Under the pieces are notes generated by a model. That model worked only from the letters and a program-made list of their open reading frames with translations. It made no database searches and was not told the origin of the DNA. A stretch of 64,000 nt of DNA from Bacteroidia bacterium (GTDB lineage: Bacteria; Bacteroidota; Bacteroidia; Flavobacteriales_D; Cryomorphaceae), in the NCBI GenBank assembly GCA_030427905.1, contig JAUICL010000002.1, forward strand, positions 372,001-436,000. Direction: 5' to 3'. Positions within the stretch are counted from its first letter, which is position 1. Each line of letters begins with the position of its first letter. Below are positions 1 through 64,000 of this stretch, one piece after another. The position numbers and the translations under genes were made by a program.

Positions 1-2
1 AC

Positions 3-530
3 GCCATAGCCCACCACGAGCTCTCCTTGCCGGGGATGGTGACCAGTGCCGAGCACCGAATGACCAAAACGGGAAAACCCTTCGGCTCCTTCGAGTTAGA
101 AGACTTTTACGACGTCAATAAGTTCTTCCTTTTCGGGGAAGACTATTTGAAGATGAAGCACTTTTTGGTGCCGGGTTCATTTCTGTTTGTGAGAGGGAAG
201 GTGGCACCGCGGAAGTGGTCGAAGACCAATGAAATGGAGTTTAAGATCACCACGATGGAGTTGCTCGCCGATGTTCGCGAAAAACTGACTAAGAAAGTGA
301 TCTTTGAATTGCGACTTAAGAACGTCACTGACAACTTGGTAGCCCAAGTCGAGGAGATCTTGTCGAAAAAGACCAAGGGAGCTACATGTCCAGTGGAATT
401 CAGGATCTTAGACCCCGACCGAAAGTTGGCGATTCGGATGCCTTCCAGATCGCGAAAAATAGATTTATCAAATGAAACGATAGAGCAATTAGATAGCCTT
501 CATGGGGTGAAATACGCCTTTAAGAGCTAA
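3..530 (+). CDS. dnaE: DNA polymerase III alpha subunit, C-terminal part (partial)
   Basis: This is the 3' end of a gene that begins before the window; the frame is open from base 3 to the stop at 528-530. The visible ~175 residues look like the C-terminal OB-fold and tail of the replicative polymerase III alpha subunit: a segment about modifying and limiting activity (GKPFGSFELEDFYD), then a strand-rich region and a basic tail with residues RDPDRKLAIRMPSRSRKI-like character. This tail binds single-stranded DNA and contacts the clamp in the family. It is followed 97 bases later by trxA, an arrangement seen in Bacteroidota. A second, shorter alpha subunit lies at 50364-53345, so this one is probably the replicative copy. 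The product call is inferred from the tail alone. Confidence 0.8.
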   Translation, partial: AIAHHELSLPGMVTSAEHRMTKTGKPFGSFELEDFYDVNKFFLFGEDYLKMKHFLVPGSFLFVRGKVAPRKWSKTNEMEFKITTMELLADVREKLTKKVIFELRLKNVTDNLVAQVEEILSKKTKGATCPVEFRILDPDRKLAIRMPSRSRKIDLSNETIEQLDSLHGVKYAFKS

Positions 531-626
531 TTTTGCATTGCAATTTTAAGTGGAAAACTTCTGAAATAGGACAGCGGTAACGAAGCTTGAAACCTTACTT
601 TAGTCAAATAATACAATAGAAATAAA

Positions 627-944
627 ATGGCAGTAGAATTCACAGAAGCAAACTTCGACGAATTGGCATTGAAATCAGATAAGCCAGTATTGGTAGATTT
701 TTGGGCTGAGTGGTGTGGACCATGTCGCATGGTTGGACCAGTAGTAGAAGAGATTGCAAGCGAGTACGATGGGAAAGCGATCATCGGAAAAGTAAACGTA
801 GATGAGAACCCAAACATCTCAATGAAATACGGAATCCGTAATATCCCAACAATCCTTTTCCTTAAGAACGGAGAGGTAGTTGACAAATCGGTAGGAGCAG
901 TTCCAAAGAACGTGCTTACTGAAAAACTCGACGGGCAGATGTAA
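627..944 (+). CDS. trxA: thioredoxin
   Basis: A 105-residue protein of normal thioredoxin length with the redox-active WCGPC motif at residues 29-33, the conserved FWAEW strand before it, and the cis-proline loop NIPTILF around residues 73-79. It reduces protein disulfides in the cytoplasm and is itself reduced by thioredoxin reductase, which is not in the window. The ATG at 627 gives the canonical N-terminus. It follows the end of dnaE in the same direction and converges on ssb, with a two-sided terminator between them. Confidence 0.97.
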   Translation: MAVEFTEANFDELALKSDKPVLVDFWAEWCGPCRMVGPVVEEIASEYDGKAIIGKVNVDENPNISMKYGIRNIPTILFLKNGEVVDKSVGAVPKNVLTEKLDGQM

Positions 945-974
945 TTCTGAGGAGAGAGAAGATTTTAAATAGAA

Positions 975-1008
975 AACGCCCCGAAGAAATTCGGGGCGTT
1001 TTTTTGTG
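975..1008. terminator. bidirectional intrinsic terminator between trxA and ssb
   Basis: A GC-rich stem (ACGCCCCGAA paired with TTCGGGGCGT) is preceded by an A-run and followed by seven T. It can therefore terminate both trxA on the plus strand and the convergent ssb on the minus strand. Confidence 0.9.
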
Positions 1009-1027
1009 CGATTTATTCTCGCCGAGT

Positions 1028-1369
1028 TTACTCCCCTTTCTTCCCAAAGAGCAAGAACTGGTCTACCCGCACTTCGGTAGCGTATCGCTTGTTGCCGTCT
1101 TTGTCTTCGTAAGAGCGGCTGGTCAGCTTCCCTTCGATGGCTACTTCTTTTCCTTTGGCGAGGAGTTTCTGCGCCAGTTCGGCTGTCTTGTTCCAAGCCA
1201 CGAGGGTGTGCCATTGGGTGTCTTGCACTTTTTGTCCGTCGGCACCTTTGTAGGAGTTGTCTGTGGCGAGCGAGAATCGCGTCATCACGGTTCCGTTGTC
1301 AAAATTGCGCGTTTCAGGATCCATTCCTAGTCTTCCGATGAGTTGTACTCTGTTTACTAAATTTTGCAT
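1028..1369 (-). CDS. ssb: single-stranded DNA-binding protein
   Basis: A 113-residue OB-fold protein. The N-terminus (MQNLVNRVQLIGRLG) and the internal DTQWHTLVAWNKTAE and GKLTSRSYEDKDG segments match bacterial SSB. It ends soon after the OB fold (QFLLFGKKGE), so it lacks the long disordered linker and acidic DDDIPF-type tail that recruits partner proteins. Such short SSBs are known in Bacteroidota as secondary copies or as homologues of prophage SSB; whether this is the housekeeping copy cannot be decided here. It is convergent with trxA and its upstream side faces the gene-free region. Confidence 0.92.
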   Translation of the reverse strand: MQNLVNRVQLIGRLGMDPETRNFDNGTVMTRFSLATDNSYKGADGQKVQDTQWHTLVAWNKTAELAQKLLAKGKEVAIEGKLTSRSYEDKDGNKRYATEVRVDQFLLFGKKGE

Positions 1370-1492
1370 GTCTTCAACAATTTAAGCGCGGGCTTTACTC
1401 AGTGATTGATTGGCATCACCCGCAGATGATTAATGGTTTTGATTTTTGATTTTGTTTTGTCTTTCGGTCAGGCCTGTTTTCGATCGACATGA

Positions 1493-1500
1493 CAAAGGTG
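1493..1500 (-). promoter_or_regulatory. possible -7 box for ssb
   Basis: On the minus strand the sequence CACCTTTG, close to the Bacteroidota TAnnTTTG box, lies about 125 bases upstream of the ssb ATG. The same string with its CTCACCCC flank recurs upstream of the AhpD-like gene at 28028-28043. No clear -33 TTG is visible, so the call is tentative. Confidence 0.35.
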
Positions 1501-1520
1501 GGGTGAGTGGGAAGGGCTAT

Positions 1521-1579
1521 CCGTTTATTAGGCGTTTACTTGCGTTTATTAAACGTTTGTAAACGTTTAGAAACGCTTA
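1521..1579. repeat. AAACGTTT-rich palindromic cluster
   Basis: Several CGTTTA/TAAACG units in both orientations form an imperfect palindrome centred near 1555. The same kind of unit occurs at 2504-2537 and 10587-10620 inside the duplicated leader repeat. Function unknown; multiple binding sites for one protein or a stem-forming element are both possible. Confidence 0.7.
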
Positions 1580-2349
1580 TTTGGTTGGTTTTGCTGGGGA
1601 AGTACTCGTTAATGGGTTGTGGATGATTTGATAGCCATCTATTAATAACTAGGCACATCGAAGCTTGTCCTGATGGGAGTAGCGGAATGGCTGAAAGTGT
1701 GAAAGGTGTATGAAGTGTGAAAACGATCTGGTGCAACCGCGAATTGCGGGATTTCATATTCCGATCACCAGTATTCATAGGTTTGAAGTTTTCATTTCCC
1801 TTTTGTCTTGATACAAAAGGGACAAAAGATCATGGCTGTAATTTTATTTCTTGAAACTCTGAAAAACGCTTCAGCGCCTTACCCAAACTCGGAAACGGCA
1901 TTCGCGAAAGCATAGCTTCCGATGCCTGACCTCTACATGGGTGCGGCGGACTTTCGCTTTTTTTCGTGTTTCTCAGAAATAAAATAAAGGCCGGCGTTTG
2001 GCTCAGTACTTACGACATTTTCTAGACGTCATAAATCCAAGCTCTGAGCCAATAGACCCATGCTGAATAGAATGGAGAACTTGATCTCAAATGTTGCCTT
2101 TTCTCCATTATACCTTTTCAATGACTACAGTATTCCAAAGGGGACAACGGCTCCCCGTTTTCGAACCATGAAGTCCAAGAAATAGTCAAGTCACATCGAA
2201 GCTTGTCCCGATCAAAGCATCGGGATGTCACTCAATGACCTGCGGGAGGTCAGTGATGTATCGAGTCTTGATCCCGACCGTCATTAACCCAGCCCCATAT
2301 TTCCTCCAGCGTATCCACGACGTATCCCCTAAGTTAGTACGGAGATGGT

Positions 2350-2404
2350 TCGCCTTAGGACCGCCATGTTACCGCCATAGAACCGCCTTAAGACCGCCTT
2401 AGAG
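2350..2404. repeat. 11-bp tandem repeat, five units
   Basis: Five consecutive 11-bp units share the core CCGCCTTA or CCGCCATA. The first is slightly divergent (TCGCCTTAGGA). The repeat lies about 35 bases before the leader repeat of the array and is not part of a reading frame. Confidence 0.8.
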
Positions 2405-2439
2405 TTGGATTTGGTTCAAAGTCAGGGGAGTGGATTTTT

Positions 2440-2663
2440 TTTTTTCGCATATTTGGGAAGGACTGGTGGAGTGAAGCGCCAAATATCGTGGAACATTCAT
2501 TATCCGTTTATAAACGTTTACAAACGTTTAATAACGGCTAATTGCAGAGCCAGTCTGGGAAAATGGTAAAAGTATAAATATCAACCCATATGTCGGATAA
2601 CACACATTAGGCCTAGGCTTGAGCTTCGGCCTACACGGTATGTGTGTTATCCAATTGTTGTGC
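2440..2663 (+). repeat. leader-like repeat of the cassette array, copy 1
   Basis: Bases 2440-2608 are nearly identical to 10523-10690. The unit contains an AAACGTTT palindrome (2504-2537) and ends in a strong inverted repeat, GGATAACACACAT (2595-2607) against ATGTGTGTTATCC (2640-2652). In this copy the arms enclose 31 bases with a smaller AGGCC/GGCCT stem. It ends with the core-like motif GTTGTGC at 2657-2663, where the first cassette begins. Its position at the head of the array suggests an attI-like role or a first attC site; that role is inference. Confidence 0.8.
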
Positions 2664-2685
2664 TTCATGCTGAAAAAACTAACCA

Positions 2686-4512
2686 ATGAAACTAAAATCA
2701 TTAACAGTAAAGAACTTCAGAGCTTACCAAGATGAAACTAAAATTGGATTTGACCAACTGACGACTATCATTGGAAAAAACGATATTGGTAAATCAACAA
2801 TTCTTGAAGCTCTTGAAATATTTTTTAATAATCAGACTGTAAAAATTGACTCATCGGATGCCAACATACGCTCAACATTAAAAACTGTTGAGATTACATG
2901 TGAGTTTACAGAATACCCTTCAGAAATATCCATTGATACATCTTCGCCAACAAATCTGAAAGATGAATATCTATTGTCAACAGACGACACCCTTGTGATT
3001 AAGAAGAGTTTTGATTGCAGCAAGAAAACACCAAGTGTTGAGATTTTTATTATCGCCAATCACCCAACTGATAAGGAAGTATCAAACCTTTTAGAGTTGA
3101 AGGAAAAGGAACTTCAAGCAATAATAAAATCAAAATCACTTGATTCTAAGCTTAAAGGAAACCCGACTATGAGAAAAGCAATTTGGGAATCTATAAGCGA
3201 CTTAAAACTTCAAACCATTGAAATTCCAGTTTCCAAGCCCAAAGAAGATGCTAAAAGGATTTGGGAACAAATTGACGGATATCTTCCAATCTTCGCATTA
3301 TTTCAAAGTGACAGGAGTAGTAGCGACTCAGACAATGAAGTGCAAGACCCAATGAAAGCGGCAATTGCGACTGCCATTTCAGAAGTTCAAAAGGAGATTA
3401 ATGATATTCAGCAAAAAGTAAAAGAGAAAGCAGAAGAAATTGCTGCAAATACTCACAAAGCACTTAAAGAGATTGATGAAAATTTAGCTAATAAATTAGA
3501 CCCAAAGTTTAATCCACCTACGCCTGCAAAATGGAATGGACTTTTCTCTATACAATTAGACACTGATGATGGAATACCTTTGAATAAAAGGGGAAGCGGT
3601 GTTAGGAGAATGATTCTTGTAAGTTTTTTCAAAGCCGAAGCCGAAAGACGTTTGAAATCCTCTTCAAAACAAAATATCATTTATGCAATTGAAGAACCTG
3701 AGACTGCTCAACACCCAAACAACCAAAAAGTATTAATAGAGTCCTTTAAATCTTTGGCAAATGAAAGTGACTGCCAAATAATTCTAACTACACATAGTCC
3801 AGGATTAGCATCCGAACTTCCTATCGAAAGTTTGAGATTCATTTTCCATGATGATTCTGGTAATTTAAAAATAGAACTTGGTGAAGGTGTTTTTCCTAGA
3901 ATCGCCAAAACTTTAGGCGTTACACCGGATAGTCGTGTTAAAGTTTTATTTTGTGTTGAAGGTCCAACTGATGTTTCCGCAATATGCGCTTTGAGCAAAG
4001 CAATGAATATTAAATACCCAGAATTACCCGACTTAACAAATGATGAAAGAGTGGCTTTTGTCTTAATGGGTGGTTCGACATTAAAACATTGGGTTAATCA
4101 TAACTATTTGAAGGAGTTGGGTAAACCTGAATTTCATTTATATGATAATGACGTCAATACATATCAACTTTCAATTGACCAAGTAAATAACCGAGAAGAT
4201 AATTCTTGTGGACAATTGACCCAAAAGCTTGAAATTGAAAGTTACTTGCATAAGGATGCAATAATTGCAGGTTTCGATATTGATATCGAAATACCTGACC
4301 ATTTGAATGGTGATGGTAAGGCTACACCGAAAATCTTCGCAGAAGCATACTCGCAGAAAGTTGGCTTCCAAAACCCAATAAAAGACACTAATGCTAAAAA
4401 ATTCTTAGCTGAAAGAGCATTTCCAAACATGACAGCTGAAATGATAGAAGAACGTGACCCAAATGGTGAAGTTAAAGGTTGGTTTGAAAAAATTAAAGAA
4501 CTACTAAATTGA
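2686..4512 (+). CDS. OLD-family ATP-dependent endonuclease (AAA ATPase plus TOPRIM)
   Basis: A 608-residue protein. An ABC/SMC-like ATPase half carries Walker A GKNDIGKST (residues 30-38), a signature region around GSGVRRM, Walker B ending in EEPE (336-339) and the H-loop THSP (369-372). A TOPRIM nuclease half follows with VEGPTD (424-429) and YDND (486-489). The order is that of OLD nucleases, which nick or degrade DNA; relatives act in phage exclusion (P2 Old, GajA). No UvrD-like GajB helicase is adjacent, so it is a stand-alone class 1 type and not a Gabija pair. It is the only gene of cassette 1, starting 29 bases after the core and ending 12 bases before the next element. Confidence 0.88.
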   Translation: MKLKSLTVKNFRAYQDETKIGFDQLTTIIGKNDIGKSTILEALEIFFNNQTVKIDSSDANIRSTLKTVEITCEFTEYPSEISIDTSSPTNLKDEYLLSTDDTLVIKKSFDCSKKTPSVEIFIIANHPTDKEVSNLLELKEKELQAIIKSKSLDSKLKGNPTMRKAIWESISDLKLQTIEIPVSKPKEDAKRIWEQIDGYLPIFALFQSDRSSSDSDNEVQDPMKAAIATAISEVQKEINDIQQKVKEKAEEIAANTHKALKEIDENLANKLDPKFNPPTPAKWNGLFSIQLDTDDGIPLNKRGSGVRRMILVSFFKAEAERRLKSSSKQNIIYAIEEPETAQHPNNQKVLIESFKSLANESDCQIILTTHSPGLASELPIESLRFIFHDDSGNLKIELGEGVFPRIAKTLGVTPDSRVKVLFCVEGPTDVSAICALSKAMNIKYPELPDLTNDERVAFVLMGGSTLKHWVNHNYLKELGKPEFHLYDNDVNTYQLSIDQVNNREDNSCGQLTQKLEIESYLHKDAIIAGFDIDIEIPDHLNGDGKATPKIFAEAYSQKVGFQNPIKDTNAKKFLAERAFPNMTAEMIEERDPNGEVKGWFEKIKELLN

Positions 4513-4523
4513 AAAGCACGAAA

Positions 4524-4657
4524 GCACAACAATGGGTATAAAACATAGGGCGGGCAGTGGTTTCCGCAAGTATTCGGCATTTAGCAAGCTTTGTCTCGGT
4601 GGACAAGTATGCAGCTTTGAAATGCCCTACGTTTCATACCCGAAACCGATAGCTGCT
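4524..4657 (+). repeat. attC-like site closing cassette 1
   Basis: It opens with GCACAAC (4524-4530), the complement of the cassette 1 start GTTGTGC. Arms GGGTATAAAACATAGGGC (4534-4551) and GCCCTACGTTTCATACCC (4624-4641) pair with two G-T type differences. It ends with GATAGCTGCT (4648-4657), the start of cassette 2. Confidence 0.8.
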
Positions 4658-4664
4658 ATTTAAA

Positions 4665-5189
4665 ATGACGACTCAGAAATTAAAGAATATAATAAACCAC
4701 TACCGAAAATGGAAAGGGGGAAATCCAGATACTTGGGTTGAACATTGTGTAGCGCAAAAAGACTTGAAAAACACCATTATTTATGCGGCACTTTCTGAGA
4801 ATCATTTAGGTAAACGTAATGGACATCAAAGACGACTTAAGAAACTCAACCTCGAGAAGTTTGCCGCTAAACTTGTTGACAATATCAAAAAAATTGAAGA
4901 CGCACGAACATTTGAAGAATTGTTGAAAATCGTTGAAAGTTGCAGAATAAAAGGAGTTGGTGAACTTGCTTGTTACGATGCTGCGAACAGAATTGGAGCC
5001 AAACTCGGATTATCCCCAGACTTAATCTACCTACACGCAGGAACGAGAAGGGGAGCAGAAAAGCTGTTGGGGAAAAGATTGAAAGGCAAGTCTATAAGAA
5101 AGACAGATTTACCGAATACATTCCAAGGTGACGACATAACACCAGCTGAAATTGAAGATATACTTTGTATTTATAAAAACAGATTTTAA
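4665..5189 (+). CDS. hypothetical protein with helix-hairpin-helix-like segment
   Basis: I do not recognise a named family. The 174-residue protein is basic and mostly helical. Residues ~94-125 (CRIKGVGELACYDAANRIG) read like a helix-hairpin-helix motif, the DNA-contacting element of HhH glycosylases and related proteins, but no catalytic Lys/Asp of a glycosylase can be placed. The start codon lies 17 bases after the cassette core. It is the first of three plus-strand genes in cassette 2, followed after 10 bases by the repeat protein. A DNA-binding role is a weak inference. Confidence 0.5.
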   Translation: MTTQKLKNIINHYRKWKGGNPDTWVEHCVAQKDLKNTIIYAALSENHLGKRNGHQRRLKKLNLEKFAAKLVDNIKKIEDARTFEELLKIVESCRIKGVGELACYDAANRIGAKLGLSPDLIYLHAGTRRGAEKLLGKRLKGKSIRKTDLPNTFQGDDITPAEIEDILCIYKNRF

Positions 5190-5199
5190 AACTGAAAAT

Positions 5200-5478
5200 A
5201 TGAGCAAACTTTATCCAACAGCAAGTAACTCAATAGATAGCTATGGATTGCCTGCATTAGAAATAAGAGATAAAAAGGTTTATCCAACCGTAAATAACGA
5301 GTTACACGATTATGGATTACCAGTCTACGAAATAAGAGATGACAAATTGTACCCAACCGTACACAATTCAATTGATAGCTATGGTTTGCCTGTATTTGAA
5401 ATTAGGGGAATTAATATTTATCCGACTATTCACAACGAAAAGTATGATTACGGATTAAGTGCGTTCGAGATAAGATAA
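5200..5478 (+). CDS. small four-repeat protein (YPT..N...DYGLP..EIR repeats)
   Basis: A 92-residue protein made almost wholly of four tandem repeats of 23 residues (the last is 21). The consensus is [KN]-[LVI]-Y-P-T-x-x-N-x-x-x-[DS]-Y-G-L-P-x-[FLY]-E-I-R. I chose the ATG at 5200 because the frame opens upstream inside the previous gene and the repeat pattern begins two residues after this Met. Repeats 1 and 3 resemble each other (NSIDSYGLP) and so do 2 and 4 (N.....DYGL), which suggests duplication of a two-repeat unit. Short strand-turn-strand repeats of this kind may close into a small beta barrel or propeller. No signal peptide. Function unknown. Confidence 0.7.
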   Translation: MSKLYPTASNSIDSYGLPALEIRDKKVYPTVNNELHDYGLPVYEIRDDKLYPTVHNSIDSYGLPVFEIRGINIYPTIHNEKYDYGLSAFEIR

Positions 5479-5497
5479 AAGAAAAACAGTCAAGAAT

Positions 5498-6109
5498 ATG
5501 TTTAACAAATCAAAAAAAGCGATAGAAACTCTGAACAGACACCTATCTGAATTGGATTCAATATCAAATGTTAGACAAGGAAATAATTGGAAGGCGTCTC
5601 TTAAAGACACTTTGGATTTATATATCGGACCTGACTCATCTCTTTCAACAAGATTAGATGGACTTTATTTCACTCGGAAAGAATCTTATGTTCCAGAAGG
5701 TGTAATTGGATTATTCACCAATCACGTATATGACGAGTCCTTAAAAGAAAACTTTAAAGACCTAATAAATAATGCGATAAAACACATCCAATCGAATGGA
5801 ATTTTCAAGGATTCTGCTCGCAAGAACTTCCTTGGACAATTTGGAAACACAGAAATTATAAGTGGTTTGGTTGTAGCTGCGGGGTTAATTTATGGAATTG
5901 GTAACTACTTCGGAAAACTTGAAAAGGACAGGGAAGTTTTTCAGTCTGAAAAGCTAAAAGAGAAAATGGAAAGTCAAATTCAAAATTTACAGTCCGAAAA
6001 AAATCTGACGATTAAGGAGTACGATGACTTTAGATTGAAATCAACCAAAACTATTGATTCACTTCAAAACGAAATAAATAAGCTTAAAGAATCCAATAAG
6101 AAAAAATAA
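5498..6109 (+). CDS. hypothetical membrane-anchored coiled-coil protein
   Basis: A 203-residue protein that I do not recognise. The N-terminal ~120 residues look globular and cytoplasmic. A single hydrophobic segment follows (IISGLVVAAGLIYGIGNYFG, about 119-138), then a highly charged Lys/Glu-rich helix to the C-terminus (about 140-203) that should form a coiled coil. It is the last gene of cassette 2, with its stop six bases before the attC-like element, and is 19 bases downstream of the repeat protein, so the three genes are probably co-transcribed. No catalytic motif is visible. Confidence 0.55.
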   Translation: MFNKSKKAIETLNRHLSELDSISNVRQGNNWKASLKDTLDLYIGPDSSLSTRLDGLYFTRKESYVPEGVIGLFTNHVYDESLKENFKDLINNAIKHIQSNGIFKDSARKNFLGQFGNTEIISGLVVAAGLIYGIGNYFGKLEKDREVFQSEKLKEKMESQIQNLQSEKNLTIKEYDDFRLKSTKTIDSLQNEINKLKESNKKK

Positions 6110-6114
6110 AAACA

Positions 6115-6246
6115 GCAGCTAACAAAGCATATAGCTTATGGCGGGTGAACCGCTGCCAGCAAGGTTTTCACTCCGTAGTCAGCTATAATTTCGGTGGACA
6201 AGACAGTGCCTCGAAACCGCCACAAGCCATATGCAAACCGTTGTGC
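6115..6246 (+). repeat. attC-like site closing cassette 2
   Basis: It opens with GCAGCTAAC (6115-6123), complementary to the cassette 2 start GATAGCTGC except for one base. Arms are GCATATAGCTTATGGCGG (6127-6144) and CCGCCACAAGCCATATGC (6217-6234). It ends with GTTGTGC (6240-6246), the start of cassette 3. It is closely related in sequence to the site at 11326-11460. Confidence 0.85.
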
Positions 6247-6302
6247 ACCAGCATAGAAAAGATATTACCAACAAATGAAATCAATGTGGATTTATTATTG
6301 AG

Positions 6303-6890
6303 ATGCATGAATCACTAATCCAAAATATTAAGGCACATGTTCCTCTAACAGAAAATGAGGTAGAACTTATTCAGGAGGCTTTTAAAGAAAGAAAACTTAA
6401 AAAGAAAGAGCACCTCTTGCAAAAAGGCGATAATTCCAATCACATGCGCTTTGTTTCCGAAGGATGCTTGAAAGTCTATTCTATTGATGAGGATGGTCAA
6501 GAGCATGTTCTGCAGTTTGGCATTTCCGGCTGGTGGATCAATGACCTTTATGCTTTTCTTACCCAGACTCCGGCCACTTTTTTCATACAGTCCATTACCG
6601 AAAGTACTGTGCTTCAGATTCATCGTGACCGACTCAATCAATTGTATGATGAGGTGCCAATGATAGACCGTTTCTTTCGAATCAAAACACAAAATGGTTA
6701 TGTCGCCCTTCAGGAGCGAACGATTCGATCCATGAGTGAAACTGCTGAACAGAGATACAGTCAATTCATCAGTCGCTACCGGGACATAGAGCAGCAAATT
6801 CCTCAGTATTTGATTGCCTCTTATTTGGGTGTAACCCCTGAACATCTCAGTGCCATCCGTAAAAAAATGAGCACCAACAACCTTTCTTAA
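6303..6890 (+). CDS. Crp/Fnr-family transcriptional regulator
   Basis: A 195-residue protein with an N-terminal cyclic-nucleotide-binding-like beta roll (about 15-115, with EGCLKVYSIDEDGQEHVLQFGI) and a C-terminal helix-turn-helix (IPQYLIASYLGVTPEHLSAIRKKM, about 165-188). This is the usual short Bacteroidota type. No cysteine cluster for an Fnr iron-sulfur centre is seen and the cAMP-binding residues are not intact, so the ligand is unknown. It leads a plus-strand run of six genes in cassette 3 and probably controls them; position is the only evidence. Confidence 0.88.
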   Translation: MHESLIQNIKAHVPLTENEVELIQEAFKERKLKKKEHLLQKGDNSNHMRFVSEGCLKVYSIDEDGQEHVLQFGISGWWINDLYAFLTQTPATFFIQSITESTVLQIHRDRLNQLYDEVPMIDRFFRIKTQNGYVALQERTIRSMSETAEQRYSQFISRYRDIEQQIPQYLIASYLGVTPEHLSAIRKKMSTNNLS

Positions 6891-6956
6891 GATACCTTAA
6901 TTTTTTTGTTGTCCATGAGTTGGAGCTTTGTATTGAAAAAATTAAAACAATACAAG

Positions 6957-7784
6957 ATGAAAATTTTAAACAACAAAATTATGCTTACTAACAGAAGGTC
7001 CATTGGCTTATTATTAGCATTTTCTATGGTTGTAACATTGGGTTGGTCACAAACCCAAACTCAAGAAAACATCAGCCTATCATTTAGTGATGGTAGAGCA
7101 GATGTTGTTGGGGTGGAAAGTATTAATTCGATACTAAGTGAAGTTGGTGTAAGGGTGAGCACCGTTAATTTGACTCGTGATGCAATACCCATTCTTAACC
7201 TTTCAAAAGATAGGGCTCTAAATAAGGACGAGGCAGACAAGCTGATTGATATGTTCTATCTGGACAGGAAGGAATTATTATCTCAAATAGAAAGAGCAGG
7301 AAGAAAACCTGAAGCACACAGAGGTGGTTTTTTATCGACAAAAGAAGACGAAATGGCTCCGTATCCAAAAGTATATGATATGAACGCTTTATCCCCTGAA
7401 ATCACAGTGTTTCTGCAGGAAAAGTTCGGCAAACTACATGTGAATAGCTCGAATAACGGTGTTGGTATAGATGAGGTAATGACGATAGTGTCTGGAGGTC
7501 CGTGGACATGGTTTTTTGCTTTACCAAACGATGTTGTGGCAAAACTTACTTTAGGACGTGTGGGTCTTGATGATTTAGGATGGCGGATAAGTTACCCTGG
7601 TCTTGTTCCTCATGGCGGGTACTTTGATGCAGAATATGGATTAGTAGTTGCTTTTGCTCATGGGCCAGAAAGATTCGTAATGCGCTATGAAGAACCTACA
7701 ATAGAAAATGACAAATGGATGGGGGATAATCCGTGGATTGATTTCTCCGGTAAAGCTCCTAAACTCTTGGAAAAAAGCAGATGA
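6957..7784 (+). CDS. hypothetical exported protein
   Basis: I chose the ATG at 6957 because it gives a short basic start followed by a hydrophobic signal peptide (RRSIGLLLAFSMVVTLGWSQ) with likely cleavage near residue 33. A second possible start is at 6981. The mature part, about 240 residues, is not a family I recognise; it contains GGPWTWFFALP and an FAHGPERFVMRYEEPT stretch. The stop overlaps the start of the transporter gene by four bases (ATGA), so the two are translationally coupled. It sits downstream of the Crp/Fnr gene. Confidence 0.6.
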   Translation: MKILNNKIMLTNRRSIGLLLAFSMVVTLGWSQTQTQENISLSFSDGRADVVGVESINSILSEVGVRVSTVNLTRDAIPILNLSKDRALNKDEADKLIDMFYLDRKELLSQIERAGRKPEAHRGGFLSTKEDEMAPYPKVYDMNALSPEITVFLQEKFGKLHVNSSNNGVGIDEVMTIVSGGPWTWFFALPNDVVAKLTLGRVGLDDLGWRISYPGLVPHGGYFDAEYGLVVAFAHGPERFVMRYEEPTIENDKWMGDNPWIDFSGKAPKLLEKSR

Positions 7785-8227
7785 ACAACACAATATTACT
7801 TCTGCTCTCCTTTGCAGTTGGGGTTATGGTAGTGATCCAGGGCGGAATAAACTCCCGTTTAGGTATTCTACTAAACAATTCACTACTGGCGACTTCCACG
7901 GCACTTACCATGGGTGCAAGTTTCACGATGATCGCGGTGTTGATCACCGTTCGACAGTTTCCAAGCATGCCTGAAATTAAGGAAGTACCAGTGTACATGT
8001 GGATTTCAGGAGGATTATTGAGCTTTATGGCGGTAACGCTGTTTTACTACCTGATTCCTCGATTAGGAATTTCTACAGCCGTGACATTTGGTCTTGCCGG
8101 GCAAATCATTTTTGCTGCTGTTGCAGGACATTTCGGTTGGTTTAACATGCCTTTAGAACCCATAACAGTGAAGAAAATTATAGGACTGTTCGTGATGATC
8201 ACGGGTGTCATACTCATCAAATCATAA
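7781..8227 (+). CDS. DMT-superfamily membrane transporter (YdcZ/DUF606-like)
   Basis: A 148-residue protein with five hydrophobic helices, the size of the half-length DMT proteins of the YdcZ/DUF606 type. It begins NNTILLLLSFAVGVMVVIQGGIN, where the VIQGGINSRLG stretch is characteristic. It probably works as a dimer in the inner membrane; the substrate is unknown. It overlaps the preceding gene by four bases and is followed after four bases by a GNAT gene. Confidence 0.8.
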   Translation: MNNTILLLLSFAVGVMVVIQGGINSRLGILLNNSLLATSTALTMGASFTMIAVLITVRQFPSMPEIKEVPVYMWISGGLLSFMAVTLFYYLIPRLGISTAVTFGLAGQIIFAAVAGHFGWFNMPLEPITVKKIIGLFVMITGVILIKS

Positions 8228-8231
8228 ACAA

Positions 8232-8960
8232 ATGGATTTAAAAAAAGCTAACATACACAACCTAACTAACCTCTGGAAGACCGGAGGCTTGTTGGCTGGT
8301 CAATACGTGGAAGAACCTTGCTACCGCTTAAGCATCGGGGAAAGTGGTGCATGGCCCAACAAACTTTGGTTTACGCATCAACCAAACATGCAAGCTATGC
8401 AACACATTCAGTTAAAATGGAACCTGAACGAGATATCAATTCCCATTTGGGGAGAAGATATGAGCAAACATGAATTGATGTTGAAAGCCAGAGGGTTTGA
8501 AGAAAAGCTGACCCAAGTTGCTATGTCACTAACTCTGGAAGAAGTACATGATCATGCTAATAAGTTGGTAATCGAGAAGGTTAAGAATGGAAAATTGGCC
8601 AAAACTTGGTCAAGACTGTTTCAGGAAGCATTTGGTTATGAGATAAGTGCAATGACAGTAACTGATACAATGGAATCTATTGAATATTTCATTGGCAAGT
8701 ACGATGGCGTTCCAATAGGCACAGCAGTTCTGTTCATCGATCAGTACGGCACAACAGGTATTCACTCCATGGGAATCATTCCTTCACAGCGTAGAAAGGG
8801 ATATGCTGAAGAGCTACTCATCCGCATGCTAAATCGGGCACAATTGAACGGGGCCAAACATGTAACGCTTCAAGCTTCTGAAATGGGGAAAGGACTTTAT
8901 CTAAAGACAGGCTTTCAGGAGGATTTTATCATTAAAACATTTACCAATCACAAAAAATAA
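8232..8960 (+). CDS. GNAT-family N-acetyltransferase
   Basis: A 242-residue protein whose C-terminal half holds a GNAT fold. The acetyl-CoA-binding motif A reads IHSMGIIPSQRRKGYAEELL (R/Q-x-x-G-x-A type), and motif B includes ASEMGKGLYLKTGF near the end. I chose the ATG at 8232 because the frame upstream overlaps the transporter gene and adds only nine unlikely residues. The first ~110 residues are not assigned. It lies in the cassette 3 operon between the transporter and the nitroreductase remnant; the substrate is unknown. Confidence 0.82.
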   Translation: MDLKKANIHNLTNLWKTGGLLAGQYVEEPCYRLSIGESGAWPNKLWFTHQPNMQAMQHIQLKWNLNEISIPIWGEDMSKHELMLKARGFEEKLTQVAMSLTLEEVHDHANKLVIEKVKNGKLAKTWSRLFQEAFGYEISAMTVTDTMESIEYFIGKYDGVPIGTAVLFIDQYGTTGIHSMGIIPSQRRKGYAEELLIRMLNRAQLNGAKHVTLQASEMGKGLYLKTGFQEDFIIKTFTNHKK

Positions 8961-8966
8961 AGAGTA

Positions 8967-9597
8967 ATGAATTTCTTAGACAAACTCAATTGGCGCTATG
9001 CCACAAAAATCTTTGACAATACAAGAAAGGTAACAAATGAAGATCTCGATTTTATAAAAGAAGCTATTCGCTTATCAGTCTCCTCGTATGGACTGCAAAT
9101 GTATAAAGTGTTAATCATAGAAAATCTGGAAATCAGAAATGAACTACGTAAAGCTTCGTGGGATCAAGCTCAAATTACTGATGCTTCGCACCTATCTATT
9201 TTGCAACTATACTGTAAATCACGATCAACATGTAGATGATTACATTCAGCTCATTATTGAAACCCAAAATCTTCATGATATAAAGGGCCTAAAGCAGTAT
9301 GGAGAATCTATTAAAGGTAACATTGCAAACAAAACTTTAGCAGAGCGTAATAGTTGGGCAGAAAAACAGACATATTTAGCTCTTAATAACTTGCTGATTG
9401 CATGTGCAGATCGGCAAATAGACGCTTGTCCGATGGAGGGGTTTGACAAAAATGAGTATAACCGTATTCTCGGCTTGGATGAAATGGGACTCAATGCTTC
9501 GGTGATTGCTCCGGTAGGATATAGATCGCAAAGAGATCAGGCCCAGAATAGAAAAAAGGTTCGAAAACCAAAAAAGGAATTATTTCAAACCGTTTAA
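8967..9597 (+). pseudogene. nitroreductase-family protein, frameshifted
   Basis: The N-terminal part reads in one frame (start MNFLDKLNWRYATKIFD, with the FMN-site WRYATK) and the C-terminal part (NYTVNHDQHVDDYIQ to RKPKKELFQTV) in another. The break lies near 9190-9210, where ITDASHL should continue directly into an xxxANYTV-type segment. Together they make one full-length NAD(P)H:FMN nitroreductase of about 210 residues, with PMEGFD near the C-terminal half. One inserted base or two deleted bases explain it. It is either a real inactivation or a sequencing error. Confidence 0.85.
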
Positions 9598-9694
9598 AAA
9601 CGAAGAAAGGGACACCACTTTTAAAAGCAAAGTAAGGCTTACGGGAATTCTATATCTTCTCGTAATAGTATTTGCTGGATTTAGTCAAGGTTAT

Positions 9695-10297
9695 GTGCGT
9701 GGAACGATTATTATTCCTGATGATCCCCACGCAACACTGGCGAATCTCGCATCATTCGAGAGACTTTTTCGTCTTGGCCTGGTGAGCGACTTATTGGCTT
9801 TCATGCTAGATGCCATCATATCAATATTACTCTATCAACTATTTAAGTCCGTAGATAAAACCCTTGCAGTAATAGCTGTTGTATTTCGTCTCTTGGCTCA
9901 CCCGGCCATAGCAAGTTTAAACCTATTAAATCATTACATGGCCTTGCAAACAGCTAATGGAACCGGGTTTATGGCGAATTTGGGAATAGAGCAACAAGAA
10001 ACATGGACAATGCTTTATATGAATGTACACAATGCGGGATATCTTCTTGCAGGAGCATTCTTTGGCATTCATTGTTTGCTGCTAGGAATTTTACTTTATC
10101 GTTCTGTACTCTTTCCGAAAGTGTTTGGCATTTTAATGTTAGTAGCTGGTTTAGGCTATCTTCTTGAAACTTTTGGGAATTTTTTGTTTCCAGGCAATCA
10201 AATTGTCTTAGCCAATATTGTCGGGTTTTCAGCAGCTATTGGTGAAGTATCTTTAACTTTATATTTTTTAGTAAAAGGAACAAGAAAGACAATTTAG
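9695..10297 (+). CDS. DUF4386 membrane protein, 5' end damaged
   Basis: The 200 residues from a GTG at 9695 contain several hydrophobic helices and match the DUF4386 pattern (ASFERLFRLGLVSDLLAFMLDAI, then LYQLFKSVDKTLAVI). The similarity continues upstream in the same frame to about 9626, where residues KVRLTGILYLLVIVFAGFSQG would be the expected first helix. No ATG, GTG or TTG precedes that helix after the nitroreductase stop. The normal start has therefore been lost, or translation begins at 9695 without helix 1. It is the last gene of cassette 3. Confidence 0.7.
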   Translation: MRGTIIIPDDPHATLANLASFERLFRLGLVSDLLAFMLDAIISILLYQLFKSVDKTLAVIAVVFRLLAHPAIASLNLLNHYMALQTANGTGFMANLGIEQQETWTMLYMNVHNAGYLLAGAFFGIHCLLLGILLYRSVLFPKVFGILMLVAGLGYLLETFGNFLFPGNQIVLANIVGFSAAIGEVSLTLYFLVKGTRKTI

Positions 10298-10324
10298 CCG
10301 CTATAAAGAAAATATGGAGCCGTT

Positions 10325-10331
10325 GCACAAC
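10325..10331 (+). repeat. left motif of the attC-like site closing cassette 3
   Basis: GCACAAC here is the complement of the cassette 3 start GTTGTGC at 6240. It is followed by AATGG as in other sites, but the matching right arm is not found nearby. The next core motif is GTTGTAGCAC at 10709, beyond the second leader repeat, so this site appears split or rebuilt. Confidence 0.6.
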
Positions 10332-10403
10332 AATGGTAGCTGATCACGCCTAAGGCGGAGACCTGCACAACCCTTTTCTGCACCCAAAAATGTACCCGAT
10401 TAT

Positions 10404-10425
10404 AGCCCGTTTTAGCGGGCTTTTG
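10404..10425 (+). terminator. possible intrinsic terminator
   Basis: AGCCCG pairs with CGGGCT around a TTTTAG loop, followed by TTTTG. It lies about 105 bases after the last gene of cassette 3 and could stop its transcript. Confidence 0.6.
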
Positions 10426-10522
10426 TTTTGGGAAAATACTATGCGACCCCTACAGGGTCGTAATGGTTTATATCCCTCTCGGGCTATAAACATGTTACCC
10501 CTTCGGGGTAAAGGGTAGGTCA

Positions 10523-10718
10523 TTTTTTCGCATATTTGAGAAAGACTGGTGGAGTGAAGCGTTGAATCTCGTGGAACATTCATTATCCGTTTATAAACGT
10601 CTATAAACGTTTAATAACGGTAATTGTAGAGCCAGTCTGGGGAAAAGGTAAAAGTATAAATATCAACCCATATGTCGGATAACACACATTAATGTGTGTT
10701 ATCCAATTGTTGTAGCAC
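10523..10718 (+). repeat. leader-like repeat, copy 2, inside the array
   Basis: Bases 10523-10690 are nearly identical to 2440-2608, including the AAACGTTT palindrome (10587-10620). The terminal inverted repeat here is perfect and uninterrupted (10677-10704, 28 bp palindrome), lacking the 31 inner bases of copy 1. It ends with core GTTGTAGCAC (10709-10718), the start of cassette 4. Confidence 0.85.
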
Positions 10719-10727
10719 ATTAAAAAA

Positions 10728-11309
10728 ATGACAGAAAGCGAATTCATAGACTATTGGAATAAGGAATATCCTGAATCGTTGCCAATCAATCACGAATTGA
10801 AATTGGTATATCCTGACAGGTGGTTCAGAATTCATAGTCTTCCTGAATCAAAAAGATACGCTGAAACTGAAGACGAATATAAAATCATACTTGAACGACA
10901 AAACCAATTGATTAACGACCTGATTGGAGAAGAATCAGAAGTTGCTATTTCATTCGGACTTTATAGATGGGACTCAACCAATGACAATTATAAAGAACTA
11001 ACTGACTTCGGAGAATTTCAAAAGGTCTTGAGAATTGATTTACAAAAAGAAAGACCAGAAGAATATGAAGAAGAAATGTACTTTGACATTTACGTAAAGA
11101 CTGAGAAATGGGAAAACGGAAAAAGGGATGAAATTCTCAAGGCAATTGCTGATGACGAAATAAGAGCTATGTTTATTAGTCCTTCAAAGAAATGTGTCAT
11201 TGCACCTTATGACGGTGGAGTTGATGTGATTGTTGACTCGACTGAAAAAAGAGACAGTCTAAAGAATAAATACAGAGATTGGCTTTCTGACCGAGAAGAT
11301 GGATTGTAA
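10728..11309 (+). CDS. DUF3885-like protein
   Basis: A 193-residue acidic soluble protein. The segment LKLVYPDRWFRIHSLPESKRYAETEDEY (residues ~23-50, key features YPDRW and HSLPESKRY) resembles the DUF3885 family as I recall it. No enzyme motif is evident, and no signal peptide or membrane segment. It is the only gene of cassette 4, starting ten bases after the core and ending 16 bases before the next element. Function unknown; single small soluble proteins of this kind in cassettes are often immunity or stress proteins, which is speculation here. Confidence 0.6.
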   Translation: MTESEFIDYWNKEYPESLPINHELKLVYPDRWFRIHSLPESKRYAETEDEYKIILERQNQLINDLIGEESEVAISFGLYRWDSTNDNYKELTDFGEFQKVLRIDLQKERPEEYEEEMYFDIYVKTEKWENGKRDEILKAIADDEIRAMFISPSKKCVIAPYDGGVDVIVDSTEKRDSLKNKYRDWLSDREDGL

Positions 11310-11325
11310 AAGAAAAAATAAAAAC

Positions 11326-11460
11326 GTGCTACAACAACGCATATAGCTTATGGCGGGCGAACGACTACCAGTAAGGCTTTCGCTTTGTAGCCAACTTTGG
11401 TTTCGTGGGAAAAGAAATTGCTTCGAAACCGCCACAAGCCATATGCAAACCGTTAGCTGC
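11326..11460 (+). repeat. attC-like site closing cassette 4
   Basis: It opens with GTGCTACAAC (11326-11335), an exact 10-base complement of the cassette 4 start. Arms are GCATATAGCTTATGGCGG (11339-11356) and CCGCCACAAGCCATATGC (11429-11446). It ends with GTTAGCTGC (11452-11460), the start of cassette 5. Confidence 0.87.
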
Positions 11461-11471
11461 AAGTACTAGAA

Positions 11472-12716
11472 ATGACGAAAAAAGAAATTAACGAAAGAAT
11501 CAAAGTCATAAAAGGACTCATTAAAGAAGATAATGAACATGAAGCTTCTGAAGAGTTCAACTCTCTTGCAGGTGATTTACATGAAGACAAGAAATATGAT
11601 ATACTTCTTGAAGAGTTTAAGAAAATAAAGAAGCTCATAGATGATAAAACAGACTTTTATTCTTTTGAGCTTGCTTACGCTTTTGACAATTTAAATGATG
11701 CCGATTCTTCAGAAGTAGTGTATGAGCATTTATTGAATTTATCTCCAAACAACACTGCCATTCTTAATAACCTATCCAACATAAAGAAACGAAAGAGAAA
11801 ATATAGAGAAGCCTTTGATTTAATTGCAAGAGCATACGAATTAGAATCAGACGATGATATTATATCTATTAATTACGATTCTCTTAATCAAATAGTTACA
11901 GAGCAAAATGAACGAGAAATTAGATTCAAGCATTCTCTATCACATTTAGAAAAAGAAAATAAATTCGTCACAGACAAATTACTGTCATTTATTCAAGGAG
12001 TTAAAAAAGATGAGAATTTTGACAATGGAGTCTTACCGTTAGCGAAATGGAAGTTCAAAGCGTACATGAAAACGGACGAACAAAAAGCAGAATCATTAAG
12101 AGAACAATGGCTTGATAAAGATTACATAATAAATACTGGACAGAGAGGTGATTATCATGAGATTGTTTATGAGCTTAATCCACTTTTAGAAAAAGCACTT
12201 GGTGAACTTAAATTTAAAACAATAAATCCTGAATGGATTAAAGGAATAGAAAAATTAAACATTGAATTTCTAGAAGAAATCAACTACTACAGAAATTTAA
12301 AGAAGCTCAATAAAGTAAATAAGAAATTTAGGGAAATATTAATTAGAGATTTTGATGAATTGACCTTCAATTATTTAGTTAAGAGTAATAAAGCTACAAT
12401 CATTTTAGCAGGTTCACTTATTGAAACCCTTCTCATATATTATCTTGAAAAGAAAAAAGTGAAATCTATTGAATATGAATTAAATAATAGAAAATTAAAC
12501 AAATCGCTTTATGATGCCACTTTAAACGATTTACTGCTTTTTTTAGAACATAAAAAATTACTTAAAAAGCACTTCGTTCATTTAGGCAATGTTTCAAGGA
12601 TATTTAGAAATTTCGTTCATCCAGGAAAAGAGCTCAAAGAAGCTGATGAACTTGATAATTCCAAATCTCATTTATGTTACATAAGTGCATCTGAACTGAT
12701 AAACAACATAATATGA
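11472..12716 (+). CDS. TPR-like and HEPN-like domain protein
   Basis: A 414-residue soluble protein. The first ~140 residues are helical with TPR-like pairs (LAYAFDNLNDADSSEVVYEHLL, LNNLSNIKKRKRKYREAFDLI). The C-terminal ~110 residues start with TIILAGSLIETLLIYYL and contain R376-x6-H383 with RNFVHPG (379-385). That is the pattern of HEPN/DUF4145-like domains, many of which are metal-independent RNases with an R-x(4-6)-H motif. Its stop overlaps by four bases (ATGA) with a gene starting with a nucleotidyltransferase-like domain, echoing HEPN-MNT toxin-antitoxin pairs. The HEPN assignment is by motif only. Confidence 0.6.
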   Translation: MTKKEINERIKVIKGLIKEDNEHEASEEFNSLAGDLHEDKKYDILLEEFKKIKKLIDDKTDFYSFELAYAFDNLNDADSSEVVYEHLLNLSPNNTAILNNLSNIKKRKRKYREAFDLIARAYELESDDDIISINYDSLNQIVTEQNEREIRFKHSLSHLEKENKFVTDKLLSFIQGVKKDENFDNGVLPLAKWKFKAYMKTDEQKAESLREQWLDKDYIINTGQRGDYHEIVYELNPLLEKALGELKFKTINPEWIKGIEKLNIEFLEEINYYRNLKKLNKVNKKFREILIRDFDELTFNYLVKSNKATIILAGSLIETLLIYYLEKKKVKSIEYELNNRKLNKSLYDATLNDLLLFLEHKKLLKKHFVHLGNVSRIFRNFVHPGKELKEADELDNSKSHLCYISASELINNII

Positions 12717-13900
12717 AAATACCTGAGTTTACAAATGAAGGGAAGCTTCCATCAGGCATACATATATGTACTGGTGTTGAGTTTTTGGATAGATTCTGCA
12801 ATGACGAAATAAGAAAACATTTCGAAAAGCCAATTGGCGACATTCTAGATTATGCAAAAGAAAGAGGTGCTGTAGAAGTCTTTATAGGAGGCTCTTTTGT
12901 TTCGGCAAATCAAAGCCCTAAAGATTTAGATTGTGTAATAGTATTTAATGAAGATAAATATATACCAAATAATACCGATGAGGTTTCTATCAAAGGATTG
13001 AGGTTTGATATATTATTTGCTTCTCTTGAAAGTCATAAACTTGTTGATTCATACTTAAAACTTTTCTCTACTTGTCGTTATGGTGGAAAAGATGTTGGAG
13101 TTGTTCAAATTGACCTGTATAGCAATAATAAAACTTGGGAAATAAGACACTATCCAAATGATGAGGATTTTGAAATAATAAAGAGAGTTTATAACGATAG
13201 GAGTCTAATAGATTTAAAAGAAAAAAAGGGAATCCTTGTGAGTATTCATGGTCTTTTAAGTCATGCAGAATGGAATAAAGAAATTGCTCCAATTGCAAGT
13301 AGTCAAAATTGGATTTTTGCTCCGTATATCTATGATACAAACAAGCCTGATTTACTTTTTAGGTCTGGAAAAAGATCGAAAGTATTAGAAGATTTCCGTG
13401 AATGGATTTATGATTTACAACAAAGATTTGAAGAAGGAATTTCAATTATTGCTCATTCTTTTGGAACTTATATTATTGGGTCCTACTTACAAGGTTTTAT
13501 CAATGAGGAATTTTCACCTGTAGCATTCAATAGTATAATATTAACCGGATCAATTTTAAATAAGGACTTTGATTGGGAAAAGTACAGAGGTTATAGTGTA
13601 GGAAGCGTATACAATACGATTGCTCCAAATGATGAGTATGTTAAATATATGCCTGCAACGCAGCTGAAAAAGTATATAGGCATGAGTAATTTATTCGGAC
13701 AAGCAGGAATTGAAGGTTTTGAAAGTAAATCACCTATGTTAACTCAAAATAGCTTCGAAATACTGACTCATACTAACTCAATAAAACGAGATATAATAGA
13801 GAGTAAATGGATGCCTTTCCTAAATGCGAATAGAGATTCTTATCGAACAGAAATGATGGATTATATGAAAAGAAAATACGAAAATAAAACCAGCAGCTAA
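12713..13900 (+). CDS. nucleotidyltransferase-like (DUF6932-type) plus alpha/beta-hydrolase fusion
   Basis: A 395-residue protein with two parts. Residues 1-~165 resemble DUF6932: the start has FTNEGKLPSGIH, and residues 59-73 have GGSFVSANQSPKDLD, a GS-x(9-10)-D-x-D pattern of minimal nucleotidyltransferases. Residues ~175-390 look like an alpha/beta hydrolase with an oxyanion-region HGLLSH (179-184) and a nucleophile elbow AHSFGT (S249). It is coupled by ATGA overlap to the HEPN-like gene. Its TAA stop lies inside the opening motif of the attC-like site, so the gene fills the cassette to its edge. In HEPN-MNT pairs the MNT partner can AMPylate and silence the RNase; whether that applies here is unknown. 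Confidence 0.65.
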   Translation: MKIPEFTNEGKLPSGIHICTGVEFLDRFCNDEIRKHFEKPIGDILDYAKERGAVEVFIGGSFVSANQSPKDLDCVIVFNEDKYIPNNTDEVSIKGLRFDILFASLESHKLVDSYLKLFSTCRYGGKDVGVVQIDLYSNNKTWEIRHYPNDEDFEIIKRVYNDRSLIDLKEKKGILVSIHGLLSHAEWNKEIAPIASSQNWIFAPYIYDTNKPDLLFRSGKRSKVLEDFREWIYDLQQRFEEGISIIAHSFGTYIIGSYLQGFINEEFSPVAFNSIILTGSILNKDFDWEKYRGYSVGSVYNTIAPNDEYVKYMPATQLKKYIGMSNLFGQAGIEGFESKSPMLTQNSFEILTHTNSIKRDIIESKWMPFLNANRDSYRTEMMDYMKRKYENKTSS

Positions 13901-13954
13901 CAAGGTGTATAGTACATACCCTTTGGGATACGCACCATACACGGAACGTTGTGC
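13893..13954 (+). repeat. attC-like site closing cassette 5
   Basis: A short 62-bp site. It opens with GCAGCTAAC (13893-13901), the exact complement of the cassette 5 start. Arms are GTGTATAGTACATACCC (13905-13921) and GGGATACGCACCATACAC (13925-13942). It ends with GTTGTGC (13948-13954), the start of cassette 6. Confidence 0.85.
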
Positions 13955-13978
13955 TTCATTATAACCAACCGCTAACCA

Positions 13979-14731
13979 ATGATAAAATTCTTTAGAAAAA
14001 TTAGACAAAAATTACTCTCTGATAATAAATTCAGTAAGTATCTGATTTATGCAATGGGAGAAATTGTACTTGTTGTTATTGGAATTCTCATTGCACTTTA
14101 TATTAATAATTGGAATGAAGCTAGAAAAAGGTCTGATGAAGAGGTTGGTATTTTAAAAGACTTGAAAATAGGTCTTGAATCAGATTTGGCCGACTTGCAA
14201 TATAATGTAAAAAGCATTTCATCTAGTATAGCAGCTGCAGATAGAGTTATTAAGAGCATCGAGAATGATTCGCCTTATTACGATTCAATTCCAGACTTAA
14301 TTGGACGTGCCATGTTTCCCGTAAAGTTTGTGTATTCCACAAGTGCCTTTGAAACATTGAAGTCAAAAGGAATTGATTTAATATCGAATCCGAAATTGAG
14401 AGATGCTATTGTGGATGTCTATGATTCAGGATATACTTTTTTTATTGAGACCGAAAGAGCCATAACCTTAGACGCTGGAGAGCGTGCCCTTACAGAATTA
14501 TATCCAACACGCTTTGAAGAATCTTATGTATTCGATTTTGATCAACCGGATTTCCAGCCCAGATTGGTTCCTTTAGACTATGAAAAGCTTAAAAAAGACC
14601 AAGAGTTTATATACTTTATAAAATCGTTCAGAAATCGGCTTGACATATTTATGAAGTTTCACTACCAAAAAATAACAATGCCAAATGTTGAAAATCTTAT
14701 TGGCCAAATTGAAAATGAACTAAATAATTAA
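13979..14731 (+). CDS. DUF6090 family membrane protein
   Basis: A 250-residue protein with the hallmark start of DUF6090: a basic IKFFRKIRQKLL segment, then FSKYLIYAMGEI and a single transmembrane helix (about residues 29-46, VLVVIGILIALYINNWNE). The rest is a charged helical domain of unknown structure. This family is common in Bacteroidota and often found alone in the genome. It is the only gene of cassette 6. Function unknown. Confidence 0.85.
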   Translation: MIKFFRKIRQKLLSDNKFSKYLIYAMGEIVLVVIGILIALYINNWNEARKRSDEEVGILKDLKIGLESDLADLQYNVKSISSSIAAADRVIKSIENDSPYYDSIPDLIGRAMFPVKFVYSTSAFETLKSKGIDLISNPKLRDAIVDVYDSGYTFFIETERAITLDAGERALTELYPTRFEESYVFDFDQPDFQPRLVPLDYEKLKKDQEFIYFIKSFRNRLDIFMKFHYQKITMPNVENLIGQIENELNN

Positions 14732-14810
14732 ATTTATTAGAACCAAATGACCTATATGATTCGAACTATAGCGTTTTTGATTTACAAAATAATTTAAGCA
14801 AATAACGAAA

Positions 14811-14944
14811 GCACAACAATGGCTATAATTCATTGTGGTTTTGTGCCACAACAAAATATAAGTATAAATCTATGGCTGATTTCTAAGCGGAATAATCCTG
14901 CGGATGATTCCACAACGAAATCATAGCCGAGACTGTTGGTAGGC
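14811..14944 (+). repeat. attC-like site closing cassette 6
   Basis: It opens with GCACAAC (14811-14817), preceded by AA, so nine bases complement the cassette 6 start GTTGTGCTT. Arms are GGCTATAATTCATTGTGG (14821-14838) and CCACAACGAAATCATAGCC (14910-14928). It ends with GTTGGTAGGC (14935-14944), the start of cassette 7. Confidence 0.85.
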
Positions 14945-15197
14945 ATTAAAAAAGAAAGACAAAGAAATCCCTCAAGCTGTTTGGGACGAGCTAAAACCAA
15001 CGTCTACTCTTCGGCAGATTTTGATTGATTCGGTGAACAAAATTTAATTGTGTTACCCAAACCATCATTTAACTCGACCGTTTTTCCTTCATTTAAGTCT
15101 TTTATCTTAGACTGTAGCTGCTCGTGGACGAACCTATCACTTGCCAATCTCTTATGAAGAAATTTGTCTGAATCTGATAGCGAAAAAAAAGAAATAC
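14945..15197 (+). pseudogene. decayed contents of cassette 7
   Basis: No intact gene. On the plus strand, 14958-15050 reads DKEIPQAVWDELKPTSTLRQ then ILIDSVNKI and a stop, which looks like a real protein end with no start codon after the cassette core. On the minus strand an open frame ending at 15004 (with FLHKRLASDRFVHEQLQ and LNDGLGNTIKF) also looks protein-like but has no credible start and runs into the attC-like site. One of them is probably a gene remnant; I cannot say which. Confidence 0.4.
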
Positions 15198-15279
15198 GCC
15201 TACCAACAACTAAGCCTTCGTTTGGTCTGAAAGGCCAAAATCCCGAAAGGGTTCGGGATAAATTCCGGCGTGGTTGCAC
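15198..15279 (+). repeat. attC-like site closing cassette 7
   Basis: It opens with GCCTACCAAC (15198-15207), an exact 10-base complement of the cassette 7 start. It ends with GTTGCAC (15273-15279), the start of cassette 8. The inner arms are weaker than in other sites; small hairpins are present (GCCTT/AAGGC and ATCCCGAA/TTCGGGAT). Confidence 0.65.
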
Positions 15280-15657
15280 AAGACCGTCCCGATAAATCGG
15301 GATGATCAGTCCTTGTTTGAAGCCGGGATTCCAACTGATTGGCAGTAGTAAAGACGGATGATTCGGGAGTGTAGGTTACGCTTTTATGCGCTATGGGGAA
15401 AGCGCCTTAGCGGAGCATGGTGATGTGGTAGCAAAGCTCCTAAGGCAGACGCTTTAAGTGGAGAGATTAATGAGTTTGGCGCTTTTTTGGAGCGCTTTTT
15501 TTGTTGGATACTCAGCACGAAATGAGCTTAGGGTCAACCAACCTAATCAGCAAAAAAGAGCCTGCTCAATTTGATTCATTTTTTCATAATCTAAACGTTT
15601 TGTAATATGTACAGACTAAATTAGCCAGATACCGACGGATAAACTACCGGAGGTTTA
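15280..15657 (+). other. non-coding cassette 8
   Basis: About 380 bases with no supported reading frame. It contains a short hairpin (CCCGAT/ATCGGG near 15287-15302), a longer imperfect inverted repeat (AAAGCGCCTTAGCGGAGC at 15399-15416 with GCTCCTAAGGCAGACGCTTT at 15434-15453) and a GCGC-stem plus T-run near 15478-15506 that could terminate transcription. It may encode a structured RNA, carry a promoter, or be a dead cassette. Confidence 0.5.
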
Positions 15658-15725
15658 GTGCAACAAAACCTATAAGCAATAGCCCCCTGCGGTACGCTAC
15701 TGCTCATAGCCAAAACGTCATCATC
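15658..15725 (+). repeat. attC-like site closing cassette 8
   Basis: It opens with GTGCAAC (15658-15664), the exact complement of the cassette 8 start. Arms are AAAACCTATAAGCAATAG (15665-15682) and CTACTGCTCATAGCCAAAAC (15697-15716). The expected GTT core at its right end reads GTCATCATC (15717-15725), a variant. Confidence 0.75.
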
Positions 15726-15730
15726 AATAA

Positions 15731-16930
15731 ATGCAAATAATGAACTATAAAAATGTGACTATCATTTATGTGCTATTTATTCTTTTGATATCATGTAAAA
15801 ATCAGGATAAGAATATTCCATTTCCTGTAGCGTCTTGGGAAACGTCGACTTTTGAAGCTGAAGGCTTGAATAGAGCGCCTTTTGATGAGTTAGAAAGTGG
15901 AATTGAAAAAGGAGTCTACGGTAATGTTGACCAACTGCTTCTAATAAAAAATGGGAAACTGGTATTTGACCAATCATTTTCCAATGACTACGAAGAAATA
16001 AGTAAAGGAAAGTCTGGTATTCTTGGATGCGGATTTATGACTTGTAAAGATTCAACTGTTTTCGGAGACTATAATTACTACCATCCCAATTGGCATCCCT
16101 ATTATCAAAACCAACAAGTTCATACCCTACAATCTGTTACTAAATCAATCTCTTCGATTATGATTGGTGTAGCAATTAACAGAGGTGATATAAAAGGAAC
16201 AGACGTCAAAGTGCTTGATTTTTTTGATGACTATGACTTATCTAATGTTGAAGAATCACTCAAAAGCGCAACCTTAGAAAATTTGTTGACTATGCAATTA
16301 GGCATGGAATGGCATGAAACGGACAGACCATTAGATTCAACAAATACTACCGGACAACTTGAAGCAAGCCAGAATTGGATTCAGTTTACGTTGAACCAAC
16401 CTATGGATACCATTCCAGGAACTAAATGGGTTTATAATAGTGGGGCGAGTCAACTAATGTCAGGGATTATAAAAAAAGCAACAGGATTCTACATTGATGA
16501 ATACGCAGAGAAACATCTATTTACCCCTTTGGGAATTAAGGACTATCATTGGAAAAAAACACCGGCTGGGTATACAGATACTGAAGGTGGTTTGTTCTTG
16601 AAAGCAGAAGATCTGGCCAAAATAGGCTTATTAATGTTAAATAATGGTCAATGGAATGGACAACAGATAATTACCTCAGAATGGGTTAAGAGAAGTACGA
16701 TGAAACATGTTGAATTCGATAATAAGAAGGGCTATGGCTATCAATGGTGGAGAGAAGACCGAGACCAGGTCGAAATCTGGGCGTGTAAAGGTTTTGGTAA
16801 TCAATACCTTCTGGTATTTCCAAAATTCGAAACTATCGCAGTGGTTAATAGTTGGAATATTTTCGATGAAAAAACGGAGAACATTTTGGAAGCAACTAAC
16901 ACAGCTGTGATTCAGTCAAATATTCAATAA
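15731..16930 (+). CDS. serine hydrolase lipoprotein, class C beta-lactamase/penicillin-binding type
   Basis: A 399-residue protein with a lipoprotein signal (IIYVLFILLISC, lipid cysteine near residue 22). The family's S-x-x-K nucleophile motif is SVTK (in HTLQSVTKSISS), followed by the YNS motif (WVYNSGAS) and a C-terminal W-x-x-x-G-F-G region where an HTG-like triad strand is expected. Such periplasmic or outer-membrane serine hydrolases cleave peptide, ester or beta-lactam bonds; the substrate is not predictable. It starts six bases after the last attC-like site, so it is the last cassette. No complementary closing motif (GATGATGAC) was found downstream. An alternative ATG is at 15740. Confidence 0.88.
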   Translation: MQIMNYKNVTIIYVLFILLISCKNQDKNIPFPVASWETSTFEAEGLNRAPFDELESGIEKGVYGNVDQLLLIKNGKLVFDQSFSNDYEEISKGKSGILGCGFMTCKDSTVFGDYNYYHPNWHPYYQNQQVHTLQSVTKSISSIMIGVAINRGDIKGTDVKVLDFFDDYDLSNVEESLKSATLENLLTMQLGMEWHETDRPLDSTNTTGQLEASQNWIQFTLNQPMDTIPGTKWVYNSGASQLMSGIIKKATGFYIDEYAEKHLFTPLGIKDYHWKKTPAGYTDTEGGLFLKAEDLAKIGLLMLNNGQWNGQQIITSEWVKRSTMKHVEFDNKKGYGYQWWREDRDQVEIWACKGFGNQYLLVFPKFETIAVVNSWNIFDEKTENILEATNTAVIQSNIQ

Positions 16931-17022
16931 AGTTGATAGCATTCTCTATGAGATCATAGCTCCTATGCGGTCGCTACCCTTCATATACGAGACCTTTGTT
17001 CCACAACACCCAACCATCCCTA

Positions 17023-17850
17023 ATGAATCGCCTTAAACTGTTACTATGCTATCTGTTCTTCGCTTCTATAGCCCTTGGCCAATCCATCCCTGAGAAGCTT
17101 AGCGAATCGGATTTTGTGATTGGAAAAACGGTGTTTTTCGAGTCGGAGATACTGGGCGAAACACGGGAGCTTAATATTTACCTTCCGCAGAGCTATTCGC
17201 CGGCAGATGCCAAGGTCTATCCCGTGATTTACCTACTCGATGGGTCGGCAGATGAAGACTTTATACACGTTGCGGGTATTGTGCAGTTTGGCTCATTTCC
17301 CTGGATTCAGTTTATTCCCGAGTCTATCGTGGTGGGAATCGGCAATATCGATCGAAAACGAGATTTTACGTACCCATCCGGTAACGAACTCGATCAATCG
17401 GAGTTCCCCACATCCGGTGGCTCGGCCAATTTCATGGCTTTTATTGAGAAGGAGCTCCAGCCATTTGTCGACACCAATTATAAATCCGCAAGTCCACGCA
17501 CGCTGATCGGGCAGTCGCTCGGCGGATTGCTGGCCACGGAGATTCTCCTGGAAAAACCCGATCTCTTCGACAACTACATCATCGTAAGCCCCAGCCTGTG
17601 GTGGGACGACGAAAAAATCCTGAAGCAGGAACCCGTGAAATCCGAATCGAAAAAGGTGATTTACATAGCCGGCGGAAAGGAAGGCGAAGTGATGGAGCGA
17701 ACCGCCAGAGCACTTTTTGAAAAGCTTCAGTCAGAAGCCAATCCAGAATCGCGCGTTTACTTTGAGTTTATGGAAGACAAAACCCATGGCGATGCCTTGC
17801 ACATAGCCGTTTACCACGCGTTTGAGATGATGTTTGGGGAAGGGGAGTAG
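17023..17850 (+). CDS. exported alpha/beta-hydrolase esterase (esterase D/IroE-like)
   Basis: About 275 residues from the ATG at 17023, chosen because it places the signal peptide MNRLKLLLCYLFFASIALGQ at the N-terminus. The body has the esterase D-like features LNIYLPQSY, VIYLLDG, the nucleophile elbow GQSLGG, and a C-terminal His in KTHGDAL. The family hydrolyses esters such as S-formylglutathione or siderophore esters; an exported form suggests an extracytoplasmic ester. Base composition is higher in GC than the cassettes just upstream, so the chromosomal backbone probably resumes here. Confidence 0.85.
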   Translation: MNRLKLLLCYLFFASIALGQSIPEKLSESDFVIGKTVFFESEILGETRELNIYLPQSYSPADAKVYPVIYLLDGSADEDFIHVAGIVQFGSFPWIQFIPESIVVGIGNIDRKRDFTYPSGNELDQSEFPTSGGSANFMAFIEKELQPFVDTNYKSASPRTLIGQSLGGLLATEILLEKPDLFDNYIIVSPSLWWDDEKILKQEPVKSESKKVIYIAGGKEGEVMERTARALFEKLQSEANPESRVYFEFMEDKTHGDALHIAVYHAFEMMFGEGE

Positions 17851-17949
17851 TACAGACAAGAATCTCACTTTACCTTTCCAACTCCCCAACAAACTCCCGC
17901 TGTTTTTTAAGCTCGATTTCTAATACCTTAGCAGCCCTTAATTCCGTCC

Positions 17950-18480
17950 ATGAAGGCGAAGCTCATCGGCATATCACTTTTGTTTTCCCTGTTTGCTCCG
18001 GTGGCGGCTACCTTCGTCTATCTCCAATACCAGAAAAAGCAGATCAAGCGCGAAGTAAAGTGGAATATGATCGCCGGGATCGATCGCGATGAACTGGTTT
18101 TGCTCACTTTTTCAAAAGAAGAAACCGAGACGGAATTGCGGTGGAAGCATTCCCGCGAGTTTGAGTACAAAGGAGAGATGTACGATATCGTAGAGAAAAC
18201 AGTGGGGCGCGACTCGGTGTCGTACTGGTGTTGGTGGGACCACGAAGAAACTGCGCTCAACCGTCAGCTCGACGGACTCCTAGCTCGGGTGATGGGCCAA
18301 AACCCCGAACGACAGAAAAATCAAGCTCAGCTCTCTCAGTTTTTCAAGAATCTCTACTTCCAAGAAGTGCAAGAAGAGTCTGTAGAAATGGAATCGTTAG
18401 ATAAGACGACCTTTTTCTACGCCAATCGATTCCAGTCAATTGGCTTGAGTCCGCCCATTCCGCCGCCCCGGCAAGGTTAA
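17950..18480 (+). CDS. hypothetical protein upstream of a TonB receptor
   Basis: A 176-residue protein with one N-terminal hydrophobic segment (LIGISLLFSLFAPVAATFVYL), then a domain containing GEMYDIVEKTVGRDSVSYWCWWD and a proline-rich end. I do not recognise a family. It lies 80 bases upstream of the haem-type TonB receptor in the same direction, and similar small anchored proteins often precede such receptors in Bacteroidota, so a role in the same uptake system is plausible but unproven. A short GTCTG/CAGAC hairpin lies between them (18504-18529). Confidence 0.55.
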   Translation: MKAKLIGISLLFSLFAPVAATFVYLQYQKKQIKREVKWNMIAGIDRDELVLLTFSKEETETELRWKHSREFEYKGEMYDIVEKTVGRDSVSYWCWWDHEETALNRQLDGLLARVMGQNPERQKNQAQLSQFFKNLYFQEVQEESVEMESLDKTTFFYANRFQSIGLSPPIPPPRQG

Positions 18481-18560
18481 TCACGTATGTAATAAAACAT
18501 TTGGTCTGCCTGAAATTGCAGGACAGACTGACCTTATTTGATTAACAGAATAAAATCACA

Positions 18561-20972
18561 ATGAAATACATGTATTTTCTGTGGTTCTTGCTGGGCTGTA
18601 CGGCTATGTCGTATGCGCAAACGGCAACAATCACAAGCCAGAATAGCAACAAGCCTATCGAGGCCGCTGTGCTGCTCTGCGAGCACCCCAAGCTTTCGGC
18701 TATTACCAATGCCCGGGGGCAAGCCGATGTATCGGCCTTCAAGGATGCAACCAAAATTCAAATCCGGTCGCTCGGGTTTAAAACGAAGAATCTGTCCTAC
18801 GCCGAATTGGAATCGGCCAATTTTCAAATTGCTTTGGAGCAATCTACGCTCGATCTCGATGAAGTGGTGATTTCGGGAACGCGTTGGCGGCAATCCACAT
18901 CGGAAGTGCCTTCGCGGGTCGTTTCGATCTCCACCAAGGATGTGGAGCTTCAAAACCCGCAAACGGCCGCCGATCTACTCGGTGTTTCGGGCGAAGTTTT
19001 CATCCAGAAGAGCCAGCAGGGTGGGGGAAGCCCCATGATTCGCGGGTTTGCTACCAATCGATTGCTTTACACCATCGACGGTGTGCGGATGAATACCGCC
19101 ATCTTTCGCGGTGGAAACGTCCAGAATGTGATTAGTCTCGACCCTTTCGCCACCGAGAGTACCGAAGTCCTTTTTGGTCCAGGATCGGTGATTTACGGTA
19201 GCGATGCCATTGGTGGGGTCATGAGTTTTCAGACCCTAACGCCACAGCTCTCGCTTACCGACGAAGTGCTGGTGACGGGAAAGGCCTTGACACGTTATTC
19301 TTCGGCTAACAAAGAAAAAACGGGCCACGTAGATGTGAATATCGGGTGGAAGAAATGGTCTTTGGTGACCAGCTTCAGCTCCTGGGATTTCGATCACCTG
19401 CGCCAGGGGAGTCACGGTCCCGACGATTACATCAAGGGTATTTACCCTCAGCGCCAGGACAGCACCGATGTGATCATCACTCAAGACGATCCACTCTTGC
19501 AAGTGCCTTCGGCATATTCGCAGATTAACATGATGCAAAAGGTGCGCTTCAAGCCGAATGAAAACTGGGACATCCAGTACGGTTTGCACTATTCGGAAAC
19601 ATCGCCTTATGGCAGGTACGACCGACACAACCGCTACCGAAATGGAACCCTGCGCTATGCCGTGTGGGATTATGGTCCGCAGCGTTGGATGATGAACAAT
19701 CTGAATGTCTCACACCAAGCCAAGCAGGGTATCTACGATCAGGTGTCTCTGCGTTTGGCGCAACAATCGTTTGAAGAAAGCCGGATAGACCGAGCACTCA
19801 ATGACAACGAGCTAAACGACAACGCCGAAGACGTACAGGCCTATTCGGTCAATCTCGACTTTACGAAGGAGTTGGCTTCAAAGCACGTCCTGTTTTATGG
19901 TGCAGAATATGTCGTGAACGACGTGACATCAACCGGTTCGATCACCGATATCAATTCGGGCCAATCGCAAGTTGGTCCGGCGCGGTATCCAAACTCTACC
20001 TGGAGTTCTATAGCTGTGTATGTGAATGACGAATACGATGTGTCTGACAAGCTTACCCTCCAAGGGGGCTTGAGGTACAACCAATACATTCTCGACGCTG
20101 ATTTTAGCAACAACACTGATTTCTACCCCTTTCCATTTTCAAAGGCCGAGATCAACGATGGAGCGCTGACGGGTAGCCTTGGTGGGGTGTATCGTCCTAG
20201 TGAAAAGTGGGCAATTCGGGCCAATTTGGGTACGGCGTTCCGAGCGCCAAACGTCGATGACATCGGAAAGGTCTTCGACTCGGAGCCCGGAGCTGTTACC
20301 GTTCCCAATCCCGACTTGCAAGCCGAGTACGCTTACAACGCTGATATCGGAGTCGCCAAGTTTTTCGGCGACTACGTGAAGGTCGATTTCGCGGCCTATT
20401 ACACCATTTTGGAGAACGCCATGGTGCGTCGCGACTACACCATCAATGGGCAGGACAGCATCATGTACCAAGGAGAGTTGAGCCAAGTGCAAGCCATCCA
20501 GAACGCCGCTCGCGCCCACGTGTACGGTGTGCAGTTTGGTGTGGAAGTGAAATTGCCAAAAGGCTTTGTTTTCACTTCTGACTTGAACTACCAGGTGGGA
20601 GAAGAAGAGCTAGACGATGGATCGACGAGTTCATCGCGCCACGCGGCTCCTATGTTTGGAGTGAGCCGATTGCGGTATCAGGCCAATGATCTCACCTTGG
20701 AGCTCAACGCCATTTATCAGGCTGAGCGCAGCTACGCCGATCTGGCTGAAGACGAGCGTAGCAAAGATGAAATATACGCCAAAGACGCGAATGGAAACAA
20801 CTATTCGCCAGCTTGGTACACGGCCAATATCAAAGCCATGTACCAGTTAAACAAAACCTTCAGCGTGAGTGGCGGGGTCGAAAACATCACCGACCAACGC
20901 TACCGACCGTATAGCTCCGGTATTTCTGGAGCAGGAAGGAATTTCTTCATGGCCTTGCGAGCCGATTTTTAA
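18561..20972 (+). CDS. TonB-dependent receptor, haemoglobin/haem-uptake type
   Basis: An 803-residue outer-membrane receptor: signal peptide (to about residue 19, ending SYAQ), a carboxypeptidase-regulatory-like domain (about 20-95), a plug domain with GSPMIRGFATNRLLYTIDGVRMN (key IRGF and DGVR), then a 22-strand barrel ending in ...FMALRADF with a terminal aromatic. The plug wording matches the haemoglobin/transferrin/lactoferrin receptor group. It moves haem or an iron complex into the periplasm using TonB energy. A strong terminator follows at once. Confidence 0.88.
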   Translation: MKYMYFLWFLLGCTAMSYAQTATITSQNSNKPIEAAVLLCEHPKLSAITNARGQADVSAFKDATKIQIRSLGFKTKNLSYAELESANFQIALEQSTLDLDEVVISGTRWRQSTSEVPSRVVSISTKDVELQNPQTAADLLGVSGEVFIQKSQQGGGSPMIRGFATNRLLYTIDGVRMNTAIFRGGNVQNVISLDPFATESTEVLFGPGSVIYGSDAIGGVMSFQTLTPQLSLTDEVLVTGKALTRYSSANKEKTGHVDVNIGWKKWSLVTSFSSWDFDHLRQGSHGPDDYIKGIYPQRQDSTDVIITQDDPLLQVPSAYSQINMMQKVRFKPNENWDIQYGLHYSETSPYGRYDRHNRYRNGTLRYAVWDYGPQRWMMNNLNVSHQAKQGIYDQVSLRLAQQSFEESRIDRALNDNELNDNAEDVQAYSVNLDFTKELASKHVLFYGAEYVVNDVTSTGSITDINSGQSQVGPARYPNSTWSSIAVYVNDEYDVSDKLTLQGGLRYNQYILDADFSNNTDFYPFPFSKAEINDGALTGSLGGVYRPSEKWAIRANLGTAFRAPNVDDIGKVFDSEPGAVTVPNPDLQAEYAYNADIGVAKFFGDYVKVDFAAYYTILENAMVRRDYTINGQDSIMYQGELSQVQAIQNAARAHVYGVQFGVEVKLPKGFVFTSDLNYQVGEEELDDGSTSSSRHAAPMFGVSRLRYQANDLTLELNAIYQAERSYADLAEDERSKDEIYAKDANGNNYSPAWYTANIKAMYQLNKTFSVSGGVENITDQRYRPYSSGISGAGRNFFMALRADF

Positions 20973-20978
20973 TTGAAT

Positions 20979-21016
20979 TCCCACCCCGAATATGGTTTCG
21001 GGGTGGGAATTTTTAA
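20979..21016 (+). terminator. intrinsic terminator after the TonB receptor
   Basis: A long GC-rich stem (CCCACCCCGAA pairing with TTTCGGGGTGGG, one offset) is followed by AATTTTTAA. Confidence 0.88.
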
Positions 21017-21099
21017 CGTATTGAAGTCCTTGGAGGAGTTTTGATTTCGGTATATTAGGGTTCGTCGATTTTTTATAAAAACGAATAAAGCCCAAACCT

Positions 21100-21405
21100 A
21101 TGCACCCCAAAAACTTCGATACCCTTTCTCAAGCTGTAGACGCACTCACCAAAGACGGATACAAAGAGCAGTTTGAAAGTGATGCTGATAAAATCTTAGC
21201 AGCCTTTTCGAAAGTGAAATACACACCTGAAGAGCTGCAAATTGTAGAGACTTTCCGGTTTGAAGGAGAGACCAATCCCGCCGATTCTACGATGGTACTG
21301 GCTATAGTGGCAAACGATGGTACTAAAGGCACGATGGTGATGACATACGGCGCTGATCAAAATCACAACGACGAGCTTATCAAACGTATTCCCTTTTCGA
21401 AATAG
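21100..21405 (+). CDS. small conserved protein (so-called phosphoribosylpyrophosphate synthetase-like)
   Basis: A 101-residue soluble protein. Its layout FDTLSQAVDALTKDGY ... YTPEELQIVETFRFEGETNPADSTMVLAI ... GTMVMTYG matches a short Bacteroidota family that databases often name phosphoribosylpyrophosphate synthetase. It lacks the PRPP synthase domain, so the name is not informative and function is unknown. It is a separate unit between the TonB receptor terminator and the following pair. Confidence 0.65.
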   Translation: MHPKNFDTLSQAVDALTKDGYKEQFESDADKILAAFSKVKYTPEELQIVETFRFEGETNPADSTMVLAIVANDGTKGTMVMTYGADQNHNDELIKRIPFSK

Positions 21406-21420
21406 AAGTAAATTAGCCCG

Positions 21421-21807
21421 GTGTTCAATGGGCTAAGACATAGTGCAGGAGCAAAATTTCTCTGGGTAGTGTTCGCATTGTATTTGCTGAACATCAGTGT
21501 TGACGTGGCCGACCGAAACCCAGACCACTTGCCCGAAGACCTTTCTTTTAATGATCAAGAGAGTATTGTTGAGATCATTGTAGAGAAGGTTATGGGCTTC
21601 GAAAATGCCTTTGCAGAGTATGATGACCACGATTCTGAAGGCGATAGTAAGCTAAAGAATGTTAAAGTTGATTTCCTAGGTTTTCCTTCAAGGTTGAGTC
21701 ATAACTCTAGTCAGTTTGAAGGATTGTTTTCTGGAGCTTTCTCTGGAAATTCCGGATTAGTGGCCGATGGCTATCACAAGCTCGAGTCGCCTCCACCCAA
21801 ATCTTGA
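21421..21807 (+). CDS. hypothetical small exported protein
   Basis: A 128-residue protein starting at a GTG 16 bases after the previous gene. Residues ~11-26 (KFLWVVFALYLLNISV) form a hydrophobic start that can be a signal or anchor; the rest is acidic and low in structure, with FENAFAEYDDHDSEGDS. It precedes the HAEPLYID protein by about 75 bases in the same direction, and the two are probably one unit. I do not recognise the family. Confidence 0.5.
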   Translation: MFNGLRHSAGAKFLWVVFALYLLNISVDVADRNPDHLPEDLSFNDQESIVEIIVEKVMGFENAFAEYDDHDSEGDSKLKNVKVDFLGFPSRLSHNSSQFEGLFSGAFSGNSGLVADGYHKLESPPPKS

Positions 21808-21882
21808 TTTGTTTCAACAGTGAATTGACCTGTTTCCCAAGTGAATACAGGTGTTTTGACATGCCTTAAACAAATCAGAAAA

Positions 21883-22740
21883 ATGAAAATCAATATAACT
21901 TGGATGTCCGTCCTTGCGCTGACATTCAGCAATTACCTATCTGCTCAAATCAGTGATGCAGAAAAAGACAGTATTTACATTCATCAATTCGAAGAATTAA
22001 AAGAACCCGTTAAAGTACTACATGCCGAGCCTCTGTACATCGACTTAATCCGCGACTTAGGCGCTCGGAAAGGAGAGAAAGAGTGGAATTTGGGAATGGG
22101 TCTCACAGATAAGCTCGACTTCGACTCTTACGAAGCACTTGTGGAGTACGAGTGGGCTCCTGTCAATAGATTGGGCCTTGAAGTTGAATTGCCATTTACA
22201 TTCTATGCACCCGTGCGGAACGCAGAGCGCGATTCTTTGCCATCTAACAGACTCAATAGTATCAAGCTGGCAGCCCAATGGACTTTTTTAGTTAGTGAAC
22301 CAGCAGCAACTTCCATGGCCATCGGGTATATCAATGAATTTGAAATGACCGATTTTGAGTCTTTTGGAAGTCCATTTATTTCGGGAAATGTGTACAACCC
22401 TTTTCTCGTCGTAGCCAAGCGTTGGGGAAATAATTTTCACTCCTTGATCTATACAGGCCCTGTGATTGCGCAGCACTATGCCAACAATCACTGGCATACG
22501 CGCTACGATGTAAATACCAGTTTACACTATATGATATCGGGAACTCGAAATTTTATCGGATTTGAGTTCAATAAGTCTTTCGAAAGCGCTGATTTTGACA
22601 TGACGATCAGACCCCAAATGCGTCTCGAAATCTCGCAGAGTCTAATGATTGGTATAGTAGCTGGAATTCCTGTGAGCAAAGAGAATGAGCGGATGAGTTC
22701 ATTCGTACGTCTTATCTGGGAGCCGGGACATGTGCATTGA
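21883..22740 (+). CDS. HAEPLYID family outer-membrane protein
   Basis: About 285 residues from the ATG at 21883, chosen because a clean signal peptide follows (ITWMSVLALTFSNYLSAQ). The namesake motif HAEPLYIDLIRDLGARKGE is at about residues 46-64, then EWNLGMGL and repeated amphipathic strands typical of a small outer-membrane barrel. No function is established for the family as far as I know. It follows a small exported protein and ends before a separate SpoIIAA-like gene. Confidence 0.72.
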   Translation: MKINITWMSVLALTFSNYLSAQISDAEKDSIYIHQFEELKEPVKVLHAEPLYIDLIRDLGARKGEKEWNLGMGLTDKLDFDSYEALVEYEWAPVNRLGLEVELPFTFYAPVRNAERDSLPSNRLNSIKLAAQWTFLVSEPAATSMAIGYINEFEMTDFESFGSPFISGNVYNPFLVVAKRWGNNFHSLIYTGPVIAQHYANNHWHTRYDVNTSLHYMISGTRNFIGFEFNKSFESADFDMTIRPQMRLEISQSLMIGIVAGIPVSKENERMSSFVRLIWEPGHVH

Positions 22741-22873
22741 AGCAATTTCAATGATGTATCTCGTTTAATTCAGAAAGAATGTCGTTAAATTTAGAAGCTA
22801 ATCCCTACGAGTTGAATCACATTTCTGCTCGTAGGGATAGATTTTTTCTCACAAACCGAGATATACTGAAGCT

Positions 22874-23245
22874 ATGCTTAACGTCATCAAAAAAGGTACG
22901 CACCATCTTGAAATCGTCATGAGCGGAAAGCTCGATTCTGAACAAATGAAGGTGGCATTGAATGATTTATTTGAAAAGTCGGAAGGAATCGAAGAAGGAA
23001 CGATCCTTTGCGATCTGATTGACTTTCACATGCCATCACTCGGCGCTATTGGGGTTGAGCTGTCCATGCTTCCCGAGATTTTTTCGTGGGTTAAGAAATT
23101 TGATCAAGTAGCGGTTCTCTCTGATACGGAGTGGCTCAAGCAGGCGGGTGAGATTAAAGGGAAATTGATCCCTGGGCTCGAAATCAAAGCTTTTGATCGG
23201 AGTGAGCGTATAGAAGCCGAGCGGTGGCTAGGTGGGCCGTTTTAA
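22874..23245 (+). CDS. SpoIIAA-like/STAS-fold protein
   Basis: A 123-residue soluble protein with alternating strands and helices of the SpoIIAA-like (STAS-type) fold: GTHHLEIVMSGKLDSEQM at the start and a C-terminal LEIKAFDRSERIEAERWL, where aligned family members also end in a helix. These proteins are thought to bind lipids or small hydrophobic ligands. It stands alone, with about 175 bases before the cytochrome gene. Confidence 0.7.
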   Translation: MLNVIKKGTHHLEIVMSGKLDSEQMKVALNDLFEKSEGIEEGTILCDLIDFHMPSLGAIGVELSMLPEIFSWVKKFDQVAVLSDTEWLKQAGEIKGKLIPGLEIKAFDRSERIEAERWLGGPF

Positions 23246-23267
23246 GACCCGGTTTACATTGGTCTGC

Positions 23268-23297
23268 TTTGGGTGAAATCTTAATTACCTATATTTA
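23268..23297 (+). promoter_or_regulatory. possible promoter for the cytochrome c gene
   Basis: TTTG at 23268-23271 and TATATTTA at 23290-23297 are spaced 18 bases apart, close to the Bacteroidota -33/-7 arrangement. A leader of about 120 bases would follow before the ATG at 23421. Confidence 0.4.
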
Positions 23298-23420
23298 AGC
23301 AGGTTGATTCAAGAGATGTGGGGTTGATTTCACCTTTGTTTTATGAGGTGAAAGTCGGGTAAAGTGCATGGTTTTTCTCTTGGGTTCGGCTAAACTGATT
23401 AACCCAAAACCTCCCACATC

Positions 23421-24404
23421 ATGAAAAAGCTAGGTAAAATACTACTCGTATTGGTCGTTGTATTAATCGTTGTTGTCGCATCAGGGCTAACATATTTAAG
23501 CGTTGGCTTGCCAAACGTTCCCGAAGCAGAAGATCTCAAAATTGAATACTCAGCCGAACTGGTCGAGCGTGGGGAATATCTCGCCAATGCCGTCATGGTC
23601 TGCATGGACTGTCACTCTGAGCGAGATTGGTCTAAGTTCTCTGGCCCCATTGTAGAAGGAACCCTTGGAAAAGGGGGAGAAGTCTTCGATCAGAATATGT
23701 CCTTCCCAGGGCGATATGTTTCGAAAAATATTACTCCCCATCACTTGAGCTCCTGGACCGACGGAGAGATTTTTAGAGCCATCACCGCTGGTGTTTCGAA
23801 AGATGGCAAAGCCTTGTTTCCGATCATGCCATACCATCATTATGGAACCCTAGACAGAAGAGACATCGAAGCAGTGATTGCCTATATCCGTACACTGCCA
23901 GCCATAGAGTCTGAGCCCGAGAAGTCGGAGTCGGATTTTCCGATGAATTTTATCATCAATACCTTGCCGCATGAGCCCCAATTTGTGACCCGACCATCCG
24001 AAGCTGATCTCGTGGCCTACGGCAAATACATGACCAATGCTGCGGGATGCTACGATTGCCATACCAGGCAAGAAAAAGGGAGCTTTGTGGGGCAGGAGTA
24101 TGCTGGTGGCATGGAGTTTAAAATGCCTGACGGAGCCGTGATGCGATCGGCGAATATTACTCCCCAAGAAGGCTCTGGTATCGGTTCGTGGACCGCTGAG
24201 CAGTTTGTAAACAGATTTAAGCAATACTCAGATAGCGGATATGTGTTTCCTTCCACACCTTCAGGCACATTTCAATCGATTATGCCGTGGTCGATGTACA
24301 CGCATATGGCTGAGCACGACTTGGAGTCCATCTACGCCTACTTAATGACCATTGAGCCCGTGGAGAATCAGGTGCAGTGGTATAGCCCGCCACCGGCTGA
24401 GTAG
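23421..24404 (+). CDS. membrane-anchored dihaem cytochrome c
   Basis: A 327-residue protein with an uncleaved N-terminal helix (ILLVLVVVLIVVVASGLTYL) and two c-type haem sites, CMDCH (61-65) and CYDCH (210-214). Each is followed by a helical domain with a distal methionine candidate (FPIMPY, IMPWSMY). It resembles the dihaem cytochrome subunits of membrane dehydrogenases and would carry electrons in the periplasm. No dehydrogenase subunit is adjacent, so the partner is unknown. It is convergent with the MarR gene, 13 bases apart. Confidence 0.88.
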   Translation: MKKLGKILLVLVVVLIVVVASGLTYLSVGLPNVPEAEDLKIEYSAELVERGEYLANAVMVCMDCHSERDWSKFSGPIVEGTLGKGGEVFDQNMSFPGRYVSKNITPHHLSSWTDGEIFRAITAGVSKDGKALFPIMPYHHYGTLDRRDIEAVIAYIRTLPAIESEPEKSESDFPMNFIINTLPHEPQFVTRPSEADLVAYGKYMTNAAGCYDCHTRQEKGSFVGQEYAGGMEFKMPDGAVMRSANITPQEGSGIGSWTAEQFVNRFKQYSDSGYVFPSTPSGTFQSIMPWSMYTHMAEHDLESIYAYLMTIEPVENQVQWYSPPPAE

Positions 24405-24417
24405 TTCTTTTGAAGGA

Positions 24418-24858
24418 TTACGCCGTCATATTCTCCTTGATCCGTCTTAAGAAATCGCTAAATAGCTGAAGCTCATTTTCAGAAAACCCTTCTATGCTGC
24501 GCTTGCGGTGACTGATCACCATGGGAAGGTGTTCTTCAACAAAATGCTTGCCCTTTTCGGTCAGGTCTATTTTGTATGTTTTTTTATTCTCTTTTGTGAA
24601 TTGGCGAGCTACAAAACCTTTGTTTGTCAAGATATTGATAGACCGTGTGATGGATGCCGGATCTCTATACGTCATTTCAGCCAAAACCTTCTGACTCAGA
24701 TTTGGACTTTCAGAAATGATCCGCAATAGAATCCACTGCTCAATGGTGATCCCAAGCTGAAGGTTATCAAATTCGCGTTGCGTATACACTTTTGATGCTT
24801 TACTGGCTTGCTCAATTTGAAAGAGCAATACGTCTTCAATCTTTTTACTTACGGGCAT
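24418..24858 (-). CDS. MarR-family transcriptional regulator
   Basis: About 146 residues from the ATG at 24858. I reject the upstream start at 24894 because it would lie inside the palindromic operator. The winged-helix core reads LSQKVLAEMTYRDPASITRSINILTNKGFVARQFTKENKKTYKIDLTEKG, with the recognition helix in the middle. It is divergent from the PLP decarboxylase gene and the intergenic palindrome is very probably its operator, giving autoregulation and control of the decarboxylase. The inducer is unknown. Confidence 0.9.
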   Translation of the reverse strand: MPVSKKIEDVLLFQIEQASKASKVYTQREFDNLQLGITIEQWILLRIISESPNLSQKVLAEMTYRDPASITRSINILTNKGFVARQFTKENKKTYKIDLTEKGKHFVEEHLPMVISHRKRSIEGFSENELQLFSDFLRRIKENMTA

Positions 24859-24876
24859 AATCCATAAATCTAACCG

Positions 24877-24903
24877 ATATAATTGATATATCAACTATAT
24901 TTG
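24877..24903. promoter_or_regulatory. MarR-type operator overlapping a -7 box
   Basis: A near-perfect 24-bp palindrome (ATATAATTGATATATCAA then CTATAT) at 24877-24900 sits between the divergent genes. The plus-strand -7 box TATATTTG (24896-24903) overlaps its right arm, so a bound repressor would block transcription of the decarboxylase. Confidence 0.8.
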
Positions 24904-24938
24904 CAGCCTAATTTGGATTGACCCTTTTAAATACGACT

Positions 24939-26168
24939 ATGGACTTTAAGATTTGGCGAAAACTTTCGCAGAACGAGATTCAGCAACGCGTCTTCGGTGC
25001 CATCGACCAAAACGTGAACTACGAGAACGAAAATGTGCTCGGAATTCCAGCTTCTTATCTCGACGACAAAGTTTTTAACCAAGACGTTTCCTTTTTGAAG
25101 GAAGCCCCATTTATCTCTACTTTGGTGAAGAACCCAAACCATATTGGGTGCCATACTCAAGGAAAGTCGGAGTCGTTTTTTAGAGGTACGCAGGAGATTG
25201 AAAAGGAGCTGATGGAGCTTATTGCGGTAGACATTCTCAAAGCCGAGCCAAAGTCTACCGATGGTTACGTAGCTTCTGGGGGAACGGAAGCCAATATTCA
25301 GGCTATCTGGATTTACCGGAATTACTTCATGCGAGAGAAGGGTGCTTCGCCATCAGAAATTGCGATACTATGTAGCGAAGACAGTCACTACTCGATGGAT
25401 AAAGCAGGCGATCTTCTAGGGATTTCAACCATTAAGGTTGCTGTGGATGAAAAGGACAGAAGTATTTCGAAAGCTGCTGTATCGGCTGCAATCACCGCTG
25501 ACCGTGAATCGGGAATGAAATACTTCATTGTCGTAGCCAATATGATGACCACCATGTACGGGTCAGTTGATGAGATTTCAGCCTACACCGATTCCCTGAT
25601 CGAGAATGAAGTTGAGTTCAAACTCCATGTCGATGGGGCTTACGGTGGTTTTTACTATCCATTTTCCAATCGTGACACCGATTTGAACTTGAGCAATAAG
25701 CACGTATCATCTGTTACGCTCGATGCTCACAAGATGGCCCAAGCGCCTTATGGAACGGGAATATTCGTGGCCCGCAAGGGGCTGCTCCAATACGCCACTA
25801 CCGACTCGGCTAGCTATGTAGAAGGGGCGGACTGTACATTGATTGGGAGTAGATCAGGTGCCAATGCCATTGCCGTTTGGATGATTCTTCAGAAGAACGG
25901 TCCATTTGGGTGGATGGAAAAAGTCTTTATTCTTCAAAAGCGTACGCAATGGCTCTGTGATGAATTGAATAGACTCGGAGCACGGTTTTTTAGAGATCCA
26001 AATTCGAACATTGTGACCATCGAAGCGGAGTATGTTTCTAATAAAACTGTAGAAAAATTCGGACTTGTTCCCGACAACCACCACGCGCCAAACTGCTATA
26101 AAGTTGTGGTGATGGATCACGTCACTATCGAGAAGCTACAGCTACTTTTAGCCGATTTAAGCCGGTAG
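24939..26168 (+). CDS. PLP-dependent group II decarboxylase family protein
   Basis: About 409 residues from the ATG at 24939. Fold type I features: SGGTEANIQAIW (about 114-125), the HVDGAYGG aspartate region, and the Schiff-base lysine K265 in DAHKMAQAPYG. The pattern is that of the pyridoxal-dependent decarboxylase group (aromatic amino acid or glutamate decarboxylase relatives). Substrate cannot be told from sequence alone. It is divergent from the MarR gene and controlled from the shared operator region. Confidence 0.85.
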   Translation: MDFKIWRKLSQNEIQQRVFGAIDQNVNYENENVLGIPASYLDDKVFNQDVSFLKEAPFISTLVKNPNHIGCHTQGKSESFFRGTQEIEKELMELIAVDILKAEPKSTDGYVASGGTEANIQAIWIYRNYFMREKGASPSEIAILCSEDSHYSMDKAGDLLGISTIKVAVDEKDRSISKAAVSAAITADRESGMKYFIVVANMMTTMYGSVDEISAYTDSLIENEVEFKLHVDGAYGGFYYPFSNRDTDLNLSNKHVSSVTLDAHKMAQAPYGTGIFVARKGLLQYATTDSASYVEGADCTLIGSRSGANAIAVWMILQKNGPFGWMEKVFILQKRTQWLCDELNRLGARFFRDPNSNIVTIEAEYVSNKTVEKFGLVPDNHHAPNCYKVVVMDHVTIEKLQLLLADLSR

Positions 26169-26366
26169 GCTAGGATTCCTACCGATCGGTATATTTAAGT
26201 TATTAACAATGCATCATTTCGATTAGCCACCGAATTTGATCGCTCAATACAATTTTTTGTCGTTGAATTGAAGCGCTTCCAATGGTGTGGTTTGCACTGT
26301 TCATAAGTGCATTAGGTCAATTTGATTCCTTTTTTCATTTTTAAAAGGTCTCAAAGTGTAAGTGCC

Positions 26367-26861
26367 ATGCAATTTCTCCCATTAAACCTTCAGCAATGGT
26401 TGTTGATAACGTTTCTCGTATTCACAGCTAGTAGTCTGAAAGCGCAATTATTCATTAAAGGTGATCTATTTTCCGAAGGACCTGTCAGGGCTTCGTTCAA
26501 AATGAATAAAGATACCACCACCTATTTCATGTATCTCGAAGCCAAGAAAAAGACACAGCGCAACGGAATGGAAGTCCACCAGACCAAGTACGAGCTCCCT
26601 TGGGATATTCAAAGAGGGGATGATTACACGATTAGCTTTACCGATGGAACGGTCGAGAAAGTGATCTTTGTACAAGGTGCTGTACCTGAGAATGTAATCC
26701 CTAAGCAAAAGTTTATCATCGATATCGATTTGACTAATAGTCGCAATGCCGATGTCATGCTAGTTGTTTTCTATTCAATGGATTTGCGTGAATACACTGC
26801 CCTTCCGTACACAGAGCTCGAAGAAATCAAGCGACAAAGCGCCGATCCGACGATTTGGTAG
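26367..26861 (+). CDS. hypothetical exported protein
   Basis: About 164 residues from the ATG at 26367, chosen because it yields a signal peptide (LQQWLLITFLVFTASSLKAQ). The mature part is strand-rich with KYELPWDIQRGDDYTISF and FIIDIDLTNSRNADVM, perhaps an immunoglobulin-like fold. Not recognised. The following 266 bases to the AraC gene hold no supported feature. Confidence 0.55.
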   Translation: MQFLPLNLQQWLLITFLVFTASSLKAQLFIKGDLFSEGPVRASFKMNKDTTTYFMYLEAKKKTQRNGMEVHQTKYELPWDIQRGDDYTISFTDGTVEKVIFVQGAVPENVIPKQKFIIDIDLTNSRNADVMLVVFYSMDLREYTALPYTELEEIKRQSADPTIW

Positions 26862-27127
26862 AGTTTTAGGGGCTGCTACAGATTTGCTTCCTTATGAGTC
26901 TGGATTAAGAACTCTGGGAATGACAAAGAACTTTTTGTCCTTATACAAAAGGAAAGCGGTCCAGATTCAATTATTGAGTCGAAAAAGAATGGAAACATCT
27001 TTCAATGGATAATGACTGAGAACGACTTTAATTCGAGCAAAACATATCGCAGCCTTTCCATCACTTTGTCGTAATTCTTACACACTAATTTCTCAGGGAA
27101 AGTGATATTTGATCTTCAATTTGAAGC

Positions 27128-27976
27128 ATGGAATACCGATACAAGGACATTCACTCAGATGCAGTATTTAGTATAAGTACCAATCTTTTTGAAGATCTAC
27201 CTGCGCTTGAATCAAGTCGAGGGCTCATAGCTTTTCTTTGGAATAGGGAAACCTGTCCTGTCGAAATAGAGATTGACGGTGTTCGAAAAACCTTGCTCGA
27301 AAATGAAATTTCGACCATAACCTACTTTCATAAAATTGCCTTCCCCAGTACGAATACACCATTGACCGCCCTTCTCTTCAACCGAGCGTTTTATTGCATC
27401 GCCGATCACGATGAAGAAGTGGGGTGCAACGGTCTTTTGTTTTTTGGTGCGCACGACATTCCTATCATCAGGGTGGAAGGAGAAAACGCCCGTAGGCTGA
27501 ATGTGCTGTGGGGTATTTTTTTAGATGAATTTGGAACCCGAGATTCTATCCAAGGCGATATGCTTCAAATGTTGTTGAAGCGGTTTATTCTTCTCGTAAC
27601 CCGCATGGCCAAGGACCAATCACAGGTGCAAACCATGACCGAGAAACAGCTCAACTTATACCGCGAGTACAACCTTCTTGTCGATCGCCATTTTAAGGAG
27701 AAGAAGCGTGTGAAGGAATACGCTGATTTGCTCTTTAAATCCCCGAAGTCACTCACCAATCTGTTTGCCAAGCACGGCTTGGAGTCACCGAGCGAAATCA
27801 TCCAAAAGCGCGTCGTGCTAGAAGCAAACCGATTGATCAAGTACAGTGAAATGCAAAATCAAGAAATAGCTTTTGAGCTGGGGTTTGAAGATCCATCTCA
27901 CTTCAGTCGCTACTACAAGAAGGTGCAAGGGTACAGTCCAAATGAGTTCAGATCTAAGTTGAAAACTGCGGTTTAG
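27128..27976 (+). CDS. AraC-family transcriptional regulator
   Basis: A 282-residue protein with an N-terminal cupin-like sensing region and a C-terminal pair of helix-turn-helix motifs. The signature around residues 245-270 is IAFELGFEDPSHFSRYYKKVQGYSPNEFR (key GF.D.SHFSR.FK and P..FR). It lies about 100 bases upstream of the AhpD-like gene in the same direction and may control it; that link is positional. Confidence 0.92.
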   Translation: MEYRYKDIHSDAVFSISTNLFEDLPALESSRGLIAFLWNRETCPVEIEIDGVRKTLLENEISTITYFHKIAFPSTNTPLTALLFNRAFYCIADHDEEVGCNGLLFFGAHDIPIIRVEGENARRLNVLWGIFLDEFGTRDSIQGDMLQMLLKRFILLVTRMAKDQSQVQTMTEKQLNLYREYNLLVDRHFKEKKRVKEYADLLFKSPKSLTNLFAKHGLESPSEIIQKRVVLEANRLIKYSEMQNQEIAFELGFEDPSHFSRYYKKVQGYSPNEFRSKLKTAV

Positions 27977-28077
27977 GGAAATTTGTACCAGCGCTCGGGA
28001 AAATCGTGCTAGCCTCTGGGGGCCATCTCACCCCACCTTTGTGTTGAAATTAATTCTCACACTAAAAACACAAAATA

Positions 28078-28626
28078 ATGAGCACATTTAATGTCCCAAC
28101 AAAAGCAGAAGTAAGCCCAAACAACCAGGCCATTTTCGAGAACCTTGAATCGAAACTCGGTTTTGTTCCAAACCTTTACGCCTACTTCGCAAAAAGCGAA
28201 ACGGCGCTAGCCGATTACTTAGCCCTTCAAAACCGCAAGTCGACATTGAAGGCCAAAGAACGCGAAGTGATCAATCTCGTGGTGAGCGAAGTGAACGGGT
28301 GTCAATATTGTCTTTCGGCCCACACCGCTATTGGTAAGATGAACGGATTCACCGACGAACAAATCTTGGAAATTCGTTCTGGGAGCGCTGGTTTTGATAC
28401 AAAACTTGATGCCCTAGCTAAGTTTGCAAAAGCTGTAACGCTAAATCGTGGTAAAGCTTCAGAAGCTCAGCGAGATGCGTTGATCGAAGCAGGGTATGAC
28501 GAAGCAGCCTTAATCGACGCAGTGATCGTGATTGGCGATAAAATTGTATCCAACTACATCCACAATCTCACTCAATTCGAAATCGATTTTCCGCTGGCTC
28601 AGTCTCTTGAGTTGGCCAATGCCTAA
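28078..28626 (+). CDS. carboxymuconolactone decarboxylase family peroxidase-like protein (AhpD-type)
   Basis: A 182-residue protein with the CxxC-containing AhpD core CQYCLSAH (C75, C78, H82), preceded by a conserved REVINLVVSEVNG helix. Family members of this type reduce peroxides through a thiol relay or act as alkylhydroperoxidase partners. A CTCACCCCACCTTTGT string at 28028-28043, shared with the ssb upstream region, may hold its -7 box. A strong terminator follows. Confidence 0.88.
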   Translation: MSTFNVPTKAEVSPNNQAIFENLESKLGFVPNLYAYFAKSETALADYLALQNRKSTLKAKEREVINLVVSEVNGCQYCLSAHTAIGKMNGFTDEQILEIRSGSAGFDTKLDALAKFAKAVTLNRGKASEAQRDALIEAGYDEAALIDAVIVIGDKIVSNYIHNLTQFEIDFPLAQSLELANA

Positions 28627-28651
28627 GAAGTTTGAATTAGATTGGTTGAAT

Positions 28652-28700
28652 GCCCCGAAATCGCCCGATGCATATTGCACTGGGTGATTCGGGGCTTTTT
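28652..28700 (+). terminator. intrinsic terminator after the AhpD-type gene
   Basis: GCCCCGAA with an inner CCC pairs with GGG and TTCGGGGC around a loop containing GATGCATATTGCA, followed by TTTTT. Confidence 0.88.
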
Positions 28701-28795
28701 GATTGTGGTCTCTATGGCAGAAGGGGGATTTACTTTTTGAAATGAGTACATCTCCTTTTGCTTTTTTAGCTTTGAGACTTTTTCGATAAACCAGT

Positions 28796-29377
28796 TTGGG
28801 AAAGATCAAAGACAAACTCGCCGAGTACTACCGATTGCTCAAAACATACGGATTCAAACCAGAATATGGGGCGAAGGTGTTTTGCATTGGCTACAATAAA
28901 ACGGGAACCACCTCGGTGGGAAAGTCTTTTGAAATGCTCGGCTTGCGAAATACTTCCTTCAATGAAATAGTTTGGCGGAAGTGGTATAAAAAGGGGAAAA
29001 TAGAGCGTGTGCTCGATTACACGGCCAGGTTTGACTCCACTGATGATTTGCCTTGGCTCAAAGCCGACTTTATCCCAACACTCGATCAGCGCTTTCCCAA
29101 TAGCAAGTTCGTTTATCTCTACCGCGACGAAGAAGCCTGGAAGAAGTCGATGGCCACCTGGGCTGAAAAAGCTGGAAAGGGAATTGTAGATGCCGAGAAA
29201 GAGTGGGAGGGCTACCTTGCACATCAGCGATTTGTCGAGTCTTATTTTCGTGATTTTCCGACCAATAGGTTCTTAAAAATCAGTGTCAAGGATCCCAAAG
29301 GATTGAAAAAATTAGGTGCATTTCTAGGCATAGAAGCCCCACAAGATCATTTTCCGGTGTATAATAAAATGAGCTAA
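28796..29377 (+). CDS. sulfotransferase family protein
   Basis: A 193-residue protein starting with TTG at 28796; no ATG is available before the family motif and a stop lies nine bases upstream. The PAPS-binding loop is YNKTGTTSVG (about 33-42), close to the GxxKTGTTS form of the Sulfotransfer_4 group, and VYLYRDEEAW matches the 3'-phosphate-binding strand. It would transfer sulfate from PAPS to an unknown acceptor. It is cytoplasmic and isolated. Confidence 0.78.
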   Translation: MGKIKDKLAEYYRLLKTYGFKPEYGAKVFCIGYNKTGTTSVGKSFEMLGLRNTSFNEIVWRKWYKKGKIERVLDYTARFDSTDDLPWLKADFIPTLDQRFPNSKFVYLYRDEEAWKKSMATWAEKAGKGIVDAEKEWEGYLAHQRFVESYFRDFPTNRFLKISVKDPKGLKKLGAFLGIEAPQDHFPVYNKMS

Positions 29378-29492
29378 GTGTTTGTTAGACAGTGTGGTGG
29401 ATTGAGTCTTCCAGTGAGCGCTTTACAAGTTGCTCAATTTCTTCTGATTAATCTGGATTAGCCACTTGAATAGCAGGGTATAAAATCCTAAC

Positions 29493-30020
29493 TTGGTTGC
29501 AGCGAACCGATCATTATTAACCAAAGTGTATAAGTCATTTAAAGGCCGTTCTTGGCTCTTTAGTATTTCATTTGCTCTAATCTCTGGATCCCTTTCGGCT
29601 CAGTCTGCCATAACAGCAGCTGGTGGAGATGCCATAGGCGAAGGTGGCACGTTGAGCTACTCGGTAGGCCAAGTAGTCTATACCACCATCTTATCGGAGT
29701 ATGGAAATGTCTGCCAGGGTGTTCAACAGAGCTATGAGATCATTCCCTTAAGCACTTCTACCAATGACGAAAGTGAACTTTTCGCTGTGCTATATCCTAA
29801 TCCTTCTTCTGGAGATGTTTCCCTCTCATGGAATCGCCAACCGGAAGAAATCCACGACCTGAGAGTTGTTTCGGCTCAGGGTCGCGAAATGTATCAATCA
29901 AAGCTATCGAATCAATTATCGCAGCTACCGCTGGGTGACTTGGCTTCAGGGGTGTACTTCGTGTACATCTATAGTGAAGACAAGCTCATGCAGTCTTTTA
30001 AATTTATCAAACAGCGATAA
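29493..30020 (+). CDS. secreted T9SS cargo protein
   Basis: A 175-residue protein beginning with TTG at 29493. A signal peptide is visible (SWLFSISFALISGSLSAQ), then a short domain with GGTLSYSVGQVVYTTI and a C-terminal type A sorting domain (YPNPSSGDVSLSW, LASGVYFVYIY, FKFIKQR). It would be exported by the type IX system and attached to or released from the cell surface. It is followed after two bases by a second exported protein, so they form one unit. Confidence 0.85.
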   Translation: MVAANRSLLTKVYKSFKGRSWLFSISFALISGSLSAQSAITAAGGDAIGEGGTLSYSVGQVVYTTILSEYGNVCQGVQQSYEIIPLSTSTNDESELFAVLYPNPSSGDVSLSWNRQPEEIHDLRVVSAQGREMYQSKLSNQLSQLPLGDLASGVYFVYIYSEDKLMQSFKFIKQR

Positions 30021-30022
30021 TT

Positions 30023-30922
30023 GTGACTAAAATTTTACGCCTATTACTAATTAGTATTCTCTGTATTCCTTTTAATCTCAGCGCCCAGACTCCACAAAAG
30101 ATGAGTTATCAATTCGTGGCCCGAGATAGTAACGGTCAGTTGATTGTAGAATCTGCTTTGGGGGTGCGCGTGTCTATCTTGCAGGGTAGTATTACTGGAG
30201 AAGCCGTTTACGTCGAGACCCATACTGTGGAGACCAATATCAACGGTGCAGGCAGCATCGGTATTGGCCTAGGTGCAGCTAGTACGGGAGTCTTTTCTGG
30301 AATAAACTGGTCGCAAGGGCCTTTCTTTATTCAGACTGAAATCGATCCCGAAGGTGGCACGGACTATTCGATCTCCGGAGTTAGCGAAATGATGAGCGTA
30401 CCTTACGCGCTTTACGCTCGCAATGGTTTCTTCCATAAAATCGGTGATATCGCCGAAGGTGGAATCATCTTCTCGCTTTGGAAAGATGCCGATGGGGTAG
30501 AACACGGTCTCGTAGCTTCGCTCGATAATCTGAGCAATGGCGAAACTTGGGGGCCCTTGTATGAAGACACCCAAGCATTCGATGCAGCTTATGGTGCTCA
30601 AAACGATGGGTCGGTAGCCGCAGGGAGTATTTGTGAATCCTATACCTATACCGACGACATGGGAGTCACCTACGACGATTATTACCTTCCGGCTGTTTGG
30701 GAACTCTCGGCTCTCGCTCGTCAGGCTTACATTATAAATGCTGTACTCGACACAGATTCGGATCCAAATACAAATGGATTTCCAGGGGGGATCAACTCCT
30801 ACTACTGGAGCTCCACCGAGGTGAGCGGTTCATTTGCTTGGTTCGTGCAGTTTGGATCGAATATCGCCAACTCCAACTTCAAAGACTTGAGTTATAAAGT
30901 AAGGGCAGTCCGCCGATTTTAG
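30023..30922 (+). CDS. exported FISUMP/DUF1566-like domain protein
   Basis: A 299-residue protein starting at GTG 30023. It has a signal peptide (ILRLLLISILCIPFNLSAQ), an Ig-like segment common in Bacteroidota (PQKMSYQFVARDSNGQLI ... VPYALYA), and a C-terminal DUF1566-like domain with the WELSALA and YYWSSTEVSGSFAW motifs and a final KVRAVRRF. It is probably a surface-exposed protein of the T9SS-exported type, although no sorting domain is present. Coupled to the previous gene. Confidence 0.78.
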   Translation: MTKILRLLLISILCIPFNLSAQTPQKMSYQFVARDSNGQLIVESALGVRVSILQGSITGEAVYVETHTVETNINGAGSIGIGLGAASTGVFSGINWSQGPFFIQTEIDPEGGTDYSISGVSEMMSVPYALYARNGFFHKIGDIAEGGIIFSLWKDADGVEHGLVASLDNLSNGETWGPLYEDTQAFDAAYGAQNDGSVAAGSICESYTYTDDMGVTYDDYYLPAVWELSALARQAYIINAVLDTDSDPNTNGFPGGINSYYWSSTEVSGSFAWFVQFGSNIANSNFKDLSYKVRAVRRF

Positions 30923-30924
30923 AC

Positions 30925-31377
30925 TTACTCTACCGATGTTTTTTCGATCATCTTGTGGTAGTCGAGATACATGGGTAATGCCGCCGATCCATACCAGGGT
31001 GTCATTTCCACTTCGAAAACGCCGTGTTTGATTGTAGGATCTTCCGACATCCACTCCATAGCTTCTTCGGTACTACCGACGTCTAAAATGAACAAGCCGC
31101 GGTACATTCTGTCGTTTTCGCCATAGGGGCCTGCTACCACCAGTTTACCGGCGTCTACCATTTTTCCAATATTTTCGAAATGGCCACGAAACATCCAGTC
31201 GAGGGAGTCTTTGTCGGTTATTTGATTTGGACCTGTTTTGAGGATCACGAAAGTGTAATTCTTCATCCCGTAATCATCCGCTCCTAAAGAATCAGCTAGA
31301 GCCTTGTCATAATCAGGGTTTTGCCCAAGACAGGTACTCGATGCCATAATCAGAATGCTGAGTATTCTTAATGTCAT
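30925..31377 (-). CDS. exported YciI-like protein
   Basis: About 150 residues from the ATG at 31377, which gives a signal peptide (MTLRILSILIMASSTCLG). The mature part resembles YciI: YTFVILKTGPN, then HFENIGKMVDAGKLVVAGPYGEND and ILDVGSTEEAMEWMSEDPTI. YciI proteins are small ferredoxin-like dimers of uncertain activity with a conserved His (here H105-equivalent in RGHFEN). A version with a signal peptide suggests a periplasmic role. It stops two bases from the convergent FISUMP-like gene. Confidence 0.8.
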   Translation of the reverse strand: MTLRILSILIMASSTCLGQNPDYDKALADSLGADDYGMKNYTFVILKTGPNQITDKDSLDWMFRGHFENIGKMVDAGKLVVAGPYGENDRMYRGLFILDVGSTEEAMEWMSEDPTIKHGVFEVEMTPWYGSAALPMYLDYHKMIEKTSVE

Positions 31378-31452
31378 AGTTTGTTTATTTCTCCCAAGAT
31401 ACAATCATTTGGTAGATGGATTTTCGTCGTATAAATAGCAAAAAGAATTGAC

Positions 31453-31460
31453 TACCTTTG
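31453..31460 (+). promoter_or_regulatory. -7 box and long leader of the DEAD-box helicase gene
   Basis: TACCTTTG matches the Bacteroidota TAnnTTTG box. The leader to the ATG at 31563 is about 100 bases and contains a stem GGCATG/CATGCC (31488-31516), compatible with cold or translational control seen for this gene class. Regulation is inferred. Confidence 0.65.
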
Positions 31461-31562
31461 CGGCCACAAATACTTTATGGAACTTGGCATGGCGCTCGGT
31501 TCTAACTTCATGCCTAGGTCCAGACTTTTTTGGTGAAAGCGGCCTAATATAATCCCAACAGT

Positions 31563-33308
31563 ATGACAACATTTTCAGATGTAGGACTAAGTGCCGAATT
31601 AGTGCGCGCTGTCACCGATCTTGGTTACGAATCGCCAACACCAATTCAGGAAGAGACCCTGACATTCCTTGACGAATTACCAGAGTCTCTGATTGCCCTT
31701 TCTCAAACAGGTACAGGAAAGACGGCAGCCTTTGCGCTACCATTGCTACATCACCTCGACGTTTCAGAAAATCATGTGCAAGCGTTGGTTCTCTGTCCAA
31801 CGCGCGAGCTTTGCCTTCAGATTACAGACGACTTTAAGAACCTAGCCAAATACATGGACGGTACCCAAGTGACCGCTGTGTACGGTGGAGCGCCGCTTCA
31901 CATTCAAGCCAAATCGCTAAAGCGTGGTAGCCACATTGTAGTGGGTACTCCAGGGCGTGTGGTTGATATGATCAAGCGAAAAGCGCTGATCCTTGATGAG
32001 CTTCAGTGCTTTGTACTTGACGAAGCTGATGAGATGCTCAATATGGGTTTCAAAGATGACTTAGAATTCATCTTTCAGGCTACGAGAAAAGAAAAATCGA
32101 CTTGGTTGTTTTCAGCAACAATGCCTTCTAAGGTAGAGTCGATTGCGAAGAAGTACATGAAGAATGCGCACCGAATTGCTACAGCTCGTCGCAATGAAGG
32201 GGCTTCTTCGGTTGAGCACGAATATTACTTGGTGAAGCCAAACGATCGATTGGAAGCCTTGAAGCGCGTTCTTGATTCGATTCCAGATATCTACGGCGTG
32301 ATTTTTTGCCGTACCAGAGACGAGACGAATGTGCTCGCTTCTCAGCTTATGGGTATGGGCTATCCGGCTGAAGCGATCAATGGTTCACTGACACAGCAAC
32401 AGCGCGATCGGGTTATGGCGCGATTCCGCAAAAAACAAGTCACCCTGCTGGTTGCAACCGATGTTGCAGCTCGTGGAATCGATGTGGATGATCTAACACA
32501 CGTCGTAAACTACGCCGTACCAGATGATCCAGAAGTGTACGTACACCGTAGCGGACGTACTGGAAGAGCCGGTAAGAGCGGTATTTCTATCGCCATCATT
32601 ACACGTGGTGAGCTTTCTCGTTTGAAAGCCATCGAGAAGATGACCACGAAGAAATTTACGTACAAAAAGGTACCAAGCATCGTTGACATCGGACGTCTCG
32701 CGGTAATGAGCCAAGTGGAGAACTTCCTTGGAGCTGAGCTCAAAGGCGTTTCAATCAGCGGTTTGTTGACCGATGTGCACATGGCCCTGGAAGACATGAC
32801 CCGAGAAGAGCTTGTAGAGCAACTCACCAAGTGGCTTTACCAGAAAGCCGTACGCGATCGCTCAGATGATCGAGATCTAAATCTGGACCCTAAATCTACC
32901 CGAGATAAATCAAAATCAGGTGCTAAATCAGAGCGCCCAGGCAGAAGAATAGATCGAGAAAGAGATGAGCCAGGAAAGTTTGTCCGTTTAGATTTCAACC
33001 TTGGACGCAAACACCATATGAATCCAGCGCGTTTGATGGGTATCATCAATGAAGTAATGAGCAATTCTTCCATCAATTTTGGTCGCATTGACATCATGAC
33101 CCACGCTTCTTCTATCGATGTAGAAGCAAAACATGCCGCCGATGTAGTTGGTGCCATGAATGGAACCCAGTTTGGACACCAGCGCATCAAAGTTCAGAAA
33201 GGATCTGAAGCCCTTGGCACATTGTCGCGACCACCAAAACAAGGTCGCAAGCCGAAGCCTGGTGGACGTGGGAAAAAAGGTCCAGGGCGTCAGGGTAGAA
33301 GGCGTTAA
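31563..33308 (+). CDS. deaD: DEAD-box ATP-dependent RNA helicase
   Basis: A 581-residue helicase. Core motifs: Q motif and SQTGTGKT (48-55), PTREL, DEAD (153-156), SAT, then HRSGRTGRAG in domain 2. After the core there is a Lys/Arg-rich linker, a DbpA-like RNA-binding domain (LDFNLGRKHHMNPARLMGIINEVM, about 475-545) and a basic glycine-rich tail. This is the CsdA/DeaD layout; such proteins remodel RNA in ribosome assembly, especially in the cold. It is a single gene with its own promoter and long leader. Confidence 0.92.
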   Translation: MTTFSDVGLSAELVRAVTDLGYESPTPIQEETLTFLDELPESLIALSQTGTGKTAAFALPLLHHLDVSENHVQALVLCPTRELCLQITDDFKNLAKYMDGTQVTAVYGGAPLHIQAKSLKRGSHIVVGTPGRVVDMIKRKALILDELQCFVLDEADEMLNMGFKDDLEFIFQATRKEKSTWLFSATMPSKVESIAKKYMKNAHRIATARRNEGASSVEHEYYLVKPNDRLEALKRVLDSIPDIYGVIFCRTRDETNVLASQLMGMGYPAEAINGSLTQQQRDRVMARFRKKQVTLLVATDVAARGIDVDDLTHVVNYAVPDDPEVYVHRSGRTGRAGKSGISIAIITRGELSRLKAIEKMTTKKFTYKKVPSIVDIGRLAVMSQVENFLGAELKGVSISGLLTDVHMALEDMTREELVEQLTKWLYQKAVRDRSDDRDLNLDPKSTRDKSKSGAKSERPGRRIDRERDEPGKFVRLDFNLGRKHHMNPARLMGIINEVMSNSSINFGRIDIMTHASSIDVEAKHAADVVGAMNGTQFGHQRIKVQKGSEALGTLSRPPKQGRKPKPGGRGKKGPGRQGRRR

Positions 33309-33397
33309 GCTTCTAACTTAGATTTGTTAATATTCGCTAAAATCAGTTCCGCTTTGGCTCATTCCAGTTTTTAGCTTTGGGCCAAATAAATACGATT

Positions 33398-33646
33398 ATG
33401 AAAACGACTTACGCGATTATTACAGCTCTTGCTCTAGGACTAGCAAGCTGCGGTGGTGGAGAAGCCCCTGCAACCGATTCTACAGAAACTCATGAAGGAC
33501 ATGATCACGATTCACATGAAGGACACGATCATGGTTCTGAAGAAGTGGAAGTAGAAGAAGTATCAATGGAAGAAGCTGAAGAGATGATGACTGATACAGT
33601 GGAAGCTGCCATTGAAGAAATGGAAGAAGCTGTAAAATCTCACTAA
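33398..33646 (+). CDS. small His-rich acidic lipoprotein
   Basis: About 82 residues from the ATG at 33398, chosen for the lipoprotein signal (AIITALALGLASC, lipid Cys ~17). The mature chain has HEGHDHDSHEGHDHGSEE, a tandem histidine cluster likely to bind metal, followed by a long run of Glu-rich helix. No known family. The next gene, after a terminator, encodes a larger lipoprotein with the same HEGHDHG cluster. Confidence 0.65.
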   Translation: MKTTYAIITALALGLASCGGGEAPATDSTETHEGHDHDSHEGHDHGSEEVEVEEVSMEEAEEMMTDTVEAAIEEMEEAVKSH

Positions 33647-33670
33647 TCGACATGCATATTAAAACTAAAA

Positions 33671-33697
33671 GGCCTTCAACGAATTGAAGGCCTTTTT
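33671..33697 (+). terminator. intrinsic terminator
   Basis: A perfect 9-bp stem (GGCCTTCAA/TTGAAGGCC) followed by TTTTTT. It separates the two His-rich lipoprotein genes. Confidence 0.92.
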
Positions 33698-33733
33698 TAT
33701 TCTACTTTTATTTACCAATCAATTAGGAAGAAC

Positions 33734-34576
33734 ATGAAAATGAAATTTTTTATTGGAGCAATTGCCCTAGCGGTTTTGGCTTCTTGTGGAACAGAGTCTG
33801 GAACGGAGTCAACAGCTACGGAAGGTGCGGAGACTGAAGAAGTACAAGAAGGTCATGAAGGACACGATCACGGGGCTACCGATGATGCTGCTCAGGATCA
33901 GGACAAAAAGAATGCAAAAGACGATATGAATGCATTGGATCGCCTTATGGGGACCTACGAATCGAAGAATAAGTGCAAAGACTGTGAAGAGGCTACGCGT
34001 CAGATTACCCTTTCGAGTGATATGACATACAATCAAGTTACAAAGTATGCGAATGCGAAGAAAGCTGATGCGGTGATGTCTGGAAACTTTAAGTGGATTG
34101 ATAAAAACGAAGGAACCATTATCATCGATCCTGATTCAAAGACACCTCAGAGATTCAAAGTGGATGGGAAGGTGATGAAGAATTTTGACACGGCAAATGA
34201 GTTCCCGGTCTTGACGAAAGTTTCGGATACAATGGATTTGGGGCATAACAAGTGGTTGCTAAAAACCTTGAACGGGACAGCGATCGACCCGAGCAAAGAA
34301 GGGAGTCATGCCGTTCTCTTCTTTGGCGATGACCAAACCGCGAGAGGAAACGCAGGATGTAACTCTTTCAACGGAGCCTATAAGAATTCAGAAGCCGATG
34401 GATCTATAAAAATTGGAACCCTGGCCATGACGAAGAAAATGTGTGGAAATATGGGAGTAGAAGATGAATTTGTAGCAACCTTGTCCAAAGTGAACAATTA
34501 CAAGATAGAAGGAGGGAAGCTCCACCTGTATCACAACAAAGAAGCTTCGGCTATGGTGTTTGAACCGTTGAAGTAA
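33734..34576 (+). CDS. lipoprotein with NlpE-like and META domains
   Basis: A 280-residue lipoprotein (signal ends LASC, Cys18). It has an HEGHDHG histidine cluster (about 42-48), then a domain with KCKDCEE and repeated strands resembling copper-response NlpE, and a C-terminal META/HslJ domain with the marker GNAGCNSFNGAYK and KMCGNMGVEDEF. META domains occur in heat-shock or stress lipoproteins; metal or envelope-stress sensing is a reasonable inference. Flanked by terminators on both sides. Confidence 0.8.
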   Translation: MKMKFFIGAIALAVLASCGTESGTESTATEGAETEEVQEGHEGHDHGATDDAAQDQDKKNAKDDMNALDRLMGTYESKNKCKDCEEATRQITLSSDMTYNQVTKYANAKKADAVMSGNFKWIDKNEGTIIIDPDSKTPQRFKVDGKVMKNFDTANEFPVLTKVSDTMDLGHNKWLLKTLNGTAIDPSKEGSHAVLFFGDDQTARGNAGCNSFNGAYKNSEADGSIKIGTLAMTKKMCGNMGVEDEFVATLSKVNNYKIEGGKLHLYHNKEASAMVFEPLK

Positions 34577-34597
34577 CTTGATATTGAATATTGAAGG

Positions 34598-34630
34598 CGC
34601 CCTTTGGTTCATTCCGAAGGGCGTTTTTTT
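34598..34630. terminator. intrinsic terminator between convergent genes
   Basis: CGCCCTT pairs with AAGGGCG around a 12-base loop, followed by seven T. The minus-strand DUF5916 gene ends at 34629 within it. Confidence 0.88.
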
Positions 34631-36779
34631 ATACCACAAAGCGCCAAATGAGCTTGGCCAACACGGTGGTAGATTCGGTGGTAAACGAAGCTCCACGGGT
34701 ATCCACTGTTTGATTGACGATCAGGAAGAAGTCTGTTCCGATCTTGGGAATGAGCTGAAACCTGAAGTTGAAATTAAACAGTTCCTGAGCGGTATTCCAC
34801 TGCGCCAGGGCAGAGCCAAACATCCGTGGATTGATGGCATAGCGGAGCCTCGAAGAAATTAAGTCAGTTTCGAAATTGCCGTAGGGTAGGTCTACGATGT
34901 TTTTCTCGTATCGTAGGTTAAGGGTCAGGTACTTGTTGGTTCTCCAGAGAATGGTCGATGCGCTTTGAAAGGACGTTCCATCGTAAAACTCACCCCCTGT
35001 AAAAGTGGTGTTCAAGGAAAGGGCTCTCCCACTAAAGGTCGAGAAAGTGGCTCTCCATCTATCCCACCAGTACTCACCTTGGGGGATGACCACATTCGGA
35101 TAGATTTCAAAATCGGATGTTAAACCCTCCGCAATGACTTGATACTCGAGCGATACAGTTTCGCCCTTTCGGGTGTTGAAGCCAAGGTATCGCAGGCTGT
35201 ATTCGAAAGACTGCAGATTTCCAGTGGGATTGTCTTGCACATAGGTAACCGAAGCAGGTGAGAAGTCAAATTGCCTAATCCACTTCAGCATTTTCTGTGG
35301 TCTGGGGTGGAAGCTCACCGTTCCAAAGTATTCGCGGAAATCTCTTCTTCGCATCAGCCCAACTTCGGGCTCGAAAGGTTCTGGGCTTCGCTGCATCGAT
35401 GAGTATACACGCAGCTTATCGTTGGGGTAGTTTAAGAAAACCCGATACGCCCAGGCATCTGGGTCGTAGCCATCATCGGTATTGTATGTCTGGATGAAAG
35501 CCCCTCCTAATTCGAGATTCCGATTGCCCAAAAAGCTCGATGTGCTGTAGCGTCCATTCACCCCAGTGGTGGTGTGCCATCGCCCATCAGTAATTTTGTT
35601 GGTGGTCATAGCGCCTACCACACTTTGTTTTCCCACGTCTTGCCGCCAACTCAAGGTGCTGTAGTTGGTCGTTTCATTTACGCCATCATCTCCGGTTTGA
35701 ATAGACATGGCGCCAATGGTCGAATTGTTTTCTTTTCCCAATACTCGGGCACCGGCATAGATTGGCACTGTTTCAAAATCGTCGTTGAGACCGATTCGCC
35801 TGGAGTAGAAGGGAATAATTCGGTTTCCGCCAAAGCCAAAGTCAAAAAAGTCATCGCCTTCCAGAAAAAATTCCCTGAGCTCAGGAAAGAACAAGGGAAA
35901 ACGGCTCAGATTTATCTGCTGGCCGTCGGCTTCTACCTGAGCGAAGTCGGTGTTAAAAGTGAGATTGAGTTTGTAGGTAGGGGAGATCAAGTAGTTAATA
36001 TCGCCCCCAACTTCTCCAACTCCGCTTACTTCTCCATTTCGCTTTTCGGCTCCTGCCAAGCCATAGGGTTTGATTTCCACGAAGCCCTTTTGGTTGAGAT
36101 TCTTGATGCCTACCAAGTCTCCAGCTTGGTTCACATCGTCTATGTCGTAATTCCTGTTCCACCCTTGCCAGCGCACCTGCTCTCGGTTTCGACGAATGTT
36201 TCGCTCAAAGTTGATTCCCCAAACCTGATCATTCATGTCGGCGCGGTATTTCAGAGTCGAAAATGGAATCTCTATTTCGGCAAACCACCCATCCGATGTG
36301 ATTGTGGTCCGCACATCCCACACGCCATTCCAGTAAGCGTTCCGGCTTCCACCATTGTTGAAGAGTTGAAGGTCGGCACGGGCGCCGTTGGGATTTGTCA
36401 CAAACATAAACCCATTTCGGTCATCATTGTACGTGTCGAGAACAAGGATGAAATTGTCGTCCAGCCCGAATTCAAAATCCCGACGCATTTCTTTGGCCAC
36501 TATTTTATCGGGTTGGCTATCGTAGCACCATACCCCTATGTACAATGCCCGATTGGTGTAGGCTACAGCTACTTTGGTAGGCTGGGTAGATGGTTCGCCC
36601 AGATTGAGCTCGCGCTGGGTGAAATGGGTGATGGCTTGAGCATTTTGCCAAACAGTCTCATTCAACTCGCCATCTAATGTCACTTCCTTGTCTGTTCTAA
36701 ATGCTTGGATCTGATTGCTTTGCCCGAGCATTGCAGTCGACAAAAATGCCAGAAAGAGCGTGACGAAAACTTTTCCCAT
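34629..36779 (-). CDS. DUF5916 family outer-membrane protein with CBM9-like domain
   Basis: About 716 residues from the ATG at 36779, giving signal peptide MGKVFVTLFLAFLSTAMLGQ. The N-terminal ~170 residues are a carbohydrate-binding-9-like sandwich (VTLDGELNETVWQNAQ, ALYIGVWCYDSQPDKI, FEFGLDDNFILVLDTY, GFMFVTNPNGARAD). The remainder is a large barrel-like region of DUF5916 (SRRIGL, FPELREFFLEGDDFFDFGFG) ending in an aromatic residue run. These proteins are probable outer-membrane barrels with hydrolase or transport roles; not established. A 367-codon open frame on the opposite strand is a shadow. Confidence 0.8.
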   Translation of the reverse strand: MGKVFVTLFLAFLSTAMLGQSNQIQAFRTDKEVTLDGELNETVWQNAQAITHFTQRELNLGEPSTQPTKVAVAYTNRALYIGVWCYDSQPDKIVAKEMRRDFEFGLDDNFILVLDTYNDDRNGFMFVTNPNGARADLQLFNNGGSRNAYWNGVWDVRTTITSDGWFAEIEIPFSTLKYRADMNDQVWGINFERNIRRNREQVRWQGWNRNYDIDDVNQAGDLVGIKNLNQKGFVEIKPYGLAGAEKRNGEVSGVGEVGGDINYLISPTYKLNLTFNTDFAQVEADGQQINLSRFPLFFPELREFFLEGDDFFDFGFGGNRIIPFYSRRIGLNDDFETVPIYAGARVLGKENNSTIGAMSIQTGDDGVNETTNYSTLSWRQDVGKQSVVGAMTTNKITDGRWHTTTGVNGRYSTSSFLGNRNLELGGAFIQTYNTDDGYDPDAWAYRVFLNYPNDKLRVYSSMQRSPEPFEPEVGLMRRRDFREYFGTVSFHPRPQKMLKWIRQFDFSPASVTYVQDNPTGNLQSFEYSLRYLGFNTRKGETVSLEYQVIAEGLTSDFEIYPNVVIPQGEYWWDRWRATFSTFSGRALSLNTTFTGGEFYDGTSFQSASTILWRTNKYLTLNLRYEKNIVDLPYGNFETDLISSRLRYAINPRMFGSALAQWNTAQELFNFNFRFQLIPKIGTDFFLIVNQTVDTRGASFTTESTTVLAKLIWRFVV

Positions 36780-36896
36780 GGCCGACAAATATATTGGATT
36801 CCGAATAGGGCTGAAGCCCAAAAGACTGATATGTTATTACAATTTGAAGTGGAAATTTGAGAGCTACGTCTAAGTGAGAATGTTGTACTTTCATCG

Positions 36897-38078
36897 GTGA
36901 TGAAAATAATAAGAAAGTCGATCCTATCAAGACTTGCCTTGGCCACTGTATTCTGCTTCTTGACTCCGTATTTAAACGGGCAAAATGATAAGTTTGATGC
37001 CTTCAGAGACAGCACAGATGGGGCGGTAGACATGAGTGATTTTCTACTATCTGTTTCAGGATTTCTTCCCATACCTACCATCATTACCGAGCCTGCAGTA
37101 GGCTATGGCGGTGGAATGTTTGGAGCCTATTTTCATAAGAAAAGCAATGTGAATCAGACCATCTCACAGCCCGATATTAGTTTTGCCGGCGGTGGGGGTA
37201 CTGAAAATGAATCGTGGTTTGCTGGTGGAGGGCACATGGGCTTCTGGAAAGGTGGAAAGATTAGATATCGTGGCATTCTCTTTTATGCCCAACCCAGATT
37301 GACATTCTACCTCTTTGAAAATTTTGGTGTAGAAGTACCAGTGCGAACTACTATGAACGCACTATTTTTCTTTCAGAGCATTGAATTTCGCTTAGGTAAG
37401 TCAAACTGGTATGCTGGTGGGGAATACATTTTTATGCAAAATGGGGTAAAGGTCAACAATCAGGAAAGCTACCCGATACTCGACCCCGTGCTCGATCGGT
37501 TTGAAATAGATGTGACTAGTAGTGGACTCGGAGCACAGTTTTCTTACGATGGACGAGATAATATTTACTCGACCAACAAAGGAATCCAGTGGAGCAACGA
37601 ACTTAGATATTTTCCCGAAGCCTTGGGGTCTACTCGGGAGTATGGAACTTTTACCACCGATTTTATCGCTTACAAACCCATTGTTGAGAATGACTTTTAC
37701 CTTGGGTTTCGAAACAAAGTAGATATGGTCTTTGATAGCCCGCCGTTTTACGTCATTCCCAGTGTTAATATGCGAGGTGTAAAGCGCTTGCGCTATCAGG
37801 GTGAGTTTATCAATACCACTGAGCTGGAAGCCCGGTTTCGGGTGTATAAGCGATGGAGCGTTTTGGGCTTTGGTGGCGTTGGACTTTATAGTCCTAGGCT
37901 AGTCGATTTTGAATTTGAAGATGGCGTTTGGGCCGGGGGGACAGGGTTTAGGTATCTTTTGGCTCGCCTGTTCAATCTTCAAGCAGGGCTCGATTTTGCC
38001 TGGTCGGAGAAGGACCCAATTGATGATAAAAACCAGTTCGCATTTTACATTACCGTCGGCACCGCATGGAATCGCTAG
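36897..38078 (+). CDS. BamA/TamA-like outer-membrane beta-barrel protein
   Basis: A 393-residue protein with signal peptide (LALATVFCFLTPYLNGQ). The rest resembles only the C-terminal 16-strand barrel of Omp85 proteins: GGGxGxG strands (VGYGGGMFGAYF), ARFRVYKRWSVLGFGGVG and NMRGVKRLRYQGE. The usual POTRA domains are absent, so it is a POTRA-less surface-antigen type. Its stop overlaps the start of the next gene by 13 bases, suggesting translational coupling to another outer-membrane protein. Confidence 0.75.
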   Translation: MMKIIRKSILSRLALATVFCFLTPYLNGQNDKFDAFRDSTDGAVDMSDFLLSVSGFLPIPTIITEPAVGYGGGMFGAYFHKKSNVNQTISQPDISFAGGGGTENESWFAGGGHMGFWKGGKIRYRGILFYAQPRLTFYLFENFGVEVPVRTTMNALFFFQSIEFRLGKSNWYAGGEYIFMQNGVKVNNQESYPILDPVLDRFEIDVTSSGLGAQFSYDGRDNIYSTNKGIQWSNELRYFPEALGSTREYGTFTTDFIAYKPIVENDFYLGFRNKVDMVFDSPPFYVIPSVNMRGVKRLRYQGEFINTTELEARFRVYKRWSVLGFGGVGLYSPRLVDFEFEDGVWAGGTGFRYLLARLFNLQAGLDFAWSEKDPIDDKNQFAFYITVGTAWNR

Positions 38079-39001
38079 GAGTCTATAAAAGGCTAGTCTT
38101 GGTAGGGCTTTTGGCCATGGTGTTGCCCACTGTCAAAGCGCAAGAATCCATTGATTTGGCTACCTTTTCAGGGCGTTTTGGATTTCCAACTTCTTATACA
38201 GAATTGGAGAATGCCAAAGCCGAAGAAGCCATTGGATTGGTCAACTTAAAAGCTCCCGTCGTTTTTAATGATAAGCTGATCTGGTTTTCGAGCCTGACCT
38301 ACACCCAATCGCGGGTTTTGGGCGATAAGGTGGGAACGGAGCTCAATCCTGATCCAATCGACCTTTATGCATTTATTCTTCAAACGGGTTTGATATACCG
38401 AACAAGCGAAACCAACGCCTTCCACTTGCTTTTTGTGCCTCGGCTCATGACCGATTTTGGAAGCGTTACAGCGGAGTCGTGGCAGTGGGGCGCCATCGGA
38501 ATGTACGAACATACATACGGTGAGCGCTTAACCATGCGTTATGGAGTCATGTACAACGGTGAGTGGTCGGGTGCGCTCTTTGTACCCTTGATCGATGTGA
38601 ATTGGAAAATCTCAAACAAATGGTCGCTGACTGGACTACTACCCATTTACGGTAAGCTCAATTATCAAATCAATCCCAATGCCACAGCAGGCCTGAGTCT
38701 TTTTGGTCTCATCACTTCGTACGATTTGTCGAAAGGTGATTATGCCGACACCTATATGGAGCGCCGCAGTATTGACTTGGCTCTCTTCGGCAGGCAACGA
38801 CTCTTTGGCAATTTTCACGCTGAGCTACGATTCGGGTATGCTATTGGGCGCGCTTATGAGCAATACGACAAGAGTGAGAAAATAGATGCGCGCATTAGTT
38901 TGATTCGAATAGGCGATGATCGCGGCGAGCCCCTAAATCCGCAGTTTGATCCAGGCATGTTTACCAGTTTGCGATTGGTCTATAATCTGCCACTAGATTA
39001 G
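38066..39001 (+). CDS. DUF6268-like outer-membrane protein
   Basis: A 311-residue protein with signal peptide (KRLVLVGLLAMVLPTVKA) and repeated amphipathic strands (YTQSRVLGDKVG, LHFLFVPRLMTDFG-like segments, WQWGAIGMYEHTYGERLTMRYG) typical of a barrel of the DUF6268 type. It overlaps the previous outer-membrane barrel gene by 13 bases and is probably made with it. Function unknown. Confidence 0.7.
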   Translation: MESLGVYKRLVLVGLLAMVLPTVKAQESIDLATFSGRFGFPTSYTELENAKAEEAIGLVNLKAPVVFNDKLIWFSSLTYTQSRVLGDKVGTELNPDPIDLYAFILQTGLIYRTSETNAFHLLFVPRLMTDFGSVTAESWQWGAIGMYEHTYGERLTMRYGVMYNGEWSGALFVPLIDVNWKISNKWSLTGLLPIYGKLNYQINPNATAGLSLFGLITSYDLSKGDYADTYMERRSIDLALFGRQRLFGNFHAELRFGYAIGRAYEQYDKSEKIDARISLIRIGDDRGEPLNPQFDPGMFTSLRLVYNLPLD

Positions 39002-39070
39002 GTTTGATTTACCAGAAAGTTCACTCGTCCTATTTTCATATATTGATCCTTAAACCTCGCCAACTCTTAA

Positions 39071-40750
39071 ATGAAACATCGCAGTTTCCTTTCCATATTC
39101 TTTGTTTTTGTTCTGATCGGAATCGCTTCACAGGGCTATGCTCAGAACGCAACAGACACCATTCAAACCGACCACGTTCAAATCGTTACTTCAAAAAATG
39201 GCTACCCCGTGGTGGTGCAATCCGACACTCTACTGCGGATCTACACCAGCAGTGGTGACATTAGTGTGCGGCAACGGGCGCGCATATTGTCTGAATCGCT
39301 CGAAGAAGCACGAGATGAGTTTGTTCCTGGAGAAGACACCATTAAGTCTGCCTGGGTGGATGGAAAACATGGGGAAATCCGTTTTCGGGATGAGATCCTA
39401 CTCAGTTTGTCGCAAGCCGAAGCCGATGCTCATGACAAGAGTTTGGACGAGCTGACGCTGCAGACCAAAGAAGCGGTTGAATCCAATTTTAAAAAGAACA
39501 TTTCATCAAAGGAGACCTTCATCCAATACGCCTTGTCAATCGGGATTCTATTCCTTTTCATCTTTATTCTCAATTACTTGTTGAAGTTGGTTTTCAGGAG
39601 AGTGGACAAATTCATCGACAAGCGAAAGGATAAGTACATCAAGGGAATTAAAATCAAGGAGTTTGAATTTCTCGATGCCAAAGATGAACTCGATCTCGTT
39701 TTTAAGGTCACTTACATCCTGCGCATATTGCTGCTTCTATTGCTCGCCTATGTCACTTTCCCGGTGATTTTTAGCCTGTTTCCCGCTACGGAGCCTATTG
39801 CCTACAAGCTGTTCGGGTACGTTTACAATCCGCTAATCAGCATGGGGCGTTCGTTCTTGGCCTACATTCCCAAGCTTTTTACCATCATTGTCATCGTCTT
39901 CGTTTTCAGGACTATTCTAAAGTACATGCGAATATTTGCGCGAAGGGTGGAGCTAGGAAGAATTAAGATCCACGGCTTTTACCCCGATTGGGCAAACACC
40001 ACTTTCTCCCTAGTGCGCATACTGATTATCGCATTGGGTATTGTTATGGTTTTTCCATACTTGCCCGGAGCGCAATCTGAAGTGTTTAAAGGGGTGTCAG
40101 TCTTTATTGGTATCATTTTTTCCATAGGGTCTACATCCGTTGTGGGTAACTTGGTGGCGGGCCTGGTACTAACTTACATGCGGCCGTTTAAGATTGGCGA
40201 CCGGATCAAGATTGGCGATGTAGAAGGCGAAATCGTCGAGAAGACCTTCTTCGTCATTCGTATAAAAACGCCGAAAAACGAGTACATCACCCTTCCAAAT
40301 GCCAACGTACTGAATGCCCATATTGTCAACTACAACCGCTCTCTCGACGATGGTGGAGTCATTCTCTTTACCGAAGTAACCATCGGGTACGACGTGCCTT
40401 GGAGAAAAGTACACGACCTACTTTCGGAAGCCGCGGCACAAACAGAATATATCGAAGAGAAGCCCGAGCCGTTTGTTTTGCAAAAGCGATTAGATGATTT
40501 CTCAGTGGCTTACCAAATAAACGGCTACAGCAAAAGGCCGCTTTACAAGGATTTGGTCGTTTCACTGTTGCATCAGAAAATTCAAGACATCTTTGCCGAA
40601 GCCGGCGTGGAGATTCTATCGCCTACATACATGGCCACCAGAGATGGGAATGATTCGACCATCCCAAAGGATGATACACCAGACAAACCGAAGTCAACGC
40701 CTGATCAGCCTGAGAAACCCGCCAAGCCAGATAAGCCGAACAAGGAGTAG
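39071..40750 (+). CDS. MscS-family mechanosensitive channel
   Basis: A 559-residue protein: signal peptide (to about 25), a periplasmic domain (about 26-155), three or four membrane helices (about 158-345), then the MscS core with GSTSVVGNLVAGLVL (pore-lining, about 350-365) and the beta domain MRPFKIGDRIKIGDVEGEI. The C-terminal tail is Pro/Lys/Asp-rich and disordered. It would release solutes on hypo-osmotic shock. It is larger than E. coli MscS because of the periplasmic part and tail. Confidence 0.9.
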   Translation: MKHRSFLSIFFVFVLIGIASQGYAQNATDTIQTDHVQIVTSKNGYPVVVQSDTLLRIYTSSGDISVRQRARILSESLEEARDEFVPGEDTIKSAWVDGKHGEIRFRDEILLSLSQAEADAHDKSLDELTLQTKEAVESNFKKNISSKETFIQYALSIGILFLFIFILNYLLKLVFRRVDKFIDKRKDKYIKGIKIKEFEFLDAKDELDLVFKVTYILRILLLLLLAYVTFPVIFSLFPATEPIAYKLFGYVYNPLISMGRSFLAYIPKLFTIIVIVFVFRTILKYMRIFARRVELGRIKIHGFYPDWANTTFSLVRILIIALGIVMVFPYLPGAQSEVFKGVSVFIGIIFSIGSTSVVGNLVAGLVLTYMRPFKIGDRIKIGDVEGEIVEKTFFVIRIKTPKNEYITLPNANVLNAHIVNYNRSLDDGGVILFTEVTIGYDVPWRKVHDLLSEAAAQTEYIEEKPEPFVLQKRLDDFSVAYQINGYSKRPLYKDLVVSLLHQKIQDIFAEAGVEILSPTYMATRDGNDSTIPKDDTPDKPKSTPDQPEKPAKPDKPNKE

Positions 40751-40840
40751 GTGGAGTAGATCTAATCAATTGCTCAGGCCAATTGGCATTGCTTGACTTT
40801 GAACTAAGTTTGAAACTCACAAAAAATCACAACAGAGTAT

Positions 40841-41365
40841 ATGAAGAAAGTACTGACTTTCGGAGCCAGTTCCAGCCGAAAATCGATTAATAAACAACTA
40901 GCTTATTGGGCCGGTGAGCAAGTTGGCGAAGAGCATATTCACATTGATCTCAACGACTTTGAAATGCCCATTTTTTCAGTAGATCGCGAACGGGAAAATG
41001 GAATTCCAGATCATGCAAAGCGGTTCAAGAAACTTCTGGAAGACGCTGATGGCGTGATAATCTCATTTGCGGAGCACAACGGAGCCTACACGGCTGCATT
41101 CAAAAATGTCTTTGATTGGATGTCTCGATTGGGTAGCCCGCGATGGTCTGACAAGCCCATGTTTTTGATGTCTACATCGCCTGGTGGAAGGGGCGGTAAA
41201 AACGTTCTCGGCATTGCCCTAAATTCCTTTCCCCACCAAGGTGGAAATGTCGTGGCGAGCTTTTCTCTGCCCAAGTTTGGCGAGAATTTTGATAATGGTA
41301 TTACTGATACAGAATTGAAGAAAGCGTTCGACGTGCAGGTCGACACTTTTAAATCAGCTCTGTAG
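40841..41365 (+). CDS. NADPH-dependent FMN reductase family protein
   Basis: A 174-residue flavodoxin-like protein. The FMN phosphate loop is FGASSSRKSINKQL (about 7-20). The central part EHNGAYTAAFKNVFDWMSRLG is the hallmark of the NAD(P)H:FMN/chromate/quinone reductase group. It would reduce flavin or quinone in the cytoplasm. A terminator follows. Confidence 0.9.
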   Translation: MKKVLTFGASSSRKSINKQLAYWAGEQVGEEHIHIDLNDFEMPIFSVDRERENGIPDHAKRFKKLLEDADGVIISFAEHNGAYTAAFKNVFDWMSRLGSPRWSDKPMFLMSTSPGGRGGKNVLGIALNSFPHQGGNVVASFSLPKFGENFDNGITDTELKKAFDVQVDTFKSAL

Positions 41366-41387
41366 TTTCATTTATTGGTTGGTTAGG

Positions 41388-41446
41388 AAATGCGCCCTGC
41401 ATGCTAAGTCGTAAGTGCGATAAAGTAATTGGGGCGCATTTTTCTT
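41388..41446 (+). terminator. intrinsic terminator after the FMN reductase gene
   Basis: AATGCGCCC pairs with GGGGCGCATT around a 33-base inner region, followed by TTTCTTTTCTTT. Confidence 0.75.
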
Positions 41447-41457
41447 TTCTTTGACGC

Positions 41458-41988
41458 ATGATTCGAACCGCTTACATCATTATATTTCTAGCTCTAGTTG
41501 GCTGCAATTCTGCAAAACAAGCACAGGAGATGCCCCAGTCTGGCTTGACCGAATTGGTCAAAGCCATTGCTGAAGACAATTTTGTTGGGACGGAAACTGT
41601 TGGAAAAGGTGGCGGAGAATCTCCGGCCTTTGAGCGGCGACAAAAGCTTATGGCCACAGCCACCACTTCTCAATTGGATAGCTTGGTCAATAATGAGAAT
41701 ATCGTTGTGTCTTTGGTGGCCTTCGAAGGACTCGCGTCGCGTGGAGATGAATCGGTTACTGAAAAAATCAAAATCTATCTCAACAATCAGCGAGTCGAAA
41801 TCATCCAAGGTGATATTGCGCATCAAGTATCGGCATTGGAGTATGCCTATGTAGAGGTGCTAGGCTATTCTATGAAGAACGTGACGCTTGTTCCCAATCA
41901 CGAACCGCTTTTTCAGCTTTCAGAAGATACAAGACACGTGGTGGAGAGACACATTCGCGGGTTTTACCCCGCACAGCGAATGGAGTAA
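41458..41988 (+). CDS. hypothetical lipoprotein
   Basis: A 176-residue lipoprotein (signal AYIIIFLALVGC, lipid Cys16). The rest is helical with VSLVAFEGLASRGDESVTEKIKIYL, resembling HEAT-repeat-like pairs, and a C-terminal ALEYAYVEVLGYSMKNV. No function can be given. It lies upstream of the large secreted metallopeptidase, separated by about 85 bases. Confidence 0.55.
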   Translation: MIRTAYIIIFLALVGCNSAKQAQEMPQSGLTELVKAIAEDNFVGTETVGKGGGESPAFERRQKLMATATTSQLDSLVNNENIVVSLVAFEGLASRGDESVTEKIKIYLNNQRVEIIQGDIAHQVSALEYAYVEVLGYSMKNVTLVPNHEPLFQLSEDTRHVVERHIRGFYPAQRME

Positions 41989-42074
41989 GACGCTAGTTCC
42001 TATCCAATATTGTCATTCAAATGACAAACCAATAGCATTCAAAGGTGTTATCTTGGGGTCAAAATCTGAAACCA

Positions 42075-45000
42075 ATGAAAATAACATCTACCCTGAAATG
42101 GGCAGTGCTTTGCTGTTGCTGCTTGGCAATCAATTCTTTAATGGCTCAAGGCTATGCCGTAGTTCAGACCAATTGGTCGGAGATCAATGAAGTGACGGCA
42201 ATCAGTCTATCGGCAGACGAACCCCAAATTCAAGCCAAAAAGGCCGGGTACTACGAGCTCGACTTCAATTCAGTTTATGCCAATTTGCTGACGGCCGAAG
42301 ACGACGATTTGATTAGAATTCCAACGGTGAATGGTGGGTTTATGGATCTCGTTCTGACCGAAAATACCACCATGTCGCAAGGACTGAAGGAAGCCTATCC
42401 TTCTATTCGTTCATTTAACGTAGTGACACCGATGGGCCGCAATACTTGGGGGAAACTGGATGTTTCGCCAAAAGGGCTCCGCGTGATGCTTATGCGACCA
42501 GGTAAATCGACGGTTTACCTCGATCCAGTGTATCAGCACCAAACCAACGTGTATATGGTGTATGAACGCAGCGAATTTTTCACCGACAAATCAATGGATT
42601 GCCACGTGAATGGGCGAAATACGGTAGAGCATGATCACGCCAAGGCCGGAGACCCATACAACGACTGTGAGCTCAAAACGTACCGATTGGCCGTAGCCGC
42701 CACAGGTGAGTACACGTCCTTTCACGGTGGAACGGTCGAAGATGCGTTAGCTGCTATGATTACTACGATGAACCGTGTTATCGGCGTTTACGAACGCGAT
42801 TTCGGGGTGAGCTTCACACTTATCGAAAATGTCACCGACATCATCTACACCAACGCTGCTTCAGATCCATATACCAATGGAAACCCCGGCGCAATGATTG
42901 GTGAAAACCAAACCAACATCGATAATGTCATTGGTTCTGCTAACTACGATGTAGGACACGTATTTGGAACCAATAGCGGTGGACTTGCTGGGCTGGGCGT
43001 GACCTGCTCCAACGGACAGAAAGCGCGTGGTGTAACCGGTAGCGCGGCTCCGGTTGGTGACCCATTTGATATAGACTACGTAGCACACGAACTTGGACAC
43101 CAATTTGGTGGAAACCACAGTTTCAACAATGCCTGTGGCGGAAACCGAAACAACGGAACGGCTGTAGAGCCGGGGAGTGGTTCATCGATTATGGCTTATG
43201 CCGGGATTTGTGCTCCCAATGTTCAGAACAATAGCGACGACCACTTTCACGGAGTGAATATGCGCGAGATCGGAATCGAAATTTCAAACGATAACTGCCC
43301 GGTGGTGAGTCCGGTTGACAATGTAGCACCCGAAATTGGTGATCTCGCAGAAGTGCAGTACATCCCGATTGGAACGCCATTTCTCCTGGCCGCTCCAGCT
43401 ACCGATGCTGATGGCGACTCGTTGACTTACTGTTGGGAACAAATGGATATCGAGATTTCAGATCAACCACCAGTAGGAACTTCCACAGGTGGTCCAAATT
43501 TTCGATCAAACTCGCCAACACCCGATTCTATTCGGTACTTCCCAACGTTGGAGACCCTTGCCAGCAATGGCCCGTTTACCTGGGAAGTGGTGCCTACTGT
43601 GGCGCGCGAAATGAACTTCAGAGTTTCGGTTCGAGATAATTTTGTCGGTGGTGGTTGTACCCAGTACGATGACATTGCTGTACAGTCGGTAGCTGAAGCT
43701 GGGCCTTTCGTTGTGACTTATCCTTCGGCTTTCGGAATTTCATGGGATGCTTACGCTTTTGAAACCATTACTTGGAATGTGGCGAATACAACCGCAGCGC
43801 CGCTCAACGCCGATTTGGTAGATGTTTTTCTTTCCATCGACGGGGGAGAGACCTACGATATTTTGCTCGCTGACGATACAGAAAACGATGGTGAACTAAC
43901 GATTCAAGTTCCCAACATCGATACAGAAGATGCCCGTGTGATGGTCATCAACTCGGCGGGGACATTCTTTGACGTTTCAAACAACGATTTTGAAATCAAT
44001 GTGATCGACAACGGGTTTTACTTCAACACGACTTTTGTAGGCGAAGAGCTTTGCCAGGGAAATGAAGTGAACTTCACAGTGGATGTTGTGGAGATAGGTG
44101 TTTTTGGAGATGAGATTGATATCACAGTAACAGAAGAACCCACCAATGGGGAGCATATATTGAGTCAGGATGTGGCCGTGGTAGGCGACGCCATCGAAGT
44201 GACTATCAATGGACTGGACGATACACCAGCTGGGGTGTACAATTTTACCTTGACAGGAACGAGTGGTGATTTCTCAAATAGCATTTCATTCCCAATAGCT
44301 GTTGAGGATGCCAACCCGCAGCCTGCTTCGCTTTCTGCACCCGAAGATGAAGCCACAGCCTTGCCGCTCGATGTGATTCTTTCTTGGGAAGACAACTTGA
44401 CGGTGGGGATGACCTACACCATGGAGCTGGCTACTGATCAGGATTTCACTAATATTATCGATACGCAAACTGGACTCACTGAGTCGAATGCGATAGCCGA
44501 AGGACTGGATTCAGAAACGACCTACTTCTGGCGCGTAAGCAATGTGACATCTTGCGCTACATCAGCGCCTTCAGATGCTTTTAGCTTCACCACCTTTATT
44601 TGCGAAACTGATATCAACGATACCGAAACGGTGATTCCTAGTGATAAACCGGCTGAGATTCTCTCGCAGATTAGTATCGAGACAGAAGCTGTGGTAGCCG
44701 ATGTGAATGTGCTAAATGTAGAAGGAAGTCACCCGGTGATGTCTGAGCTGGCGTTCAGCCTGATCAGCCCTACGGGTACTGAAGTGTCCTTGGCCAATGG
44801 TCTTTGCGGATTGAATTTGACCATTCAGACCAATGGTGATGTGGATGTATCAACACCAGGCACCATTGCTGGATCTTACGAGTCTTCTGGAGCTGCCGAC
44901 TTTGGGGGCAATATTCCCGCTGGTGGCTTGAGTGGTACTGTTGTGCAAGCCTTCGATGGATCTGCCAATCCCGAAGAGCTTTGTAATGCAGCCGTTAACG

Positions 45001-45707
45001 GTGATGATATCGATGGTAATATTGCCATTATCATGCGTGGAAATTGTCCGTTTGTCGACAAGGTGCTCAACGCCCAAGACGCAGGAGCCATTGGGGTGAT
45101 TATTGTCAATAATATTCCCGGAGATGGATTCTTTGATATGGGCGGAACTTCTACCCAAATATCCATTCCTGCCGTGATGATGAACTACGAAGATGGAACC
45201 CTTTTGATCGACAACCTCGGTGGCGATTCGGAAGGCTTCGCCTTTAGTTTTGACGACGATGCATTGGAATTCGATATTCCTTGCCCTGCTACAGATGGTG
45301 GTACCTACGTTCCAGCTGAAGCACTTTCGGTTTTCAACGGCGAAAATGCCATGGGGCAGTGGACCTTAAAGGTGGTAGACTCCAAGACTGGAAATGGTGG
45401 TTCTTTGGACAATTGGCAGCTCGATATCTGCTTCTCTGACGAGGATGTAGACGGACTTGAAGAACTCGCTTCATTCCAGTCGTCGGTTTATCCAAACCCG
45501 ACATCGTCTACGCTTACCATCGCCCTTGAGAATCTAATAGCAGACCGTATTCGAGTTTGGGATATAGCTGGAAGGCAACTAGCTTCGGCGAATCCTTCCA
45601 CTAGCATGACGGAAATAGATATGTCTCGCTTCGAGTCGGGCGTTTACTTCGTTGAGATCGAAGTAGAAGGGTACAAGGCCGCGGTGCACCGCATCGTCCG
45701 CCAATAG
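42075..45707 (+). CDS. secreted reprolysin-like zinc metallopeptidase with T9SS sorting domain
   Basis: About 1210 residues from the ATG at 42075 (signal peptide ...CCCCLAINSLMAQ). A propeptide-like region is followed by a catalytic domain whose zinc site is HELGHQFGGNH (H338, H342, H348) with a downstream SSIMAYAG Met-turn, as in reprolysin-like M12B peptidases of Bacteroidota. Then come Ig/FN3-like regions, a PA domain (RGNCPFVDKVLNAQDAGAIGVIIVNN), a proprotein-convertase P domain split around it (SEIL...VNVLNVEGSHPVMSELAFSLISPTGTE and MGQWTLKVVD), and a type A sorting domain (SVYPNPTSSTLTI ... VHRIVRQ). It would be secreted and degrade extracellular protein. Confidence 0.9.
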   Translation: MKITSTLKWAVLCCCCLAINSLMAQGYAVVQTNWSEINEVTAISLSADEPQIQAKKAGYYELDFNSVYANLLTAEDDDLIRIPTVNGGFMDLVLTENTTMSQGLKEAYPSIRSFNVVTPMGRNTWGKLDVSPKGLRVMLMRPGKSTVYLDPVYQHQTNVYMVYERSEFFTDKSMDCHVNGRNTVEHDHAKAGDPYNDCELKTYRLAVAATGEYTSFHGGTVEDALAAMITTMNRVIGVYERDFGVSFTLIENVTDIIYTNAASDPYTNGNPGAMIGENQTNIDNVIGSANYDVGHVFGTNSGGLAGLGVTCSNGQKARGVTGSAAPVGDPFDIDYVAHELGHQFGGNHSFNNACGGNRNNGTAVEPGSGSSIMAYAGICAPNVQNNSDDHFHGVNMREIGIEISNDNCPVVSPVDNVAPEIGDLAEVQYIPIGTPFLLAAPATDADGDSLTYCWEQMDIEISDQPPVGTSTGGPNFRSNSPTPDSIRYFPTLETLASNGPFTWEVVPTVAREMNFRVSVRDNFVGGGCTQYDDIAVQSVAEAGPFVVTYPSAFGISWDAYAFETITWNVANTTAAPLNADLVDVFLSIDGGETYDILLADDTENDGELTIQVPNIDTEDARVMVINSAGTFFDVSNNDFEINVIDNGFYFNTTFVGEELCQGNEVNFTVDVVEIGVFGDEIDITVTEEPTNGEHILSQDVAVVGDAIEVTINGLDDTPAGVYNFTLTGTSGDFSNSISFPIAVEDANPQPASLSAPEDEATALPLDVILSWEDNLTVGMTYTMELATDQDFTNIIDTQTGLTESNAIAEGLDSETTYFWRVSNVTSCATSAPSDAFSFTTFICETDINDTETVIPSDKPAEILSQISIETEAVVADVNVLNVEGSHPVMSELAFSLISPTGTEVSLANGLCGLNLTIQTNGDVDVSTPGTIAGSYESSGAADFGGNIPAGGLSGTVVQAFDGSANPEELCNAAVNGDDIDGNIAIIMRGNCPFVDKVLNAQDAGAIGVIIVNNIPGDGFFDMGGTSTQISIPAVMMNYEDGTLLIDNLGGDSEGFAFSFDDDALEFDIPCPATDGGTYVPAEALSVFNGENAMGQWTLKVVDSKTGNGGSLDNWQLDICFSDEDVDGLEELASFQSSVYPNPTSSTLTIALENLIADRIRVWDIAGRQLASANPSTSMTEIDMSRFESGVYFVEIEVEGYKAAVHRIVRQ

Positions 45708-45738
45708 ATTATTCGTTACATGCGTTATTTAAGCATGG

Positions 45739-45769
45739 AAGGTCGGCCCAAGGGTCGACCTTTTTTTGT
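45739..45769 (+). terminator. intrinsic terminator after the metallopeptidase gene
   Basis: AAGGTCG pairs with CGACCTT, with an inner CCC/GGG, followed by seven T. A degenerate look-alike (GGAAGGTC then GGGCGTCTTTTA) lies at 46090-46118. Confidence 0.85.
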
Positions 45770-45786
45770 TTGAATAGAAAACGTTT

Positions 45787-45963
45787 CTAGTTTGCCACTT
45801 GCTGCTTAAGAGAAACTTGCACATCAACATTTCCACGAATTGCACGTGAGTAGGGGCAAATTTCATGCGCTTTTTGAAGGAGTTCGTTCGCCTTGGCTTC
45901 ATCTACGCCATTTATGGCTACTTCGATCTTAGCTGTGATACCATTTGTAAACGCCTCTGTCAT
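45787..45963 (-). pseudogene. ohr: organic hydroperoxide resistance protein remnant (3' end only)
   Basis: On the minus strand the last ~58 codons of an Ohr/OsmC-type gene are intact: ITAKIEVAINGVDEAKANEL then LQKAHEICPYSRAIRGNVDV and a short tail. The HEICPYSRA segment holds the second redox cysteine of Ohr. The first two-thirds, including the first cysteine, are missing; the matching reading breaks off near 45964-45990. The gene was cut on its 5' side, at the left edge of the AT-rich island. Confidence 0.85.
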
Positions 45964-46456
45964 TTTCTCGCAACTAGCAGATGTCCTTCCTGTGATTCAC
46001 TAACAGCGGTGAACTTGAATTGTTGAGTCGGAAAATGTATTGGGGGAGAATTGGTTGAAGGTAATTTGTTGCCTTAGCTAAATACACGTGGAAGGTCAGC
46101 TAAAGGGGGCGTCTTTTATTTCTTAAATTTCAATAAAGGGAAAATCACTAATCGAGACTAGGACTCTGAATATAATAGATGAATACGTTTTGAATCTGCA
46201 ATGAATTTTTGAACCTGTTTAGATCAGGCCTACATTATTACACACATTACAGATATACTGGTTATTTAGTTTTCTGATAGGGATTTAGGGTTGAGCCCCC
46301 ACAAGCACAAACTAGCAATCTGCTTATGAAGATATAGTAGAAATGGAGTATTAACAATCATATTCTTGATTATTTCAAAAAACTATGATATTGTTTTGTG
46401 TAAATTTGATTTGATTTCGATAACAATACCAGAAGAATTTAACTAATAAAATAGCA
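45964..46456. other. gene-free AT-rich stretch at the left edge of the island
   Basis: About 490 bases with no supported gene. It begins where the ohr remnant loses similarity, includes the degenerate terminator-like repeat at 46090-46118, and then becomes strongly AT-rich up to the HIT-like gene. I see no terminal inverted repeats or attachment duplication. Confidence 0.6.
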
Positions 46457-47056
46457 TTGAACCATTTTTTTAATAGTCTTGATTGTGACCGTACCCTAAT
46501 TGAGTCTGAAAATTTTAAGGTAATCCCTTCACTAGGCTCAATAATACCGGGTTGGTTGTTGGTAGTTCCAAAGGAGTTTAAGCTAAATTTTAGTGAACTA
46601 TCTGTGGAAGAAGTGATTGAACTTGAGAGTCTTGTTAGTAATGTCAAGGAGCACTTCTATCATTTATTTGATACGAGGGGTGTGGTTTTCGAGCACGGTC
46701 CAAGGGTTCTTAACACGAAAGTAGGCTGCAGTGTAGACTATGCACACCTTCATGTTGTTCCAATAGAATTGAGTTTAGAATTGATTTTTGAGTATGGTGA
46801 TCACCGATTAGATTGGGTTCAAATTAGTGGACTGAGTCAGCTAAATGAAATGAGTATTAAGGATTCAGGTTATTTGTATTTCAGAGATACAGAGAATTTT
46901 CATTATGTCTCTAGTGATGGTGATATTCCAAGCCAGTTTTTTCGTCGAATAATAGCCAATCAAATGGCTGTACCAGAAAAGTTTAATTGGAAAGAATTTC
47001 CTTTTCTGGAAAATGTATCCAAAACATTGAGCAGTTTTGACTCTATCAAAGTATAG
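46457..47056 (+). CDS. HIT-family hydrolase-like protein
   Basis: A 199-residue protein starting at TTG 46457. The first ~105 residues have HIT-family features: PGWLLVVPKEF (the usual GHxLVxPK strand), then DYAHLHVVPIE with H97-x-H99. The classical motif is H-phi-H-phi-H; the first His is replaced by Tyr/Ala positions, so two of three histidines remain. HIT proteins hydrolyse or transfer nucleotide phosphates. The C-terminal ~95 residues are unassigned. Two bases separate its stop from the membrane gene, so the three island genes form one operon. Confidence 0.7.
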   Translation: MNHFFNSLDCDRTLIESENFKVIPSLGSIIPGWLLVVPKEFKLNFSELSVEEVIELESLVSNVKEHFYHLFDTRGVVFEHGPRVLNTKVGCSVDYAHLHVVPIELSLELIFEYGDHRLDWVQISGLSQLNEMSIKDSGYLYFRDTENFHYVSSDGDIPSQFFRRIIANQMAVPEKFNWKEFPFLENVSKTLSSFDSIKV

Positions 47057-47058
47057 GT

Positions 47059-47628
47059 ATGGAGTCTGAGATTGGTCAAGAAAAGGAAGTTTCCGGATTC
47101 GCTCCAGATGATCCAACTGATGGACGAGAAAAAGGGCAGTGGGCAACTAGATATGATTCAATCGCAACTAAACATATTTTTGGGGAAGCTTATTATTTGG
47201 GAGGAATATTTCTCTTAGATATAGTTTTGATTTTTTATTTAGCTACGGACTGTCTTACGAGTATTTGCGATAATGAATCATTAAAGATTTACGGTTTAGC
47301 ATGGCTAGGTGGAACACTTGGCGGAACTCTATTTTCTATTAAGTGGCTTTATCATTCAGTAGCACGGAACTTATGGAATTTTGATAGGAGGTTATGGAGA
47401 ATTTTCACTCCACACATTTCTGGTGCTTTGGCGTTTATGATGGTTATTTTGGTTTCTTCAGGTATAGTATCAGTTTTTGATGAAGATTCTATCTACAATG
47501 CCAGAACAACTTTGGGATTTGGCTTTTTGGTTGGGTATTTTTCAGACACAGCAATTGGAAAACTCTCCGAAGTTGCTGCGACATTTTTTGGTTCGACAGA
47601 AAAGCATGGTCTGAAGCACAAAAAGTAA
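47059..47628 (+). CDS. hypothetical multi-pass membrane protein
   Basis: A 189-residue protein with a polar N-terminus of about 40 residues and about four hydrophobic segments (GGIFLLDIVLIFYLA, YGLAWLGGTLGGTLFSI, ISGALAFMMVILVSSGIVSV, LGFGFLVGYFSDTAI). The end is charged (FFGSTEKHGLKHKK). Not a family I recognise. In a system with a nucleotide hydrolase and a nucleotide-acting fusion protein, a small membrane protein could be the effector that damages or signals through the membrane, as in several anti-phage systems; this is inference. Confidence 0.6.
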   Translation: MESEIGQEKEVSGFAPDDPTDGREKGQWATRYDSIATKHIFGEAYYLGGIFLLDIVLIFYLATDCLTSICDNESLKIYGLAWLGGTLGGTLFSIKWLYHSVARNLWNFDRRLWRIFTPHISGALAFMMVILVSSGIVSVFDEDSIYNARTTLGFGFLVGYFSDTAIGKLSEVAATFFGSTEKHGLKHKK

Positions 47629-47662
47629 TACGCGGATTAAGTGATGACTAAAAGTTCCCTCT

Positions 47663-50176
47663 ATGAATTCTAAAAAGTTTTTCTTAAATCCTAATGAGAG
47701 CGACGACTTAGATAGAATTGGAACCAAGGCATTTAATCTGCTGGGCTACACTGATTTTACTCCTAATTATTTCGTGGTAAGTAGCGAGCTTTATCAGAAC
47801 TGGCAAATCGATGAAGTGTTGGTGTCACGATCTTTGTCAAGCCAGTTAACTAGCCTAGTTGCCCAAATTCAACGTAGGGGTGCGAGAGCAGTAATTGTCA
47901 GATCAAGCTGCACGGATGAAACTATTAAAGATCGAGGCAAGTTTCTGAGTCTAAAGTGTGATGCAAATGTAGATAGCATAAAGGATACGATTATAAGTAT
48001 CTACGAGGATTTTGTTGCTAAAACCGAACAGTCTGGCTCAGTACTCGCTTTGATCATACAAGATTATAAGCCCCCCAAACTTCAAGGACATTTATCGAAT
48101 GAACGACGAGTAGGGAAGGAGAAAGATACCTGGAAGATTGAGAAAGAGAATGTGTCATCTGAAAATATTGAAGTTGCAACTATCAAGGCCGAGAACAAAA
48201 AGACAGAGTTAGATTTATCGCTCAGGAGTTGTCTTAATGCGCATACTTTGACCAAGCACCTAGAACTAACTGCTTCAATTTTTACCCAGTTAAAAGATCG
48301 GTTTCACCTTGAATGGTTGTGGGATGGTGTGAACTTTTGGTTGCTACAGATTGATATTGAAAAGGCTCAAGGCGATAATTCAAAACCAGGGTCTGAGTGG
48401 TTTAAGTCATTAAAAAGTAAAAAGTTAAGGTTAGGAAAGGGAAATGATGGTTGGACCCCCGAAGTTTTCGAATCTTTAGGTACTTCAAGCACCGAATGGC
48501 ATAAAATAGAGTGTCTTAGAACTTTTTCTAAATGTGATTTGGATTTTTGGGATATTTTTATTCTCGAGAATGAATTTATCATAGAGAAGTTGATATCGGG
48601 TGAAATTGATATTCAGTTGAGTTCTGACTTACGGAGGTTAATTCAAAGCCCAATAACCATCAGGACTGACAAAAAGTCCGAACAAGAAGTCTTGCTTCCT
48701 AGATCTGATACAATTTTCAACTTTGATGAGGCTGTGGAATTTTTGATTAAGACTTCAAAGGAGTTAGCATCAAAAGGTTTAAAATCTGGCCAGTTTTGTT
48801 TTCTAATTCATCATTTTGTTATTTCTCGTGCGGGTGCTTTGGCTTTCTCTAAACCCAATATTGATAAGGTTCGCATTGATTCTACTTGGGGAATTGTAGA
48901 GGGCTTGTATTACCATCCTCATGACTCTTTCGAATTAGATGTTCGAAAGAATAAGTTGCACAAGAAGATTAGATGTAAATACAAGTATATTGACGTCAAC
49001 GAAAAGGGGGGGTGGTACTCAAAAAAATCAGGTGAAGTAATAGATTGGCGTCAATCGTTGACAAAGAGGCAGATAGAGAAGATTGCTGAGCAAACTAGGC
49101 GAATTGTTGAATTCTTGAATAAGCCAGCTACAGTAATGTTCTTCGTTAACGATTCAAGAAGCTCACTGCCAGAAGTGCTCCCTTGGTATTATTCTATTGA
49201 TGAGATTCCTGAGAAAAAAACGAATTCCACTGAAATTTTCTTTTCTGATAAAAGTGAGTTGATTGAAACGAAATCTGATTTTGACGGCTTCAAGAGTTTT
49301 GTTGAAGGTAAACAACAGGAATCTAAGAAGTTTAAGATAAGACTTAATCTTGGAACTGAGATTATTCGCGACATTCAATTGATTGAGGATATTTCTTCAT
49401 TTTGCGTAGACCATAATATTGTTGTTGATATAGAGGGCTCCATTCTTTCACACCCTTATTACGTTTTGAGTTCTAATGGTGTGCAGGTTAATTGTATTGA
49501 CCCGTTGGAATTGAATTATAATCAACGTGAGTTTTATAAATTAGTGCGAGATGAAATTCCAGTAATAATTCAAAGTAACGACGAATCTGTGCGAGCGGTA
49601 AATGTCTCACCTGAAATTCTTATTCAAATGTTGAGAGAAAAAGTGGTCGAAGAGGCTCTTGAGATGTATTGGAGTGAAAGGAATGATGAATTAATTGAAG
49701 AAGCGGCAGATGTTTTGGAAGTTCTTTTAGGGATTTGTAGGTCCTTTGGAATCGAATTCTCTGAAATCATGGATATCGCCAAGAAGAAAAAAGAAAGACG
49801 AGGCGGATTCGATAAAGGTGTTTTTCTTATTGCGTCTAAGGAAAATTCTTTGTTTGAAGTTGTTAAAGATGGGAGCAAGAACAAACTTTTTAGTCACTCG
49901 GATTCACATCAAATTGATGCTAAGCAAAGTCGTATCATTAAATTTTTTAAGTCAGATGGAATAGAGAATTTTAAGTCTCTTACTGAGGTGTCATCATTCA
50001 AATTACCTTATGTGAATAATTATGCTAGTAAATCGCATAGTTTTAGGTATTTGCTGAAGGATGATGATTACAAGACCGTTCTTGTAGAATATGGTGAAAA
50101 AGATATATCTATTAAGTTTGAAAATGAAAACGACTGGAAAAACGATAGTGATCAGCTAAATGTTTTTGATTCTTAA
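47663..50176 (+). CDS. PEP-synthase/PPDK-like ATP-binding and MazG pyrophosphohydrolase fusion
   Basis: An 837-residue protein. The N-terminal ~230 residues resemble the nucleotide-binding domain of PEP synthase and pyruvate phosphate dikinase: IGTKAFNLLGY at the start, then VIVRSSCTDE (V79-R80-S81-S82) with the following KGKFLSL-type loop. There is no swivelling His domain of the classical enzyme that I can place. The central ~380 residues are unassigned. Residues ~620-715 form a MazG-like all-alpha NTP pyrophosphohydrolase: KLVRDEIP (626-633), EExxE (E663-E667), ExxD (E680-D683) and the KKERRGGF end. Last gene of the island operon. Base use is AT-rich, unlike the following dnaE2. Confidence 0.72.
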   Translation: MNSKKFFLNPNESDDLDRIGTKAFNLLGYTDFTPNYFVVSSELYQNWQIDEVLVSRSLSSQLTSLVAQIQRRGARAVIVRSSCTDETIKDRGKFLSLKCDANVDSIKDTIISIYEDFVAKTEQSGSVLALIIQDYKPPKLQGHLSNERRVGKEKDTWKIEKENVSSENIEVATIKAENKKTELDLSLRSCLNAHTLTKHLELTASIFTQLKDRFHLEWLWDGVNFWLLQIDIEKAQGDNSKPGSEWFKSLKSKKLRLGKGNDGWTPEVFESLGTSSTEWHKIECLRTFSKCDLDFWDIFILENEFIIEKLISGEIDIQLSSDLRRLIQSPITIRTDKKSEQEVLLPRSDTIFNFDEAVEFLIKTSKELASKGLKSGQFCFLIHHFVISRAGALAFSKPNIDKVRIDSTWGIVEGLYYHPHDSFELDVRKNKLHKKIRCKYKYIDVNEKGGWYSKKSGEVIDWRQSLTKRQIEKIAEQTRRIVEFLNKPATVMFFVNDSRSSLPEVLPWYYSIDEIPEKKTNSTEIFFSDKSELIETKSDFDGFKSFVEGKQQESKKFKIRLNLGTEIIRDIQLIEDISSFCVDHNIVVDIEGSILSHPYYVLSSNGVQVNCIDPLELNYNQREFYKLVRDEIPVIIQSNDESVRAVNVSPEILIQMLREKVVEEALEMYWSERNDELIEEAADVLEVLLGICRSFGIEFSEIMDIAKKKKERRGGFDKGVFLIASKENSLFEVVKDGSKNKLFSHSDSHQIDAKQSRIIKFFKSDGIENFKSLTEVSSFKLPYVNNYASKSHSFRYLLKDDDYKTVLVEYGEKDISIKFENENDWKNDSDQLNVFDS

Positions 50177-50308
50177 TGCAATTTTCTTGCATTTTCTTTA
50201 GTAACCATATTAGCACGTTTTTTGAGTCATGTTGTATCGATAGTACTTGTTGTGAATCATTAAGTTTACTAGCCTATTGACACTAATAAAAACATCAAGC
50301 TAAAAATA

Positions 50309-50339
50309 TTGTCATTTTGATTTTAGGAGCGTAATTTTG
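50309..50339 (+). promoter_or_regulatory. promoter of the dnaE2-like gene
   Basis: TTG at 50309-50311 and TAATTTTG at 50332-50339 are spaced 20 bases apart, a good match to the Bacteroidota -33/-7 pattern, ending 25 bases before the ATG. No LexA box was recognised. Confidence 0.65.
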
Positions 50340-50363
50340 TAGGGTCGCAATTAAGTCCGATCC

Positions 50364-53345
50364 ATGTTTCCTGTGCACTCCTATTACTCGTTTAAGTACG
50401 GTACGTCTTCGCCCGAAGAAGTAGTGGAGCTGGCTGCGGCTAACGATTACGACATGGTTTTGCTGTCGGATATCAACTCCACGGCGGGCACCATCAATTT
50501 TGTGCGCATTGCCCAGAAGCGGGGTCTCAAGCCCATTGTGGGTATCGACTTTCGAAATGGGGTGGCGCCCTGTTTTTTGGCTCTAGCCAAGAGTCCCGAA
50601 GGCTATGCGGAGATCAATGGCTACCTGTCGGAGTTTTTGCACTCGGGAAAATCCATCCCCGAGCGGGCACCTGAGTTTAGGGATGTCTACGTGATCTATC
50701 CCTTTGCGCAGGTGAGCGATAGGCCTGATCTGGTGCTGCGGCCGTATGAGTACGTGGGCGTGCACCACCGCGATCTGGTGCGGCTCTCGCGCTCGGGTTG
50801 GGCCAAGCGCCGCGATAAACTCGTGATGTACCGACCCTTTAGCTTTCAAAACAAGCGCCAGTTTAACGCCCACCGCCTGCTCCGCGCCATCGACAAGAAT
50901 ACCCTGCTCTCCATGCTTCCCAAGTCGGAAGAAGGGAGCCCCGAAGATGTTTGGATCCACCGCAATGAGCTGATGGCCGTCTATGGCGAGTTTCCGCAAT
51001 TGATCGCCAACACCATTCAGATTCTCCAGGAGTGCCGCATTTCATTTGAGTTTGGCGATGCCTATCCCCACAAAAACCAGCGCACCTACACCGGGTCTTT
51101 GGAAGAAGACAATGCCCTGATCAGGAAGCTCTGCGATGAGAATCTCTCGTACCGCTATCCCAACGCGGACGAAGACGTGTACAGACGGCTGGAGATGGAG
51201 CTGGAAGTGATCTCTCAAAAGCAGTTTGTGTCCTATTTTCTCATCAACTGGGACATCACCAAATACGCTCGCGAGCAAGGCTATTTCTACGTGGGGCGGG
51301 GGAGCGGCGCCAATAGTATGGTGGCCTACGTGCTTCGCATCACCGATGTAGATCCCATCGAACTCGATCTCTACTTCGAGCGGTTTATCAATCTCTACCG
51401 GAAGAATCCACCCGACTTCGATCTCGACTTTTCATGGCGCGACAGGCCCGATGTGACGCGGTATATTTTCGAGCGGTTTCCACACGTTTCGCTGCTGGCC
51501 ACCTACAATACCTTCCAGTACCGAGCCGTGGTCAGGGAACTGGGAAAGGTGTTTGGACTTCCCAAAGCCGAGATCGATGTGCTCACCACAGGCAAGTTTG
51601 ACGCATCGAAGCTCGATGAGCTCTCGGTTCTCGTCTTGCGGTACAGCCAGCTTATTCACGGTTTCCCTTCGCACTTGAGCATTCACGCCGGTGGAATTCT
51701 GATTTCCGACCAGCCCATTGCCAATTATTCGCCCACGTGGATGCCGCCCAAGGGTTTTCCTACGGTGCAGTTTGATATGGTGGTAGCCGAAGATATCGGG
51801 CTATACAAGTTTGATATTCTCGGGCAGCGCGGGCTGGGAAAGATCAAAGATGGGCTAGCCATTGTGGCGGAGAACAACCCAGACGATCCGGCTATTGATA
51901 TCCACGACATCAAGCGGTTTAAGGAAGACAAAGCCGTAGCCGAGTTGGTTCGGAATGGCGATGCCATTGGGTGTTTTTACGTGGAAAGTCCCGCCATGCG
52001 CATGCTCATGCGAAAGCTACAGGTGAAGGATTACTTGGGGCTGGTGGCGGCGAGTTCGGTGATACGTCCTGGTGTGGCGCGATCGGGTATGATGCGGGAG
52101 TTTATTTTGCGGTACCGCTTTCCGGAAAAGCGCGAAGACGCCCACCCCATTATGCAAAAGATCATGCCCGATACTTACGGGGTGATGGTGTATCAGGAAG
52201 ATGTGATCAAGGTGGCTCACTACTTTGCCGGGCTTACCCTGGGCGAAGCCGATGTCCTGCGGCGGGGAATGAGCGGTAAGTTTCGCTCCCGGGATGAGTT
52301 TGCGAAGGCCCGCGATAAGTTTTTTAGCAATTGCATAGCAAAAGGCTATACCCAGGAGCTTACGGCTGAAGTGTGGCGACAGATCGAGAGTTTTGCCGGC
52401 TATGCCTTTGCCAAAGGGCATTCGGCGTCTTATGCGGTGGAGAGCTACCAGAGCCTTTTTCTCAAGGCGCACTATCCGCTCGAGTACATGGTGGCTACCA
52501 TCAACAACGGCGGGGGATTTTACAGCCGCGAGTTTTACCTCCACGAAACGCGGATGAAGGGAGGGGAGATTCTCGCTCCGTGCATCAATACCAGCCTTCG
52601 CGAAGCGGTTATTCGCGGAAAGCAAGTGTTCCTGGGCTTCGGGATGATTCACGCCCTGGAAGACGAGACAATCTACCGCATACTCAAATCGCGTAGAGAC
52701 GGCGATTTTGAGAGCTTGGAAGACTTTTTGGACCGCGTACCCATCGGTGTTGAGCAAATCGATTTACTCATCCGGATCGACGCTTTTCGGTTTACGGGAA
52801 AACACAAACGCGCCCTGCTTTGGGAAGCGCGTTTCAAGATAGACCCCACGGCGCGCAAAGACTGGGAGCAGCCCGACTTATTTAAGGAACCGCGCAAAAC
52901 ATACGAGCTACCATCTCTGGCCCGCACGGCCTTTGAAGACGCTTTTGACCAGATCGAGCTGCTGGGCTTCCCACTTATCGATCCCTTTGAGCTGACTGAA
53001 GGCGCTCCGGTAAACTGTGTTTTGGCTGAAAGCCTGCCCTCGCTCATTGGGCAGGATGTAGAAGTGTTGGGCTACCTCGTGACCCGCAAGACCACCACCA
53101 CGGTAAAAGGCGACCGGATGGCTTTTGGAAATTTTACCGATGTGCGGGGTGCCTTTATCGATACCGTTCACTTTCCCGATATCATACGGCGCTACCCCTT
53201 TCGCGGACGGGGCGTCTACCACATTCGGGGGCGGGTTATCGAAGAGTTTGATTGTATCAGCATCGAAGTGAGCTATATGGAGCGGGTTAAGCTTATCGAA
53301 GATCCGCGCTACGCCGATTTGCGTACAGCGGAAGCGAAGGGGTAG
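50364..53345 (+). CDS. dnaE2: DnaE2-like (error-prone type) DNA polymerase III alpha subunit
   Basis: A 993-residue alpha subunit, shorter than the ~1150-1400 of replicative DnaE. Domains: degenerate PHP (about 1-220; starts MFPVHSYYSF, so the usual HxH is reduced to one His), palm with PDFDLDF (D351, D353), thumb and fingers (YVGRGSGANS, FAKGHSASYA), and an OB domain near 900-960. Proofreading by an inactive PHP is not expected. In Bacteroidota such alpha subunits take part in mutagenic repair with ImuA/ImuB, but no imuAB lies adjacent. A replicative dnaE end is at 3-530. Higher GC than the island to its left. Confidence 0.85.
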   Translation: MFPVHSYYSFKYGTSSPEEVVELAAANDYDMVLLSDINSTAGTINFVRIAQKRGLKPIVGIDFRNGVAPCFLALAKSPEGYAEINGYLSEFLHSGKSIPERAPEFRDVYVIYPFAQVSDRPDLVLRPYEYVGVHHRDLVRLSRSGWAKRRDKLVMYRPFSFQNKRQFNAHRLLRAIDKNTLLSMLPKSEEGSPEDVWIHRNELMAVYGEFPQLIANTIQILQECRISFEFGDAYPHKNQRTYTGSLEEDNALIRKLCDENLSYRYPNADEDVYRRLEMELEVISQKQFVSYFLINWDITKYAREQGYFYVGRGSGANSMVAYVLRITDVDPIELDLYFERFINLYRKNPPDFDLDFSWRDRPDVTRYIFERFPHVSLLATYNTFQYRAVVRELGKVFGLPKAEIDVLTTGKFDASKLDELSVLVLRYSQLIHGFPSHLSIHAGGILISDQPIANYSPTWMPPKGFPTVQFDMVVAEDIGLYKFDILGQRGLGKIKDGLAIVAENNPDDPAIDIHDIKRFKEDKAVAELVRNGDAIGCFYVESPAMRMLMRKLQVKDYLGLVAASSVIRPGVARSGMMREFILRYRFPEKREDAHPIMQKIMPDTYGVMVYQEDVIKVAHYFAGLTLGEADVLRRGMSGKFRSRDEFAKARDKFFSNCIAKGYTQELTAEVWRQIESFAGYAFAKGHSASYAVESYQSLFLKAHYPLEYMVATINNGGGFYSREFYLHETRMKGGEILAPCINTSLREAVIRGKQVFLGFGMIHALEDETIYRILKSRRDGDFESLEDFLDRVPIGVEQIDLLIRIDAFRFTGKHKRALLWEARFKIDPTARKDWEQPDLFKEPRKTYELPSLARTAFEDAFDQIELLGFPLIDPFELTEGAPVNCVLAESLPSLIGQDVEVLGYLVTRKTTTTVKGDRMAFGNFTDVRGAFIDTVHFPDIIRRYPFRGRGVYHIRGRVIEEFDCISIEVSYMERVKLIEDPRYADLRTAEAKG

Positions 53346-53371
53346 GGTGCTAACTCGGACAATTGACCTGT

Positions 53372-53983
53372 TTAGGCCCTGCCGTACTCATGCACTTCAA
53401 TAAAATTCTCCAGGTCGTCAAGGATCTTTATGCACTCTGACCTTGAGAGCCAGGTGTCGCTTTTTGAGACCAGCTCTCCATACGAGCTAAACTCCCAGCC
53501 ATCCATACTCGCAGCGAGATTTGCTTCCATCGCGTTTCGGTGGATGTAGAGTAGGGTGTTTTTGAGTTGGTGCTGGCTGGAAATTGGGATGCGATTGTAT
53601 GCGTGAATAAACAAACTGCCCATTCTATTATACTGCTTGTTGTACGCCTTCGCATAAGAATTGAAGAAATTGCTGAATTGTTGGGTGGCAAAACCTTGGA
53701 GATTTGAAAAATCTCCAAGGTTTGCGCGCGGAGTCCGCAATTTCTTCTCATAAGCTTCTAGCAACTCCATTTCGTTTTTAACCCTCACCAACATGTGAAA
53801 GTGATTCGGCAGCAAGCAATAGGCATAGGTGTGCACGATTGGCGTGATATACTTCTTATACCTTCTTAAGAAGAACTTATAATTCTCCGTATTGCGAAAC
53901 AAGAGCTCACTACCGTTCGCTCGGTTGTAGATGTGGTAAAATCTATCTGGTTCTAATTTCGATTTGTAGTCTCTCATTCTCAA
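53372..53983 (-). CDS. REP-associated tyrosine transposase (RAYT, Y1-type)
   Basis: A 203-residue Y1/HUH transposase: FYHIYNRANGSELLF at the start (RNxG-like loop), the metal-binding HUH motif in LLPNHFHMLVR, and the helix carrying the catalytic Tyr in NSYAKAYNKQY. This is the size and layout of single RAYT proteins, which act on REP palindromes and are usually not flanked by IS ends. Its coding sequence contains a 15-bp-arm palindrome in the segment NLGDFSNLQGF. No other copies of the transposase are in the window. Confidence 0.9.
   Translation of the reverse strand: MRMRDYKSKLEPDRFYHIYNRANGSELLFRNTENYKFFLRRYKKYITPIVHTYAYCLLPNHFHMLVRVKNEMELLEAYEKKLRTPRANLGDFSNLQGFATQQFSNFFNSYAKAYNKQYNRMGSLFIHAYNRIPISSQHQLKNTLLYIHRNAMEANLAASMDGWEFSSYGELVSKSDTWLSRSECIKILDDLENFIEVHEYGRA
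53691..53723. repeat. REP-like palindrome inside the RAYT gene
   Basis: AAACCTTGGAGATTT (53691-53705) and AAATCTCCAAGGTTT (53709-53723) are perfect 15-bp arms around a GAA loop. It lies in frame within the RAYT coding sequence and resembles the CCTTGGAG/CTCCAAGG palindromes scattered in Bacteroidota genomes. Confidence 0.85.
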
Positions 53984-54145
53984 CGGATTATTCCATCGTT
54001 CAGCTGTACAATTTACTAATCCCTTAAAAACCCGAAAAGGTTTAGGAACGCATTATGTCACTTCAGTCATCAAATACGTCGATTGGGTAAGATGAATTAT
54101 TGAAAACCTTGTCAGTGCCGCAATTTTGGGTCACCAATAAGCAAA

Positions 54146-56272
54146 ATGAAAACACAAACAACACTAATCGCACTCATTCTTTCGCTAAACAGCCTGGCTC
54201 AGGTGGTCGTTTCAGGGCAAATTCAAGATAAGCACCAAAACCCGCTACCCGGGGTGAATATTTGGATCAAAGAAACCTTCGATGGAACGACATCTGATGC
54301 CAACGGCGCATTTTCATTCGAAACAGAAGAAGCCGACAGCCTAATACTCATGTGCACCTTCATCGGCTACCACGATGTAGAGCAGTTACTTGGCGCTCGC
54401 ACTGGTTTGCAGATCACCCTCAAGGAAAAGGTAAACCAGCTAAACGCAGTAAACATCACGGCAGGATCGATTGAAGTAACCGATAAGGCTTCGTCAGTTG
54501 TGATGAAACCCATGGACATTCTCACCACTGCGGGTGCGCTCGGCGATGTGACTGGCGCTCTAAACACCTTGCCAGGAACGCAAACTGTTGCCAATGATGG
54601 TCGGCTGTTCGTGCGGGGTGGAGATGCATCAGAAACGGCTATTTTCTTTGATGGGTTGAGAGTGGGGAATGCATACGGAACCACTGCGGCAGGCGTACCT
54701 ACCAGAAACCGATTTAGCCCGACGCTTTTCAAAGGGACCTTTTTTAGCACGGGAGGATACTCAGCCGAATATGGTGATGCGCTCTCATCTGTACTCTCGC
54801 TCGAGACGATCGATAAGCCCGTTCGCAATCAAACCGACCTGTCTTTCATGACAGTCGGGGTAAGCGCTTCGAGCAGTTTTGTAGGAGAGAAGCAGTCGGT
54901 GACAGCAGAGATCGGCGTGATAAACCTGGAGCCCTACCAAGATATTGTGAAGCAGAATTTCGACTGGGAGAAATCTCCAGCATCATATGATGGGCAAGTG
55001 GTCTATCGCCATAAACTCGGTAAGGACGGGATGATCAAGGGCTTTCTCCAGGGATCTAGTTCCAAAATGGCTATCTGGCAAGCGGTGCCAGGAGATGACT
55101 CACGAGGCCGACGCATCGCAATCAACAATCAATTTGCATTCGCCAATGTCTCTTACAAAAAGCCAATATCAGATGCTTGGCTCGCCGAAGGTGGTGTGTC
55201 GATGAGTTTGAATGATGATGAAGTAGAATATGATTCAATAGGCTATGAAACAGATCAAAACCTATTTCACATAAAGCAAAAGTTTACGAATTATCTGAGT
55301 GAGTCTTTCAAGGTGAAGCTAGGTGCGGAAGGGTTTTTTCGATCCTTTGATCAAGCCGATGTTAGCGAGAATTTAGAAGCAGGGTACGATGCATGGTCGG
55401 GAGCTGCCTTTGCCGAAGCGGAGTGGTTTGTATCGACTCGATTCACACTACGCGGTGGGCTGCGCGGTACATACGATGAGCTCAACGATCACAAATCTTT
55501 AGAACCCCGTTTTGCTGCCGCCTACCAGCCTTACCCAAAAGGTACTATCTCTTTTGCCTACGGGCAATTCACCCAAGGGCAAACTCCAGAAGTGCGTATT
55601 TGGAACAATCAATTGAAGCACAGTCAGGCTGAGCATCTTCAGTTGAGCTACCAGCATAGCGACGATCGCCGCACCTTTCGAGCTGAGGTTTACCAAAAGA
55701 ACTACGATCAGCTCTATCGTCTGGAGAACGAAAGGTCGTACGCCAATGGTACGGGCGTGGCACAGGGTGCCGACTTCTTCTACCGAGAGCGGAAGCTTAT
55801 TAAGAACGCTGATTTCTGGATTACCTATAGCTATGTGCACAGCCGTCGCCAACTTGGTAACTTTGAATCGGAAGTACAGCCGTCATACGCACCAAGTCAC
55901 AACTTGAGTGTAGTCGCTAAGTATTGGATCGAAGGCTTGAAGTCGCAAGTAGGTGGTTCGTGGACCTTGAACAGTGGATACACCTACCAAAACCCCAACA
56001 TGCCCGGAGAGATGAATTCACTCTCTCCAAACTACGGCTCACTATCATTGAACTGGAGTTACCTATACAAGCAAAATCTCATTCTTCACGTGGCTGTAAA
56101 CAATGTCACTGGCCGCGAAAATGTGTTTGGAGAAACCTATTCGCTAGAACCCGACTCGAATGGAAATTTCCAGTCACTTCCCAAAGTTCAGCCTGCCAAC
56201 AGATTCATTTTTGTTGGGGTGTTTTGGACCATTTCAAAAGATAAACAAGCAAATCAATTAAATAACCTATAA
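54146..56272 (+). CDS. TonB-dependent receptor
   Basis: A 708-residue outer-membrane receptor: signal peptide (LIALILSLNSLAQ), carboxypeptidase-regulatory-like domain (about 22-100, GVNIWIKETFDGTTSDANGAFSF), plug domain with LPGTQTVANDGRLFVRGGDASETAIFFDGLR (key RGG and DG), and a barrel ending in ...FIFVGVFWTISKDKQ. It is shorter than SusC-like receptors and has no SusD partner. Ligand unknown. Followed after about 19 bases by a secreted protein gene, likely co-transcribed. Confidence 0.88.
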   Translation: MKTQTTLIALILSLNSLAQVVVSGQIQDKHQNPLPGVNIWIKETFDGTTSDANGAFSFETEEADSLILMCTFIGYHDVEQLLGARTGLQITLKEKVNQLNAVNITAGSIEVTDKASSVVMKPMDILTTAGALGDVTGALNTLPGTQTVANDGRLFVRGGDASETAIFFDGLRVGNAYGTTAAGVPTRNRFSPTLFKGTFFSTGGYSAEYGDALSSVLSLETIDKPVRNQTDLSFMTVGVSASSSFVGEKQSVTAEIGVINLEPYQDIVKQNFDWEKSPASYDGQVVYRHKLGKDGMIKGFLQGSSSKMAIWQAVPGDDSRGRRIAINNQFAFANVSYKKPISDAWLAEGGVSMSLNDDEVEYDSIGYETDQNLFHIKQKFTNYLSESFKVKLGAEGFFRSFDQADVSENLEAGYDAWSGAAFAEAEWFVSTRFTLRGGLRGTYDELNDHKSLEPRFAAAYQPYPKGTISFAYGQFTQGQTPEVRIWNNQLKHSQAEHLQLSYQHSDDRRTFRAEVYQKNYDQLYRLENERSYANGTGVAQGADFFYRERKLIKNADFWITYSYVHSRRQLGNFESEVQPSYAPSHNLSVVAKYWIEGLKSQVGGSWTLNSGYTYQNPNMPGEMNSLSPNYGSLSLNWSYLYKQNLILHVAVNNVTGRENVFGETYSLEPDSNGNFQSLPKVQPANRFIFVGVFWTISKDKQANQLNNL

Positions 56273-56291
56273 CTCAATAAACCAAGTAGAT

Positions 56292-56930
56292 ATGAAAACT
56301 TTAATTTTAACAATCGCAACAGCTTTAATCTCAATCGCAACCATGGCCCAAAGCCCTGCTTACCAAAAGGCCATGGGCAAAGCACTCACTGAAATGGGAG
56401 CAGCAAAGTCGGCAGAAGATCTTCAAAAGGTGGCTAATTCATTCGATAGAATAAGTGTGAAAGCCGATGGTGACTACCTTCCAAAGTACTACGCCGCACT
56501 CAATTTAATTCACCAAAGCTTCTACACGAGTGGGGCTGCGGAAAAAGATGCCATCATTGAAGGTGCCTTGAGCCGAATCAAAGAAGCACAAGAACTGAGC
56601 CCTGGAAACGATGAGCTCGAAGTGCTGAATGGATATGCTCTGATGGCCAAGATGGTAGCTGATCCACAAACGCGCGGAGCGCAATACAGCCCAATGATCA
56701 TGCAAAGCTATGGCAAGGCTATGGCCATGGATCCTTCCAACCCAAGAGCTGCAGCCTTAATGGCCAGAATGCAATTGGGACAAGCGCAGTTTTTTGGCAG
56801 CGAACCGACCGAAGCATGTGCCTTAGCTCAGAAAAGCATCCCACTGTTTGATGCGGAAAAGGCCGAAGGGTTCAACCCAACATGGGGAAGAAATCAAGCC
56901 GAAGAAGTGCTTCAAAATTGTGGCAAGTAA
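56292..56930 (+). CDS. exported TPR-like protein
   Basis: A 212-residue protein with signal peptide (LILTIATALISIATMAQ) and a helical body with alanine-rich, TPR-like helix pairs (ADGDYLPKYYAALNLIHQSFY, DELEVLNGYALMAKMVADPQ, NPRAAALMARMQLGQAQ). It is the companion of the TonB receptor upstream and may be a periplasmic partner. A GC-rich hairpin follows. Confidence 0.7.
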   Translation: MKTLILTIATALISIATMAQSPAYQKAMGKALTEMGAAKSAEDLQKVANSFDRISVKADGDYLPKYYAALNLIHQSFYTSGAAEKDAIIEGALSRIKEAQELSPGNDELEVLNGYALMAKMVADPQTRGAQYSPMIMQSYGKAMAMDPSNPRAAALMARMQLGQAQFFGSEPTEACALAQKSIPLFDAEKAEGFNPTWGRNQAEEVLQNCGK

Positions 56931-56966
56931 TCAGAATCAAGTACTTTTCAGAACTGAATAAAGAAA

Positions 56967-56990
56967 GAGCGCGGGATTTCCGCGCTCGCT
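56967..56990 (+). terminator. possible terminator before lytS
   Basis: GAGCGCGG pairs with CCGCGCTC around GATTT; the following tract is only weakly T-rich (GCTTCC), so efficiency is doubtful. Confidence 0.5.
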
Positions 56991-56997
56991 TCCTATC

Positions 56998-58095
56998 ATG
57001 AAGGCAAATAGACCAGAAACAGTTTACTTTTTAAATCGCGTCCTCGACGATGCATTTGAGCTTAAGAATCTTTGGAAGTTCTTTTTGGTGAACTTGGTGA
57101 TCGCTACGGCAGTGGTGCTCTCTTTTTGCCCTAATTGCTTCTTCTCCTGGGAACTTTTTACTGGCGTGTGGGACGACTGGCTTTATTCATTCTTGATCTC
57201 GTCTCTTCTAAGTGGTGGAATTACACTCATCATTCGATTTTCGGAAAAGATGTTTCCCTGGCTCGAAAAGCCAGTTCAAAGGCTCTTATTTGACCTGACA
57301 GCGGTCGTCATCTATTCGTTTGTTGTATCCTTTATTCTGGGAACTATTTTTGCCCTTTGGATTTGGGACTACTTTACATTCGATCAGATCGGGTGGGCAG
57401 ACATAGCCGAAAGCACCAAATTGCCAACTTATATCGCCCTTGGACTGACCGTGTTCTTTACCAGTCGGGCTTTCCTAATAGAGTGGAAGCAGGCCGTAAT
57501 AGAAGCGGAAAGAATCAAGCGTGAACATCTAGCTGGACAATATCAGAGTCTCAAGAACCAACTAAACCCACATTTTTTGTTCAATTCGCTCAATGTGTTG
57601 AGCAACTTGGTCTACGAAGACGCCGACCAATCCAACGCATTTATTGAGAAGCTTTCGGCCATCTATCGCTACGTACTCGATGTGCAAAACGAAGAGCTCA
57701 TTGACTTAGAAGAAGAGATTGCTTTTGCGCAAAAGTACATGGAGCTCCAAGCTATTCGGTTTGGAAAAAAGTTTCACTTTGCCTTTGAATTCAGCGACCC
57801 GAAGGCGTTTTGTATTCCACCACTTACGCTGCAATTGCTTATTGAAAATGCATTTAAGCACAACATAGCCACGAAGGATTCGCCACTTGACGTTTTTGTC
57901 ATTCAAAACGACGACAGGCTCATCGTCAAGAACACCCTACAGCGCCGCAAGGTAGAAAGTGCCGAATCGGGTATCGGTCTTGAGAATATCAGAAAGCGCT
58001 GTGCTTTCTTCACCGATCGGGAAGTGATCGTCAAAGAAGAAGGCGGTTTTTTTGTGGTGGATGTGCCGCTGATTATAAAATCTAATAACCAATGA
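56998..58095 (+). CDS. LytS-type sensor histidine kinase
   Basis: A 365-residue membrane kinase of the His_kinase (LytS/YehU) type. Four membrane helices (about 25-160) precede a linker helix, then the phospho-acceptor H192 in LNPHFLFNSLNVLSNL, and an ATPase domain with PPLTLQLLIENAFKHN and GIGLENIRKRC. It overlaps the response regulator gene by four bases (ATGA). A partner for the LytTR regulator. Confidence 0.92.
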   Translation: MKANRPETVYFLNRVLDDAFELKNLWKFFLVNLVIATAVVLSFCPNCFFSWELFTGVWDDWLYSFLISSLLSGGITLIIRFSEKMFPWLEKPVQRLLFDLTAVVIYSFVVSFILGTIFALWIWDYFTFDQIGWADIAESTKLPTYIALGLTVFFTSRAFLIEWKQAVIEAERIKREHLAGQYQSLKNQLNPHFLFNSLNVLSNLVYEDADQSNAFIEKLSAIYRYVLDVQNEELIDLEEEIAFAQKYMELQAIRFGKKFHFAFEFSDPKAFCIPPLTLQLLIENAFKHNIATKDSPLDVFVIQNDDRLIVKNTLQRRKVESAESGIGLENIRKRCAFFTDREVIVKEEGGFFVVDVPLIIKSNNQ

Positions 58096-58853
58096 ACATT
58101 CTCGTAATTGAAGATGAAGAACAAGCGGGCAAAAGATTAATCAGGCAGGTTCAGACTGTACTGGGCGATGTGTTCTTTCACGGGCCCATTGAGTCCGTAT
58201 CGGAAGCTAAAAATTGGATCAGGTCCAACCCAAGTCCCGATCTGGTTTTTCTAGACATTCACCTAGCCGATGGGTTGAGTTTCGAGATCTTTGAAGAAGT
58301 GGAACTAGACGCACCCATTATTTTCACAACGGCCTATGATCAATATGCCATCAGAGCCTTCAAACTAAACAGTGTAGACTATCTTCTGAAACCCATCGAA
58401 AAGCACCAGCTCGAGATGGCTATCGCCAAATTTGAGAAGAGTCAAAGTGCTGGACCGGCAGCATCGATGGGAGCGAAGTGGCATGGTATTCTACAAAGCG
58501 ATTATCAAAATCGGTTTAAGCAACGCTTCGTTTCACGGATCGGAGATAAAATAAGTGTGGTAGAAACTTCGCTAGTCGAGTTTGTGTATAGTGAAAACAA
58601 GGGAACGTATTTGCGAACAACCAGCGGTAAGAGCTACTTGGTAGATTTTTCCCTCGAAGAAGTAGAGAATCTTCTGGACCCCGATGAATTTTTCCGCGTT
58701 AGCCGGAAGTATATCATTCGCTACGAAGCCATCGATCAAATTACGGCTTACAGCAATAGCCGAATAAAGTTGACCCTAAAAGATTGGGAAGATCAAGATA
58801 TCGTTCTCAGCCGGGATAAGACCAGAGCCTTTAAGGATTGGTTGGATAAATAA
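58092..58853 (+). CDS. LytTR-type response regulator
   Basis: A 253-residue regulator: receiver domain with acceptor D55 (LVFLDIHLADG), T/A and K in FTTAYDQYAIRAFKLNSVDYLLKPI, then a LytTR DNA-binding domain (about 145-250; FVYSENKGTYLRTTSGKSYLVDFSLEEVENLL, FFRVSRKYIIRYEAI). It acts with the LytS-type kinase it overlaps. The regulon is not visible here; no LytTR direct-repeat sites were identified. Confidence 0.93.
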   Translation: MNILVIEDEEQAGKRLIRQVQTVLGDVFFHGPIESVSEAKNWIRSNPSPDLVFLDIHLADGLSFEIFEEVELDAPIIFTTAYDQYAIRAFKLNSVDYLLKPIEKHQLEMAIAKFEKSQSAGPAASMGAKWHGILQSDYQNRFKQRFVSRIGDKISVVETSLVEFVYSENKGTYLRTTSGKSYLVDFSLEEVENLLDPDEFFRVSRKYIIRYEAIDQITAYSNSRIKLTLKDWEDQDIVLSRDKTRAFKDWLDK

Positions 58854-58855
58854 AA

Positions 58856-58884
58856 AAAGCCCTCATAGCAGAGGGCTTTCGCTT
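58856..58884. terminator. intrinsic terminator after the response regulator
   Basis: AAAGCCCTC pairs with GAGGGCTTT around ATAGCA, preceded by an A-run and followed by CGCTTT. It separates the convergent LytTR and beta-propeller genes. Confidence 0.8.
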
Positions 58885-58903
58885 TACATATGGCCAGTTC
58901 TAC

Positions 58904-60559
58904 TTAGTCATGTGTGTGCAGCCTTGTTACAGATTTCTTTTCGAATACGTAGAGGTGTTCACCGTCAGTGGTCAACACATTTCCGCTCCCTTTTTTGGCA
59001 TTGTAGGCCCAGTATTTACAGTTGTTTGCCACATCGAAGGCCGCCACATCGTTCTTAGCTGTTTCCAAGATCAAAATGTTGTCTGTGTAATCTACTACTG
59101 ATGCGCGTTTGTACTTGTTCGCAGCAACGAGTGAACCGTCTTCAGCTTTAAAAGTTGAAACACCTTTTTCACCAACTACGACCACCATATCTTCGTAAAA
59201 AAGGATTTGAACCACATTTCCGACACCACCATTCTTAGCGTCCACCTCGTAATTTACTTCTCCACCGTGAATTTTTATGCTGTAGAGTGCTTTTCCTGAA
59301 GAAACAATTAGGTTTTCGTCTTTGTAAACATACATGTTAGTGATTCCTTTTTTGAACTTTTCAGAATCCCAGATTAGTCGTCCGTCTTCTTCAGAAAAAG
59401 CTTGTACTCCACATGGTTTTACATTTTCTTCATAAACACGGCTAACGTACTGAATCACTTTGTTTCCGGCGGCGTCTGTGGTTGTTTCTTTAAAGGTACC
59501 TTGTATTTCAACTAGTCCACCGATTTGAAGAATTACCTTTCCGTCTACAACGTAAAGGTTGGGCACAACTCTAGCTCCACCAGAGATTTCTTGCGAAGTC
59601 CAAACGAGTTTACCCGTCCCGCGCTGATACTTGTGTATGAATTGCGACTTCTTACCTGAGATGTCTACGATGTAGATGTAGTCATCGGTAAACACAGGTG
59701 GAGCCACCGCGCCATAAACTCCAAATTTGGTGGCGTTTCCTGGTTTTTTAACGGGAATCTCGTAGTCGAAAGCTGCGCTCCAAAGTTGAGCCCCGGTATG
59801 GTAATCATACACCTGTAAACCATTCATGTGCAGGATGAGTTGATCATCTCTGCGCTCTAGGTGGTACATAAATTCACGGGTGATTATCTTCCGGTCTGCG
59901 CGGCCGATGTAAGTGTTTTCCCAAAGGATTTCACCCGTTTTCATATCGATCTGAGCTATCTGGTTTTTGAACCCAGAAAAAAGGGCCATGAATTCAGAAG
60001 GAACGAAGTTTACAGTAGTCAACTTTCCATCTTCGTAGTAATATTTCCCTACTGTACCTCTAAACTTTTGGGTGCTCCAAAGCTCAGCTCCTGTATTTGC
60101 ATCTACGAAAACGTTGACATCTTTGAACGTGAATAGGAACCCGTTTTCTTCCTTGATATAGGAGATCATTTCGCGCACTTTGAGCTTGTACTCCGAAGAT
60201 TCCCAAAGCAGCTCACCTGTGAGCATATCAATAACAGCAATCTGTTCTTTCCCCATTTTAAGATCGAGCAAGAAGATCTTTTGTGCGCTCCAGATTGTAA
60301 TGATGTCGTCGATTTTTCGAAGCCTTGGTGCGATGTCTTTAAACGCTTTGGTCCAAATTACCTTTCCCGTTTCATTCGAGAGTACTGAGATTTCTTTATC
60401 GGAAGCGGCGTAGCTGTATTCGTCGCTATCCACGTTATCGCAGCCGTAGAAATCGATACCGTGCCCTAATTTGGTTTCCCACATGGCGGGCATATCTTCC
60501 TGAGCTGAAACTTGCAAGCCGAGGAGGGCAAATACAAGTATGAGAATTGAGTTTTTCAT
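58904..60559 (-). CDS. exported PQQ-binding-like beta-propeller protein
   Basis: A 551-residue protein with signal peptide (ILILVFALLGLQVSAQ) and repeated PQQ/WD-like blades, each with a GxxLWSxx-type strand (TGEILWENTY, TGAQLWSAAF, TGKLVWTSQE, GRLIWDSEKF). The BamB/PQQ-like fold would make a periplasmic or extracellular propeller. No quinoprotein catalytic residues can be assigned. It is the downstream gene of a minus-strand set with the small exported protein at 60582. Confidence 0.82.
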   Translation of the reverse strand: MKNSILILVFALLGLQVSAQEDMPAMWETKLGHGIDFYGCDNVDSDEYSYAASDKEISVLSNETGKVIWTKAFKDIAPRLRKIDDIITIWSAQKIFLLDLKMGKEQIAVIDMLTGELLWESSEYKLKVREMISYIKEENGFLFTFKDVNVFVDANTGAELWSTQKFRGTVGKYYYEDGKLTTVNFVPSEFMALFSGFKNQIAQIDMKTGEILWENTYIGRADRKIITREFMYHLERRDDQLILHMNGLQVYDYHTGAQLWSAAFDYEIPVKKPGNATKFGVYGAVAPPVFTDDYIYIVDISGKKSQFIHKYQRGTGKLVWTSQEISGGARVVPNLYVVDGKVILQIGGLVEIQGTFKETTTDAAGNKVIQYVSRVYEENVKPCGVQAFSEEDGRLIWDSEKFKKGITNMYVYKDENLIVSSGKALYSIKIHGGEVNYEVDAKNGGVGNVVQILFYEDMVVVVGEKGVSTFKAEDGSLVAANKYKRASVVDYTDNILILETAKNDVAAFDVANNCKYWAYNAKKGSGNVLTTDGEHLYVFEKKSVTRLHTHD

Positions 60560-60581
60560 AGTAGTTAGTGTTTGATGTTGG

Positions 60582-60950
60582 TTATTCTGAGATTTTGAAC
60601 GTGTAATTGAATTTGTAGAAATTGCCTTTCGGAACCTTGAAGCCGAACTTGTGCTTTTTGACTAGGTTGTTAAGGAAATTCTGGCCTTTGATATCAGCGT
60701 CATCCGATTTTTCGAGAAAGCGCATACTGGCTATTTGCCCTTTTTCTTTCACGGTAATCTGATAGCTGTATTCTCCTTTTACTTCTTGCTTTTCTAGTAT
60801 TTCCAAGAATTTTGGATCGCTCATAAGCTCATCGAGTTCTTGCACTGCTGCTGCTTCTACAGCTTCGGCAGTTTGGTGCATTTCCTTTTGAGAGAATCCT
60901 GTTAAAGTGAGTAGCATAAGAATGGTAAAGAGTGTTAGTCGTGTGATCAT
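60582..60950 (-). CDS. small exported protein
   Basis: A 122-residue protein with signal peptide (LFTILMLLTLTGFSQ). The mature part is strand-rich: EYSYQITVKEKGQIASMRFL and FLNNLVKKHKFGFKVPKGNFYKFNYTFKI, similar in outline to TonB C-terminal-like or energy-transducing domains. Family not established. It begins one base after the preceding propeller gene's end on this strand, so they are one operon. Confidence 0.6.
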   Translation of the reverse strand: MITRLTLFTILMLLTLTGFSQKEMHQTAEAVEAAAVQELDELMSDPKFLEILEKQEVKGEYSYQITVKEKGQIASMRFLEKSDDADIKGQNFLNNLVKKHKFGFKVPKGNFYKFNYTFKISE

Positions 60951-60951
60951 G

Positions 60952-62100
60952 TTAGTAGGGTATTTTCCATTTGTAAATCAAGGAGCCATTGGTGATATAC
61001 ATATGCTCGTCGTCGGGACTGAATGCGATACCCACACGGCCCGCATCAGCGGGAAACTCGCCTTTTTTCATTCCTTCAAAAAGGCGCTGGGCTAGCTCGA
61101 ACCGAGCTACAATTTTTCCATTGTTAAAATTGCACACCCACACTTCTGGAAATCGAGTGTTGATGGTGACAAGGCCGATATAATCTTTGTTGTGACTGAA
61201 TTCGATATCGGGTTCGTAAATGCTGTTAGAAACAAAACCGACATTGGGCAAGGAATGCCCGTTTGAAGCATCAATTTTTGAGATGTAATTGGTACCCTGC
61301 ATCCCCGTTTTGGCCACAACTTTGGTGTGGGGCACTGAGTAACAAATCAGATACTCACCTCTGGGGCCGTATTGGAGCACGTATGGAATGTCAAACATAT
61401 CGTCTACCGTGTACAGCTTCTCGAAGTTGTCGGTGCTGTACACTGAGACACATTGGCGGTACTTTTTGTAGAGCTTGAAGTTTTTCTTCTGCTTCTTTTT
61501 CGTGACAAAGTCATTTAGAAAATCGTCTTCAGGATAGTGAGAAATAGCAATTTGTTTTCCATCGGGCGAAATAGCCAAGCAGTTGGTGGCTGCCGGTACG
61601 GGAAAGAGTCGCTTTTTGCCAGCACCAGAGAGCGGGTAGGAGTAGACGTCATCACCTTCTAGAACGATTAGCTCTTTTTCGTTGGGGTGAAATTCGGCAT
61701 CGTGTGCGGCCGATATTTTTAGAACGGAACTGCCTGTTTCTAGGTCTAGAACCTGAAATTGTACTTCGCGATCTTTGTTGGGCAAAAAGTCAATGTAATA
61801 GAGTTGTTGCAAGAGTACGTACTTGCCTTGACTTGAAACGGAAAGCCTTGAACCAGCATACCAATTTCCTACATCGTGAACGCCTACTAACTCGTGGTTT
61901 TTTCCGTCCACTTCGTAAAACGGGAAACTTTGCTGGGCACTGACTACGTACCTATCTTGGCCGGGAATGATGTCAATGTCGGCGTGAAGGAAGGCGTAGG
62001 CGCCGGGAGAGATGTCGAATTTTTCAAATTCCATATTCGTCCCTTGCGACTTAGCGTGTAGAGCACTCAGCAAGCAGGCTATAGCGATGATTCGTTTCAT
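60952..62100 (-). CDS. exported WD40/YVTN-type beta-propeller protein
   Basis: A 382-residue protein with signal peptide (IIAIACLLSALHAKSQ). The body consists of blade-like repeats (NCLAISPDGKQIAISHYPEDD, VGIAFSPDDEHMYITNGS, EFHPNEKELIVLEGDD), i.e. SPDG-type WD/YVTN motifs. Binding function likely; ligand unknown. It overlaps the LuxR-HTH gene by four bases (ATGA), so that small regulator is translated just before it. Confidence 0.8.
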   Translation of the reverse strand: MKRIIAIACLLSALHAKSQGTNMEFEKFDISPGAYAFLHADIDIIPGQDRYVVSAQQSFPFYEVDGKNHELVGVHDVGNWYAGSRLSVSSQGKYVLLQQLYYIDFLPNKDREVQFQVLDLETGSSVLKISAAHDAEFHPNEKELIVLEGDDVYSYPLSGAGKKRLFPVPAATNCLAISPDGKQIAISHYPEDDFLNDFVTKKKQKKNFKLYKKYRQCVSVYSTDNFEKLYTVDDMFDIPYVLQYGPRGEYLICYSVPHTKVVAKTGMQGTNYISKIDASNGHSLPNVGFVSNSIYEPDIEFSHNKDYIGLVTINTRFPEVWVCNFNNGKIVARFELAQRLFEGMKKGEFPADAGRVGIAFSPDDEHMYITNGSLIYKWKIPY

Positions 62101-62318
62101 GATACCAGGTTAAATTTGATGGCGTACCGAACCATTCCGGCAGCGTTGCTCACTCTTAGTTTGTTTCTGATGCTCGCTCTGTGACTGCCCACCGTCTTAG
62201 GGCTAACATTGAGTAGCGTTGCGATTTTGTTGCTCGTCATCCCTTCCCCGATAAGTTTGAGCACTTCTTGCTCTCTCGGGGTCAGATGATCTACTGTAGG
62301 GGTGAAATCTGTTGTCAT
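62097..62318 (-). CDS. receiver-less LuxR-type helix-turn-helix protein
   Basis: A 73-residue protein that is almost only a LuxR/NarL DNA-binding domain (LTPREQEVLKLIGEGMTSNK, then KTVGSHRASIRNKL). It closely resembles the HTH of the full-length response regulator at 62420-63079 (LSDREIEILKLVAEGLSNKE ... TVDTHRTNMMKKL), including the terminal AIK...LS. It has no receiver domain, so it is not phosphorylated. It overlaps the downstream propeller gene by four bases. Confidence 0.85.
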   Translation of the reverse strand: MTTDFTPTVDHLTPREQEVLKLIGEGMTSNKIATLLNVSPKTVGSHRASIRNKLRVSNAAGMVRYAIKFNLVS

Positions 62319-62419
62319 ATCTTTTCGGTTCTCGATATGACAAAGAAATGGCTAAGCCTTCCTTATTGGAATAGGGCATTAGTCGTATTTTACTACGGTA
62401 ATCTACGTAGACTATCGGG

Positions 62420-63079
62420 CTAGGAAAGAATGCCGGCCTTGATGGCGAGTTTCACCAGGCCGGCTGTATTGTGAATGTCTAGCTTTTTCATCATGTTGGT
62501 ACGATGGGTATCAACTGTGCGGTGCGAGATGAATAGTTGGTCACCAATTTCTTTATTTGAAAGGCCTTCGGCAACGAGTTTAAGGATCTCAATTTCTCGA
62601 TCAGATAAGGTGGAAATCAAGACATTGTCCTGGTTTACTGTGAATTTTGATTCGGCTGCATTCTCACCCGAGATGATGGCTTGGGCTGCATCGCTGCTGA
62701 AGAAGGTTTTGCCTTCGCTAACGCGCAGTAGAGCTTTGTGAAGGTCTTCTTTGTCGGTGTTCTTGAGCAAGTATCCATCTGCTCCAATCTCCATCATCCG
62801 CTTGATCAAGGTAGGTTCGCCATGCATCGTTAGAATAATCACCTTTGTGTCCATTTGGGCACTTTTTATCTTGCGTGTTGCTTCGAGTCCATTGAGCACG
62901 GGCATGTCCACATCCATCAGGGTAATATGGGGCTTCAAAAGTTCGATAAACTCAAGGGCCTGAGCTCCATTCTCGGCCCTGCCCACTACTCGAAATCCTT
63001 CGAGCTCATCTACGAGTTGAGCGATTCCTTCAGATACTATTTGGTGATCATCAACGATCAAGACTTTTACATCGCTCAT
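62420..63079 (-). CDS. NarL/FixJ-type response regulator
   Basis: A 219-residue regulator: receiver domain with D9, D10 and acceptor D56 (ITLMDVDMP), switch residues T/K (ILTMHGEPT, LLKNTDKED), then a LuxR-type HTH (LSDREIEILKLVAEGLSNKE, HRTNMMKKL). It overlaps the histidine kinase gene by four bases and is its partner. It is separated from the small HTH protein by about 100 bases. Confidence 0.94.
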   Translation of the reverse strand: MSDVKVLIVDDHQIVSEGIAQLVDELEGFRVVGRAENGAQALEFIELLKPHITLMDVDMPVLNGLEATRKIKSAQMDTKVIILTMHGEPTLIKRMMEIGADGYLLKNTDKEDLHKALLRVSEGKTFFSSDAAQAIISGENAAESKFTVNQDNVLISTLSDREIEILKLVAEGLSNKEIGDQLFISHRTVDTHRTNMMKKLDIHNTAGLVKLAIKAGILS

Positions 63080-64000
63080 GCTACAGGGATTTTTACGGTG
63101 GTGATAAATTCCTGCGGAGAATTTGATTTTTCAAAACTCAATTGACCGTTCATTCTACGGGCTCTTGTTTCCATATTCGTGATTCCGTGCCCTGTTCTTT
63201 TGCTCGGGTCAAAACCTTCGCCATTTTCACTTAGCATAAAGATTAGCTGAGACTTCACAGCATATAGCTGAATTTCAGCTTGGGAAGCGCTTGAATATTT
63301 TAGCAGATTGTTTGTCCACTCTTGGGCTATTCGGTACAGGTCTAGTTTGCTTTTCTCATCGAGTTTTGACTCGTCAAAATTCCATGTGAAGTCGTGCTGT
63401 ATATCTTTTACGCCAAAGCTCTTATTAAACATGTCAACAAGTGCCGCTTGCAGCCCAACTTCTTTCAAGGCCTTTGGCATCATCTGGTGGGAGAGTGATC
63501 TGGCCGAATCGGCTGCTTCATCGGCAATCGAAGATATGGTGTTGATGTTTTCCTGAGAGCCGGCGTTTTCTTTGACCAGTCCCAGTTTGATGCTCGTCAA
63601 TTGCTGACCTATTCCATCGTGTAGCTCTTTTGATATCCGCGTACGTTCAGATTCGGTAGCGTCAATTACGGCGTCTAGTCTTTTCTCTTCTTCTAGTCGC
63701 AACGTGCGCTCCATCTTAAGCTCATTTTTCGACTTGTATGACCGATAGCCAAAATACGCTCCTAAGACGAGCAAAATGGTCAATACTATCAACCCGATTA
63801 CCATTTGGTTTCGCGCCCTTATTTCTTCTTCCTGTTCTTTAAGTTCCAGATCTTTAATAACGAGTTCTTGTTCCTTCTCTTTAGTTTGATACTTGGTTTC
63901 CATTTCGGCTATGACATCCATTTGTTGCTGGCCCAATACCGTGTCGTGTACGGCGGCATACTTGATATAATTGTCCAAAGCCTTTTCAAAATCTCCTAAA
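63076..64000 (-). CDS. histidine kinase, HisKA_3 type, TPR-linked (partial)
   Basis: The gene enters from beyond the window's right edge; about 307 residues are visible. The N-terminal edge (GDFEKALDNYIKYAAVHDTV) looks like the last TPR helix, then a coiled coil, one membrane helix (MVIGLIVLTILLVLGAYFGY), the HisKA_3 box ISKELHDGIGQQLTSIKLG with its phospho-acceptor His, and an ATPase domain (AQEWTNNLLKYSSASQAEI, TGHGITNMETRARRMNG). Typical of Bacteroidota TPR sensor kinases. Pairs with the NarL-type regulator, which it overlaps by four bases. Confidence 0.9.
   Translation of the reverse strand, partial: LGDFEKALDNYIKYAAVHDTVLGQQQMDVIAEMETKYQTKEKEQELVIKDLELKEQEEEIRARNQMVIGLIVLTILLVLGAYFGYRSYKSKNELKMERTLRLEEEKRLDAVIDATESERTRISKELHDGIGQQLTSIKLGLVKENAGSQENINTISSIADEAADSARSLSHQMMPKALKEVGLQAALVDMFNKSFGVKDIQHDFTWNFDESKLDEKSKLDLYRIAQEWTNNLLKYSSASQAEIQLYAVKSQLIFMLSENGEGFDPSKRTGHGITNMETRARRMNGQLSFEKSNSPQEFITTVKIPVA

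Follow-up and report, generated by a model that had tools for sequence, protein, structure and literature searches.

A tandem PPDK/RPH-type ATP-binding and MazG fusion protein marks a cassette of patchy distribution

Comparison across genomes shows that in the product of gene 3 two PPDK/RPH-type ATP-binding modules are followed by a small domain in which a histidine is invariant, then by a MazG-type domain and a clamp-binding-like tail, and that this gene is the signature of a patchily spread cassette of three to four genes. The features of the cassette in the window, by which we mean the whole stretch of 64,000 nucleotides that was analysed, are collected in Table 1. We tentatively read it as a mobile conflict cassette, most likely directed against phage, that acts on nucleotides at replication forks with its large enzyme docked at the replisome, and put the chances of this reading at a little short of even.

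Table 1. Cassette features in the window, numbered from its first nucleotide
Feature	Position	Strand	Extent or detail	Evidence
Low-GC island	46000..50200	.	33-39% GC vs 45-51% on the left and 53-57% in the adjoining 3 kb on the right	
Gene 1, HIT-fold protein	46457..47056	+	199 aa	Pfam HIT below cut-off, conservation
Gene 2, membrane protein	47059..47628	+	189 aa, at least 2 hydrophobic segments	ORF, hydropathy
Gene 3, fusion protein	47663..50176	+	837 aa	ORF, homologues, AlphaFold2 model
Module 1, PPDK_N/RPH-type ATP-grasp nucleotide-binding module	47696..48367	+	residues ~12-235	Pfam, fold, profile alignment, residue conservation
Module 2, second PPDK/RPH-type nucleotide-binding module	48455..49210	+	residues ~265-516	fold, profile alignment, residue conservation
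Putative reduced swivelling phosphohistidine domain	49250..49507	+	residues ~530-615; H597 codon 49451-49453	conservation, whole-model alignment
MazG/PRA-PH-type all-alpha NTP pyrophosphohydrolase domain	49526..49828	+	residues ~622-722; KLVRD + EExxE...ExxD	Pfam, conservation
Beta-clamp-binding-like motif QLNVF	50153..50167	+	residues 831-835	motif search; relaxed pattern only

Architecture of the fusion protein

The initial annotation, which is partly confirmed in its observations, described gene 3 as a fusion of a PPDK/PEP-synthase-type ATP-binding domain with a MazG-type domain. The reading frame is real, a single run of 837 codons on the forward strand, and both ends resemble the named families, the N-terminal one in Pfam and fold comparison and the MazG-type one in Pfam. 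Relatives covering the phosphotransferase part occur at 22 loci in genome contigs and on one plasmid; a search of the genome contigs with the window protein alone returned none, and they were found when the alignment served as query. The identical architecture recurs in independent genomes, and a chance ORF or an assembly fusion can therefore be rejected. For all three cassette proteins residue counts refer to 22 loci (the window, L006-L024, L026 and L028), to the exclusion of L025 (truncated 5'), L027 (a fragment) and the plasmid copy L002, while L004 and L005 are the same contigs as L007 and L008. The AlphaFold2 model of the fusion protein has a mean pLDDT of 73 and a pTM of 0.60.

The PPDK-type reading of the N-terminus held up in a fold comparison, in which residues 3-234 superimposed on the nucleotide-binding domain of PPDK (5jvl_C; Z 15.7, rmsd 3.1, 200 residues aligned); an N-terminal fold unrelated to this family, which would have refuted the initial annotation, was thus not what the model predicted. 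Pfam PF01326 (PPDK_N) matches residues 151-240 with an E value of 8.1e-6 and 25.8 bits, slightly below the cut-off of 27, and is recovered by sequence at E <= 1 in only 6 of the 22 homologues. K22, R80, E86, Q133, E217 and Q229 of module 1 are each present in 22/22 sequences, and the first two correspond to the nucleotide-site residues Lys22 and Arg117 of RPH in a register given by profile alignment. That alignment places module 1 in register with the reference set at P 3e-4, with an hhalign probability of just 40%. The set consisted of 14 mechanically picked ORFs of more than 740 aa, two of which are the same gene and some of which are perhaps not PEP synthases; an earlier set, comprising five PEP synthases and two dikinases of near relatives, was too narrow. 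Searching the PDB with a profile of all 22 fusion proteins recovered no PPDK or RPH chain, only a weak MazG-like one (7by7, E 0.36).

The ~380 residues that follow had been described as unassigned, a description that the model overturns, since it resolves them into module 2 and a small alpha/beta domain. Model residues 266-514 match the ATP-binding domain of RPH (5hv6_A; Z 19.0, 242 aligned), and K281, R334, W409, G410 and K439 are each found in 22/22 sequences. K281 and R334 retain the nucleotide-site pair, the equivalence of K281 being read by eye, and the position of the canonical metal-ligand glutamate is occupied, in our own alignment, by Met492 (22/22). The profile alignment of module 2 with the reference set is weak (P 0.018, probability 2.5%), and direct alignment of the two modules (P 0.029 across 81 columns) is too weak by itself. 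It is the predicted folds that assign both modules to the ATP-grasp-type nucleotide-binding domains of the PPDK, PEP synthase and RPH family. In that family the nucleotide site is followed by what we take to be a characteristic LQxRP motif; its arginine is absent here, module 1 having LQ-x-D (D231 in 20/22) and module 2 PW.

The small domain that follows is a candidate for the swivelling phosphohistidine domain, earlier described as not evident, and that description is now doubtful. G592 and H597 are invariant (22/22), and fold alignments of the whole model end at residues 614/615 on RPH 842/843; as the end pairs 615-843 and 614-842 are ungapped, H597 falls on His825, the catalytic histidine of RPH as given in PMC4844700. 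Against this, PF00391 matches 0/22 members, and the isolated domain, modelled fairly confidently (pLDDT 81, pTM 0.71), retrieved no PEP-utiliser domain among the matches listed (Foldseek best E 0.038), while in VIA the top-ranking folds were those of RNA/radical-SAM methyltransferases (Z 8.5 and 8.1), alongside further alpha/beta proteins. The profile alignment to the reference set covers just 13 columns (P 0.3). The domain may be a reduced phosphohistidine swivel domain.

The initial annotation saw no evident PEP-binding domain either, and none appeared in Pfam scans of the window protein or, at E <= 1, of the 22 members. Indeed, no acceptor-binding domain, be it a PEP/pyruvate barrel or a RIF-binding domain, was among the Pfam matches of these members at that threshold, and the fold searches were dominated by the ATP-binding modules. 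These data bear on the view that the protein is a small-molecule or antibiotic phosphotransferase resembling RPH or HpeHI within a detoxification or resistance cassette. Such a function would fit the closest solved folds, RPH and HpeI, the former of which confers antibiotic resistance according to PMC4844700. It is, however, very unlikely, given that the Pfam scans found no domain to bind the acceptor and that no clear role would be left for the MazG domain, the clamp-like motif, the DNA methyltransferase and the membrane protein.

The MazG-like region had been placed at the C-terminus; the domain is real, but it is not terminal, being followed by ~115 poorly conserved residues and then a conserved end motif. 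Pfam PF01503 (PRA-PH) matches residues 653-709 with 25.9 bits, over the cut-off of 21.3, and the metal-binding acids E663, E664, E667, E680 and D683 are kept in 22/22 sequences. Among the homologues PF01503 is below cut-off in L010 and L012, absent in L022, and matched at E <= 1 in 12/22 members; L015 and L022 were left out of the MazG sub-alignment, which thus comprises 20 sequences. The profile match together with the ExxE...ExxD ligands places the domain in the MazG/PRA-PH family. Stand-alone KLVRD homologues occur in genomes (L045), plasmids (L003) and viral contigs (L212), and the frames of 96-114 codons at the viral loci L145, L147, L150 and L166 also stand alone. An origin of the fusion as a phage auxiliary gene was considered and appears unlikely: the best 80 of 125 viral-contig relatives match the MazG region alone (widest query span 581-816) and none matches the ATP-binding modules, while two queries against phage records gave no match. 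Some matches reached back to residues 581-614, as a swivel-MazG fusion might, but the seven checked all stand alone.

The conserved end motif resembles the sliding clamp-binding motif, which PMC11139829 places in a disordered tail with the form Q-aliphatic-x-[LM]-[FL] or Q-aliphatic-x-[LM]-x-[FL]; the motif in the window has valine in place of the published leucine or methionine. Excluding L015, which is cut at its 3' end, the published pattern ends 12 of the 21 complete tails (shuffle mean 0.40; 0/5000 shuffles) and the relaxed pattern 20 of the 21 (shuffle mean 1.0; 0/2000 shuffles), figures which, like the permutation results below, are not strict probabilities because the sequences are related. 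Counting against the motif, the published pattern also turns up six times among the other 17,439 residues of these fusion proteins. Neither pattern was found in 142 flanking proteins (0/142), a loose control made up of mechanically picked ORFs of at least 120 aa, of which some may not be genes and others are truncated where a contig stops. From the recurrence of the motif the tail is a candidate for binding the sliding clamp.

The cassette and its genomic setting

Genes 1, 2 and 3 follow one another in this order on one strand at all 23 loci with upstream DNA (24 were examined, including the window, and L025 is cut). The HIT profile (PF01230) matches gene 1 with an E value of 0.0017 and 19.4 bits, below the cut-off of 21.5; of its homologues, that at L021 scores above cut-off (25.7 bits) and that at L012 has no Pfam match. 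In the HxHxH-type motif H97 and H99 are kept, the first position being Tyr in the window and His in 17/22; H97, H99, E79 and G81 are found in 22/22. Profile and motif together place gene 1 in the HIT superfamily, and the catalytic-type residues of module 1, the MazG domain and the HIT protein are conserved in 22/22. Gene 2, whose hydropathy peaks span residues 40-58 and 115-133, has no Pfam match and shows 17 invariant columns across 22 sequences. When identity-distance matrices are compared between the three proteins, each pair is correlated (0.64, 0.68 and 0.77; 0/2000 permutations each).

A D12-type adenine methyltransferase with a DPPY/DPPF motif adjoins the cassette at 16/24 loci (Pfam-checked in 3 of the 16), and at L024 it sits between genes 2 and 3. 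It might be argued from this association that the cassette is a restriction-modification-type system, in which methyltransferase and phosphotransferase would modify host DNA or dNTPs and the MazG and HIT proteins would clear unmodified or by-product nucleotides. There is, however, no adjacent methyltransferase at 8/24 loci, counting L015, where the contig ends and presence is undecidable, in a search that used the short pattern RYPG[GAS]K on mechanically chosen ORFs and may miss diverged members; the genome of the window has no D12 match; and no nuclease gene was seen in the cassette. We consider such a system quite unlikely.

The cassette ranges from Bacteroidota to Pseudomonadota and Nitrospirota, and is present in 3/395 genomes in a sample of the phylum. 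Mobile elements lie close by in several cases, with an integrase near L007 and L011 and a resolvase near L024 and L025, and a Caulobacter plasmid bears a copy named just 'nucleoside triphosphate pyrophosphohydrolase'. Around the low-GC island of the window only short imperfect direct repeats were seen, none convincingly bracketing the cassette. A blastn search of E. coli with one homologue, a weak test at such divergence, gave no match. This distribution must be set against the view that a clamp-docked MazG enzyme rids the vicinity of the fork of dNTPs that are damaged or modified, under regulation by the ATP modules, and so serves fitness and not immunity. Pool sanitation of this kind is consistent with the complete set of metal ligands in the MazG-type domain, with the clamp-binding-like tail and with the housecleaning of 5-OH-dCTP reported for mycobacterial MazG (PMC3855555). 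Patchy spread, a low-GC island and mobile neighbours would nevertheless be unusual for housekeeping, which also leaves the constant membrane protein and the frequent DNA methyltransferase unexplained, and we regard sanitation as unlikely.

Relatives of the membrane protein outside the cassette adjoin SIR2-like genes at L134 and L135, lie near FRG and DUF4062 genes at L131, and on two plasmids follow a WYL gene in the neighbourhood of E2/E1/JAB genes, identified by Pfam at L075 and by annotation at L076. Eight membrane-protein loci lie outside the cassette, and at five of them (L128, L129, L130, L132 and L133) no defence neighbours were recognised by eye; the membrane-protein match itself was not among the ORFs picked at L133. 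Genes 2 and 3 have no matching model in PADLOC-DB 2.0.0, and the one match to gene 1 is at chance level (E 0.021). The 142 flanking proteins matched 60 PADLOC models at 1e-8, 25 of them listed, a number that has no matched control set beside it. Twenty of the 142 were scanned singly, of which 18 had no match and two did: a UvrD-like helicase at L018 (45 models) and a mad3/mad8-like protein at L021 (4 models). Pfam matches in the flanks are largely to ordinary genes, judging from the 25 of 115 families listed. Single PADLOC matches to PDC-M11B, Cas4-like nuclease and SspB models were also observed when the 142 flanking proteins were pooled.

Proposed mode of action

The initial annotation is correct about the domain fusion; on the function it proposed, the sensing and removal of modified nucleotides, the data speak neither for nor against. 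It did not take in the context of the fusion protein, namely the HIT protein, the membrane protein and the frequent methyltransferase, or the clamp-like tail, and these change the most likely role of the protein. In a conflict cassette the tail would tether the fusion enzyme to the sliding clamp, where module 1 would spend ATP, probably converting it to AMP as dikinases do, to charge an acceptor that may be His597, while module 2, whose metal site departs from the usual one, might hold a second nucleotide or an acceptor. The MazG domain would cleave NTPs or dNTPs, including the product or a cue that comes from foreign replication, and the HIT protein would remove the nucleotidyl product; in what order these reactions would proceed is conjectural. 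The membrane protein would act as effector or anchor, and the methyltransferase, where present, could mark self DNA, a function that cannot be general because the genome of the window lacks a D12 match. A fuller version of the conflict reading, possible although doubtful, is an undescribed immune system in which the clamp-docked two-module dikinase-type and MazG enzyme monitors foreign replication and makes or destroys a HIT-controlled nucleotide signal, acting through a dedicated membrane effector, while in many lineages self would be marked by the adenine methyltransferase.

If correct, the conflict reading would link PPDK/RPH-type phosphotransfer with the pyrophosphohydrolysis of NTPs and with attachment to the replication clamp, all within a mobile cassette. 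Neither this link nor a description of the cassette was found in the literature searched, which took in few subscription papers. With such a system one could test directly whether bacterial immunity stations enzymes that destroy nucleotides or make signals at the replication fork, and it would add a membrane-protein family found in some genomes next to conflict genes of the SIR2 or ubiquitin-like kind. Should the function turn out to be sanitation, the tandem arrangement of ATP-binding modules and the clamp-like tail would still provide leads for annotation, for example of the Caulobacter copy.

Comparison with known systems

DefensePredictor lists MazG among uncharacterised defence domains (PMC13092281); the part of that source available to us does not describe this fusion, its HIT partner or the membrane protein. 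PPDK and PEP synthase share with module 1 the fold and the K, R, E and Q signature positions, but differ in domain order and number, in the PEP/pyruvate-binding domain that Pfam does not detect in the fusion, and in the LQxRP arginine that Asp231 replaces. The two-component aryl dikinase HpeHI resembles the fusion protein in the fold of HpeI (9goj; Z 19.0, 250 aligned) and in a swivel motif, T/SxxGGxxxH, that overlaps GGxLSH in the fusion. In HpeHI, however, the ATP-binding part is a separate protein and the acceptor is aromatic, as described in PMC12167813. The fusion family, by eye, lacks the T/S of the motif, and has GG in 13/22.

A likeness spanning more than one domain is seen with RPH of Listeria (RPH-Lm; PDB 5hv2, 5hv3 and 5hv6), in that residues 265-615 of the fusion protein align with 5hv2 (Z 21.9, 315 aligned, rmsd 4.0). 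RPH has one ATP-binding module, whereas the fusion protein has two, carries a MazG domain and a clamp-like tail, and shows no recognised RIF-binding domain. In our alignment Met492 stands where RPH has Glu297, and the E297A variant of RPH is reported to be active (PMC4844700). Small stand-alone MazG/PRA-PH proteins have the same KLVRD start and EExxE...ExxD ligands, in contrast with which the domain described here is fused to phosphotransferase modules.

A conserved cassette with a patchy distribution

A profile scan of genome contigs returned 65 loci, comprising 22 matched across the phosphotransferase part of the fusion protein, one fragment (L027) and 42 matched only around the MazG domain; the 22, together with the window and a Caulobacter plasmid, make up the 24 loci considered here. 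Wherever upstream DNA is present (23 of 23 loci), the fusion gene follows a HIT-like gene and then a membrane-protein gene, always in that order and on one strand, and the divergence pattern is common to all three cassette proteins. Hosts, going by the record titles, include Paludibacter, Mucilaginibacter, Kapaibacterium, Burkholderia cenocepacia, Dyella, Nitrospirae, Acidobacteria, Elusimicrobia, Kiritimatiellales, Desulfobacteraceae and Caulobacter. Within the phylum sample 3/395 genomes carry a match, the window's own genome counted, and no match was found in a first sample of 59 other genomes. L007 and L011 have a phage integrase nearby, L024 and L025 a resolvase. The GC content of the window's island is 33-39%, against 45-51% leftward and 53-57% across the next 3 kb rightward. 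To its left is a gene for a metalloprotease-like protein (HELGHQFGGNH motif, by eye); directly to its right comes a high-GC gene which, by eye, encodes a DnaE-type alpha subunit of DNA polymerase III, with a transposase-like ORF after it. Small KLVRD-type MazG proteins are frequent in genomes and on viral contigs (L029-L070, L136-L215), standing alone in the seven loci read.

A D12-type adenine methyltransferase gene adjoins the cassette in 16 of the 24 loci (DPPY in 14, DPPF in two), either before it, behind it or, in L024, between the membrane-protein and fusion genes, and the three of these enzymes that were checked all match Pfam MethyltransfD12. It could be argued that the cassette is a modification system, a reading we consider quite unlikely; the neighbour was not seen at the window, the Caulobacter plasmid copy, L006-L009 or L026 (the contig of L015 ends there), and the window genome lacks a MethyltransfD12 match.

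Coordinates of the features discussed, by window or locus
Feature	Location	Strand	Length (aa)
Metalloprotease-like gene	window 42045-45707		1220
Fusion gene	window 47663-50176	+	837
DnaE-type gene	window 50364-53345		993 (by eye)
Transposase-like ORF	window 53372-53983	-	
Fusion homologue	L022:7752-10649		965
Membrane-protein relative	L134:4246-4884		
Membrane-protein relative	L135:6279-6962		
Plasmid membrane-protein relative	L075:5902-6504		
Plasmid membrane-protein relative	L076:6043-6519		
Cassette-adjoining gene	L021:3226-5133	-	636

ATP-binding modules and a candidate swivel domain

In the fusion protein Pfam PPDK_N matches residues 151-240 (E 8.1e-6, slightly below cut-off), while residues 399-527 match the NCBIfam PigC, PEP-synthase and rifampin phosphotransferase (RPH) models (E 2.5e-6 to 0.035, far under cut-offs) and phmmer aligns RPH chains to residues 379-507 at E 0.19-0.34, which alone is not significant. 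The same kind of domain is thus matched by two separate stretches, suggesting a duplication. Family-wide sequence evidence for PPDK/RPH-type domains is thin: PPDK_N reaches E <= 1 in 6/22 homologues, and a PDB search with the profile of all 22 found no PPDK or RPH chains.

An AlphaFold2 model built from the alignment of 22 fusion proteins (mean pLDDT 73, pTM 0.60) was compared with the PDB. The top Foldseek matches were RPH 5hv3 (E 5.5e-11), HpeI 9goj (6.4e-10) and PEP synthase 2ols (1.4e-7). By VIA-align, RPH 5hv2 matched residues 265-615 (Z 21.9, rmsd 4.0, 315 aligned), the RPH ATP-binding domain alone (5hv6_A) residues 266-514 (Z 19.0, 242 aligned) and PPDK 5jvl_C, through its nucleotide-binding domain, residues 3-234 (Z 15.7, rmsd 3.1, 200 aligned), followed by ATP-grasp enzymes from other families at Z about 10-11. 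By these matches of the model the protein has two PPDK/RPH-type ATP-binding modules. Profile alignment covers nearly the whole of module 1 in the correct register (P 3e-4, probability 40%) and gives weak support for module 2 (P 0.018, probability 2.5%). All 22 sequences share the module 1 nucleotide-site residues K22, R80, E86, Q133, E217 and Q229. Module 2 keeps K281 and R334, and in our alignment Met492 occupies the expected position of the metal-ligand Glu in 22/22; this is no proof that the module is dead, since RPH remains active after Glu297 is replaced with alanine, according to the part of PMC4844700 consulted. That the cassette serves small-molecule phosphotransfer, as the RPH matches might suggest, appears very unlikely.

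An alpha/beta domain follows (residues ~530-615), in which G592, L595 and H597 are present in 22/22. Structure alignments supplied end pairs only, with no residue-by-residue pairing. For PPDK 1dik, 2dik and 1kbl the end pair 614-472 puts H597 at residue 455, which we take to be the catalytic His. PMC4844700 gives 425 for PPDK, so this line for H597 depends on 455 being the catalytic residue; the same kind of comparison with 1ggo is off by one. Whole-model alignments with RPH end at pairs 615-843 and 614-842, which without gaps would place H597 on His825, the catalytic His of RPH in the same paper. Other results count against a swivel domain. Predicted in isolation the domain has pLDDT 81 and pTM 0.71, and no PEP-utiliser domain was found among the matches listed to known folds. 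PF00391 matches 0/22 family members, profile alignment covers 13 columns only (P 0.3), and the motif T/SxxGGxxxH, as given in the part of PMC12167813 consulted, is partly present (GG in 13/22, T/S missing by eye). On an approximate estimate the middle domain is somewhat more likely than not to be a swivel domain. We infer ATP-to-AMP chemistry, a role for H597 and a division of labour.

MazG-type domain and C-terminal tail

Pfam PRA-PH matches residues 653-709, exceeding its cut-off. K626-D630 (KLVRD), E663, E664, E667, E680 and D683 occur in 22/22, and these residues are those that, judged by sequence, would be expected in an active metal-dependent pyrophosphohydrolase. The L022 homologue has a long insertion within this domain. 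The ~115 residues behind it are poorly conserved, with mostly low pLDDT, and complete homologues end in a Gln-led hydrophobic motif (QLDLF, QLSLF, QLNLF, QLELF, QLKLF, QLEIEF and others). The published beta-clamp-binding pattern, taken from the part of PMC11139829 consulted, occurs in 12/21 complete tails (shuffle mean 0.40; reached in 0/5000 shuffles), and six times in the remaining 17,439 residues of the same proteins; a relaxed form occurs in 20/21 (shuffle mean 1.0; 0/2000), the exception being L018 (QLDLPMF). The window's QLNVF satisfies only the relaxed form. Neither form was found in the last 40 residues of 142 flanking proteins or of the HIT and membrane proteins (0/22 each), and the relaxed form was found in 0/16 methyltransferases. 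The motif has a mean majority-residue share of 0.68, the remainder of the tail 0.29-0.36. The tail may bind the clamp. Fork-local nucleotide sanitation would accommodate a pyrophosphohydrolase with such a tail, and we regard it as unlikely.

Neighbourhood and possible function

The membrane-protein profile matches 10/296 genomes, including two cassette carriers. Among eight non-cassette loci, two (L134, L135) have an adjoining SIR2-like gene, L131 has an FRG gene and, farther away, a DUF4062 gene, and SIR2/FRG-like neighbours were not seen in five. A relative is present in 97 plasmid records; in the two plasmid loci read besides Caulobacter it lies behind a WYL gene, with a metallohydrolase and a JAB-type protein close by (E2, ThiF and JAB domains by Pfam in L075). 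Both plasmids are conjugative. The relatives next to SIR2-like genes and those on these plasmids may belong to a broader family of membrane proteins associated with conflict systems. The 142 flanking proteins matched 60 PADLOC models at 1e-8; of 20 scanned singly, two matched (L018, L021), and three further single matches were among the 25 models listed. The L021 protein, adjoining the cassette, matches mad3 (E 7e-51), mad8 and AriA. Since few singly scanned proteins matched and the flank Pfam families are, among the matches listed, mostly ordinary, classical defence-island evidence is inconclusive to weak.

The anatomy of the cassette, its conservation and its patchy spread are established by these comparisons. 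The cassette may act in defence, and we tentatively prefer a nucleotide-centred conflict system at the replisome to the three alternatives, reserving the leftover odds for an explanation outside these four. Neither a PADLOC-DB model nor a literature description of the cassette was found, nor a report of tandem ATP-binding modules, MazG and a clamp-like tail within a fixed cassette; every single kind of domain in it is already known.
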